This document shows, piece after piece, positions 1-38,071 of a stretch of DNA of 38,071 bases; position 1 is the first letter of the stretch; each line of letters begins with the position of its first letter. The stretch covers positions 1 through 38,071 of the forward strand of contig JAGAPN010000013.1 of assembly GCA_017623235.1 (NCBI GenBank), read 5' to 3'. The notes beneath the pieces were generated by a model. It did no database searches. It was not told the origin of the DNA and saw nothing but the letters and a program-made list of their open reading frames with translations. Both the position numbers and the translations under genes were made by a program. This DNA comes from Clostridia bacterium. GTDB taxonomy: Bacteria; Bacillota; Clostridia; Oscillospirales; Acutalibacteraceae.

Positions 1-38
1 TCTGAAGAACGGGGGTTCGAATCCCTTCGAGCGGGCCA
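1..38 (+). tRNA. 3' end of a tRNA gene (isotype not determinable)
   Basis: The window opens inside a tRNA. Visible are the T-arm (GGGGG at 11-15, TTCGAAT loop at 16-22, CCCTT at 23-27), the 3' acceptor strand CGAGCGG (28-34), discriminator G35 and an encoded CCA (36-38). The anticodon lies upstream of the window, so the isotype cannot be read. The same 3' end is repeated at 754-781. Confidence 0.85.
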
Positions 39-40
39 AA

Positions 41-76
41 GAAAGCGACAAGTTTCGACAGAAACTTGTCGCTTTC
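41..76 (+). terminator. Long hairpin after the tRNA, terminator-like
   Basis: Perfect 16-bp stem (41-56 with 61-76, GAAAGCGACAAGTTTC and its complement) with a GACA loop, directly after the tRNA CCA. It has no proper T-tract after it, so intrinsic termination is possible but not certain. A shorter relative of the hairpin, with a good T-tract, follows the second tRNA 3' copy at 783-812. Confidence 0.55.
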
Positions 77-249
77 AGTTATATTCGCCTTTGGCGAGTG
101 ATATTGCTTCGCAGTGATATTTGTCCCCAGACAAGTGATATTCGCTTCGCGAGTTTTATAGGCGAATATAATATCACTGAAACCGCAGGTTTCAATATCA
201 CTTTCGCAACGCGAAAATATCACTCTGTTCGTTAGAACAGAATATCACT
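77..249. repeat. Nested hairpin array, 4 forward and 4 inverted AGTGATATT units
   Basis: The 9-mer AGTGATATT occurs at 97-105, 113-121 and 134-142, with a one-mismatch copy at 77-85. Its complement AATATCACT occurs at 170-178, 194-202, 216-224 and 241-249. Between consecutive units sit different short hairpins: CGCC-TTT-GGCG (86-96), GC-TTC-GC (106-112), TTGTC-CCCA-GACAA (121-134), CGC-TTC-GCG (143-151), GAAACC-GCA-GGTTTC (179-193), TTCGC-AAC-GCGAA (203-215) and CTGTTC-GTTA-GAACAG (225-240). ATATTCGCC (81-89) also pairs with GGCGAATAT (161-169). Forward and inverted units could pair into one long stem with hairpins bulging on both sides. Unlike a CRISPR, the repeats change orientation and the spacers are palindromes. 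Function unknown; it may be a MITE-like element or a structured RNA. Confidence 0.85.
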
Positions 250-258
250 TAAAACTGT

Positions 259-273
259 AGGGATTCGAACCCC
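259..273 (-). repeat. Inverted copy of the tRNA T-arm beyond the hairpin array
   Basis: AGGGATTCGAACCCC (259-273) is the exact reverse complement of tRNA positions 12-26. The hairpin array is therefore bracketed by 15-bp inverted copies of a T-arm sequence. The T-arm is conserved among tRNAs, so chance or a separate degraded minus-strand tRNA fragment is possible; no CCA or acceptor stem follows. Confidence 0.5.
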
Positions 274-326
274 TCCATTATCTCTCTGCCAATATATCCT
301 TTTTATAACGATAGCGTGCGTTCCTC

Positions 327-356
327 TTGCTTTTTTACTTTTATAGAAAGTATAAT
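327..356 (+). promoter_or_regulatory. Probable promoter of the barstar gene
   Basis: TTGCTT (327-332), an 18-bp spacer and a perfect TATAAT (351-356) lie 58 bp before the TTG start of the barstar gene. The rest of 274-413 is AT-rich and shows no other gene; a possible 15-codon leader ORF (ATG at 377) overlaps the start. Confidence 0.5.
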
Positions 357-413
357 AAGTATAAAGGTGTGTTGTTATGACCGAAAGTCCTTTAATGATA
401 GGAGGAAAAACAA

Positions 414-731
414 TTGAATTATAATGATTATCATAAGTTTAAAGAGATAACTGAAAACCCTATAATCTTGGATTTTTCTAAATGTAAGTATTTAGGCGAA
501 ATTCATTTGATGCTTAAAAAAAAGTTTGGTCTGCCCGAATATTATGGAGAAAACTGGGATGCTCTTTGGGATTGCCTTAGATATTTATTTGATGATGAAA
601 AATATATTGTTGAGGTACACAATTTAGATTCATTAGATGAAAAGTTGCGAGAAGAGTGCAAAATCATGTTAAGCGTGTTTGATAGAGTGAGTTCTACAGA
701 AAGCAATTTTACGTATAAAATCATATCATAA
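414..731 (+). CDS. Barstar-family protein (RNase inhibitor-like)
   Basis: A 105-residue protein matching the barstar fold family, whose type member binds and blocks the secreted RNase barnase in the cytoplasm. The hallmark lies at residues 41-55 (PEYYGENWDALWDCL): Tyr-Tyr-Gly-Glu-Asn followed by Asp-Ala-Leu-Trp-Asp-Cys-Leu, almost the same as the barnase-contacting helix of Bacillus barstar. Length is usual for the family. The start is TTG at 414, chosen because AGGAGG (400-405) sits 8 nt upstream. No barnase-like RNase gene is next to it, so it is an orphan inhibitor. It lies between two copies of a tRNA 3' end and is clearly more AT-rich than the genes after 1.9 kb, which suggests horizontal arrival, for example as an immunity gene left from a toxin locus. 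Family assignment is firm; the partner is unknown. Confidence 0.85.
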   Translation: MNYNDYHKFKEITENPIILDFSKCKYLGEIHLMLKKKFGLPEYYGENWDALWDCLRYLFDDEKYIVEVHNLDSLDEKLREECKIMLSVFDRVSSTESNFTYKIIS

Positions 732-753
732 AATTATCTTTTAAATGTTGTGT

Positions 754-781
754 GGGTTCCAATCCCTTCGAGCGGGCCAAA
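754..781 (+). repeat. Second copy of the tRNA 3' end (attachment-site-like direct repeat)
   Basis: Positions 754-781 repeat 13-40 with a single mismatch in the T-loop (C760 for G19); 761-781 is a perfect 21-nt match including the CCA. No tRNA body precedes it. Integrases that use tRNA genes leave exactly such a 3'-end duplication, so 13-40 and 754-781 look like attL/attR of a 741-bp island. No integrase remains. Confidence 0.75.
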
Positions 782-782
782 A

Positions 783-812
783 AAAGCGACTTGTTTCGAC
801 AAGTCGTTTTTT
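783..812 (+). terminator. Rho-independent terminator
   Basis: CGACTTG (787-793), TTTCGA loop, CAAGTCG (800-806), then TTTTTT (807-812). It closes the barstar transcript and derives from the same hairpin that follows the first tRNA copy. From here to 984 there is no gene; a degenerate hairpin at about 866-880 (GTCCC-TTC-GGGAC) recalls the hairpin array upstream. Confidence 0.75.
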
Positions 813-983
813 CATCGATATAAATTCCTTACGGACTTTGCGCTATATTACTGCGTAATGCGATATGTCCCTTCGGGACGAGAATATAATGATTCAAATC
901 TCTACAACTTCAGCGTATCTGTTAGCCTTCTTTTATTCCCCTTTCAAATGGCCTTATATTACCGTAATACAGTTGTTCAATTA

Positions 984-1053
984 TTGACATACCATCACCT
1001 CAAAAATAAAAATAACACATTTTTGTGTTATTGTCAACACACGTTTTTGTGTT
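984..1053 (+). promoter_or_regulatory. Promoter and twin palindromic operators of the Xre gene
   Basis: A TTGACA box (984-989) is followed by two copies of AACACA-N(4 or 6)-TGTGTT: a perfect 18-nt palindrome TAACACA-TTTT-TGTGTTA (1013-1030) and AACACA-CGTTTT-TGTGTT (1036-1053). They lie just before the Xre start, the usual place for autoregulatory Cro/CI-type operators. The -10 box is weak (TAAAAA at 1007), so the exact promoter is uncertain. Confidence 0.55.
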
Positions 1054-1084
1054 TTTGGTAACATAGGCTTAAGAGGTGATTTTT

Positions 1085-1294
1085 TTGAAATACGATTATC
1101 ATCGAGTTCGTGATTTAAGAGAGGACAAAGACCTTACCCAGGCTAATCTGGCCGATTTTTTAGGTGTGCACACCACACAGTATCGCCGTTGGGAAACAGG
1201 TGAGAGTGAAATTCCCGCCCATATTATTATTAAATTAGCCTCCTTCTATAAGGTGTCAACAGACTATATTTTAGGGCTCAAAGACCAAAAATAG
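1085..1294 (+). CDS. Small Xre-family HTH repressor
   Basis: A 69-residue single-domain DNA-binding protein of the Cro/CI (Xre) family. The HTH is clear: RDLREDKDLTQANLADFLGV forms helices 1-2, then TTQYRRWETGESEIP as recognition helix and turn, then helices ending in STDYILGL, a standard C-terminal signature of these regulators. I start it at TTG 1085 because AAGAGGTGAT (1071-1080) is the ribosome binding site; an upstream in-frame GTG (1076) overlaps that site and is unlikely. It probably represses its own promoter through the twin AACACA/TGTGTT palindromes upstream. It is AT-rich like the barstar gene and may belong to the same acquired segment, although it lies outside the repeated tRNA ends. 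Confidence 0.85.
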   Translation: MKYDYHRVRDLREDKDLTQANLADFLGVHTTQYRRWETGESEIPAHIIIKLASFYKVSTDYILGLKDQK

Positions 1295-1327
1295 GCTACC
1301 GTTTTTATATATGCGTCGCAGACACAT

Positions 1328-1360
1328 TAATTCTGCACTTTGCATTTTGCACTTTGCATT
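1328..1360. repeat. TGCA-rich short intergenic repeat, copy 1
   Basis: Alternating TTGCACT / TTGCATT units after TTAATTCTG. A near-identical copy sits at 36708-36741, again just before a terminator hairpin of a minus-strand lipoprotein gene and after a short GTCxxAGAC-type palindrome. Apparently a dispersed intergenic repeat of this genome. Confidence 0.6.
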
Positions 1361-1364
1361 AAAA

Positions 1365-1390
1365 AAAGACCCTTCTCACGAAGGGTCTTT
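1365..1390 (-). terminator. Bidirectional terminator
   Basis: AAAGACCCTTC (1365-1375), TCAC loop, GAAGGGTCTTT (1380-1390), with A-tract before and T-tract after. It serves the minus-strand lipoprotein gene ending at 1395 and can also stop plus-strand transcription from the Xre gene. Confidence 0.85.
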
Positions 1391-1394
1391 TTTA

Positions 1395-1691
1395 TTAAAA
1401 CTCGTCCAGAATGCCTTCCAGGCCCTCAAGGCCCTCCTTCAGGCTGTCCTTTAAGCCGTCCCAGCCGTCGCTGAGGCTGTCGCCCAGGTCTTCCATCTTG
1501 TCCTTGAACTCCTCAAGCTCGCCCTTGCAGTCCTTGCAGTACTCGATGGTCTGACCGAGGAACTCCTCTTCTATCTTTACGCCGAACTTTTCTTCGCCGC
1601 AGATATCGCACTCAAACTTGCCGAAGCCGCAGCCTGCAAGGCAACCGGCCAACAGCATAACCGAAACTAAAATACAAAGTATTTTTTTCAT
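1395..1691 (-). CDS. Small lipoprotein with a CxxC...CxxC zinc-ribbon-like centre
   Basis: A 98-residue exported lipoprotein of unknown function. Residues 1-16 form a signal peptide (MKKILCILVSVMLLAG) with lipobox Cys17; a second LAGC at Cys21 is also possible. The mature part carries two CxxC pairs (C28/C31 and C52/C55), typical of a zinc ribbon or rubredoxin-like knuckle, followed by an acidic, Gly-Leu-rich amphipathic tail (about 60-98) with repeated DGL/EGL triplets. A zinc ribbon on an exported lipoprotein is unusual but is known in small Clostridia lipoproteins. It is divergent from the VWA operon and has its own promoter and terminator. It could be a surface partner of the VWA protein, but only proximity supports that. 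Confidence 0.75.
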   Translation of the reverse strand: MKKILCILVSVMLLAGCLAGCGFGKFECDICGEEKFGVKIEEEFLGQTIEYCKDCKGELEEFKDKMEDLGDSLSDGWDGLKDSLKEGLEGLEGILDEF

Positions 1692-1727
1692 AATTTTTCT
1701 CTCCTCTTTTGCAGATTTGCTAATTAA

Positions 1728-1756
1728 AACATATCATTTTTTCGGGAAAGTGTCAA
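1728..1756 (-). promoter_or_regulatory. Promoter of the small lipoprotein gene
   Basis: On the minus strand: TTGACA (complement of 1751-1756), 17-bp spacer, TATGTT (complement of 1728-1733), 37 bp before the start codon. Confidence 0.6.
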
Positions 1757-1847
1757 CAAATTTTTCCTGTTTTGTCCTTTAAAGCGACAAAAATCTTCCT
1801 TTCGTTCATAATTTGTTGATTTTATCACCAAAATTACGACATATTTC

Positions 1848-1904
1848 TTGACTTGATATCTGCCTGTTTGGTATAATAATTTAAATTGTTATAGTTATAA
1901 CTAT
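1848..1904 (+). promoter_or_regulatory. Promoter and palindromic site before the VWA-tubulin operon
   Basis: TTGACT (1848-1853), 18-bp spacer, TATAAT (1872-1877). Just after the expected start site lies a perfect 14-bp palindrome ATAGTTATAACTAT (1891-1904), well placed to act as an operator. GAGGAGGA before ATG 1926 is a strong ribosome binding site. No other promoter of this quality appears before 14754, so it probably drives all four genes. Confidence 0.65.
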
Positions 1905-1925
1905 TTATCTTTGAGGAGGAGTTAA

Positions 1926-4454
1926 ATGCGGAAAATAATTTGCCTTTTTCTGGCGCTTTTGCTACTGCTGGGGACGGCGGTAATGGTAAGCGCAGAAAGA
2001 GGAAGCACTAAAAATCCCACCCGTGCCCTGGCGGTCGTTTTCGACAACTCGGGCTCGATGTACATCCACGAAAAAAACAAGGACCTGGGACCCGAACAGC
2101 CCTATGCCTGGTGCCGCGCCACCTACGCTATGGAGGCCTTCGCCACCATGATGAACGATGGGGACGTTATGCAGATATACCCCATGCACAGCATCCAGGT
2201 TGACGGACAGACCTACAGCTCAAAGTCACCCCTGACGGTTACCCAGAAAAACGCCTCGGATATCCGCAAAATTTACACCCCCAACCCCCAGGGTACCCCC
2301 CTGGCCTCCATTTCAGAGGCCTATAAGGGACTGGAGGCTACCACCGCCGATGAAAAGTGGCTGATAGTTTTAACCGACGGCTCAACCTTTGACAGCTATT
2401 CAAAGGAGGTCACCGTTAAAAAGCTTAACGAGGCCCTTACCAAGTGCATAACCACCGTTAACGTGCTGTATCTGGGCATCGGCCCCTCGGCGGCCATACC
2501 TACCGTTAGCGGCAACAATATTTTCTTTGCCGACAAGGCCGACGACAGTAACAAGGTGCTGGAAAAGCTTTCGGCTATGTGTAATATGGTCTTTGGCCGT
2601 GACGCGCTGCCCAAGGTAAAAAACAAGGTCACCTTTGACGTATCTATGAGCAAGCTGATTCTGTTTATACAGGGCAGCGGCATTAATAACGTAAAGCTGG
2701 GCAAGGCCAGCCCCGTAGCCTCCAACGAGCTGAAGTACAGCACCCTGGGCGGCGGCGGACAGGCCGAAGGCAAGTTTAAGATAGATAACACCCTGCAGGG
2801 CGTTATGCTCACCTACGCCGACCTGGACGCAGGGGAATATCCCCTCACCTTCGACGGTACGGCCAGCAGCATCGTCTGCTACTACGAGCCCGACGTTGAC
2901 CTGGATGCCCAGGTGCTGGATGCCGAGGGCAACCCCGTCAGCACCAAGACCGAGCTTACGGCAGGCACCTACACCCTTAACTACCGCCTGGTGGATAAAA
3001 ACGGCGAGCCCGTTACCTCCAAGCTGCTGGGCAAGCCCAGGTATAAGGTAAGCTACACCATAAACGGCGAAACCAAGACGGTGGATGCCGACAAGGCAGG
3101 CTCCATCGACCTGGATATGCAGCCCAACGATGAAATTGACGTTAATTTTGAGGTTAAATACCTTAGCGGCTACACCATAACCCGCAGCTCGGCCGACCTG
3201 GGCTGGCCCGAAGGAGGACTTAAGTTCCTTCCTCCCCCTGCAGGCACCCTTAAGGCAAAGCTCAGCGGCGGACAGACCAAGTACTCCCTTGTGGGTCTGC
3301 CCGAGGCCGAAAAGTTCAGAGTTACCTTTATTTATAACGACGCCGTCTGCACCGACGACCAGCTCAGCCGCATAAAGGCTACCGCCAAGGTCAAGGGCGG
3401 CAACGTAGACTGCAAGCTTGACCGTGATAAGGAGGGCTACTTTGTAACCCTTAACTACCACCACTCCCCCGTTGAAACCGATTGCGGCAACTTTGAGCTT
3501 CACGTGACCGGCGTTTACACCAACGAGGACAACCTGCAGACCAATATCGCCCTGGCAAAGGCCAATTTCACCCTCACCGACGACAGCCGTACCCTGGATA
3601 TGGCGGTGGTGCTGGACCAGAAGTATTACCAGCTCTCCAAGCTGGATAAGTCAAGCCCCGTCACCCTGAAGCTTTCCTTCTCGGGGGAGCCCCTTACCGA
3701 GGACGAGCTTAAAAGGATAAAGATAACCACCGACAGCGGTATCGCCCTGAAGCTGGAGCCCGATTATAAAAACTCCTGCTACAAGGCCTACTTTGACCCC
3801 GAAAATCCCCCCTCAAAGGGCGGCCACAGAATAAAGTTCACCGCCACGGGCACCAACGAGATCGGCCGTGAGCAGTCGGTAGACAGAAGGGTTAAGGTAA
3901 CCTTCGGCACCATGCCCCAATGGCTGCGAATCCTGCTGCCGATAGCGCTAATCCTCCTCCTGGCGTTTCTTACCTGGCTCTATCTTAAGCAGCCCGTTCT
4001 ACCCAGAAGAATCGTTTCCTCCAAAAAGGATGAGTCCTACACGGTGGGCGGCGACCTTATAACAGGCTCCAAGCCTGTACGCTATTCGGGCGGCGGCAAA
4101 AAGACCGGCGACGTTAAGGTAACCTCAGTTAACTGCCCCTTTGACAATATGGCAACCCAGGGCGTTACCCTCTACCTTGAGGCCGTTACCCCCCGCTACG
4201 TATTTAACGCCAAGCAGAAAAAGGCCAGGGTCGTAAAGATTCAGCCTATAAACTCTGCCAACGTGCTGTCCCTCCAGGTTAAGACCCTTACCCTGGTGCC
4301 CAACTCCGACCCCGACGGCCCTCAAGGCCTTGTAAACTCGGTTACGGGCCAACCTATGAAGCCCTTCGAAATCTCAAACAATACCCATATCAATATTGTT
4401 TCCGATACGGATGAAAACACAGCTGTATATCACTGCAAGCTTGTGTTCGAATAA
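1926..4454 (+). CDS. Secreted membrane-anchored von Willebrand factor A (VWA) protein
   Basis: An 842-residue type I membrane protein. Residues 1-23 are a signal peptide ending VSA. A VWA domain follows (about 34-225) with a complete-looking MIDAS: D40-N-S42-G-S44, a GTPL motif near 125 carrying the metal-binding Thr, and VLTDG near 149. Such domains bind protein ligands through a divalent metal. Next come several beta-rich, Ig-like segments outside the cell (about 230-660), one TM helix (about 668-690, WLRILLPIALILLLAFLTWL) and a cytoplasmic tail of some 150 residues rich in beta strands. It is the first gene of a four-gene operon, 55 bp before a tubulin-like gene. The architecture fits a receptor that senses an extracellular ligand and passes the state to cytoplasmic partners. 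Domain calls are firm; the role is inferred. Confidence 0.85.
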   Translation: MRKIICLFLALLLLLGTAVMVSAERGSTKNPTRALAVVFDNSGSMYIHEKNKDLGPEQPYAWCRATYAMEAFATMMNDGDVMQIYPMHSIQVDGQTYSSKSPLTVTQKNASDIRKIYTPNPQGTPLASISEAYKGLEATTADEKWLIVLTDGSTFDSYSKEVTVKKLNEALTKCITTVNVLYLGIGPSAAIPTVSGNNIFFADKADDSNKVLEKLSAMCNMVFGRDALPKVKNKVTFDVSMSKLILFIQGSGINNVKLGKASPVASNELKYSTLGGGGQAEGKFKIDNTLQGVMLTYADLDAGEYPLTFDGTASSIVCYYEPDVDLDAQVLDAEGNPVSTKTELTAGTYTLNYRLVDKNGEPVTSKLLGKPRYKVSYTINGETKTVDADKAGSIDLDMQPNDEIDVNFEVKYLSGYTITRSSADLGWPEGGLKFLPPPAGTLKAKLSGGQTKYSLVGLPEAEKFRVTFIYNDAVCTDDQLSRIKATAKVKGGNVDCKLDRDKEGYFVTLNYHHSPVETDCGNFELHVTGVYTNEDNLQTNIALAKANFTLTDDSRTLDMAVVLDQKYYQLSKLDKSSPVTLKLSFSGEPLTEDELKRIKITTDSGIALKLEPDYKNSCYKAYFDPENPPSKGGHRIKFTATGTNEIGREQSVDRRVKVTFGTMPQWLRILLPIALILLLAFLTWLYLKQPVLPRRIVSSKKDESYTVGGDLITGSKPVRYSGGGKKTGDVKVTSVNCPFDNMATQGVTLYLEAVTPRYVFNAKQKKARVVKIQPINSANVLSLQVKTLTLVPNSDPDGPQGLVNSVTGQPMKPFEISNNTHINIVSDTDENTAVYHCKLVFE

Positions 4455-4509
4455 AAAAACTTTTTATTTAAAATAAAGCCGTTTCTTTGCGGCAGAAAGA
4501 AGGCAAACC

Positions 4510-7500
4510 ATGGCAAAAGAAAAAGTAAAAATCAATCAAGTGGAAGCCCCTACCCTATTTATAGGCGTAGGCGGTACCGGTTGCGACATTGTCAAGCGTG
4601 TGGCTGAAATGTGCCGTCCCGGTGAAACTGCCAACATCAGCTTCGTATGTCTTGATACCAACGTTAACGACCTGTTAAGCGTTAAGGACAACGACGCCAA
4701 GGCAAAGGTCTACTCTGTTCAGACCTCCAACACCCAGACCGTAGGCGACTACCTCTCCTACGATGACGACGCTATGCGTAACTGGTTCCCCAAGAATGCG
4801 GTTATCTATGATAAGACCGTATCCGAGGGCGCAGGTCAGGTAAGAGCTATCTCCCGTCTGGCCCTTAACGCCACCATCAAGACCGGTAAAATCCGCCCCC
4901 TGTACGATGCTATTGACGACCTTTTCCGTAAGGACGGCAAGGCTATGAAGCAGGCCCTGCGTATCGTTATCGTTTCCACCTCCTCCGGTGGTACCGGCTC
5001 GGGTATTGCTCTGCCTCTGGCTATGTTTACCCGTGACTACGTAACCAGCAAGTACCCCAACACCAGCCTTATAGTTCGTTCCCTTATTCTTCTGCCCGAA
5101 ACCCTGGACAGCGTTATTGACTCTGCCGTTGAACGTGACAGCCAGAGAAGAAACGCCTACGCCACCATTAAGGAAATCAACGCCTTTATGATGAAGGGCT
5201 CCGGCTTCCTTGACGTTGAAAGCGACCTTAAGCGCTACGGCAACCTCCACATTGATTTCCCCATTGCAGGTACCGAGGACAAGCGCTCCCTCAGCGTACT
5301 GCCCTTTGACTTCTGCTTCCTTATGGACGGTCAGGATGCCGAGGACAGCACCCTTATCAGTATCGACCAGTATAAGCAGCAGGCCGCCCAGGCTCTTTAC
5401 GAGCAGAACATCGGCCCCATGCAGAGAAATGCATTCTCGGTAGAGGATAACATTATTAAGGAAATGTCCAACCCCGGTAACTACGGCCGTAACAGGTTCG
5501 GCGCTATCGGTGCCGCTACCATCCGTTACCCCTACGAGAAGGTAACCGACTATGTCGCCTACGATTGGGTTCTCGATAACGTTGGCGGCGAGGGCGAGGC
5601 CAACAAGTGGGGCAAATACGACAAGGCATTCCAGGCCAAGGTAGCCGAGGCCAGAAAGCAGGGTCGTCCCTCCAGCGAAGGCCCCTTTATCTGGGACGTT
5701 TACACCGAGAAGATGGATAACGCCAAGGATAAGTTCTCGGTTGACCTGCGCAACAAGTTCGTTAACAGAACCGACGTCAGAAAGCGTCTTTCTGCCTTCC
5801 AGTCTGCCCTTAAGCGTGAGCTTATGGAGGCTGTTTACTCCACCTCTGCCGTTCAGAACGCAGCCAACGCCGCAAATATGCTGGCCGTTGAAATCGACTA
5901 TACCGATATTAATAACCGTGGTATGGCAGCCGACAACGCTTCTACCCTTCGCAACTATGAGGAGGCCGTAAGAAAGAACGTTAAGGATATTGCCGCCGCA
6001 AAGGCCGAAGCTCTCTTTATGAACGAGCAGAAGACCATTAACGAAAAGAACCCCGCCACCATCGAGTTCCTTATGAAGAACGCCTACGGTGACATCTGCC
6101 ACCCCAACGCTATGCGTTATATGCTCTATGAGCTTATGAAGTTCTTCGATAAGGAGAGAGGCACCGCCCAGAAGATGGCCGAAACCGCCGGCAGCGCAAT
6201 GAATATGTATCATTCTGATGCCGCCGATGCCGATTTCTCCTACGGCAAGAAGAAAATCTCCACCTTTGAAGAGCTTTGCGCCGCCGAGAAGAGAGAGCCC
6301 TCCTTTAAGGATAAGATTAACGGCTACAACAAGATCTACGACAAGCTCAACGAGGCTATGACCGGCTACTACGGTGCTATCAAGCAGTTCTGCGAGAAGA
6401 CCGCCGAGTTTGAGGCCTACAACGCAGGCTATAACTACGTTAAGGAGCTGGCCGAGGAATTCCAGAGATTCTATTCCACCTTTGCAGAAAAGGTTTCTAT
6501 GATTGACCGCAACAAGGATGACCTTGTAAACGAGATTAAGTTCCGCAAGGGCGACTCGGTTTACAACATCTGCTCCTCCAAGGAACTGCTTGACGAGCTG
6601 AGCCTCACCACCAAGAACATCGCCAACGACAGCTCTATGCTGGACGATGCCGTTAACGGCGATATCTTTGACGCCGTTAAGAAGAACGTTGCCTTTGAGC
6701 GTGAAATCCGCGCCCTGGACGTTGTTGAGGAGGACCTCAGCGTTGATATCTTCGACGACGTTCTGGTTAAGTATTATAAGGAAGACGTTCGCCGCAAGTG
6801 CCCCGACCTTGATATGAACATCATCGAGGCTATTGCCCGTGAGAAAAGACTCCTTGCCCGCCTTACGAACAAGAGTGAAAGCGACGGCGACGGCAAGAAG
6901 GTATTCGGTAACGTTTCTACCGAGGAGCTGGAGCGCTATATTGCCGAGACCATCGAAAAGGGCTCCCGTCTGGCCGCCCCCAGCGTTCAGCGTATGCGTA
7001 ACGTTGAGTCCCGTGAAATCGTACTCTGCGCCTACAACAAGTCCCTCCTTGATATGCGTAATTTCCGCATTAAGGAGCTTATGCCCAAGGGTAACGCAGT
7101 AGAGAGCATCTCCAGATATGAGCTGCGCTTCTTCAACGCCCTTTACAACCTGACCCCCGACAAGCTTAACAAGTTTGCCGCTGCCAAGAACAGCGAAACC
7201 GTTAAGCGCCGCGGCGGTCTGTACCACACCGCTTACACCGCCTACAGCCGTGACATCGGTCCCGACTCTACCAAGGGCTCCAAGATTTCTACCCACATCG
7301 ACAAGCGTTGGGATTCCATCGCCGTTATGCCTGAGCTTGACTTTGACCATCAGAAGAGAGAAATGCTGAAGATTCACCAGGCTATGGTTTACGGCCTCCT
7401 CTTCAAGGCTATTAACCGCGTACCCCTCTCCCTTGAGAACGGCGGTAAGATGGTTTACAAGTACCATAATTCCGAGGACCGCGACGTAAGCCTCACCGTT

Positions 7501-8049
7501 TCCAACAACACCCCCTGCGATGAGTTCTACGAGATTCTTGACTCCCTCTACGTCAGCTCCTTTATTGTAAGCGACATTGACCTTATCAAAGCCAAGAAGT
7601 CCTACAGAGACAGAACCCACAACGCCAACTTTGCCGACACCGAGTTCAGCAAGGCGGTTAAGGAGTTCGAGCTTACGGCTATACACAAGGGTCCCACCTC
7701 GGTATTTGAAATTCCCGTTGCTTACTACGCCTCCCTGCCCAACAGCCAGCGCTTCACCGGCGAAATTTCGGGTATCGTTGACGCTGTTATCAAGAGCTTT
7801 GAGGATGAGCTTACCGCCTGCGAGGAGAAGGACGACGTTAAGTTCAAGCTTTGCACTATCCTTCAGCAGCAGCTTGACCTTCTCACCGCAAACTACGACA
7901 AGTATGAAGGCCTTAACGGCGGCCTCAGCTTTAAGAACAACCCCGTTAACGAAATAATTGTTCGCAAGATCACCCAGCTTATTGAATCCACCCCCGAGCC
8001 CACCGACTATATCGAGCTGGTTGAAAATATGAAGAAGCTGTTTAACTAA
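4510..8049 (+). CDS. Large tubulin/FtsZ-like GTPase-type protein
   Basis: An 1179-residue cytoplasmic protein whose first ~250 residues carry tubulin-superfamily nucleotide motifs: GVGGTG at 19-24 (T1 loop), FVCLDTN near 45-51 in the place of the FtsZ N-T-D loop, GAGQVR at 107-112 (T3-like) and SGGTGSG at 159-165, the tubulin signature G-box. This fits the family called tubulin-like (Tubulin_2), whose members are much larger than FtsZ (about 350-400 residues). The remaining ~900 residues are mostly helical, charged and have no motif I recognise. There is no signal or TM segment, so membrane contact would need the products of the two TM genes downstream. FtsZ-like proteins of this sort have been proposed to act in membrane remodelling. 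Its strong codon bias suggests good expression. GTP use and polymerisation are inferred. Confidence 0.8.
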   Translation: MAKEKVKINQVEAPTLFIGVGGTGCDIVKRVAEMCRPGETANISFVCLDTNVNDLLSVKDNDAKAKVYSVQTSNTQTVGDYLSYDDDAMRNWFPKNAVIYDKTVSEGAGQVRAISRLALNATIKTGKIRPLYDAIDDLFRKDGKAMKQALRIVIVSTSSGGTGSGIALPLAMFTRDYVTSKYPNTSLIVRSLILLPETLDSVIDSAVERDSQRRNAYATIKEINAFMMKGSGFLDVESDLKRYGNLHIDFPIAGTEDKRSLSVLPFDFCFLMDGQDAEDSTLISIDQYKQQAAQALYEQNIGPMQRNAFSVEDNIIKEMSNPGNYGRNRFGAIGAATIRYPYEKVTDYVAYDWVLDNVGGEGEANKWGKYDKAFQAKVAEARKQGRPSSEGPFIWDVYTEKMDNAKDKFSVDLRNKFVNRTDVRKRLSAFQSALKRELMEAVYSTSAVQNAANAANMLAVEIDYTDINNRGMAADNASTLRNYEEAVRKNVKDIAAAKAEALFMNEQKTINEKNPATIEFLMKNAYGDICHPNAMRYMLYELMKFFDKERGTAQKMAETAGSAMNMYHSDAADADFSYGKKKISTFEELCAAEKREPSFKDKINGYNKIYDKLNEAMTGYYGAIKQFCEKTAEFEAYNAGYNYVKELAEEFQRFYSTFAEKVSMIDRNKDDLVNEIKFRKGDSVYNICSSKELLDELSLTTKNIANDSSMLDDAVNGDIFDAVKKNVAFEREIRALDVVEEDLSVDIFDDVLVKYYKEDVRRKCPDLDMNIIEAIAREKRLLARLTNKSESDGDGKKVFGNVSTEELERYIAETIEKGSRLAAPSVQRMRNVESREIVLCAYNKSLLDMRNFRIKELMPKGNAVESISRYELRFFNALYNLTPDKLNKFAAAKNSETVKRRGGLYHTAYTAYSRDIGPDSTKGSKISTHIDKRWDSIAVMPELDFDHQKREMLKIHQAMVYGLLFKAINRVPLSLENGGKMVYKYHNSEDRDVSLTVSNNTPCDEFYEILDSLYVSSFIVSDIDLIKAKKSYRDRTHNANFADTEFSKAVKEFELTAIHKGPTSVFEIPVAYYASLPNSQRFTGEISGIVDAVIKSFEDELTACEEKDDVKFKLCTILQQQLDLLTANYDKYEGLNGGLSFKNNPVNEIIVRKITQLIESTPEPTDYIELVENMKKLFN

Positions 8050-8112
8050 TTATTTACGCTACGTCCCTTGGCCGCAGAATGCGGCCGAGGGGCCTGAACG
8101 GAGGTGAGAAAT

Positions 8113-10122
8113 GTGTTCACTGTAATTATTGCAGATAAAGAATATCTTCAGAAAATTGAAGAGTATAATCTGTTTTTAAAGCCTTTTTTAACAAGTCCCG
8201 ACCTGGCCCTGTGCCGGTGGGATACCGAAAAATCGGGCATTACCGAAATGGTGCCCGACCTGGCCCGCACGGTTGGTCGCCGCAAGGATTGGCGAGCAGT
8301 TATAATCTGCGATGAGAAGGGTCTTAACAAGCAAAACCCCTTCGACCTGGTAGATTACACCGCCGAAAAGTACGACGGCCCCCTCCACTGCGAGTCTAAG
8401 GACCCCGACGCTGTATCCGAGTATCAGGCCTTTTTAGAAAAAGAGCATAAGAAAAAGCTTGCCGCCTACGAGCAGGCTATGGAGAATCCTCTTACCCGTC
8501 TGGTAACCTTCTTCTGTAATTCCCCCTCTGTCACCAAGGAGGACCATCCCGAGTTTTCAAAGAACGACTCGGGCTATCTGCGCTACATTGAGGAAAACAA
8601 GGTCAAGCAGGCCCTTCGTGCCTCCCTTTTGGCCAACGACACCCCTCAGACTATGCCCCCTACCAACATCTACTGCATAGCCAAGCGCACCTATCAGTCT
8701 GCCGCAGAGGAGTTTGAAACGGTGTGGTCCCCCCATACCGAGCTGGAATACAGCCGCTTCTATGACAGAAATATGTATTTCGACAAGATGCGTTACCTTA
8801 TCTTTGACATACTTCCCAAGACACAGCAGGGCTACGATTTTGACTACGTCAGATTCCTTTACGCTACCCTGGTGCTGGGCGCCAAGGATATTCCCAACGG
8901 CAGTCTTGCGCCCGAGCGTGTTTACCGTCTGGAGTGTGAAAACGATGAGGAGGCCCTCAGCCGCCTGCTTCAGAGCTACGAGTACAAAATGCAGCTTACA
9001 AAGGAAGAGCTGCAGCTCAAAATAAAGGACATCCGTGACAAAAAGCCCCGCACCCTGCAGGATAAGGACGTGCGACAGATATTCTCAGCCCGTCCCGTTA
9101 TGGCTTCCAGGGCTACCGATGATTTTGATATTAAAAATCTCTTTGCCGACCACTCAAAGGTGGGTCTGGCCGACGGCTGCCCCGAGGATGAGGCCATTTA
9201 TTGGGACCGTGAGTATAAAAAATCCCAGAAGGCTCTGGCCCAGCTGCTTAAGCTTTCACGCCGTGCCATAAAGAAGGTTGTCCGTGACAGCCGTGATTTG
9301 GAGGAGGGTATTGATACCTCCCTGCAGCTCAACGAGTTCCAGCTTGAGGACGTAAAGGAAAGAATTACCGCCCAGGAGCTGGCTATGCTCCAAACCGAGA
9401 TTGTAAACCTTTATGATGAGAAACCGTTTCTCGACCGCCTCAGCCGTGAGGATGAAAAGGTTGAGAAAAAGATAAGCCAGCGTATGTACCGCAACCCCAC
9501 CCTTATAATAGGCGCCCTTTGCCTGGTTGCCTTTATTCTGGGCTTTGTAACCCTCTTCTTTAAGAGCCCCAACGCCAACCTTGTAAACGGCTCGCTGGGC
9601 CTTATTATCACCCTGGTGGCCCTGGGCGCATTTGCTCTGGCAGCCCTTATTACCCTTTTCTTCCTAAGGGGAGGCCTGGTTTCCAAAATCAAGGATTACA
9701 ACAACGCCGCCAACGGCATCAATCACAGCATTGCCTCTATGGTGGAGCAGTACAGCAAGTATCTGTCTTATATGAACAACGTCCGCCGTGGCTACGAGGT
9801 GCTGGATGCCGCCGAGGATACCTACAATCCTGATGCCGGCAAAATCATCCTTTACAAAAAGCATATCGGTGATATTGAAGAGTCCAACCTTGCCGTCCGC
9901 AGGGTATTCGGCCAATATATGGAGGAGAGCATCAGCTTTGATAAAAGCCACATCCTCCCCTACACCTTCAACTATGACCGTGTGGGTGATTACACCTATC
10001 CTCTGCCCTATTCCGAGGGCACCAACCGCAATATAACCTTTATTCACGAAGGCAACACGGCCAGCGTGCCCGTTGATTTCGTGAAGAGTCTGATAGTCAG
10101 AAGGGAGGAGCTTTATGAATAA
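8113..10122 (+). CDS. Two-TM protein of the VWA-tubulin operon, unknown function
   Basis: About 669 residues, no family recognised. The N-terminal ~460 residues are soluble and charged, with stretches likely to form coiled coil (around 280-310 and 370-450, rich in K/E/L). Two adjacent TM helices follow (about 465-487 and 496-521 counted from the upstream GTG, joined by a short loop), then a ~150-residue C-terminal soluble part. Both large ends should be cytoplasmic, with a hairpin in the membrane. I start at GTG 8113 because GGAGGTG (8100-8106) is the ribosome binding site; the in-frame GTG at 8104 overlaps it. The next gene starts inside this one (ATG 10115, 8-nt overlap), so the two are probably translationally coupled and act together, perhaps tethering the tubulin-like protein to the membrane. 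That role is only inferred. Confidence 0.75.
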   Translation: MFTVIIADKEYLQKIEEYNLFLKPFLTSPDLALCRWDTEKSGITEMVPDLARTVGRRKDWRAVIICDEKGLNKQNPFDLVDYTAEKYDGPLHCESKDPDAVSEYQAFLEKEHKKKLAAYEQAMENPLTRLVTFFCNSPSVTKEDHPEFSKNDSGYLRYIEENKVKQALRASLLANDTPQTMPPTNIYCIAKRTYQSAAEEFETVWSPHTELEYSRFYDRNMYFDKMRYLIFDILPKTQQGYDFDYVRFLYATLVLGAKDIPNGSLAPERVYRLECENDEEALSRLLQSYEYKMQLTKEELQLKIKDIRDKKPRTLQDKDVRQIFSARPVMASRATDDFDIKNLFADHSKVGLADGCPEDEAIYWDREYKKSQKALAQLLKLSRRAIKKVVRDSRDLEEGIDTSLQLNEFQLEDVKERITAQELAMLQTEIVNLYDEKPFLDRLSREDEKVEKKISQRMYRNPTLIIGALCLVAFILGFVTLFFKSPNANLVNGSLGLIITLVALGAFALAALITLFFLRGGLVSKIKDYNNAANGINHSIASMVEQYSKYLSYMNNVRRGYEVLDAAEDTYNPDAGKIILYKKHIGDIEESNLAVRRVFGQYMEESISFDKSHILPYTFNYDRVGDYTYPLPYSEGTNRNITFIHEGNTASVPVDFVKSLIVRREELYE

Positions 10123-13100
10123 TTTTTCCTTTATAGCTTCGGTACTTCTGGTGTCAGCCCCCTTCCTGCTGCTGGCAATGCTCAGCGCAAAAAACAACCT
10201 TAAAAAGGAGTTTCGGTGCCGCCAGGGCCTTATGCCCATAATTGCCGCCGTATTCTGCATAGTTGTTGTCTGCCTTCTTAACGTCATCAACAACTGGATT
10301 TTCCTCTTTTTGCAGAACATCGACAACTGGCTGGCCTCCCTGGCCCAGTGGCTGGAGGGTATCGCAGGGGGCGCTCTGGCCTCGGTAGCAGGGGTAATTC
10401 TTGCCCTGTCCGAGCAGATTGACGCCTTCCTCCGCAACCTTAACCTCCCCTTCTGGGCGGCGGTTATATCCAACTCCTTTATCATTACGGCTTACATTGT
10501 TTTCAAGCGTATAGCAATCTCCCTGTTAAAGGTGTTCTGCAACGAAAACAAAAAGCCCTACAGCTGGTTTGCAAGCCTGGTTTACGAAAAACGCACCGAG
10601 GACGGTCTGTGGTACGTAAAATCCCACTTTATACAGGGTATTACCTTTGCCAAGTCCCTCTACTACGTTGCCCTGATATTCGGTATTGCGGGAATCGGCG
10701 TCAGCTCCTTCCTGGTTGCCGGAAATCTGATTTCCTCCCTCTATTACCCCGTTATCAGCGTGATTCTGGTAGGAGAAATCTATTTCTTCCTGGACGGCGC
10801 CCGCTTCGACCGAGGCAAAGGCAGTCTTTCGGTAGAGAGCGACCGTGCCACCAAGTTCTGCGACTACACCTTTATGAGGGGTATTCTGCGCAAGAGCTTC
10901 TCGGATAAGCTGCTTTCCGAAAATACCACCGTTAACCACAGCGACCTGCTGGCCTTCCGCACCAACGACGAGGTTATCTCGGCCCTGCAGGACGATGCCG
11001 ACCCGGTTATCGAGGCCTACGGCATATTTATGGACAAAAAGTCCAAGGGCGGTCTGAAAATCGACCAAAACTACCTGGTGTCGGGTCTTACCCTGCTCCG
11101 GGGTAAAAGCGTGCTTTTCAACAACCCCTTCTACTATGACCTTATCCCCTACGTTTTCTATCCCCTTAACAGGGCCATTCTCCGTAGGAAAAAGGTGCTT
11201 ATAGTGCTGGGCCGTCACTCGGTAGAGCAGGATATTGAGGCCTGGTGCCGTGACGGTATTGCCTCGGTTACGGGAATCCCCTTCCTGTGGAATATCGGAA
11301 TTCTGGGTAAGGAGCAGGCCGACCTGGATATCGGCATCGTTACCCGTTCCGCCGTTCACGACCTGGCCATTCACGAAAGCAACGCCGAGTTCTTCTCCAA
11401 GGTGGATTTTGTGGTGCTTATAGAGCCCTCCCGCCTTATCTCCACAGCCCAGATTGGTCTGAACTCCATAGTTCGCTACTGCCGCCGTGGTGGAAACGAC
11501 CCTGTTTTCTGCTCCACCGATAAAAACTGCGACGGCATTATCGACGCCCTCTCCCACGTGCTGATGACCAGCCTTGAGGAGGTTTCGGCCACAAACAAGC
11601 ACCGTGGCACCTCTTCTTATATGTGTTGGGAGGCCGATGAAGAGCATCTCCAGCACAGAATGCTCCCCAACCTCTCCCGTTATCTGGGTGTCGGTACAGA
11701 GCTTTCCTTCTCCGCCCTTAAAAGGCAGGTTTCCAAGGCCTCCTGGTACGGCGGTGAAGCCTTCCCCGTGGTGGATATGCATTGGATTGCCAAGCAGTAC
11801 CACTATGACCTTATGACCTACGCCGCCCTGCCCCCACAGCAGGCCCTCTTTGACGAGGTTTTCACCTCCTCGGCCAATATGTGGAGCGCCCGTGTGGAGG
11901 AAAACCATTATCTCAGCGTCGAGGACGAAAGCTATAATATGTATGAGATAAAGCGTTCCTTCTCCACCAGGGCCGAAAACCAGGGCTTTATAAACGTTAT
12001 CTCCACCGATTACCTCTTAAAGGATTATATGGCGGCCAACGACGGCATTTTTGATGCCGACTCAAAGGCCATCCCCTATATCGTGGCAGACTACGCCCAC
12101 ACCGCGCGCAACGTTATCTACCGTCTGTGCCTGCGGCTTTCTACCATGGCCCTTCACGCCGAGGATATCGCACAGGAGCTGGGTCTTATAAACGTTCCCC
12201 TTGGGGAGGATATGAAAGAAACCCTGTGGCAGCAGGTCTGCCATATTGCCCAGGGGGTTGGCGTCCGCCACTTTGACGACAGCCTCGGGGCCGAGCTGCT
12301 CCATATTACCAAGGGCGGAAAAGATTACGTCTTCGACTCCACGGTAATTGAGGTTCAGCACAAGTACTGCTACGAAACGGGCCTTATGGAGGACCTCTAC
12401 CTTATAAAGGATAAAACCTTTATAAACGTGTTCCTGGGTGACCTCCTCTCCGCCGAGTACGTAGCCGAAAACGAAACCAAGGAAAACCAGTACATCGGTA
12501 CCGAGCTTCGTGGTCACGTCTTCCAGAAATATTTGCCCGGCCAGTTCTTCACCCTTGGCGGTAAGTACTACGAAATGCTGGGTATGGTGCTGGACGGCAG
12601 GGTTATCGTCCGCCGTGCGGCCGACCACATTACGGGTCGTCCCCAGTACCGCCAGGTAAGAAATTACCGCTTTGCCAATATAACCGATGCTTCGGATATC
12701 GGCTCTATAAAGAATATGGGCAGCTACGCTATTACAAGGCAGTTTGCAGACATCTCGGTGCAGACCCCTGCCTATTGGCAGATGGGCCGCTACAACGATT
12801 TTGCTTCGGCCAAGAGGATAGATATAAACGGCGTGCCCCTGCGTGAGTACAACAATAAAATGTTCCTCCGCATAGACTTTTCCGAGGCGGTTGCCCCCGA
12901 CAAGGCTACGGTTGATACCATTGCCGCCCTTATGAACGAGGTTTTCCGTACCCTCTACGCCGAAAATCAGAATATGATTGTGGCGGTAACCAAGGGTCAG
13001 GCCCAGGTTCCCTTAACCTACAGCCTGGATAACGAGGATATCCCCTTAAGCAGCATTTACATTATTGAAGACAGCCAGATGGATATCGGTCTTTTAGTAA

Positions 13101-14665
13101 GTGTTGAGCGTAATCTTAACCGTATCTTTAACATAATCTGCGACTATCTTGAGTGGCACACCGATGCCCTGGAGAAGAGTAAGAATCCTCCCGTTACCGA
13201 AAAGCCCGATTTCACCATTTCCGATGAAGAAAGGGCCGCCGAGAAGGAGGAGAAGGGCATTAAGGGCTTCTTTAAGAAGATTGGCAGAGCCTTTAAGAAG
13301 GTAGGAGGCTTCTTCAAAAAGCTTTTCGGCAAAAAGAAGAAGGGTGAAGAGCCTACCGAGGGCGCAGATAATGCCGAAACCGCCGAGGCCCCCACGGCCC
13401 AGGAGCCCAAAAAGGGCTGGTGGCAGCGTCAGAAGGAAAAGAGGGCCAAAAAGAAGACCGAAAAGGCTGAAAAGGCGGCCGCCGAGGCAGAGGCCGCAGC
13501 AGAGGCCGAGGAACCCACCGAGCCTCAGACTCCCGAATACACCGAAGAGCCTACCGCACGGGTAACCCTGGAGCCTGCCGAGGAGGAAGCCGCCCCCGCC
13601 GAGGAAGAAGCCTCGGAGGAAGCCGCTTCTACCGAGGAAACTACCCAGGAGGGCGGACAAAATGACGGCTCGGATAACGAGGAATCACTGATGAATATTG
13701 CTCCACCTAAATATCTGTACAGCCTGCTCCCCTCTGAGGAGCCCCAGGCACCTGCCGAGGCTACGGAGGAGGCTACGGATGAAACACCTGCACAAGAGGA
13801 AAAATCTCCCGTGCCTGTACGCAAGCCCTATCATCAGCGCTATTACCTGCTTTACGGCGGCGAGGAGGAGCCCTCTACCATTAACGTAGGCGGCGCCCTG
13901 AACGCTCTGCAGCTTCTGGGCTTTGGCAAAAATTCTTTAAGCCAGGCCAGAAACGGTATATTTGATTCCGAAATCATTGAGCAGAGTCTGCAGACCGACC
14001 CCTCTGCAACCCACCGCTGCGATTACTGCGGAGCCGAGCTTTTCGGCGCCGAGTATGAAATTCAGGCCGACGGCCGTGAGCGCTGCAACATCTGCAGCCG
14101 CACCGCCGTTAAGACCCCCGAGGAGTTCCAGAAGATTTATAACTCTGTGGTTCAGAATATGACCACCTTCTTCGGAATAACCCTCAACGCCCCCATAAAG
14201 GTCGAGATGGTTAACAGCAAGACCCTCCACAAAAAGCTGGGTAAACGCTTTGTTCCCACCTCCAACTCCGATGCCCGCATACTGGGCGTGGCTATCCGTG
14301 ACAAGAAGGGTAACTACACCATTATGCTGGAAAACGGCACCCCCAGGCTCAGCGCCATTATGACCACCGTACACGAGCTGACCCACATCTGGCAGTACCT
14401 TAACTGGAACGCCGCACAGATTAAGCACCTCTACGGTAACAAGCTGAACCTTCAGGTTTATGAGGGTATGGCTAAATGGGTAGAAATACAGTACGCCTTC
14501 CTTATAAATGAAAGCAGTACTGCCAAGCGTGAAGAGCTTATTACCCGTATGCGCCAGGATGAATACGGTTTAGGCTTCCTCAAGTATGACGAGGTCTATC
14601 CCCTGTCCTACGGCACTATGCTGCTGGGTGATACACCCTTTAACAATCCCGAAAAACCCCTATAA
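10115..14665 (+). CDS. Giant polytopic protein with C-terminal LIM-like zinc finger and DA1-like metallopeptidase
   Basis: 1516 residues. Residues 1-230 hold about five to six TM helices (near 6-23, 40-57, 84-98, 111-135, 182-203 and 210-227). A large soluble part follows (about 240-1030), unrecognised; 370-530 has alternating strands and helices faintly like a helicase core but no Walker A. Then comes a Lys-rich amphipathic segment (about 1047-1075, FFKK repeats) and an acidic Ala/Glu/Pro linker to about 1240. The C-terminus has a four-Cys finger (C1302, C1305, C1324, C1327) and a zinc peptidase site HELTH (1420-1424) with a Glu-Gly at 1450 as likely third ligand. Finger, then a TPR/LPR-like motif, then HExxH and EG is the order in the LIM-DA1 peptidase family. 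The last gene of its operon; possibly the effector released or activated by it. Confidence 0.75.
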   Translation: MNNFSFIASVLLVSAPFLLLAMLSAKNNLKKEFRCRQGLMPIIAAVFCIVVVCLLNVINNWIFLFLQNIDNWLASLAQWLEGIAGGALASVAGVILALSEQIDAFLRNLNLPFWAAVISNSFIITAYIVFKRIAISLLKVFCNENKKPYSWFASLVYEKRTEDGLWYVKSHFIQGITFAKSLYYVALIFGIAGIGVSSFLVAGNLISSLYYPVISVILVGEIYFFLDGARFDRGKGSLSVESDRATKFCDYTFMRGILRKSFSDKLLSENTTVNHSDLLAFRTNDEVISALQDDADPVIEAYGIFMDKKSKGGLKIDQNYLVSGLTLLRGKSVLFNNPFYYDLIPYVFYPLNRAILRRKKVLIVLGRHSVEQDIEAWCRDGIASVTGIPFLWNIGILGKEQADLDIGIVTRSAVHDLAIHESNAEFFSKVDFVVLIEPSRLISTAQIGLNSIVRYCRRGGNDPVFCSTDKNCDGIIDALSHVLMTSLEEVSATNKHRGTSSYMCWEADEEHLQHRMLPNLSRYLGVGTELSFSALKRQVSKASWYGGEAFPVVDMHWIAKQYHYDLMTYAALPPQQALFDEVFTSSANMWSARVEENHYLSVEDESYNMYEIKRSFSTRAENQGFINVISTDYLLKDYMAANDGIFDADSKAIPYIVADYAHTARNVIYRLCLRLSTMALHAEDIAQELGLINVPLGEDMKETLWQQVCHIAQGVGVRHFDDSLGAELLHITKGGKDYVFDSTVIEVQHKYCYETGLMEDLYLIKDKTFINVFLGDLLSAEYVAENETKENQYIGTELRGHVFQKYLPGQFFTLGGKYYEMLGMVLDGRVIVRRAADHITGRPQYRQVRNYRFANITDASDIGSIKNMGSYAITRQFADISVQTPAYWQMGRYNDFASAKRIDINGVPLREYNNKMFLRIDFSEAVAPDKATVDTIAALMNEVFRTLYAENQNMIVAVTKGQAQVPLTYSLDNEDIPLSSIYIIEDSQMDIGLLVSVERNLNRIFNIICDYLEWHTDALEKSKNPPVTEKPDFTISDEERAAEKEEKGIKGFFKKIGRAFKKVGGFFKKLFGKKKKGEEPTEGADNAETAEAPTAQEPKKGWWQRQKEKRAKKKTEKAEKAAAEAEAAAEAEEPTEPQTPEYTEEPTARVTLEPAEEEAAPAEEEASEEAASTEETTQEGGQNDGSDNEESLMNIAPPKYLYSLLPSEEPQAPAEATEEATDETPAQEEKSPVPVRKPYHQRYYLLYGGEEEPSTINVGGALNALQLLGFGKNSLSQARNGIFDSEIIEQSLQTDPSATHRCDYCGAELFGAEYEIQADGRERCNICSRTAVKTPEEFQKIYNSVVQNMTTFFGITLNAPIKVEMVNSKTLHKKLGKRFVPTSNSDARILGVAIRDKKGNYTIMLENGTPRLSAIMTTVHELTHIWQYLNWNAAQIKHLYGNKLNLQVYEGMAKWVEIQYAFLINESSTAKREELITRMRQDEYGLGFLKYDEVYPLSYGTMLLGDTPFNNPEKPL

Positions 14666-14671
14666 GCTATG

Positions 14672-14697
14672 GCCCCTGCCGAATTTTCGGCAGGGGC
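14672..14697 (+). terminator. Terminator of the VWA-tubulin operon
   Basis: GCCCCTGCCGAA (14672-14683), TT loop, TTCGGCAGGGGC (14686-14697), then TTTCTCTCTGTTTTTTT. A strong 12-bp stem seven bases after the last stop codon. Confidence 0.9.
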
Positions 14698-14753
14698 TTT
14701 CTCTCTGTTTTTTTAAATTTTACCTCATTTTTTTAGATGCTCCCTTTATTTCG

Positions 14754-14782
14754 TTGACAAGAAAAAATTATTGTTATACACT
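14754..14782 (+). promoter_or_regulatory. Promoter of the GH1 gene
   Basis: TTGACA (14754-14759) with TACACT 17 bp further (14777-14782); TATACA at 14775 is an alternative -10 with a 15-bp spacer. It lies about 30 bp before the ATG and its AAAGGAG ribosome binding site. Confidence 0.6.
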
Positions 14783-14810
14783 AAATTTATAAACCGAAAG
14801 GAGAAGGCTT

Positions 14811-16091
14811 ATGACAGATATTTTTTCTATGAAGGCTTTTAATATGCCCGAGGGCTTTTTGTGGGGCAGCGCCACCGCAGGCCACCAGATAGAGGGCGAC
14901 AATATTCACAGCTCCCACTGGGTAACCGAGCTGGAAAATTTAAAGAAGGACCACGCTCCCGACTATGCGGCCTCTGGCAAGGCCTGCAATCATTACGAGC
15001 TTTACGAGCAGGACGTTAACCTGCTTTCCGACCTGGGTCACCGGGCCTTCCGTATGACGGTGGAGTGGAGCCGTATTCAGCCCGCACAGGGTGAATTCAA
15101 CAAGGAGGCTACCGACCACTATCTCCGTGAGCTTTCCCTACTTAAAGAGAAGGGCATAAAGGTATTCCTTACCCTGGTGCATTTCACTATGCCCCGTTGG
15201 TTTGACGAATTAGGCGGCTTCGGCAAGGAGGAGAACATCAAATATTTCGAGAGCTATCTTGAGTACATTGTGCCCTTCATCAGCCCCTACGTTTCCTACT
15301 GGAACACCTTTAACGAAACCAACCACGCCTCCTGGCCTACAGGCCCCAAGCTCTGCACCTTAAAGTTCCACGCTATGGCCTACCACCTTATAAAGAAGTA
15401 TTCCAAGGCCCCTATAGGTATGGCCCACGCCCTGCAGTTCTATCACCCCTACCGCTATCACGATGCCGCTGACAGACTGCTCTGCGACCATTACGACTAC
15501 ATAAACAACGAGTATTTCTTCAACGCCATCCGCACGGGTGAAATCGTTTTCCCCTTTACCGACGGCCAGTACTGCCCCGACCTTAAGGGAGCCAGCGATT
15601 TCTGGTCTATCAACTGGTACACCCGTACTATGCTGGACGCCCGCAAGGCCCAGCCCGTTGCCGACAAGTATAACCATAACGAGCTTACCCTTATAGATAA
15701 GAAATTCTATTTTGACGAGTTCTATGCCGAGGGTATGCTTCACTCCCTCACCCGCCTTAAGGATAAGCCTGTTTTCATCACCGAAAACGGCTGTTGCGCC
15801 GACGACGACCGCTTCAGAATAATCTATATTGCCCACATTCTGTCGGCCCTTCGTGACGCTATCGACTCGGGCGTAGATGTTCAGGGCTACCTTTACTGGT
15901 CCTTTATGGACAACTACGAATGGGGCTCCTTCCTGCCCAGGTTTGGTATGGTGCATTGTGATTTTGAAACCTTCAAGCGCACCCCCAAGCCCAGCGCCTA
16001 TTTCTATAAAGAAATTATTGAAAACAACGGCCTTAATCAGGAGATTATAAGAAAATATCTTTCCGAGCTTCCCAGCGTCGGACTGAAATAA
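14811..16091 (+). CDS. Glycoside hydrolase family 1 (beta-glucosidase-like)
   Basis: A 426-residue cytoplasmic GH1 enzyme with a (beta/alpha)8 barrel that removes beta-linked sugars from small glycosides by a retaining mechanism. The N-terminus has the family motif FLWGSATAGHQIEG (16-29). The acid/base is E169 in TFNET (usual family form NEP), and the nucleophile is E325 in FITENG. WSRIQP (86-91) and the late YLYWSFMDNYEWG motif that lines the sugar site are also present. No signal peptide and no PTS-specific phosphate pocket that I can identify, so aryl or free beta-glycosides are as likely as phosphorylated ones. Slightly short for GH1 (usually 440-480). A single-gene transcript, convergent with the modular surface protein gene, sharing one bidirectional terminator. 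Confidence 0.92.
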   Translation: MTDIFSMKAFNMPEGFLWGSATAGHQIEGDNIHSSHWVTELENLKKDHAPDYAASGKACNHYELYEQDVNLLSDLGHRAFRMTVEWSRIQPAQGEFNKEATDHYLRELSLLKEKGIKVFLTLVHFTMPRWFDELGGFGKEENIKYFESYLEYIVPFISPYVSYWNTFNETNHASWPTGPKLCTLKFHAMAYHLIKKYSKAPIGMAHALQFYHPYRYHDAADRLLCDHYDYINNEYFFNAIRTGEIVFPFTDGQYCPDLKGASDFWSINWYTRTMLDARKAQPVADKYNHNELTLIDKKFYFDEFYAEGMLHSLTRLKDKPVFITENGCCADDDRFRIIYIAHILSALRDAIDSGVDVQGYLYWSFMDNYEWGSFLPRFGMVHCDFETFKRTPKPSAYFYKEIIENNGLNQEIIRKYLSELPSVGLK

Positions 16092-16095
16092 AAAA

Positions 16096-16130
16096 CCAGC
16101 CGTCAGATTTTATCTGACGGCTGATTTTTT
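16096..16130. terminator. Bidirectional terminator between convergent genes
   Basis: AGCCGTCAGAT (16098-16108), TTT loop, ATCTGACGGCT (16112-16122), flanked by an A-run and a T-run. A 33-nt stretch here (16091-16123) is identical to the terminator at 22895-22927. Confidence 0.9.
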
Positions 16131-16131
16131 T

Positions 16132-19100
16132 TTATTTCTTTTTCTTCTTTTTAAGAACGAGGATTATGATAACTGCGGCTATAACGGCCAGGGAGGCAAC
16201 GCCGATAAGTATAAAGGGCAGGGCGGAGGGCTTTGCCGAATTCTTATCTGCGGCGCTGTCATCGTTTTTATCCAGAGGCTCCAGCTTCAGCTGGGGGCTG
16301 GTGGCGCCTGTGTCGGAATGCTGCTGCTTGGAGGTTATGACGTCATCGCCCTCGGTAAGGCCGTAGGAGAGATACATAGCATCCATATTAAACCAGAAAA
16401 GCTTGTATTCAGACTCTATTCTGGGGCTTACAGCGGCCATATAATCGGCCAGGGTTGCCAGCACGGTAACCTTGTTTTCACCCTTTTCCAGGTCTACCGA
16501 GAAGGTACGGCCGATTTTACCCGAGGCGGAGCCGGGACGGAACTTTATAAGCTCCTTGCTGTTGCCGTTAACGATAACGGTGAAGCCTACCTCGCCTACC
16601 GTCTGGGGGGTGTAGCCGCTCATTCCGTAGCCGAATGCCATAGACAGGTCGTAGGTGCCTGCCTCGGGGGCGGTAAAGCTATAGGTTACACGGGAGATAT
16701 CACCAAGCTTTTTAATATCAAGCTTTTCATAGGTAATGTCTCTCAGGTAAACGTAGCTGTAGTCGGCGTAGCCCAGGTAGGCGTCTGCCGAGTAGCCGCC
16801 GCCGAGGGTTTCGGCATAGTTGGTGTAGTCGGCTTTCTCGGCCTCTATAGTAATGGTGGGCATTACGGTAAGGCCTGCAGGGGTGTCGATATAATCGTAA
16901 TCGTTCCATACGTAGCCGTCCTTGCTGTTGCTGTCGGCGGTAAGGTGGGTAACCCTCACGGTGTTAAGGCCTGCCTTCAGCTCAAGGGTAATGGGCAGGG
17001 TATTGGTCACCGTCTTGGTGTCGGCGAAAACGGTGTAGGGAGCTACGGTGTACTTTCCGTTAGCCTCGGCAACTACCTTGGCGTGTACCCTGTCGTCAAT
17101 CTTGCCGCTGGGGGCATAGGTGTTACGCAGGTAAAGGGTGTAGCTGCCTGCGGCATCTGCCTTTACGGTAAATTGGATAAAGGGCATAACGGCGGGGTTA
17201 ATGCCGTTTTTAAGGATATCGGCCGCCGTCTGGGAATAGGTGGTCTGGGCGTAGCCCGTGCCCTTGGTAGTAATACGGGTAAGGTTGGGTATGGCGGTCT
17301 TTTCCACCTCTGCACGGGTGAAGGGAGCCTCAACCTCGGACCTCTTGGGAGCCTTTTCAACCTTAAGCTCAGGGTCTACCACAAAGGATACCATATCCAT
17401 CCAGGGGTAGGCCTTGCTGTCCATATATCCGCTGGCCTCGGCTGCTGCCGTATCAAGGGGCATAGGGGAAGTAAATACTATGGTGTGGCTGCCCTTGGTG
17501 AGGTCCAGGGTGAATCTTGTCTTGGTGCCCGACAGGGGAATAGCAACCGTTTTGGCGCCGTCAACCAGCAGGGCAGAGCTGTGGGAGGTTGCGGCGGCTT
17601 CATACCTATAGTTAAAGTAGAACTCATAGCTGCCGTCCTCGGGAGCGGTAACCTTAATGGCGCCGTAGGGGGTACGGGGCAGGTTGCCGTAGTTAAAGCT
17701 CTCAACCGATATGCGGTCCCATCTGAGGTCACCGAAGGTACCGCCGCCCAGGATATCTCCGTTATCCTTATATTTTTCACCGATAAGGACAAGGCTCTCG
17801 TCACCTGCGTTTATCTTGGTGAAGCCTGAGGCTGCGGCGGTAAGGCCCTTGGAAAGGTCGATAAAGTCGTAGCCTATCCAGGCGGGGGTGGTAAGGTCGG
17901 AGGTAAAGCCCATAAGGCGGAGGGTGTTTTCTCCTGCCTTAAGCTCTACTGCCAGGGTTGCGGCATCGTAGCCGTTGGCCTCTCCCGTAAAGGGGATAGC
18001 GTAAAGCTTATCGTTTACCAGCAGATTGCCTGCGTTAAGGGCTCCTTCAATATAAGCGCCTACACGGATGGCGTAAATACCCTCCGCTTCGGCGATAACC
18101 TTAAGCTCAAGGTAGGGGGACTTGGCCTTATCAAGTCCGCCGCCCGTAAGGTCGGCTAAGGACTGGGTAGAATTAAGGGCGGTTTCGGCATTGGTTACCG
18201 TATTATCGGCCTTGGAGCCTGCGGGGGCCATCATAGTAACGTTTGCGTTGCCGTAACGGGATGCATACTTTTCGGTAACCAGGGCAAAGCTGCCGTTCTG
18301 GCTGACAAAAAGCTCATCCTCGGCCTGCACACGGCTGAAATTGCCGTCGGCGGCAATAATATCTGCCTTGGTGGGGGCGGCGGCAAAGTCTGCCCCTGCG
18401 CTTATGGTAAAGCTGTGATAATTCATCCAGCTGTACTGGCGGTTGGTGCCTGTGGTGGTGGGGCCGTCCTTGGCGTCACGGGGCATAGGCGAGGTGGCTA
18501 TAATAATGTTTCTGCCCTCTTTAAGGAAGATGCTTTCAGAGAAGCTTGTGGCAGAAGCGGTGTTGTCCACAACGTACATACCGCCGTTTACAATAAGGCC
18601 CATCTGTTCGCCGTAGCCGTCGGTGCCGATATGACCTCTAAGGGTGTAATAGCCTGACTTTTGGGCATTAACTGCAAAGGCAACGTAGGGCCAGTAGTCT
18701 GTACGGTCGGGCTTGGTGCCGCTGTAGATGCCTACGGGAGGAATATACAGGTTGGGGTAATCCCAGTAGATGTCGCCACGGGCGGTCAGGGCAAAGTGGT
18801 TAACGTTATGCTCATATCTGTTAAGGAAAAAGTAGTTGTCCTTGTCGGCATCCGAAGCGGAGATGGAAACCCTGGGGGTGGCAAGGGTCTTGGGGAAATC
18901 AATAAAATCGTAGCCTATCCAGCACTTATCATCAGCGTCGGCGGTGGCGCCTATCAGCTGAATGGTGTTTTCGCCTGAATTAAGCTCTACAGGGGTGTTT
19001 GCCACGTAGTAGCCGTCAGCAGAGGCCTTGAAATCTATCTTTTGGGCAATTCCGTTTACCAGCATTACGCCGAAGGGCATAGCCCCCTCGGATTCCAGAT

Positions 19101-21042
19101 ATGCGCCTACACGAAGGTTGTATACCTCCATTTTGGTAGCGATAAGGGTGGTCTGGAGATAAGGAGAGGTAATATCGATGCCCCCACTCTGAAGCTCGGC
19201 CAGGGTCTGGGCCGAGTTACGGGCGGTTTCGGCGTCGGTAACGGTGCCGTCGATGGCGGCATCAGCGGCAGAAATCACGGTAACCTTTGCCTTGCTGTAG
19301 CGGCCGCTGTACTCCTTGGAGGCGGCGGAGGCGTCGGCGTTACCTGCCAGAAAATAAGAGTCGTTTTCGGCCTCGATACGGGTGTAGCCCGACATAGACG
19401 ACTGAATATCGGTGGTATCGGGGGCAAAATCAAAGTAGGCTCCGCCGTTTACCGAGAAGCTCTTATAAACCAGCCAGGGATAAGAAACGTAGCCTTTGCT
19501 GTCGGCATAGCTCATAGGCATAGGCGAGGTGAAGATTACGGTGTGGGTGCCCTCTTTCAGATAGAGGTCAAGAGAAACAGAGGTATCGCCCTTGTTGTAG
19601 TCGACTGCATAAAGCGCGCCGTCCACAATCACACCCAGGGAGGTGAAGGAGGCGTTGTCGTCGCCGGCAATATTGGCTGAAATAGTATAGTCGTCGGAAT
19701 AAAGTGCGGTTATATTGGAGGCAATATAGCACCAACGGTTGGCCTTGGAGGGGTCTGCAGGGCTGTAGATACCGTACATATCCTCGTAAAGGGAGGGATA
19801 ATCCCAGCCCAAATCGCCACGGTTAGTGGTGCCGAATTCCTTTTTATTGTTGGGGTCAAGCTGATACTTGTTAAGGGTGAGAAGCTGGGCCCAATTATTG
19901 TCGGTAGCCTTAACGGTACCACGGGCAGGAACAACGTTGCGTCCCAGGTCTATGTAGTCGTAGGCTATGGTGGAGGAGGTGTTCTGGTCAGAGGTAACGC
20001 CGACAAGGCTGAGGACGTTGAGGCCTGCCTCAAGCTCAACCTCCAGTGTGGCGGCATCGTAGCAGGTGCCGTCGGCTCCAAAGATTATTTTCCGGGCCTT
20101 ACCGTTTACCAGCAGGGTGCCGAAGGGGGCGGCGCCGCTGCCCTCAATGTATGCGCCTACACGGATAAGATATTTTCCTGCCGTCTTGACCTGTACGTCT
20201 ACACAGATAGCGGGGCTGATATCATAATTAATCTTGCCTGCCGCCAGTTGGTCGTAGGTCTGGGCGGCAGAGGACCTCATCGTACCAACCTCGACGTCGG
20301 ATATCTTGTTGCCGTCGGCACGGTACTTATAGTACTTATCAACGTAAGATAAAGCGCCGTAGTAATATACACTGTCGTTATCCTCGGCCTCAACACGGGT
20401 GTATTCGCCCATAGAGGTCTTTATCTCATCGGCGGTGGGAGCCCCTACAAAGGCGGCGCCCGAGCTTACCGTAAAGCTCTTGAAATCGAGCCAGGAGTGT
20501 ATAACGTCGGAGGTGTTGGTGGTAAGATTTGCGGTGTAGTCACGGGGAATGGGGGTGGTGAAGATAACGGTGTTTTCACCCTTGTAAAGGTATACTGTTA
20601 CAGTAAGGTCGGCGGAGGACAGCACGCCCTCGGCCACGTTCATACCGCCGTTTACAATAACACCCAGGGTGTCGGTAGTGGAATTGTTGTTGTAACCCTT
20701 CTTTACGGTGAAGGTGTACTTGCCTGCCTCATCAGCTCTGACCTTAAGGGCCATATAGGGCCAACGGTCGGCCTGGGAGGTACGGTCGGCGCTGTAGATG
20801 CCGAACATATCGCCGTAAAGGTTGGGGAAATCCCACTTAAGGTCGCCGTTCTGCGCATTACCGAAGCTGCTGCCGTTATCGGTATATTTGTGAGCCACCA
20901 GATAATCAGCCCAGTCGGAATCTGCGGCGGAAACGGTGGATTTTTCGGTGAGGGCCGATGCAGTAAGCATTGCCCCTGCGGGGAGGGCTGAAATTATCAG
21001 CACTAAAGCCAACAGGGCGGCTATAATTTTACGTAATTTCAT
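16132..21042 (-). CDS. Giant modular surface protein, four tandem repeats plus CBM-like domain, membrane-anchored
   Basis: 1636 residues, exported and anchored. An N-terminal signal peptide (about 1-31) is followed by four homologous modules starting near residues 39, 384, 730 and 1082, a period of about 350. Each begins with a GD(L/I)xWD motif and a YGIYS- or YG-type stretch, has a (T/S)P(M/I)P motif about 100 residues on, and contains a second subdomain starting TR(V/I)EAE or similar. These jelly-roll-like segments resemble carbohydrate-binding modules of the CBM6/35 type. A fifth domain starts ITIEAEKADYTNYAE near 1399. The C-terminus is a TM helix (about 1611-1630) and a KKKKKK tail, so it is held in the membrane rather than by sortase. 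No catalytic site is recognised. It follows the GH30 gene by 18 bp, so it probably binds the glycan that GH30 cuts. Confidence 0.75.
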   Translation of the reverse strand: MKLRKIIAALLALVLIISALPAGAMLTASALTEKSTVSAADSDWADYLVAHKYTDNGSSFGNAQNGDLKWDFPNLYGDMFGIYSADRTSQADRWPYMALKVRADEAGKYTFTVKKGYNNNSTTDTLGVIVNGGMNVAEGVLSSADLTVTVYLYKGENTVIFTTPIPRDYTANLTTNTSDVIHSWLDFKSFTVSSGAAFVGAPTADEIKTSMGEYTRVEAEDNDSVYYYGALSYVDKYYKYRADGNKISDVEVGTMRSSAAQTYDQLAAGKINYDISPAICVDVQVKTAGKYLIRVGAYIEGSGAAPFGTLLVNGKARKIIFGADGTCYDAATLEVELEAGLNVLSLVGVTSDQNTSSTIAYDYIDLGRNVVPARGTVKATDNNWAQLLTLNKYQLDPNNKKEFGTTNRGDLGWDYPSLYEDMYGIYSPADPSKANRWCYIASNITALYSDDYTISANIAGDDNASFTSLGVIVDGALYAVDYNKGDTSVSLDLYLKEGTHTVIFTSPMPMSYADSKGYVSYPWLVYKSFSVNGGAYFDFAPDTTDIQSSMSGYTRIEAENDSYFLAGNADASAASKEYSGRYSKAKVTVISAADAAIDGTVTDAETARNSAQTLAELQSGGIDITSPYLQTTLIATKMEVYNLRVGAYLESEGAMPFGVMLVNGIAQKIDFKASADGYYVANTPVELNSGENTIQLIGATADADDKCWIGYDFIDFPKTLATPRVSISASDADKDNYFFLNRYEHNVNHFALTARGDIYWDYPNLYIPPVGIYSGTKPDRTDYWPYVAFAVNAQKSGYYTLRGHIGTDGYGEQMGLIVNGGMYVVDNTASATSFSESIFLKEGRNIIIATSPMPRDAKDGPTTTGTNRQYSWMNYHSFTISAGADFAAAPTKADIIAADGNFSRVQAEDELFVSQNGSFALVTEKYASRYGNANVTMMAPAGSKADNTVTNAETALNSTQSLADLTGGGLDKAKSPYLELKVIAEAEGIYAIRVGAYIEGALNAGNLLVNDKLYAIPFTGEANGYDAATLAVELKAGENTLRLMGFTSDLTTPAWIGYDFIDLSKGLTAAASGFTKINAGDESLVLIGEKYKDNGDILGGGTFGDLRWDRISVESFNYGNLPRTPYGAIKVTAPEDGSYEFYFNYRYEAAATSHSSALLVDGAKTVAIPLSGTKTRFTLDLTKGSHTIVFTSPMPLDTAAAEASGYMDSKAYPWMDMVSFVVDPELKVEKAPKRSEVEAPFTRAEVEKTAIPNLTRITTKGTGYAQTTYSQTAADILKNGINPAVMPFIQFTVKADAAGSYTLYLRNTYAPSGKIDDRVHAKVVAEANGKYTVAPYTVFADTKTVTNTLPITLELKAGLNTVRVTHLTADSNSKDGYVWNDYDYIDTPAGLTVMPTITIEAEKADYTNYAETLGGGYSADAYLGYADYSYVYLRDITYEKLDIKKLGDISRVTYSFTAPEAGTYDLSMAFGYGMSGYTPQTVGEVGFTVIVNGNSKELIKFRPGSASGKIGRTFSVDLEKGENKVTVLATLADYMAAVSPRIESEYKLFWFNMDAMYLSYGLTEGDDVITSKQQHSDTGATSPQLKLEPLDKNDDSAADKNSAKPSALPFILIGVASLAVIAAVIIILVLKKKKKK

Positions 21043-21060
21043 AGCTTTTCTCCTATCAGA

Positions 21061-22560
21061 TTATCCTCTGGCGTCCCAGGTGACGGTAACGGTGGAATCT
21101 CTTCCTACGGGTACCTCAAGGACCTGGTCGCCCATAACCAGCTTGCAAAGGGTGTCGTCCTCGGTGGCATTAACCATAACTGCAGTCATAGTGCCGTTGG
21201 GGTTAAGCACAGCCACGTTAACCATATTATACTCGCTGTCGGCGCCGGTGTCGGTAGAGTAAACCTTCTTACCGCCCACGTGCATATACTTGCTGAAATG
21301 GGCCATATTGTAGAAATCGGCCTCATAGTTCATAGTATCGGTTTCGGGGTCGTAGCTGATAAAGGGGGTGTTGGTATAGGCGGTGGGATAGAGTGCGGGG
21401 CCGCCTGTGGGCAGCAGCACCAGGTTCCACAGCATAAAGCCGCCTGCGCCCGAATAAAGACTGCGGGTAATCATAGTGGTAACACGCAGATTCTTGGAAA
21501 CCGAAGCGGGACGGGTGCTGGTGGATTCGCTTACCAGCTGAATTTTGTCGGGGAACGTATCATAGGTTTCCTGCATAACCTCGGGCTTGCCGCCGTACCA
21601 GTGCCAGGCAATACCATCGGAGGTATTCAGAGAGGAGGCCAGCATATTGTTGGCCTCTTTAACCCAGGTCCAGGTGTAGTCAAGGTGGAGTATCTTGGTC
21701 TTATAGCCCAGGTCGTCAATGGCGGGACGGAGGTAATCGTTAACAAAGAGGGCCATAGATTCCCAATCCCAGACCATACCTGCCCACATTGCAGGCAGGA
21801 ACATCTCATTCTGGGGGGTAATAGCCCAAACGGGAACCTTTTCATCCTCATAAAGCTGGATAGACTTTGCCAGGTATTTGCCGTATACGCCGTAGCACTC
21901 ACGGCGGAGTGCGGGGCTGTTGATGCCCTCGTATTGGTATATGGTCTTCATCCAGGGGGGTGCGGTCCAGGGAGAAAGCAGGAGCTTAAGCTCCGGGTTA
22001 ACCGCCATAGCCTTTTTAACCAGCTCAATCTGGTTTTTGGCTCTGGAACCGTCAAAGTGGGCCAGCTCAAAGTCCTCCTGTCCCTCGGGCATATCGTCGT
22101 AGGTGTAATAATCAAGGGAAAAGTCGCAGGCGCCGATGGGGTTGCGGACAATGCTTATGCCGATACCGTCGTTGGGGTCAAAGAGGGAGGTCATAACCTC
22201 ATTCAGCTTATCCTCGGGCATCTGGGTCAGCAGATGGGTAGACGCATCGGTAAAGGCGGCGCCGAAGCCCTCGATGGTCTGATATGTACGGGTGGGGTCA
22301 ATCTCAATAACGGTGCCGCCATCCTTCATTTCGGACTTGCTGTAAAGTTTAACGTAGTCGGCCTCCTGCTGGGTGAATTTAACGTCCACGTTAGACAAAA
22401 AGACCTTCATATTGTCGGTAAAGACGTAGGAAGGCTGTTTTGCGGTGTCCTTATCGGGCTGACTTGCATCGTCGGCAGGCTTTGAGCCGCAGGCAACCAG
22501 GCTAAATATCATAGCTGCAGTAACGCCCAGGCTTAAGGCCCTTTTAAAAATAGTATGCAT
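21061..22560 (-). CDS. Secreted lipoprotein glycoside hydrolase family 30
   Basis: A 499-residue retaining glycosidase of GH30 (glucosylceramidase / beta-1,6-glucanase group) attached to the outer face of the membrane. The signal peptide ends in a lipobox LVAC with Cys24; a short Asp/Lys-rich linker follows. The catalytic barrel opens with QTIEGFGAAFTDA (94-106), contains SPWTAPPWMK (196-205), the acid/base E252 in ITPQNE and the nucleophile E345 in VSEST, followed by the C-terminal beta domain that packs on GH30 barrels. Which beta-linkage it cuts (glucosylceramide, beta-1,6-glucan or xylan side group) cannot be told from sequence alone. It is the first gene of a two-gene minus-strand unit with the modular surface protein, suggesting a surface enzyme plus binding platform. 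Confidence 0.9.
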   Translation of the reverse strand: MHTIFKRALSLGVTAAMIFSLVACGSKPADDASQPDKDTAKQPSYVFTDNMKVFLSNVDVKFTQQEADYVKLYSKSEMKDGGTVIEIDPTRTYQTIEGFGAAFTDASTHLLTQMPEDKLNEVMTSLFDPNDGIGISIVRNPIGACDFSLDYYTYDDMPEGQEDFELAHFDGSRAKNQIELVKKAMAVNPELKLLLSPWTAPPWMKTIYQYEGINSPALRRECYGVYGKYLAKSIQLYEDEKVPVWAITPQNEMFLPAMWAGMVWDWESMALFVNDYLRPAIDDLGYKTKILHLDYTWTWVKEANNMLASSLNTSDGIAWHWYGGKPEVMQETYDTFPDKIQLVSESTSTRPASVSKNLRVTTMITRSLYSGAGGFMLWNLVLLPTGGPALYPTAYTNTPFISYDPETDTMNYEADFYNMAHFSKYMHVGGKKVYSTDTGADSEYNMVNVAVLNPNGTMTAVMVNATEDDTLCKLVMGDQVLEVPVGRDSTVTVTWDARG

Positions 22561-22592
22561 ACTTTTCCTCCTTAGAGTTTATGTATAGCTTT

Positions 22593-22621
22593 ATTTTACA
22601 AAAAAAGCCCTAAAAAATCAA
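22593..22621 (-). promoter_or_regulatory. Candidate promoter of the GH30 operon
   Basis: On the minus strand TTGATT (complement of 22616-22621), 17-bp spacer, TAAAAT (complement of 22593-22598). The start codon follows after about 32 bp with an AAGGAGGAAAA ribosome binding site. Other AT-rich matches exist, so this is a moderate call. Confidence 0.45.
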
Positions 22622-22690
22622 TGTTTTTGGGCAATTTCACTTTTATTTTCAACAGATTAATATGTATTGGTAGAAAAAATTATTTATCCC

Positions 22691-22790
22691 CCTTCCCCTG
22701 GGGGAAGAGGGACCGCTTGCGATGGATGAGGTGTGGTCGACGACCGTAAATGTTTATATATCCGTGCGGCAACGCCGCACACCTTTTTTA
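22691..22790 (+). repeat. Palindromic intergenic repeat, copy A
   Basis: Starts with a CTTCCCC-TG-GGGGAAG hairpin, passes a GGATGAGGTGTGGTCG block and ends in a core, CCGTAAATGTTTATATATCC then GTGCGGC-AAC-GCCGCAC (22744-22789), before a T-rich tail of ATTCTTTATT units. Copy B at 23851-23950 is almost identical; the core recurs at 33454-33495 and inverted at 36610-36650. The gene-free stretch 22561-22930 otherwise holds only the GH30 promoter, a GGACGCTTC hairpin (22823-22842) and a terminator. Confidence 0.8.
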
Positions 22791-22822
22791 TTCTTTATTA
22801 TTTATTATTTATTATTTTACAC

Positions 22823-22842
22823 GGACGCTTCGTGAAGCGTCC
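22823..22842. repeat. GGACGCTTC hairpin, copy 1
   Basis: GGACGCTTC-GT-GAAGCGTCC. The same stem with an AC loop recurs at 36663-36682 and, as GGGCGCTTC-AC-GAAGCGCCC, at 23767-23786. In each case it lies close to a copy of the larger intergenic repeat. Confidence 0.65.
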
Positions 22843-22894
22843 CTACTGACCGCTCCCTACAACACGGTGCCTGTTTTATCCGATTTTTGCATAA

Positions 22895-22930
22895 AAAAAC
22901 CAGCCGTCAGATTTTATCTGACGGCTGGTT
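22895..22930 (-). terminator. Terminator of the Xre gene (duplicated sequence)
   Basis: AACCAGCCGTCAGAT (22898-22912), TTT loop, ATCTGACGGCTGGTT (22916-22930), with a T-run on the minus strand after it, directly downstream of the minus-strand Xre stop codon. Nearly the same sequence is the terminator at 16096-16130. Confidence 0.88.
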
Positions 22931-23161
22931 TTAATCTTCTTCAAGCAGCTTTGCGGGTGGTATATCCAGCACCTGGGCCATTTTAAAAAGGGTTTCCAGG
23001 GAAACACCCCTGACCATACCCGTACCTTCTACCTGACCGACAAAATTTACGCTTTTATCTATCAGTTCTGCAAAGGTTTCTTGCGTGTAACCCGCTTTCT
23101 TTCTATAATATGCAATTTTAAGTCCCATTGTAATATAGCGTTCAGGAAATTCTGTTTTCAT
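22931..23161 (-). CDS. Small Xre-family HTH regulator
   Basis: A 76-residue single-domain Cro/CI-type DNA-binding protein. The HTH runs from GLKIAYYRKKAGYTQETFAE (helices 1-2) through SVNFVGQVEGTG (recognition helix) to SLETLFKMAQVLDIPPAKLL, the usual closing helices. The start at 23161 has a GGGAGGC site 9 nt upstream; a second Met (residue 12) directly before the HTH is a less likely start. It is divergent from the SLOG-type gene, with 134 bp between the start codons that contain the promoter and an inverted repeat. The layout suggests that it controls itself and its neighbour, which is inferred. It ends right at a strong terminator. Confidence 0.85.
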   Translation of the reverse strand: MKTEFPERYITMGLKIAYYRKKAGYTQETFAELIDKSVNFVGQVEGTGMVRGVSLETLFKMAQVLDIPPAKLLEED

Positions 23162-23236
23162 CGTTCAGCCTCCCTTTGACAATACTATTTTACCAATCGT
23201 AATGCCATATTATAACTGAACGATATTAGATAATCA

Positions 23237-23278
23237 TTTACTTTAACTCAAAGATATTGTATAATAATTAAACAATAT
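23237..23278 (+). promoter_or_regulatory. Promoter with inverted repeat before the SLOG-type gene
   Basis: TTTACT (23237-23242), 17-bp spacer, TATAAT (23260-23265). The -10 box sits between the arms of an inverted repeat, ATATTGT (23254-23260) and ACAATAT (23272-23278), a plausible site for the divergent Xre protein. Confidence 0.5.
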
Positions 23279-23295
23279 ATTTGAGGTGATGTAAT

Positions 23296-23766
23296 ATGCG
23301 AGAAAAGACCTGCTGCTTTATAGGTCACAGAAAAATTGATGATAGCCGTGACCTCAGGAAAACAATTACCGACACGGTAGAGGCTTTAATAAACGATAAA
23401 GGAGTTGACACCTTTCTTTTCGGCAGCAAAAGCGAATTTAACAGTCTTTGCCGTGAGCTGGTTACCCTTCTAAAGGAAAAATATCCTCATATCAGGAGAA
23501 TTTACGTAAGAGCCGAATACCCATTTATAAATGAGAGTTATAAAAGGTATCTTCTGGAAAGCTATGATGATACCTATTACCCCAAGCGGATACAAAATTC
23601 GGGCAGGGCCTGCTATATAGAGCGCAACCACGAGCTTATTGACCATAGCTTATACCTTGTAACCTATTTCGATAACAAAACGACAACAGGCGGTACCGCC
23701 AACGCATACGCCTACGCCCTGCAAAAGGGTCTAACTATCAAAAACGTGTTTGGCACCAAAAAGTAG
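23296..23766 (+). CDS. SLOG-family protein (YpsA/DUF1273-like)
   Basis: A 156-residue cytoplasmic protein that begins CCFIGHRKI, the first strand and loop of the SLOG (SMF/DprA-LOG) Rossmann-like fold seen in YpsA/DUF1273 proteins. A later strand, YLVTYFDNKTTTGGTANAYAYA (about 125-146), carries a Thr-Gly-Gly-Thr loop in the place where SLOG proteins bind a nucleotide-like ligand. Length is normal for the family. SLOG proteins are thought to sense or process nucleotides, and some sit in stress or phage-defence loci; the function of this one is unknown. It is divergent from an Xre repressor and ends in a GC-rich hairpin. ATG 23296 follows GAGGTGATG. Confidence 0.8.
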   Translation: MREKTCCFIGHRKIDDSRDLRKTITDTVEALINDKGVDTFLFGSKSEFNSLCRELVTLLKEKYPHIRRIYVRAEYPFINESYKRYLLESYDDTYYPKRIQNSGRACYIERNHELIDHSLYLVTYFDNKTTTGGTANAYAYALQKGLTIKNVFGTKK

Positions 23767-23790
23767 GGGCGCTTCACGAAGCGCCCGTTT
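23767..23790 (+). terminator. Hairpin after the SLOG-type gene
   Basis: GGGCGCTTC (23767-23775), AC loop, GAAGCGCCC (23778-23786), then GTTTTAT. It begins one base after the stop codon. It belongs to the GGACGCTTC hairpin family, so a repeat has probably been taken over as a terminator. Confidence 0.6.
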
Positions 23791-23850
23791 TATATGTGTC
23801 ACAGACACCGAAGAACAGTGGTCAGTGGTCTGTGAATAGTGATTAATTAG

Positions 23851-23950
23851 CCTTCCCCTCATGGGAAGAGGGACCGTTTGCGGTGGATGAGGTGTGGTCG
23901 GCGGCCGTAAATGTTTATATATCCGTGCGGCAACGCCGCACACCTTTTTT
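23851..23950 (+). repeat. Palindromic intergenic repeat, copy B
   Basis: Near-identical to copy A at 22691-22790 in the same orientation, with the hairpin variant CTTCCC-CTCA-TGGGAAG and the same core (23905-23950). Copies A and B bracket the Xre/SLOG pair about 1.16 kb apart. In 23767-24154 the rest is an AGTGGTCAGTGG-type short repeat (about 23818-23845) and a gene remnant. Confidence 0.8.
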
Positions 23951-23955
23951 ATTCT

Positions 23956-24118
23956 TTATTCTTTCTTCTTTTTGCCGATTATAAGAGCAACGACGACTAT
24001 TATTACAGCCAGGACCACTACTGCAGGGGGTATTCTGCCGCCGAAACGGTAAAGCTGAAGGCCGCCGTCAGCAGCAGGCAAAGGGCCACTAAAAAAGCAG
24101 TTTTTTTATATTCTCCAA
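23956..24118 (-). pseudogene. Remnant of a secreted membrane-anchored protein
   Basis: On the minus strand one frame from 24118 reads a clean signal peptide (KKTAFLVALCLLLTAAFSFT then VSAAEY) and stops after about 33 codons. The next frame over reads RIPPAVVVLAVIIVVVALII then GKKKKE and a stop, a TM anchor with a basic tail like that of the 1636-residue surface protein. The start codon is also poor (TTG, or ATA where ATG would fit, after GGAG). The parts look like the two ends of a signal peptide/TM protein joined by a deletion and a frameshift. It could instead be two chance ORFs, but signal peptide and anchor in the right order argue for a real remnant. Confidence 0.5.
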
Positions 24119-24119
24119 A

Positions 24120-24150
24120 AAAAGCGCACAGTCATAAACTGTGCGCTTTT
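24120..24150 (-). terminator. Terminator of serC
   Basis: AAAAGCGCACAGT (24120-24132), CATAA loop, ACTGTGCGCTTTT (24138-24150), five bases beyond the serC stop codon. Symmetric A and T runs make it work both ways. Confidence 0.9.
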
Positions 24151-24154
24151 AAAA

Positions 24155-25240
24155 TTATAGGTTTTCTGCTTCGAACTTCTTAATAAATTCGCAAAGGGCG
24201 GCTACGCCTTCGGTAGGCATTGCGTTATAGATAGAAGCACGCATACCGCCTACAGAGCGGTGGCCCTTGATATTGGCAAAGCCTGCGGCGGTAGCTTCCT
24301 TAACAAACTTTGCGTTAATCTCATCATCCTCGGCACGGAAGGTTACGTTCATCATAGAACGGCTTGCCTTGTCGTTGGGATTGGAGAAGAGCTTGCTGTT
24401 CTCTAAGCAGTCATACAGCATAGCAGCCTTATCCTCGTTTATCTTCTTCATAGCCTCCAGGCCGCCGAGGTTCTTAATCCAGTTAAGCACCAGACCGCAA
24501 ATATAGATGGGGTAGCAGGGAGGAGTGTTGTACATAGACTCGTTTTCAGCCATGGTAGCGTAGTTGCACATGGTGGGAACGGCCTTGTCAAGGTCCTCAC
24601 GGAGCAGGTCCTCACGGGCGATTACAATGGTAAGTCCTGCGGGAGCAACGTTTTTCTGGGCGCCTGCATAGATAAGGCCGAACTTGGTAACGTCAACAGG
24701 CTCGGACAGGATGCAGGAGGACATATCGGCTACCAGGGGAACGTCGCCCGTATCGGGGATGTAGTCCCACTTGGTACCGAAGATGGTGTTGTTAAAGCAG
24801 ATGTGAACGTAATCTGCATCGGGACGAAGGTCCAGCTCCTCCTGGCGGGGGATGCGGGTGAAGTTTTCTTCCTTGGTGGTGGCGGCAAGATGAGCGTCGC
24901 CGAACTTCTGAGCCTCCTTATAAGCCTTGCCGGAGAACTGGCCGGTAACGATGTAGTCGGCCTTGCCGGTCTTCATAATGTTCATAGCAACGTTGGCAAA
25001 CTGCATAGAAGCGCCGCCCTGCAGGAACATAACCTTATAATTATCGGGAATGTTCATAACCTCACGAAGGTCAGCCTCTGCCTGCTTGATAATGGCATCG
25101 TAAACCTTGGAGCGGTGGGACATTTCCATAACGCTCATACCAGAGCCCTGATAGTTCATCATATCATCTCTGGCCTGCTCAAGAACGGGAAGAGGCAGCA
25201 TAGAGGGGCCTGCCGAAAAGTTATAAATACGATTATACAT
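24155..25240 (-). CDS. serC: Phosphoserine aminotransferase
   Basis: A 361-residue PLP-dependent enzyme that converts 3-phosphohydroxypyruvate and glutamate to phosphoserine in serine synthesis (and serves pyridoxine synthesis in some bacteria). Recognisable motifs are YNFSAGPSMLP at the N-terminus, SVMEMSHRSK, the PLP-contacting LQGGASMQF, and the Schiff-base lysine in YAGAQKNVAPAG; RSVGGMRASIYNAMP near the end is the SerC closing motif. I start at ATG 25240, since an in-frame ATG 15 nt upstream overlaps the GGAGGAAA ribosome binding site (complement of 25246-25253). Transcribed alone; no serA or serB lies beside it. A clean housekeeping gene. Confidence 0.96.
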   Translation of the reverse strand: MYNRIYNFSAGPSMLPLPVLEQARDDMMNYQGSGMSVMEMSHRSKVYDAIIKQAEADLREVMNIPDNYKVMFLQGGASMQFANVAMNIMKTGKADYIVTGQFSGKAYKEAQKFGDAHLAATTKEENFTRIPRQEELDLRPDADYVHICFNNTIFGTKWDYIPDTGDVPLVADMSSCILSEPVDVTKFGLIYAGAQKNVAPAGLTIVIAREDLLREDLDKAVPTMCNYATMAENESMYNTPPCYPIYICGLVLNWIKNLGGLEAMKKINEDKAAMLYDCLENSKLFSNPNDKASRSMMNVTFRAEDDEINAKFVKEATAAGFANIKGHRSVGGMRASIYNAMPTEGVAALCEFIKKFEAENL

Positions 25241-25272
25241 AATAATTTCCTCCAAAATATGAGTTTATGACT

Positions 25273-25301
25273 ATTATAAACCTTTTATTTTAAACTTGCA
25301 A
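25273..25301 (-). promoter_or_regulatory. Promoter of serC
   Basis: On the minus strand TTGCAA (complement of 25296-25301), 17-bp spacer, TATAAT (complement of 25273-25278), 33 bp before the start codon. Confidence 0.65.
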
Positions 25302-25338
25302 CCATTTTGTGAAATAATTGTCAAGCATTTTGGGCCAT

Positions 25339-25749
25339 TCAGGCAATTCCTGCCTCGCAGTAGTATTTAAAGACCCTCTGCATAAAGTCCTCGGTAACGC
25401 CGAACCGCAGGGCCAGGGAATCCAGCGCCTCGTCCCCCCGTTTTATGGCCGTTATAAGCTCGGAAGCGGGCACCAGATGCCTTATGGCCCAGCCCTCGGC
25501 CTTTTTTTCGGCCCTCTTAAGGGTGCCGCGGTCGGCGGCAGGGGAGTAGACCTCTCCCGACAGGCAGTGCCCCAGCTCGTGGGCCAGCATCACCTTTTCC
25601 TTGGCCTGGCTGGCCGCCTGGGCAGGGTCAAGGGCGATGTAGTAGCTGTCACCCAGCTGTAAAACCAGGCCACCGCACTCCCGAAGGGGGAGAAAATCCA
25701 CCGAGATACCCTCGGCTTCGGCAATTTTATAAAGCTTGTTTGTTTCCAT
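25339..25749 (-). CDS. ImmA/IrrE-family metallopeptidase
   Basis: A 136-residue cytoplasmic zinc peptidase of the ImmA/IrrE family, which cleaves or inactivates a cognate Xre repressor to switch on mobile-element genes. The zinc site is AHELGH (H57, E58, H61), with E81/E85 in the following EKKAEGWA segment (family pattern ExxADxxA) as the third-ligand region. Length is typical. Its ATG (25749) lies inside the end of the upstream xre gene (23-bp overlap), so the two are translated together, as in ICEBs1 immR-immA. Together with the two small phage-like genes on the other side of the operators it looks like the control region of a lost or reduced integrated element. Confidence 0.88.
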   Translation of the reverse strand: METNKLYKIAEAEGISVDFLPLRECGGLVLQLGDSYYIALDPAQAASQAKEKVMLAHELGHCLSGEVYSPAADRGTLKRAEKKAEGWAIRHLVPASELITAIKRGDEALDSLALRFGVTEDFMQRVFKYYCEAGIA

Positions 25750-26068
25750 TCTCTCTTTCCTTAATATATGCGGCGAATTTCTTTACCTCTTCCAGCATTT
25801 CATCGGTAATTCCTTCTTCACCGCCGAACAACGCAATTTTCAGATTAACCTCCTCGGATGACGGGGCTTCACCGACGAGCAAATATTCAACACTTACCGA
25901 GAAATATTCGGCTATTTTCTGCAGAGTGGAGGCAGAAAGGCTTTTATTTCTTCCCATTTTAAAGTCGGTAAGGGAGGCCCTGGGTATACTGCACTTTTTG
26001 CACATCTCGGTAATATTCATACCTCTCGATTTGCAAAGCGCCTCTATACGGGCATAAATCTCATTCAT
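25727..26068 (-). CDS. Xre-family repressor paired with ImmA peptidase
   Basis: A 113-residue repressor with an N-terminal HTH (ARIEALCKSRGMNITEMCKK, then SIPRASLTDFKMGRNKSL as recognition region and YFSVSVEYLLVG closing the domain) and a C-terminal tail of about 40 residues that ImmA-type proteins often target. I start at ATG 26068, preceded by AGAGGAAT; the frame stays open upstream, but that part runs across the operators and is low-quality coding. It overlaps the immA-like gene and is divergent from two phage-like genes. Three TACGGAAWTCCGTA palindromes upstream are its likely binding sites, one placed between the -35 and -10 boxes of the divergent promoter, so it should repress that promoter directly. 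Confidence 0.88.
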   Translation of the reverse strand: MNEIYARIEALCKSRGMNITEMCKKCSIPRASLTDFKMGRNKSLSASTLQKIAEYFSVSVEYLLVGEAPSSEEVNLKIALFGGEEGITDEMLEEVKKFAAYIKERENGNKQAL

Positions 26069-26097
26069 TTTTATTCCTCTTTTCTGATTTCGGCACA

Positions 26098-26180
26098 TTT
26101 TACGGAAATCCGTAAAATATGTCCTTGACAAATACGGAATTCCGTAATATAATGCCCTTGCGATTATGGAAATCCGTAAT
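26098..26180 (+). promoter_or_regulatory. Divergent promoter with three evenly spaced repressor operators
   Basis: A consensus plus-strand promoter, TTGACA (26125-26130), 17 bp, TATAAT (26148-26153), drives the gene at 26253. Three palindromes TTACGGA-AA/TT-TCCGTAA lie at 26098-26117 (perfect), 26133-26146 (between -35 and -10) and 26163-26180 (one mismatch between arms). Their centres (107.5, 139.5, 171.5 of the 26000 block) are exactly 32 bp apart, about three helical turns, so bound dimers would face the same side. Confidence 0.8.
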
Positions 26181-26252
26181 TTATCTTGGTTTGATTGAAT
26201 TGTATTACATAATTCAGTAAATGTCAAGTATTTTCTTAGGAGGAATTTATAT

Positions 26253-26624
26253 ATGTACCGTTGTTTGGACTGTAAAGGAGAATTCAGCTTCGTAAAAATT
26301 GATTTTGAGCGCCACGGGCTGGACACCCCGCCCTTTGAGCGCCGCAGTCTTTGCCCCTACTGCGAGTCGGATAATATAATATATGACACCGAGCCTCATT
26401 GTCGTTACTGCGGCTCAAGGCTGAGGGAGAAAAAGGACTACTGCTCTGCCCATTGCAGAAGGAGGGACTATATCTGCAGACAAATGGATGAAAAGCGTCG
26501 TAAATATTTAGCCGACAGCCCCCTGACCGCCGCCATAAAAGAGGTTGAGAGCTATAATAAGGAGCACGGCACCCGCCTGACCTACGGTCAGTATTTTGCC
26601 CTTAAGGACGGAGGCTATATATGA
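26253..26624 (+). CDS. Small protein with multiple CxxC zinc knuckles
   Basis: A 123-residue protein of no firm family. It holds three CxxC knuckles, near residues 4-7 (RCLDCKGEF), 34-37 (LCPYCES) and 50-53 (HCRYCGSRL), plus CSAHC at 62-66, where it resembles the Cys-rich part of some DNA-binding or recombination-associated phage proteins. The C-terminal half is helical and ends GTRLTYGQYFALKDGGYI, an end seen in small prophage proteins of Clostridia (from memory, not checked). It starts at ATG 26253 after AGGAGGAAT, is driven by the promoter under Xre control and overlaps the next gene by 4 nt (ATGA). Probably part of an integrated-element remnant; function unknown. Confidence 0.7.
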   Translation: MYRCLDCKGEFSFVKIDFERHGLDTPPFERRSLCPYCESDNIIYDTEPHCRYCGSRLREKKDYCSAHCRRRDYICRQMDEKRRKYLADSPLTAAIKEVESYNKEHGTRLTYGQYFALKDGGYI

Positions 26625-26947
26625 CCCGACAAGATAAAAAACGGCTGCTGGGGGAATACCGCATCTGTATGGCCCGCGCCCACAGGCTTCGGGGAGATAT
26701 GGAGATATACACCGCCTGCAGGGAGGGGCTGGAGCGTGAGGTGCAGCTTTCCCTTGACCGTGCCGCCGCCATTGAGGCGGCAATATCGCAAATTCCCGAC
26801 CTGCTTTGCCGTGAGGTTATGCTGCGAAGATACGTCTACGGCGACACCCTGGAGGTTATCTCCGACAGCCTCAACTATTCCACCCGTCACCTGCAGAGAA
26901 TAATAAATTCTGCGGTGGATAATTTAGAGCTTAATCCCCCCTCTTAA
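26621..26947 (+). CDS. Phage-type sigma-70 region-4-like protein (DUF1492/ArpU-like)
   Basis: A 108-residue protein with a helical N-terminal half (about 1-55) and a C-terminal HTH like sigma-70 region 4: LCREVMLRRYVYGDTLEVIS then DSLNYSTRHLQRIINSAVDN, where the RHLQRI helix would be the recognition helix. Proteins of this size and layout are common in Firmicute prophages, where they switch on late genes. It overlaps the upstream zinc-knuckle gene (ATGA), so both depend on the operator-controlled promoter at 26125. There are no integrase, terminase or structural genes nearby, so it is an orphan. HTH assignment is solid; target genes are unknown. Confidence 0.75.
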   Translation: MTRQDKKRLLGEYRICMARAHRLRGDMEIYTACREGLEREVQLSLDRAAAIEAAISQIPDLLCREVMLRRYVYGDTLEVISDSLNYSTRHLQRIINSAVDNLELNPPS

Positions 26948-26973
26948 AAAGCCACAAAAAAACCCTGCTTCTA

Positions 26974-27024
26974 TTGTTTAAATTCACCTTCGTTCTATAA
27001 AAATGAGATAAAATGATGTAAAAT
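26974..27024 (+). promoter_or_regulatory. Candidate promoter region of the GH2 gene
   Basis: TTGTTT (26974-26979), 16 bp, TATAAA (26996-27001), with further TAAAAT boxes at 27009 and 27019. AT-rich spacer before a strong GGAGG site (27094-27098). Exact promoter uncertain. Confidence 0.4.
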
Positions 27025-27106
27025 AGTGGTAGATATTTTTTTACCGCTATGTTATTATTTATAAAAGGGAAATTGTATCTTTCTAAACCCCTTGGAGGTG
27101 GATCGT

Positions 27107-29392
27107 ATGAATTTAAACGGAAATTGGAAATTATACTTTGCGCCCAGCGGAAAGGTGAAGTGTGACGACGTAACCGCTCTGTCTTCTCTCCCTCTTGAAT
27201 GTATTAAGGCCACCGTTCCCGGCAACGTGGAGCTGGACCTTATTGAGGCAGGTCTTCTGCCCCGTGATATTTTCAGAGGTTTGAATATTCTGCAGGCCCA
27301 AAAATATGAAACCTATGAATGGTGGTATGAAACCGCCTTTACCCCCGACCAAAAGCCCGCCGAGGATGAAAAGGCCCTTCTTCATTTCGGTGCGGTAGAC
27401 TGTATTGCCCAATACTACCTTAACGGTGAGAAAATCTATGAAAGCGAGAATATGTTTATCTCCCACGACATAGACGTAACCGACAAGCTTCTTTACGGCA
27501 AGGAAAATACCCTGGTGGTACATATCGCCTCTTCTATTCTGGCCGCCGCCGCAGGGGACGTGGAGCCCTGCTCTACCCTTTACGAGTGGCAACCCACCAA
27601 CCTTTGCACCAACATCCGCAAGGCCGCTCACAGCTTCGGCTGGGATATTATGCCCCGTGCCGTTTCGGCAGGCATCTGGCGTGACGTTGAGCTGAAAATT
27701 GAGAAGAAATACGGCTTCAGATACCTGTATTTTGCTATATCGGGCACCCAGGGGGATACCACCAACGTCCGTATCGCCTTTGATACCACCCTGCCCGACG
27801 AATACACCTTCGCACCCCTGCTGTATAAAATTTACGGCTCCTGCGGAGAGTCCACCTTTGAGAATAAAATCCGCCATATTGCAGGCTCGGGCAAAATCGG
27901 CTTCAGCGTTAAAAACGCTAAGTTCTGGTGGCCCAAGCCCTACGGCGAGCCCAACCTTTACGACATCACCGTTGAGTGCTGGACCCCCGACGGCGAAACT
28001 ATGCTCTTCTCCAAGAAGGTGCGCCGTGGTCTTCGCACCCTGGAGCTTCGCCACAGCGACGTGGTTGAGCCCGGCGGCGGCTTCGACTTTATAGTTAACG
28101 GCAAGCGCATTATGGTAACCGGCACCAACTGGGTACCTATGGACCCCTACCACAGCCGTGATAAGGGCCGCTACGCCAAGGCCTTTGAGCTTTTGGACGA
28201 GGTGGGCGTCAATATGGTACGCTGCTGGGGCGGTAACGTTTACGAGCAGCAGGAGTTCTATGATTTCTGCGACGAGCACGGCATCCTGGTTTGGCAGGAC
28301 TTTGCTATGGCCTGCCACTTCTATCCCCAGACCGAGGAATTCCAGGCCAAGCTCCGTGCCGAGGCCGAGTGGGTGGTAAAGGAGTTCCGTGACCATCCCT
28401 CTCTGGCAGTATGGGCAGGAGATAACGAAATCGACTCTATGCTGGCAGGTCAGGGCCGAGCCCCCTCGGTCAACTACCTCACCCGTGAGGTACTGCCCAG
28501 GGTTATCGAGCGTCTTGACCCCTGCAGACCCTATATTGCCTCTTCACCCTACATTTCCGACAGAGCCTTCTATATGGGTCAGAACGACCAGGGAAGCCCC
28601 TTCTATCCCGAAGACCATCTTTGGGGACCCAGAGATTACTTTAAGAGTGATTTCTACAAGGGCTCGGGTGCCTATTTCGTAAGTGAAACGGGCTACCACG
28701 GCTGTCCCTCCCGCGATGCGCTGGAAAAGATGTACGACCCCGAATACCTCTGGCCCTATCAGAATAACGAGCAGTGGAATTTCCACTCCTCCGACCAGAG
28801 CAACCGTGACGGCCGCTGTATGGTAATGCACAAGCAGATTCAGCAGCTCTTCGGCGACGTTCCCACCGATATTGACGGCTTTGTTTTCGCCTCCCAGGTG
28901 GTACAGGCCGAGGCCAAAAAATTCTTTATCGAGAATTTCCGTGGCAATATGAAGGAAAAGGGCGGTCTTATCTGGTGGAACCTGCTGGACGGTTGGCCGC
29001 AGACCTCTGACTCGGTAGTAGACTACTACTATAATAAAAAGCTGGCCTTTGATTACATAAAGCGCTCCCAGCAGCCCTTTATCATTATGGTTAAGGAGAT
29101 GTCAAGCTGGGGCCAGGACGTTATCTGCGCCAACAGCACCTTAGAGCCTGTCAGCGGTAAGCTTAAAATTACCGACGCCGAAACAGGTAAGGTTATGTTT
29201 GAATCCGATTTCTCCTGCGATGCCAACGGCAACGCCAACATCGGCAGAATAAGCCTTATGTACTCCGACAAGGGTATGATGCTTATCGAATGGGAAACCG
29301 ACAAGGGAGAAAAGGGCTTCAACACCTATCTCTACGGCAGCCCCGCCTTTGACCTTGAAAAATACAAGGAATGGTTTAAGAAAATTAAATAA
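27107..29392 (+). CDS. Glycoside hydrolase family 2, beta-mannosidase-like
   Basis: A 761-residue cytoplasmic retaining glycosidase. The N-terminal sugar-binding domain (about 1-190: NGNWKLYFAP, VPGNVELDL, YEWWYETAF) leads into an Ig-like domain and the TIM barrel from about 330. Acid/base E441 lies in WAGDNEID and the nucleophile is likely E527 in FVSETGYHG; RCWGGNVYEQQEFYDFCDEH (372-391) is the stretch that most resembles beta-mannosidases within GH2. The family's usual C-terminal extra domains are short here. I start at ATG 27107, behind GGAGG at 27094-27098; a TTG 15 nt upstream overlaps that site. No signal peptide, so it acts on imported oligosaccharides, likely beta-mannosides from N-glycans or plant mannan. 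Single gene with its own terminator. Confidence 0.88.
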   Translation: MNLNGNWKLYFAPSGKVKCDDVTALSSLPLECIKATVPGNVELDLIEAGLLPRDIFRGLNILQAQKYETYEWWYETAFTPDQKPAEDEKALLHFGAVDCIAQYYLNGEKIYESENMFISHDIDVTDKLLYGKENTLVVHIASSILAAAAGDVEPCSTLYEWQPTNLCTNIRKAAHSFGWDIMPRAVSAGIWRDVELKIEKKYGFRYLYFAISGTQGDTTNVRIAFDTTLPDEYTFAPLLYKIYGSCGESTFENKIRHIAGSGKIGFSVKNAKFWWPKPYGEPNLYDITVECWTPDGETMLFSKKVRRGLRTLELRHSDVVEPGGGFDFIVNGKRIMVTGTNWVPMDPYHSRDKGRYAKAFELLDEVGVNMVRCWGGNVYEQQEFYDFCDEHGILVWQDFAMACHFYPQTEEFQAKLRAEAEWVVKEFRDHPSLAVWAGDNEIDSMLAGQGRAPSVNYLTREVLPRVIERLDPCRPYIASSPYISDRAFYMGQNDQGSPFYPEDHLWGPRDYFKSDFYKGSGAYFVSETGYHGCPSRDALEKMYDPEYLWPYQNNEQWNFHSSDQSNRDGRCMVMHKQIQQLFGDVPTDIDGFVFASQVVQAEAKKFFIENFRGNMKEKGGLIWWNLLDGWPQTSDSVVDYYYNKKLAFDYIKRSQQPFIIMVKEMSSWGQDVICANSTLEPVSGKLKITDAETGKVMFESDFSCDANGNANIGRISLMYSDKGMMLIEWETDKGEKGFNTYLYGSPAFDLEKYKEWFKKIK

Positions 29393-29395
29393 CCG

Positions 29396-29423
29396 AAAAA
29401 GCCCTTTTTCTAAAGGGCTTTTT
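29396..29423 (+). terminator. Terminator of the GH2 gene
   Basis: AAAAAGCCCTTT (29396-29407), TTCT loop, AAAGGGCTTTTT (29412-29423), four bases after the stop codon. Confidence 0.88.
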
Positions 29424-29447
29424 TCTTTTTTGGGGGATGCTGTTTTG

Positions 29448-29476
29448 TTGACAATACAACAAAAACATTATATAAT
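29448..29476 (+). promoter_or_regulatory. Consensus promoter of the OYE-aconitase X operon
   Basis: Perfect TTGACA (29448-29453) and TATAAT (29471-29476) separated by 17 bp; the start codon follows 34 bp later with an AAAGGAGTG site. Such a full match suggests strong, perhaps repressor-controlled, expression. Confidence 0.85.
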
Positions 29477-29510
29477 TATAATGTTAATTTTTTCACAAAG
29501 GAGTGTCGTT

Positions 29511-31571
29511 ATGGACAAAAAATACGAAGCCCTGTTTACCCCCTGGAAAATCGGCGACGTGGAGATTAAAAACCGCATCGTTATGTGCCCTATGGGCGGT
29601 ACCTCCCTCTTCGGCTGGTTCGAGCTTGGTGGCTGTCACTTTGATAAAGAGGCGGCAAAGCTTTTTATCCGGCGTGCAAACAACAACGTAGGTCTTATTA
29701 TCCCGGGTATTGCCCCCCTGCGTGATACCTTCTGGGGCAAGTGGCTCTGGCAGAACCCCAAAATGTTCGAAGAGCTTAAATGTTTTATGGATGAAATACA
29801 TAAGACCGGGGCCAAGCTGTTTATTCAGCTTACCGCAGGTATGGGCCGTAGCTGGGCCATTACCGAGCTGGTTGCTCCCCTGCACAAAAACAAGTTCACC
29901 CGTGCCCTTTTAAAGCCCATTCTCGACACCTCCCACGAGCTGGCCAGCCCCTCGCCCCAGCCCTCCCGCTGGGCTCACGACATCGAGTGCCCCGAGATGA
30001 CGGTGGAGCAGATTGAGGAGATTATAGAGGCCTTTGCCAAGACCGCCAAGCTCTGTAAGGATGCAGGGGTAGACGGTGTTGAGGTCCACGCCGTTCACGA
30101 GGGCTATCTGCTGGACCAGTTTGCAATAGAGTTTTTCAACAAGCGTACCGACGAATACGGCGGCAGCTTCGAAAACCGTTACCGCTTCGCCGCCGAGGTT
30201 GTAAAGGCCATTAAGGAGGCCTGCGGAAGCGATTTCCCCGTATCTCTGCGCTATTCGGTAGAGTCCAAGATGAAGGGCTTCTGCAAGGGCGCTATGCCCG
30301 GAGAGGACTACACCGAGGTAGGCCGCAATATGGAAGAATCCGAAAAGGCCGCCCGCTATCTCCAGGATGCAGGCTACGATATGCTTAACGCCGACAACGG
30401 CACCTACGATTCCTGGTATTGGGCTCATCCCCCTATGTATATGCCCGAAAACTGCAATCTTGAGGACGTTGCCCACATAAAGAAATTCGTTGATATTCCC
30501 GTGGTTTGCGCCGGCCGTATGGATGCCGAGGCAGGCGCCAGGGCGGTGGCCGAGGGCAAGATTGACGCCGTAGGCGTTGCCCGTCAGTTCCTTACCGACC
30601 CCGAGTGGATTACCAAGCTTATTGAGGACCGCCTTGAGGATATTAAGCCCTGCATCTGCTGTCACGCAGGCTGCTTTAACTTCTCCTCCTCCAAGGGTCA
30701 CGCCAACACCCAGGATTTAACCGATACAATGGGCCTGGCCCGCTGCGCCCTTAACCCCGAAACGATGCAGTCTAAAAAATATCATCTTGAGCCTGCCAAA
30801 AAGGTTAAGAATATTGCCGTTATCGGCGGCGGTATCGGTGGTATGGAGGCGGCAATCGTCTGCGCCAAGCGTGGTCACAAGGTCACCCTTTATGAAAAGA
30901 CCGACGCCCTGGGCGGCGTATTTGTAGCCGCTGCGGCCCCCTCCTTTAAGGAGAAGGACCGTGCCCTTATCGCCTGGTATATCCGTGAGGTTGCAAAGCT
31001 GCCCATTGAGGTTAAAATGAACACCGAAATTACCGATATCAAGGCCCTTGACGCCGACGAAATCATCGTGGCTACAGGCGCCACCGCCAAGCGCATCCCC
31101 GTAAAGGGCGCCGACAAGGCGGTAGAGGCGGTTGACTACCTTTTAGGCCGTGCCCCGATAGGCGAAAAGGTTGTGGTTATCGGCGGCGGCCTTACGGGCT
31201 GCGAAATCGCCTACGAGCTTTTCCTCCGGGGCAAAAAGCCTGCCGTTGTGGAAATGCAGGACGACCTTATCACCACCCCCGGCGTATGCCTGGCCAACAC
31301 CAGCTACCTTCGTGACTGCTTTGAAACCAACAACCTGCCCGTTCACCTTGAAACCTCTCTGCAGGAGATTAAGGAGGGGGCCGTTACATTAAAGGATAAG
31401 GATGGCAAGGTCTTCGACCTGGAGGCCGACACCGTAATTCTGTCTGTTGGCTATAATCCCGCTCCCATAGCCAAAAAGGGCGGCAAGGTTCACGTTATAG
31501 GCGATGCCGCAGCGGTAGGCAACCTGCGTACCGTAATCTGGGGCGCCTGGGACGTGGCTATGAAATTGTAA
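29511..31571 (+). CDS. OYE-family enoate / 2,4-dienoyl-CoA reductase-type flavoenzyme
   Basis: 686 residues with the three-part build of enoate and 2,4-dienoyl-CoA reductases. First an FMN TIM barrel (about 1-370; LFTPWKIGDVEIKNRIVMCP at 9-28, HAVHEGYLLDQF at 193-204, RTDEYGGSFENR at 212-223). Then a [4Fe-4S] site with C381, C384, C388 and C412 (CICCHAGC ... ARC). Last, FAD and NAD(P)H Rossmann halves (AVIGGGIGGMEAA near 436-448, VVIGGGLTGCEIAYEL later). It reduces activated C=C bonds with NAD(P)H, passing electrons through Fe-S and flavins. The start is ATG 29511. It is followed at 122 bp by the aconitase X pair, so it may reduce the unsaturated acid that aconitase X makes by dehydration. 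The substrate is unknown. Confidence 0.88.
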   Translation: MDKKYEALFTPWKIGDVEIKNRIVMCPMGGTSLFGWFELGGCHFDKEAAKLFIRRANNNVGLIIPGIAPLRDTFWGKWLWQNPKMFEELKCFMDEIHKTGAKLFIQLTAGMGRSWAITELVAPLHKNKFTRALLKPILDTSHELASPSPQPSRWAHDIECPEMTVEQIEEIIEAFAKTAKLCKDAGVDGVEVHAVHEGYLLDQFAIEFFNKRTDEYGGSFENRYRFAAEVVKAIKEACGSDFPVSLRYSVESKMKGFCKGAMPGEDYTEVGRNMEESEKAARYLQDAGYDMLNADNGTYDSWYWAHPPMYMPENCNLEDVAHIKKFVDIPVVCAGRMDAEAGARAVAEGKIDAVGVARQFLTDPEWITKLIEDRLEDIKPCICCHAGCFNFSSSKGHANTQDLTDTMGLARCALNPETMQSKKYHLEPAKKVKNIAVIGGGIGGMEAAIVCAKRGHKVTLYEKTDALGGVFVAAAAPSFKEKDRALIAWYIREVAKLPIEVKMNTEITDIKALDADEIIVATGATAKRIPVKGADKAVEAVDYLLGRAPIGEKVVVIGGGLTGCEIAYELFLRGKKPAVVEMQDDLITTPGVCLANTSYLRDCFETNNLPVHLETSLQEIKEGAVTLKDKDGKVFDLEADTVILSVGYNPAPIAKKGGKVHVIGDAAAVGNLRTVIWGAWDVAMKL

Positions 31572-31589
31572 GCGAGGCTTACAATTTCA
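31561..31589 (+). other. Hairpin over the stop codon of the OYE gene
   Basis: TGAAATTGTAAGC (31561-31573), GAG loop, GCTTACAATTTCA (31577-31589), a perfect 13-bp stem that includes the TAA stop. No T-tract follows, so it is not a plain terminator; it might slow degradation or limit read-through into the aconitase X genes. The rest of 31590-31680 has a GCTAG-TGA-CTAGC repeat and no gene. Confidence 0.6.
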
Positions 31590-31693
31590 GTGGCTAGTGA
31601 CTAGCAGAAAGCTTACCCTAATCCCTGTGAGCGAAGGGAACCCCTTATCCCTAACCCGCAAATATTTATTGTAATATTCAAGGAGTGAAATTT

Positions 31694-32968
31694 ATGTATT
31701 TAACCCCCGAACAGCAGGCCATACTTGACGGCGAAAAAGGCGAGGTTATGGCCAAGGTTATGAAAACCATGGTTATGTACGGCGATGCCTTTGAGGCCGA
31801 AAAGCTGGTGCCTATTACCTCAAACTACAACCACCTTGTGACCTCCTTCGGTCTTAAGGTTATGTCCCCCGTTTACGACCTTATGCAGCAGCTCTTAGAT
31901 GCAGGGGTTATGAGCGGACAGAAATTCTCGGTAGACCCCAGGCCCCTGGACAAAAACGTGCCTGCATCCTTCCTGCAGAATTTCGTTTTCAATAAATTTA
32001 TGTACACCAAGCAGGCCTTCTACGAGGACCAGCTCATAAAGCTCGGTCTTATGGACAAGGACGCCTTTACCTGCGCCTGCTATATGGACGAGGTAGGAAA
32101 CACCCCCAAAAAGGGTGACGTTCTCTCCTGGGCCGAGTCCTCGGCGGTGGTTTACGCCAACTCGGTGCTGGGCGCCCGCTGTAACCGCAACTCGGGAATT
32201 ATTGATATTATGGGCTCTATCGTAGGCTTTGTTCCCTATTTCGGTCTGCTGACCGATGAGGGCAGAAAGGCCACCTGGGTGGTTAAGATTGAAACCACCA
32301 AGAAGCCCGAGGCCCAGCTTTTGGGCTCGGCCATCGGTATGAAGGTTATGGAGGACGTTCCCTACATAGTGGGCCTGGATAAGTGGCTGGGCAACGAGCT
32401 TGACGATTCCGCCTGCACCTACCTTAAGGATTTCGGCGCCGCCACCGCCTCCAACGGTGCGGTAGGCCTTTACCACATTGAAAACCTCACCCCCGAGGCA
32501 GTAGAGCAGGGCACCGCCCTTATCGCCGAGGGCGCACGGGAATATATTATCGACGACGCCGAGCTGGAGCGTGTTAAGAAGGATTACCCCGTTATCTGGA
32601 AGAACCCCGACGCCGCCCCCAAGCTCTGCTTTATGGGCTGTCCCCATATGTCACTCCAGCAGCTTAAGGACTGGACCGACAGGGTAGAGGCAGGACTTAA
32701 GGAGGCAGGCAATTCCAAGGTGGTTATTCCCACCGTATTTACCGCCGCTCCCAAGGTGCTGGAGGAGTTCGGAAAGACCGAATACGCCGCCAGGCTGAAG
32801 GCGACGGGAGTTATCACCTCCTACATCTGCCCCCTTATGTATATGAACAATCCCCTGTGTAAGACAATGCCTGTTATAACCTCTTCAAACAAGCTGCGTA
32901 CCTACACCTCGGCAAGATACTACACCGACGATGAGATACTCACCGCCATTACAAAGGGAGGTAAATAA
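31694..32968 (+). CDS. Aconitase X catalytic (large) subunit
   Basis: A 424-residue subunit of aconitase X (DUF521), a hydro-lyase related to aconitase. Motifs: the GxxSNYNHLVTSFG-like ITSNYNHLVTSFG near the N-terminus, AESSAVVYANSVLGARCNRN (substrate and metal-cluster region), and MGCPHMSLQQL near 315, a DUF521 hallmark. Known members dehydrate cis-3-hydroxy-L-proline in bacteria or mevalonate 5-phosphate in archaea. Here the enzyme is split: the swivel domain (DUF126) is encoded next door, overlapping by one base. I start at ATG 31694; GTG 31685 overlaps the AGGAG site. Lying behind an enoate-reductase-type gene suggests a dehydrate-then-reduce route for a hydroxy acid; the actual substrate cannot be read from sequence. 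Confidence 0.88.
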   Translation: MYLTPEQQAILDGEKGEVMAKVMKTMVMYGDAFEAEKLVPITSNYNHLVTSFGLKVMSPVYDLMQQLLDAGVMSGQKFSVDPRPLDKNVPASFLQNFVFNKFMYTKQAFYEDQLIKLGLMDKDAFTCACYMDEVGNTPKKGDVLSWAESSAVVYANSVLGARCNRNSGIIDIMGSIVGFVPYFGLLTDEGRKATWVVKIETTKKPEAQLLGSAIGMKVMEDVPYIVGLDKWLGNELDDSACTYLKDFGAATASNGAVGLYHIENLTPEAVEQGTALIAEGAREYIIDDAELERVKKDYPVIWKNPDAAPKLCFMGCPHMSLQQLKDWTDRVEAGLKEAGNSKVVIPTVFTAAPKVLEEFGKTEYAARLKATGVITSYICPLMYMNNPLCKTMPVITSSNKLRTYTSARYYTDDEILTAITKGGK

Positions 32969-33414
32969 TGATGAAGGAATTTAAAGGAAGGGTCGTTACC
33001 CCCGGTACCTGCACCGCCGAAGCGGTTGTAACAAAACAGGGCTTTAATACCCTGGCCTCTATGCAGATGGCCCTGCAGTTCGGCGACAAGCAGACCAAGT
33101 GCGGCGACCAGAACAACGCCGATATTAACGGTCTGCCCCTTTGCGGCAAGGCTCTCTGCCTGCCCCAGACCATAGGCTCTACCACCGGCGGCCTGGTGCT
33201 TTACTGCGCCAACGCTATGGGCCGTCAGCCTGCCTGTATGCTTTTTGCCAATCATATCGACTCCCTGGCCGCCGCAGGCGCAGTGCTGGCCGACGTTTGG
33301 GTAGAGGGCAGTACAATGCCTGTTATCGACTGCCTGGGCGACGAGTTTTTAGATTACGTTAAAACAGGTATGACCGTCACAATAAAAGAGGGCGGAATAG
33401 TTGTTGTAGAATAA
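32968..33414 (+). CDS. Aconitase X swivel (small) subunit
   Basis: A 148-residue DUF126 protein, the swivelling domain that closes over the aconitase X active site. FKGRVVTPGTCTAEAVVTKQ opens the beta-barrel core, and LCLPQTIGSTTGGLVLY (about 58-74) contains the Pro-x-x-x-Gly-Ser-Thr loop conserved in these subunits and involved in catalysis. The start codon ATG overlaps the stop of the large subunit (TAATG), so the pair is made in equal amounts; a second ATG directly follows. GGGAGG lies upstream inside the large-subunit gene. The operon ends in a terminator at 33415-33443. Confidence 0.9.
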   Translation: MMKEFKGRVVTPGTCTAEAVVTKQGFNTLASMQMALQFGDKQTKCGDQNNADINGLPLCGKALCLPQTIGSTTGGLVLYCANAMGRQPACMLFANHIDSLAAAGAVLADVWVEGSTMPVIDCLGDEFLDYVKTGMTVTIKEGGIVVVE

Positions 33415-33443
33415 AAAAAAGGACCCTCTCGGGTCCTTTTTTT
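33415..33443 (+). terminator. Terminator of the aconitase X operon
   Basis: AAAAAAGGACCC (33415-33426), TCTC loop, GGGTCCTTTTTT (33431-33442), directly after the stop codon. Confidence 0.9.
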
Positions 33444-33453
33444 GTACGGTCAG

Positions 33454-33495
33454 CCGTAAATGTTTATATATCCGTGCCGCAGGCACACCTTTTCT
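33454..33495 (+). repeat. Palindromic intergenic repeat, core copy C
   Basis: The CCGTAAATGTTTATATATCC core with a shortened palindrome GTGCC-GCA-GGCAC, then a long tail of ATTCTTTATT-type units to about 33537. Same orientation as copies A and B; the upstream hairpin half is missing. Confidence 0.7.
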
Positions 33496-33579
33496 ATTCT
33501 TTATTATTTATTCTTTATTATTTATTCTTTATTATTTTACACGTCCGCCCTCGGCCGATATATGTAAACTTAAATATGG

Positions 33580-33641
33580 TTGCTTTTTGGGGTGAAATAT
33601 ATTAAAATGGTAGAAGATGTAAATATTACCTTGCAACAAGG
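33580..33641 (+). promoter_or_regulatory. Promoter and leader hairpin of the kinase-nagB-nagA operon
   Basis: TTGCTT (33580-33585), 17 bp, TAAAAT (33603-33608). In the leader CCTTG-CAA-CAAGG (33629-33641) forms a small hairpin whose 3' arm is part of the AAGGAG ribosome binding site, so it could lower translation when folded. Confidence 0.55.
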
Positions 33642-33650
33642 AGAGTTAAT

Positions 33651-34724
33651 ATGCAAAATATTATCGACAAGTTCCTCATTAACGATAAGGTGACCCTTAT
33701 CGCTCCCCACGGCAACGGCCATATTAATAATTCCTACCTGGTAGAAACCACCGCCCTCAGCGGCTTTAAAAGAAGGTATCTGCTCCAGGCTGTAAATAAA
33801 AACGTTTTCTCCGATTCCGAGGGCCTTATGGCCAATATTGAGAAGGTCATCAACTACCTTCGTGAAAAGTCCGGCGACGGAAGGGGAGTTATGAAGCTCA
33901 TCCCTGCCAAGACCGGCCGCTATTTCCACATCGACGAAAACGGTACCTGCTGGCGTGTTTACGATTTTATTGAAAACGCTATCTGCCTGGAGGCTCCCGA
34001 ATCCCCCGAGGATTTTTATGAGTGCGGCTTCGGCTTCGGCAATTTCCAGAGCCAGCTCAGCGCCTTCCCCGCCAGCACCCTTACCGAAACCATTCCCGAT
34101 TTCCACAACACCCCCAAGCGCTTTGAGAATTTCTTAAAGGCGGTGGAGGCCGACCTTTGCGGCAGGGCGGCCGAGGTGCAGGAGGAAATCAATTTTGTAC
34201 TCAGCGAAAAGGACTTTTATTCGGTCCTTTACGATAATATGGCAGAGGGCAAGCTGCCCCTGCGTGTTACCCATAACGTCACCAAATCCAACAACGTTAT
34301 GCTGGATGCCGTTACCCGCAAATCCCTTTGTGTTATCGACCTTGATACCATTATGCCCGGCTTTTCGGTAAACGATTTCGGTGACGCTATCCGCTTCGGC
34401 GCAAATACCGCCGCCGAGGACGAAAAGGATTTGTCCAAGGTCAGCCTGGATATGGAGATGTTCGACTACTTTGCCCGTGGCTTTATCAAGGGCTGTGACG
34501 GACACCTGCTGGAAAGCGAAATTATGCTTATGCCCGAGGGCGCAAAGATGATGACGGTTGAGTGCGGTATGCGCTTCTTAACCGACTATCTCCAGGGTGA
34601 CACCTACTTTAAAACCAAGTATCCCCAGCATAATCTTGACCGTTGCCGCACCCAGTTTGAGCTGGTACGTGATATGAACAGGCATTGGCAGGATATGAAG
34701 GATACCGTTAAAAAATACATATAA
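33651..34724 (+). CDS. Amino-sugar kinase-like phosphotransferase (NahK-like, APH fold)
   Basis: A 357-residue cytoplasmic kinase of the aminoglycoside-phosphotransferase/choline-kinase fold. It resembles N-acetylhexosamine 1-kinase (NahK): NGHINNSYLV near 22-31 forms the nucleotide loop, RVTHNVTKSNNVMLD (about 205-219) is the catalytic loop with Asn in place of the usual Asp-x-x-x-x-Asn start, and CVIDLDTIMPG (about 225-235) carries the metal-binding Asp. NahK makes GlcNAc- or GalNAc-1-phosphate. In this operon nagB (12 bp downstream) and nagA need the 6-phosphate, so either the enzyme has another site preference or a mutase links them. Length is normal for NahK. Kinase call is solid; the position phosphorylated is open. 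Confidence 0.78.
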   Translation: MQNIIDKFLINDKVTLIAPHGNGHINNSYLVETTALSGFKRRYLLQAVNKNVFSDSEGLMANIEKVINYLREKSGDGRGVMKLIPAKTGRYFHIDENGTCWRVYDFIENAICLEAPESPEDFYECGFGFGNFQSQLSAFPASTLTETIPDFHNTPKRFENFLKAVEADLCGRAAEVQEEINFVLSEKDFYSVLYDNMAEGKLPLRVTHNVTKSNNVMLDAVTRKSLCVIDLDTIMPGFSVNDFGDAIRFGANTAAEDEKDLSKVSLDMEMFDYFARGFIKGCDGHLLESEIMLMPEGAKMMTVECGMRFLTDYLQGDTYFKTKYPQHNLDRCRTQFELVRDMNRHWQDMKDTVKKYI

Positions 34725-34736
34725 GAGAGGCGCATT

Positions 34737-35450
34737 ATGAAATTTATTACAGTTGACACCTACAAGGAAATGAGCCGCAAGGCCGCTAACCTTATTGCCG
34801 CCCAGATGACGGTAAAGCCCACCAGCGTGCTGGGTCTGGCAACAGGCTCAACCCCTATCGGCATTTATGAGGAGCTGGTGGAGCGTTGCAAAAACGGAGA
34901 TATTGATTTCTCCGCAATCCGTTCCATAAATCTTGACGAATACGTAGGCCTTGACGGCGAAAGCGACCAGTCCTACCGTTATTTTATGAATTATCATCTC
35001 TTTTCAAAGGTAAATATTAATATTGCCGACACCTACGTTCCCAACGGCAAGGCCGCCGACATTGAGGCCGAGTGCAAGGCCTACGATGCCCGTATAGAGG
35101 AGTTTGGCGGAATTGACCTGCAGCTGCTGGGTATCGGTCTTGACGGACATATCGGCTTTAATGAGCCCGACACCTGCTTTACGGGTGAAACCCACCTTGT
35201 AGACCTGCACCCCTCCACCATTGAGGCCAACGCCCGTTTCTTTGCCTCCAAGGATGAGGTGCCCACCAAGGCGGTAACTATGGGTATGCGCGGCATTATG
35301 CAGGCCAAAAAGGTACTGCTGGTAGCCAACGGCCCCAAAAAGAAGGAAATTCTTGAAAAAGCCTTCTTCGGCCCCATTACCCCCGAGGTTCCTGCCTCCA
35401 TTCTTCAGCTTCATCCCGACCTTACGGTAATTTTCAGCCAATATGAGTAA
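34737..35450 (+). CDS. nagB: Glucosamine-6-phosphate deaminase
   Basis: A 237-residue NagB that turns glucosamine-6-phosphate into fructose-6-phosphate and ammonia. Motifs: GLATGSTPIGIYEEL (33-47, phosphate loop), SINLDEYVGLD (63-73) with the catalytic Asp, and LLGIGLDGHIGFNEP (129-143) with the ring-opening His. Shorter than the E. coli enzyme (266 residues) and like the allostery-free Bacillus type. Middle gene of the kinase-nagB-nagA operon, overlapping nagA by 8 nt. Confidence 0.95.
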   Translation: MKFITVDTYKEMSRKAANLIAAQMTVKPTSVLGLATGSTPIGIYEELVERCKNGDIDFSAIRSINLDEYVGLDGESDQSYRYFMNYHLFSKVNINIADTYVPNGKAADIEAECKAYDARIEEFGGIDLQLLGIGLDGHIGFNEPDTCFTGETHLVDLHPSTIEANARFFASKDEVPTKAVTMGMRGIMQAKKVLLVANGPKKKEILEKAFFGPITPEVPASILQLHPDLTVIFSQYE

Positions 35451-36513
35451 GCTCGTTTTAAAAAACGCCCTGCTTTGGGGTGAAAAAAAGGATATTACAA
35501 TATCCGACGGCAAATTTGAGAAAATTTGCGAAAACACCGATGAATTTGACCTTGACCTTAAGGGTAAAAGGGTAATTCCCGGCCTTATTGACGTCCACAC
35601 CCACGGCTGTGTGGGGCTGGACACTATGGACGGAGATTTTGCCCCTATGTGCCGCTTTTATGCAGAGCACGGCACAACCTCCTTCCTCCCCACCACTATG
35701 ACTATGGATGAGGAGTCCCTTTTGGCGGTCTGCGCCGCTGATACCGACTGCAAGGGGGCCGAAATTCTGGGCTTTCACCTTGAAGGTCCCTTTATTTCGG
35801 AAAAATACAAGGGTGCGCAGAATCCCGATTTTATCCGAAAGCCCGACGTAGAGGAATTTTCCCGATACAACAGGGTTAAAATGATAACCGTAGCCCCCGA
35901 AGCCGAGGGCGCTATCGAATTTATTAAGGCGGTTACACCCAAAACGGTGGTGGCCCTGGGTCATACCGACTGCAGCTATGAGGAGGCCCTGGCGGCCATT
36001 GATGCGGGGGCTAACTGCCTCACCCACACCTATAACGCAATGCCTCCCCTCCACCACAGAAATCCCGGCCCTATCGGTGCGGCGGTGGAAAGGCAGATTT
36101 ACGCCCAGCTTATCTGCGACGGCTTCCATATCTCGAAGCCCGTGGTGCTGGCCACCTATAAAATGTTCGGCCGGGACCGAATGGTGATTATTTCCGACAG
36201 TATCCGTCCCGCAGGTCTGCCCGACGGCTCCTATGAGTCGGGCGGTCTGGCCGTTACCCTTAAGGACGGGGCCGCAAGGCTGGCCGATGGCACGATTGCA
36301 GGCAGCACCGCCACCCTTTACGACTGTGTGCTGAAGGCCACGGAAATGGGCATCCCCTTTGAGGATGCGGTTTATATGGCCTCCGCCACCCCTGCCGCTT
36401 TGCTGGGGGTAAATAAGGGTCATATTAAGGAAGGCTATGACGCCGACCTGCTGGTACTGAATGAGGATGACACCATAGACACCGTTATCATCGGCGGAAA
36501 AATATTCAAATAA
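35443..36513 (+). CDS. nagA: N-acetylglucosamine-6-phosphate deacetylase
   Basis: A 356-residue amidohydrolase that removes acetate from GlcNAc-6-phosphate, feeding NagB. Motifs in order: PGLIDVHTHGCVG (metal-binding HxH), GFHLEGPFIS with the metal Glu, VALGHTDCSYEEA and LTHTYNAMPPLHHRNPG (metal and phosphate His residues), and ISDSIRPAG with the catalytic Asp. Slightly short for NagA, but all motifs are complete. Its ATG lies inside the end of nagB (8-nt overlap), so the two are coupled. The operon ends in a terminator after the stop codon. Confidence 0.95.
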   Translation: MSKLVLKNALLWGEKKDITISDGKFEKICENTDEFDLDLKGKRVIPGLIDVHTHGCVGLDTMDGDFAPMCRFYAEHGTTSFLPTTMTMDEESLLAVCAADTDCKGAEILGFHLEGPFISEKYKGAQNPDFIRKPDVEEFSRYNRVKMITVAPEAEGAIEFIKAVTPKTVVALGHTDCSYEEALAAIDAGANCLTHTYNAMPPLHHRNPGPIGAAVERQIYAQLICDGFHISKPVVLATYKMFGRDRMVIISDSIRPAGLPDGSYESGGLAVTLKDGAARLADGTIAGSTATLYDCVLKATEMGIPFEDAVYMASATPAALLGVNKGHIKEGYDADLLVLNEDDTIDTVIIGGKIFK

Positions 36514-36541
36514 AAAAAGACCTCGAAAGAGGTCTTTTTTT
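36514..36541 (+). terminator. Terminator of the nag operon
   Basis: AAAAAGACCTC (36514-36524), GAAA tetraloop, GAGGTCTTTTT (36529-36539) and further T. Confidence 0.9.
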
Positions 36542-36609
36542 TGGTCCGTAGGGACGCATCACGCAAGCGCCCATGTGAAATAATAAAGAAGAAAGAAGAA
36601 AGAATAAAA

Positions 36610-36650
36610 AATGTGTGCGGCTTTGCCGCACGATATATAAATATTTACGG
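36610..36650 (-). repeat. Palindromic intergenic repeat, core copy D (inverted)
   Basis: On the minus strand: CCGTAAATATTTATATATC then GTGCGGC-AAA-GCCGCAC and an AT-rich tail of TTCTTTCTTC units. This is the only inverted copy; it is followed by the GGACGCTTC hairpin (36663-36682). Confidence 0.7.
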
Positions 36651-36662
36651 CAACCCTTGTAG

Positions 36663-36682
36663 GGACGCTTCACGAAGCGTCC
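36663..36682. repeat. GGACGCTTC hairpin, copy 2
   Basis: GGACGCTTC-AC-GAAGCGTCC, matching the hairpins at 22823-22842 and 23767-23786. Confidence 0.6.
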
Positions 36683-36707
36683 GTTATATATGTGACGGAG
36701 TCACTCC

Positions 36708-36741
36708 TTAATTCTGCATTTTGCACTTTGCATTTTGCATT
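36708..36741. repeat. TGCA-rich short intergenic repeat, copy 2
   Basis: TTAATTCTG followed by alternating TTGCACT/TTGCATT units, closely matching 1328-1360 and again directly before a lipoprotein-gene terminator. Confidence 0.6.
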
Positions 36742-36744
36742 ATA

Positions 36745-36770
36745 AAAAAGGACCCTAATGGGTCCTTTTT
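36745..36770 (-). terminator. Terminator of the DUF3048 gene
   Basis: AAAAAGGACCC (36745-36755), TAAT loop, GGGTCCTTTTT (36760-36770); it touches the stop codon of the minus-strand gene. Confidence 0.88.
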
Positions 36771-37888
36771 TATTGTGCGCTGCTTTCGGGCTGGGATGCC
36801 TCGGGTGCAGTTTCGGTTATAATGGGCTCAAAGTTAATGGGACGGGAGGAGTTAATAAGGCAAACGTAGGAGTTACCGGGGTTTACGGTAAGCTGTGTAC
36901 CGTCGGCCTTGGTAAATACAAAGTTGTTTGAGGCGCTGCCCTTGCTCCAGAGAATATCCTCGGCGCCCCCTGCGGTTATGTAGTAGCCCTGGCCCGAAGA
37001 AAGGTCAACCTTTCTGTGGTAACCGTCGGGGTAATTGGAAATGCTGGTTTTAAGCACGAAAACGTTGGTAAACTGCTCTTTCTGGCCGGTGGTAAGGTCG
37101 GTGTACACCTCACCCTTGCGGGCACGGTTATACTTGCCCGTTTCGGCATCGTAGATAAACTGGGTTTCGGTGGTGGAGGAGAAGCTGACCTTGGCGGTGC
37201 CTACCGAGTAGGTGGCAGGTACCAAGGGCTTGTCCTCGGCGCTGAAGTTCAGCCAGTTGCCTCTGGCGCTTTCGTAATTAAACTTTCTGTCGGTAATAGC
37301 CTTGTCAATCTTCTCACCCGTGGTATACAGGGTATGCTCGCTGGGGAGGCCGTTTTTCTCCCTGTAGCCGTAGGTCTTGGAGTCAACCGTAAATGACTTC
37401 ATAGGCAGGCTGGGGAGAAGGGGAAGGGCGTAGGTATGGTCAATTCCGTGGTAGAAAAGGATGGAATCCATACCGCAGGCAATCTCGGCAAAGGGAACAC
37501 GCAGACTGCGGATGGTACCTATGGCAGGAACGGCGGTGGGGTCGGAAAAAAGGGCAAGCAGACGGGTAATGCCGCCTTCCACCTCGGTTTCAAAGACCAC
37601 GTCGGCCATATGGAGGCCTGCCTGTACCGGCTGGGCCATACGGATATTGTTTACAACCACGGCAACCGGCTTTTTGCCCTTTGCCTCGGGCAGAAGGTTC
37701 TTTTCACCGGTTAAGGGATTAACCTCGTAAATAATCTCAGGCTCCTTGGGCTTTTCCTCTTCAGAGGGGGTAGAAACCGAGATGTCATCCAGCTCGTCGC
37801 TGGTGGGGGGAGCCTGGTTTTCACAGGCCGCCAGGGTAAAGATAACACAAAGGGCTAAAAGCATAGCCACAAGCTTTGAACAATGCAT
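36770..37888 (-). CDS. DUF3048 (YerB-like) lipoprotein
   Basis: A 372-residue exported lipoprotein. Signal peptide 1-20 (HCSKLVAMLLALCVIFTLAA) with lipobox Cys21, then an acidic Pro/Ser linker to about 52 and a DUF3048 domain: NPLTGEKNLLPEAKGKKPVA, VVNNIRMAQPVQAGLHMADV and EVEGGITRLLALFSD, IGTIRSLRVPFAEIA. This matches YerB of Bacillus, a surface lipoprotein of unknown role. A Thr/Ser-rich C-terminal beta domain follows. I start at ATG 37888, behind CGGAGG; an upstream ATG (37927) adds 13 residues ahead of the signal peptide and is unlikely. Single gene with its own promoter and terminator. Confidence 0.88.
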   Translation of the reverse strand: MHCSKLVAMLLALCVIFTLAACENQAPPTSDELDDISVSTPSEEEKPKEPEIIYEVNPLTGEKNLLPEAKGKKPVAVVVNNIRMAQPVQAGLHMADVVFETEVEGGITRLLALFSDPTAVPAIGTIRSLRVPFAEIACGMDSILFYHGIDHTYALPLLPSLPMKSFTVDSKTYGYREKNGLPSEHTLYTTGEKIDKAITDRKFNYESARGNWLNFSAEDKPLVPATYSVGTAKVSFSSTTETQFIYDAETGKYNRARKGEVYTDLTTGQKEQFTNVFVLKTSISNYPDGYHRKVDLSSGQGYYITAGGAEDILWSKGSASNNFVFTKADGTQLTVNPGNSYVCLINSSRPINFEPIITETAPEASQPESSAQ

Positions 37889-37918
37889 AATATGCCTCCG
37901 AGAAAAATGTATATTATA

Positions 37919-37947
37919 AGTATACAACAGCCGAAAGCCAGTTTCAA
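37919..37947 (-). promoter_or_regulatory. Promoter of the DUF3048 gene
   Basis: On the minus strand TTGAAA (complement of 37942-37947), 17-bp spacer, TATACT (complement of 37919-37924), about 30 bp before the start codon. Confidence 0.65.
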
Positions 37948-37978
37948 CAGGAAAAAAAAGAAAATTTTAAAAAAGTAC

Positions 37979-38010
37979 TTGAAATTTTATAAACATTGTG
38001 TTATTATACT
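37979..38010 (+). promoter_or_regulatory. Probable tRNA-Arg promoter
   Basis: TTGAAA (37979-37984), 17 bp, TATTAT (38002-38007), about 20 bp before the tRNA 5' end; TATACT at 38005-38010 is an alternative -10. Confidence 0.55.
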
Positions 38011-38027
38011 ATGGCACTTTAAGTAAT

Positions 38028-38071
38028 GCGCTGTTAGCTCAGCTGGATAGAGCGTTTGGCTACGGACCAAA
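38028..38071 (+). tRNA. tRNA-Arg(ACG), 5' part
   Basis: Acceptor strand GCGCTGT (38028-38034), T8-A9, D-arm GCTC-AGCTGGATA-GAGC, then the anticodon arm TTTGG-CTACGGA-CCAAA with anticodon ACG, read by the ADAT-modified arginine tRNA. The window ends right after the anticodon stem, so the variable loop, T-arm and 3' end are missing. Confidence 0.9.

Follow-up and report, generated by a model that had tools for sequence, protein, structure and literature searches.

A conserved clostridial operon encoding a VWA-family protein, a giant tubulin relative, a membrane protein and a predicted pseudo-helicase joined to a zinc-finger peptidase

Four adjacent genes in the genome of a clostridial gut bacterium raise the question of whether their products form a single cell-surface machine, as a first-pass annotation had supposed, and of what such a machine might do. 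We addressed it in the window, that is, the whole 38,071-nucleotide stretch of DNA analysed, which belongs to a 1.6-Mb assembly of 71% completeness, and in related genomes. The reading that we propose, with a probability of about 45%, is a surface-sensing, tubulin-based membrane complex that would free a peptidase, frequently in connection with ADP-ribose and ion signalling; its mechanism is what we infer from the evidence below.

Layout and conservation of the operon

The open reading frames and their translations place four genes, A, B, C and D, on the + strand at 1926–14665: A at 1926–4454, B at 4510–8049, C at 8113–10122 in a frame that opens at 8104, and D at 10115–14665. A and B are separated by 55 bp, B and C by 63 bp when GTG 8113 is taken as the start of C, and C and D overlap by 8 nt, so that the four-gene unit and its spacing were found as previously described. 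The GTG start of C lies just 3′ of a Shine-Dalgarno-like ggaggtgag and agrees with the N-terminus of the family. A strong promoter-like site with an extended −10 element (1848–1877, +; TTGACT-18-TATAAT, 11 of 12 consensus positions) precedes A, and a strong terminator-like hairpin (14671–14698, +; 12 pairs, nine of them G-C) follows D, in agreement with a promoter-to-terminator unit. In a scan of the whole window, 16 promoter-like sites were found where 9.7 are expected, and 18 terminator-like sites where 16.7 are expected; hence only the strongest sites are informative.

A profile search of genome contigs with D yielded 125 relatives, of which 80 were kept, at 79 loci; as the loci were selected by D, its presence there is by selection. 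To call the core genes, stop-to-stop frames were scanned with an HMM for each of the four families. The order A-B-C-D was found at 65 of the 79 loci (D is in two frames at nine of them, and C at one), and 13 of the other 14 loci are cut by contig ends, with at most 337 bases upstream of the first core gene. At the one true exception, L097, only C and D of the four are present, and the 6.9 kb of upstream sequence holds other genes, which by eye include his-type genes. At another locus (L124), D has no peptidase. Together these two loci indicate that neither A and B nor the peptidase is always needed.

Searches with B gave a similar picture. Among 60 genomes, seven had a match over the cut-off, the window's own included, and five had all four genes in order. 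One genome (G052) carries B, has divergent copies of A and D, and gave no match to C. In another, of the window's genus (G007; L010 9353–16018), A is present and B is broken and continues into a RyR-TrkA gene, after which come TIR and CitMHS genes; C and D may have been deleted from between B and the RyR gene here, or the arrangement may be an artefact of assembly. In the class sample, D was found in 5 of 391 genomes, all five among the 11 with B over the cut-off, and in one of them (G129) A-B and C-D lie on separate contigs. When relatives are compared in pairs, the distances for A, B, C and the D body correlate with one another (r 0.69–0.89; best of 300 shuffles at most 0.22), as they do with those of the D peptidase (0.44–0.81; shuffles at most 0.23), although such in-step divergence would also be expected for linked genes inherited together. 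A survey of co-occurrence had been proposed in the first-pass annotation; its outcome, read from gene order in sequenced genomes, gives good support to A-B-C-D as one conserved unit.

The operon is sporadically spread: among genomes sampled from the order, the class and the phylum, it occurs in 18 of 295, 5 of 391 and 2 of 398, respectively, its own genome included. The 79 loci are titled Clostridia or other Bacillota, with the exception of one Treponema locus, which stands beside a Peptococcaceae locus in the D body tree (quick method with midpoint root; SH-aLRT 100, no bootstrap). This position suggests transfer. Named isolates with relatives are Pseudoflavonifractor sp. An44 and Faecalicatena contorta ET51, and Flavonifractor sp. 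An112 has a relative whose D is cut by a contig end.

Elsewhere in the window, a Gut-1 RNA lies at 76–146 (Rfam RF01706, 55.4 bits). The region 3′ of the operon (14811–36513) holds genes of carbohydrate and other metabolism, namely GH1, a 1636-aa CBM35 protein, GH30, GH2, aconitase X, glucosamine-6-phosphate isomerase and amidohydrolase genes.

The four proteins

Protein A (842 aa) has a signal-like N-terminus, DxSxS at residues 40–44 and, by simple hydropathy, a single hydrophobic segment at about residues 669–687 followed by a tail of about 155 aa. PF00092 matched 7 of 31 family members (best E 4.1e-6), while the window's own A had no VWA match in Pfam. DxSxS was present within the first 150 residues in all 48 well-covered members (48 of 64 relatives were used, those with low profile coverage being left out). 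The VWA assignment thus holds for the family, though the window's member has no Pfam match of its own.

Protein B (1179 aa) is, from its profile match, a giant member of the FtsZl1/Tubulin_2 family (PF13809, E=3.4e-54; 184.9 bits against a cut-off of 27), as had been suggested at first reading, with its Tubulin_2 domain at 4555–5574 (+). This domain occurs once in the window's genome. The GTP-binding GGTG[ST]G loop, at residues 160–165 in the window's protein, was found in 65 of 66 well-covered relatives (66 of 70 used, low profile coverage left out). According to the available text of Makarova and Koonin (2010; PMC2875224), the T6-H7 elements could not be identified in FtsZl1; therefore, filaments of B are not assured.

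Protein C has two hydrophobic segments by simple hydropathy, consistent with the two-TM protein claimed before, and a large N-terminal alpha/beta domain. The weak top fold matches of this predicted domain include tubulins.

Protein D (1516 aa) is composed, in order, of a polytopic N-terminus that is hydrophobic by simple hydropathy, a large body (residues 226–1030; 10790–13204, +), a charged and variable linker (13205–13819, +) and a C-terminal zinc finger and peptidase (13820–14665, +), the last two being delimited by alignment. The body, whose nature was missed in the first-pass annotation, is predicted to adopt an MrfA/DUF1998-like SF2 helicase fold: its structure was modelled with pLDDT 87.1 and pTM 0.87, and Foldseek matched the model to 6znp_A at E=1.1e-25, with moderate overall TM-scores of 0.52–0.55 and an rmsd of 9.2. 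The body had no helicase family match in Pfam and no PDB profile match, and hhalign against two DUF1998 helicases gave under 1%; the kinship of D to helicases is thus seen solely at the level of the predicted fold. The Walker A and DEAD/DEAH patterns were each found in 0 of 74 well-covered D bodies (74 of 79 used, low profile coverage left out). A helicase fold with neither pattern suggests that D resembles a membrane-anchored pseudo-helicase carrying a zinc-finger peptidase. While the predicted fold appears to be shared with MrfA/DUF1998 helicases over most of the length of the body, D differs from them in its membrane anchor, in the absence of Walker A and DEAD/DEAH and in being joined to a peptidase.

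The peptidase region contains a CxxC...CxxC finger with invariant cysteines (14018–14095, +) and an HExxH motif with invariant histidines and glutamate (14372–14386, +). Both were present in 69 of 70 D relatives, which bears out the claimed zinc finger and HExxH; L059, which was counted as having no peptidase motifs, may owe this to a misplaced match range. D is split over two frames at 11 loci. By motifs, 14 of the 70 relatives have a transglutaminase-like extension, and at one locus (L089) a separate downstream protein matches Transglut_core.

The earlier label of a LIM-DA1 peptidase was not supported. A LIM domain has two zinc sites and eight ligands, whereas only four cysteines are invariant in the 52 aligned rows, and LIM was absent among the best 25 of the 61 families listed for the D C-terminus. 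The DA1-like family PF12315 was a weak match for 17 of the 52 members, with E 0.0042 at best, and DUF6055, DUF6782 and BSP matched more members with better E-values.

Signalling neighbours and a possible mechanism

Clustering of 454 flank ORFs, followed by HMMs, revealed three recurrent neighbour families that the first reading had overlooked: CASTOR/POLLUX-like (A7), TrkA-RyR (A8) and TIR. The first matches 6o6j at E=1.9e-6, and the one member scanned had no Pfam match at E 0.01; it resembles the CASTOR/POLLUX (DMI1) channels but is bacterial and lies outside the window operon. A member of the second matched RyR (PF02026, E 1.5e-5) with 25.6 bits, under the cut-off of 27.4, and TrkA_N with E 0.0054, also under its cut-off, and the TIR neighbours scanned matched TIR_2 over its cut-off. 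Phage RyR domains bind cyclic ADP-ribose signals, and their ligand residues are H75, W78, H100 and D117, according to the available text of the RyDEP preprint (2026; PMC13232231). The corresponding columns of the TrkA-RyR family, matched by spacing and motif and not by structural alignment, hold H in 16/16, W in 16/16, H in 15/16 and D in 16/16 members.

Neighbours were counted at the 56 loci whose downstream flank reaches 3 kb or more. Same-strand CASTOR-like, RyR and TIR genes were found downstream at 14, 15 and 14 loci, respectively, and upstream at 3, 2 and 0; on any flank, the counts were 17, 19 and 16. At least one of the three occurs on any flank at 35/56 loci and same-strand downstream at 29/56, with none at 21/56; after thinning at 80% D-body identity, these proportions were 30/49 and 25/49. 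The combinations of neighbour families vary between loci, and all five families counted are absent at 19/56.

The neighbours might merely share genomic islands with the operon, with no functional tie. Their varied combinations would agree with this, as would the abundance of TIR genes, which at E 0.001 matched in 20 of 60 background genomes (RyR in 12), and the weak co-divergence of the neighbours with the core. Their distances correlate with those of the D body at r 0.69 (RyR) and 0.54 (CASTOR), where shuffles reach 0.52, and the values for CASTOR against A, CASTOR against B and RyR against B are not above shuffles; the neighbour proteins track the core operon loosely. In contrast, CASTOR-like genes matched in 2 of the 60 genomes (one weakly), yet stand on the same strand at 14 downstream and 3 upstream positions among the 56 loci, and a same-strand RyR or CASTOR frame begins no more than 700 bp after D at 22 of 63 loci. 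We consider co-residence alone unlikely. A strong RyR-TrkA match was found in 4 of 7 genomes with Tubulin_2 over the cut-off versus 4 of 53 without (p 0.0042, relatedness ignored), and a TIR match in 6 of 7 versus 14 of 53 (p 0.0042, again with relatedness ignored).

In the reading that we propose, A, B, C and D would constitute a single envelope-spanning sense-and-respond complex. A would sense a surface ligand or envelope damage via its metal site, and at the inner face its tail would relay the signal to C and D, while B with GTP would assemble into a scaffold that clusters A, C and D. The pseudo-helicase body of D may serve as a binding platform for nucleic acid, a nucleotide or a partner protein, and would restrain and then release the tethered peptidase, together with a transglutaminase-like domain in those relatives that have one. 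The neighbourhood in many relatives also encodes a CASTOR/POLLUX-like channel, a TrkA-RyR membrane protein or a TIR protein, which suggests a coupling of the trigger to ion flux and ADP-ribose signals of the kind known from immunity-type systems. The fullest version, an immune-like machine of gut bacteria in which a VWA receptor and a tubulin scaffold control D and which is coupled to TIR-made ADP-ribose signals, a RyR-TrkA reader and a CASTOR/POLLUX-like channel, is improbable at present. If true, it would bring parts like the animal ryanodine receptor and like a plant symbiosis channel into one bacterial neighbourhood; should the connection with TIR, RyR and the channel prove real, a relative of tubulin in bacteria would be joined to nucleotide immune signalling.

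The operon in the window stands alone: the ORFs scanned on its contig include none of the CASTOR, RyR and TIR neighbours. On contig 63 of the same genome (L126 59–3496), a RyR-TrkA gene adjoins a gene that is Card1-like by eye. An isolated operon would suit a machine for membrane remodelling or vesicle formation, as proposed by Makarova and Koonin (PMC2875224, in the text available) and cited at first reading; the D peptidase would then serve housekeeping maturation, and the signalling neighbours would be incidental. The linkage of FtsZl1 with VWA and the presence of membrane proteins, both known from that source, point the same way, but the sporadic spread of the operon and the recurrence of TIR, RyR and channel genes beside its loci make this explanation doubtful. 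The role was predicted in 2010, and we found no experimental test of it in the literature covered, which was mainly open-access. The present operon offers a fixed set of FtsZl1 partners, a predicted fold for the largest of them and a peptidase motif open to knockout.

A third alternative is an anti-phage or conflict system, in which the membrane-anchored pseudo-helicase would detect incoming nucleic acid and set off proteolysis, NAD-derived signals and ion leakage. The CASTOR, RyR and TIR neighbours are in keeping with it, as is the predicted DUF1998 fold of the D body. The DUF1998 family is used in DISARM and Druantia. A Card1-like gene near one locus (L125) matched PF09002 at E 2.8e-6; near two others (L013 and L126), such genes were recognised by eye only. 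Furthermore, the available text of Altae-Tran et al. (2023) mentions systems of vWA and tubulin proteins in the vicinity of CRISPR loci. However, A–D had no PADLOC (2023) match at E 0.1, and a third of the loci counted, the 19 noted above, have no member of the five neighbour families. D was absent from viral, plasmid and phage sequence collections, although chromosomal defence genes need not occur there. We regard a dedicated defence system as a less probable explanation than the sensing complex proposed here.

Relation to described systems

The claim that the operon is undescribed stands in part. We found no account of the full A-B-C-D set with such a D in the literature covered, mainly open-access, whereas the linkage of VWA with FtsZl1 has been known since 2010 (PMC2875224, in the text available). 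As far as our searches reach, the new element is D, helicase-like in predicted fold, lacking the Walker A and DEAD/DEAH patterns, membrane-anchored and joined to a peptidase. The FtsZl1/vWA operons of that study have the same tubulin family (FtsZl1 is Pfam Tubulin_2), a VWA partner and membrane proteins, but its available text names no helicase-fold peptidase. Their GTPase, kinase and OmpA partners, as given there, were not recognised among the flank clusters of the present loci, as judged without HMMs. The two sets of loci may overlap. According to the part available, Tubulin_2 proteins were set aside in a 2023 study of how FtsZ and tubulin evolved (PMC9871819), on the grounds that they are sparse and divergent.

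As in Thoeris-type TIR signalling and RyDEP RyR (PMC13232231, available text), TIR and RyR domains adjoin many of the loci; unlike in those systems, they are neighbours only and are absent from the window contig. Conflict systems that are centred on GTPases and contain tubulin and vWA genes were described by Kaur et al. (2020; PMC7159879). The GAP1-N2 systems in the available text of that study share with ours a firmicute tubulin, an extracellular VWA protein and a predicted conflict role, but in firmicutes those systems contain GTPases, GAP1 and a pair of tubulins, in contrast to one tubulin and D here.

In the class, three Tubulin_2 neighbourhoods gave no match to D (L119, which has two tubulins, L122 and L123). 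From their layout, they may be of the GAP1-N2 type. Bacteroides capillosus is now Pseudoflavonifractor. A reviewer comment in the available text of PMC2875224 mentions an FtsZl1 locus of Bacteroides capillosus, which may be related to the Pseudoflavonifractor locus found here.
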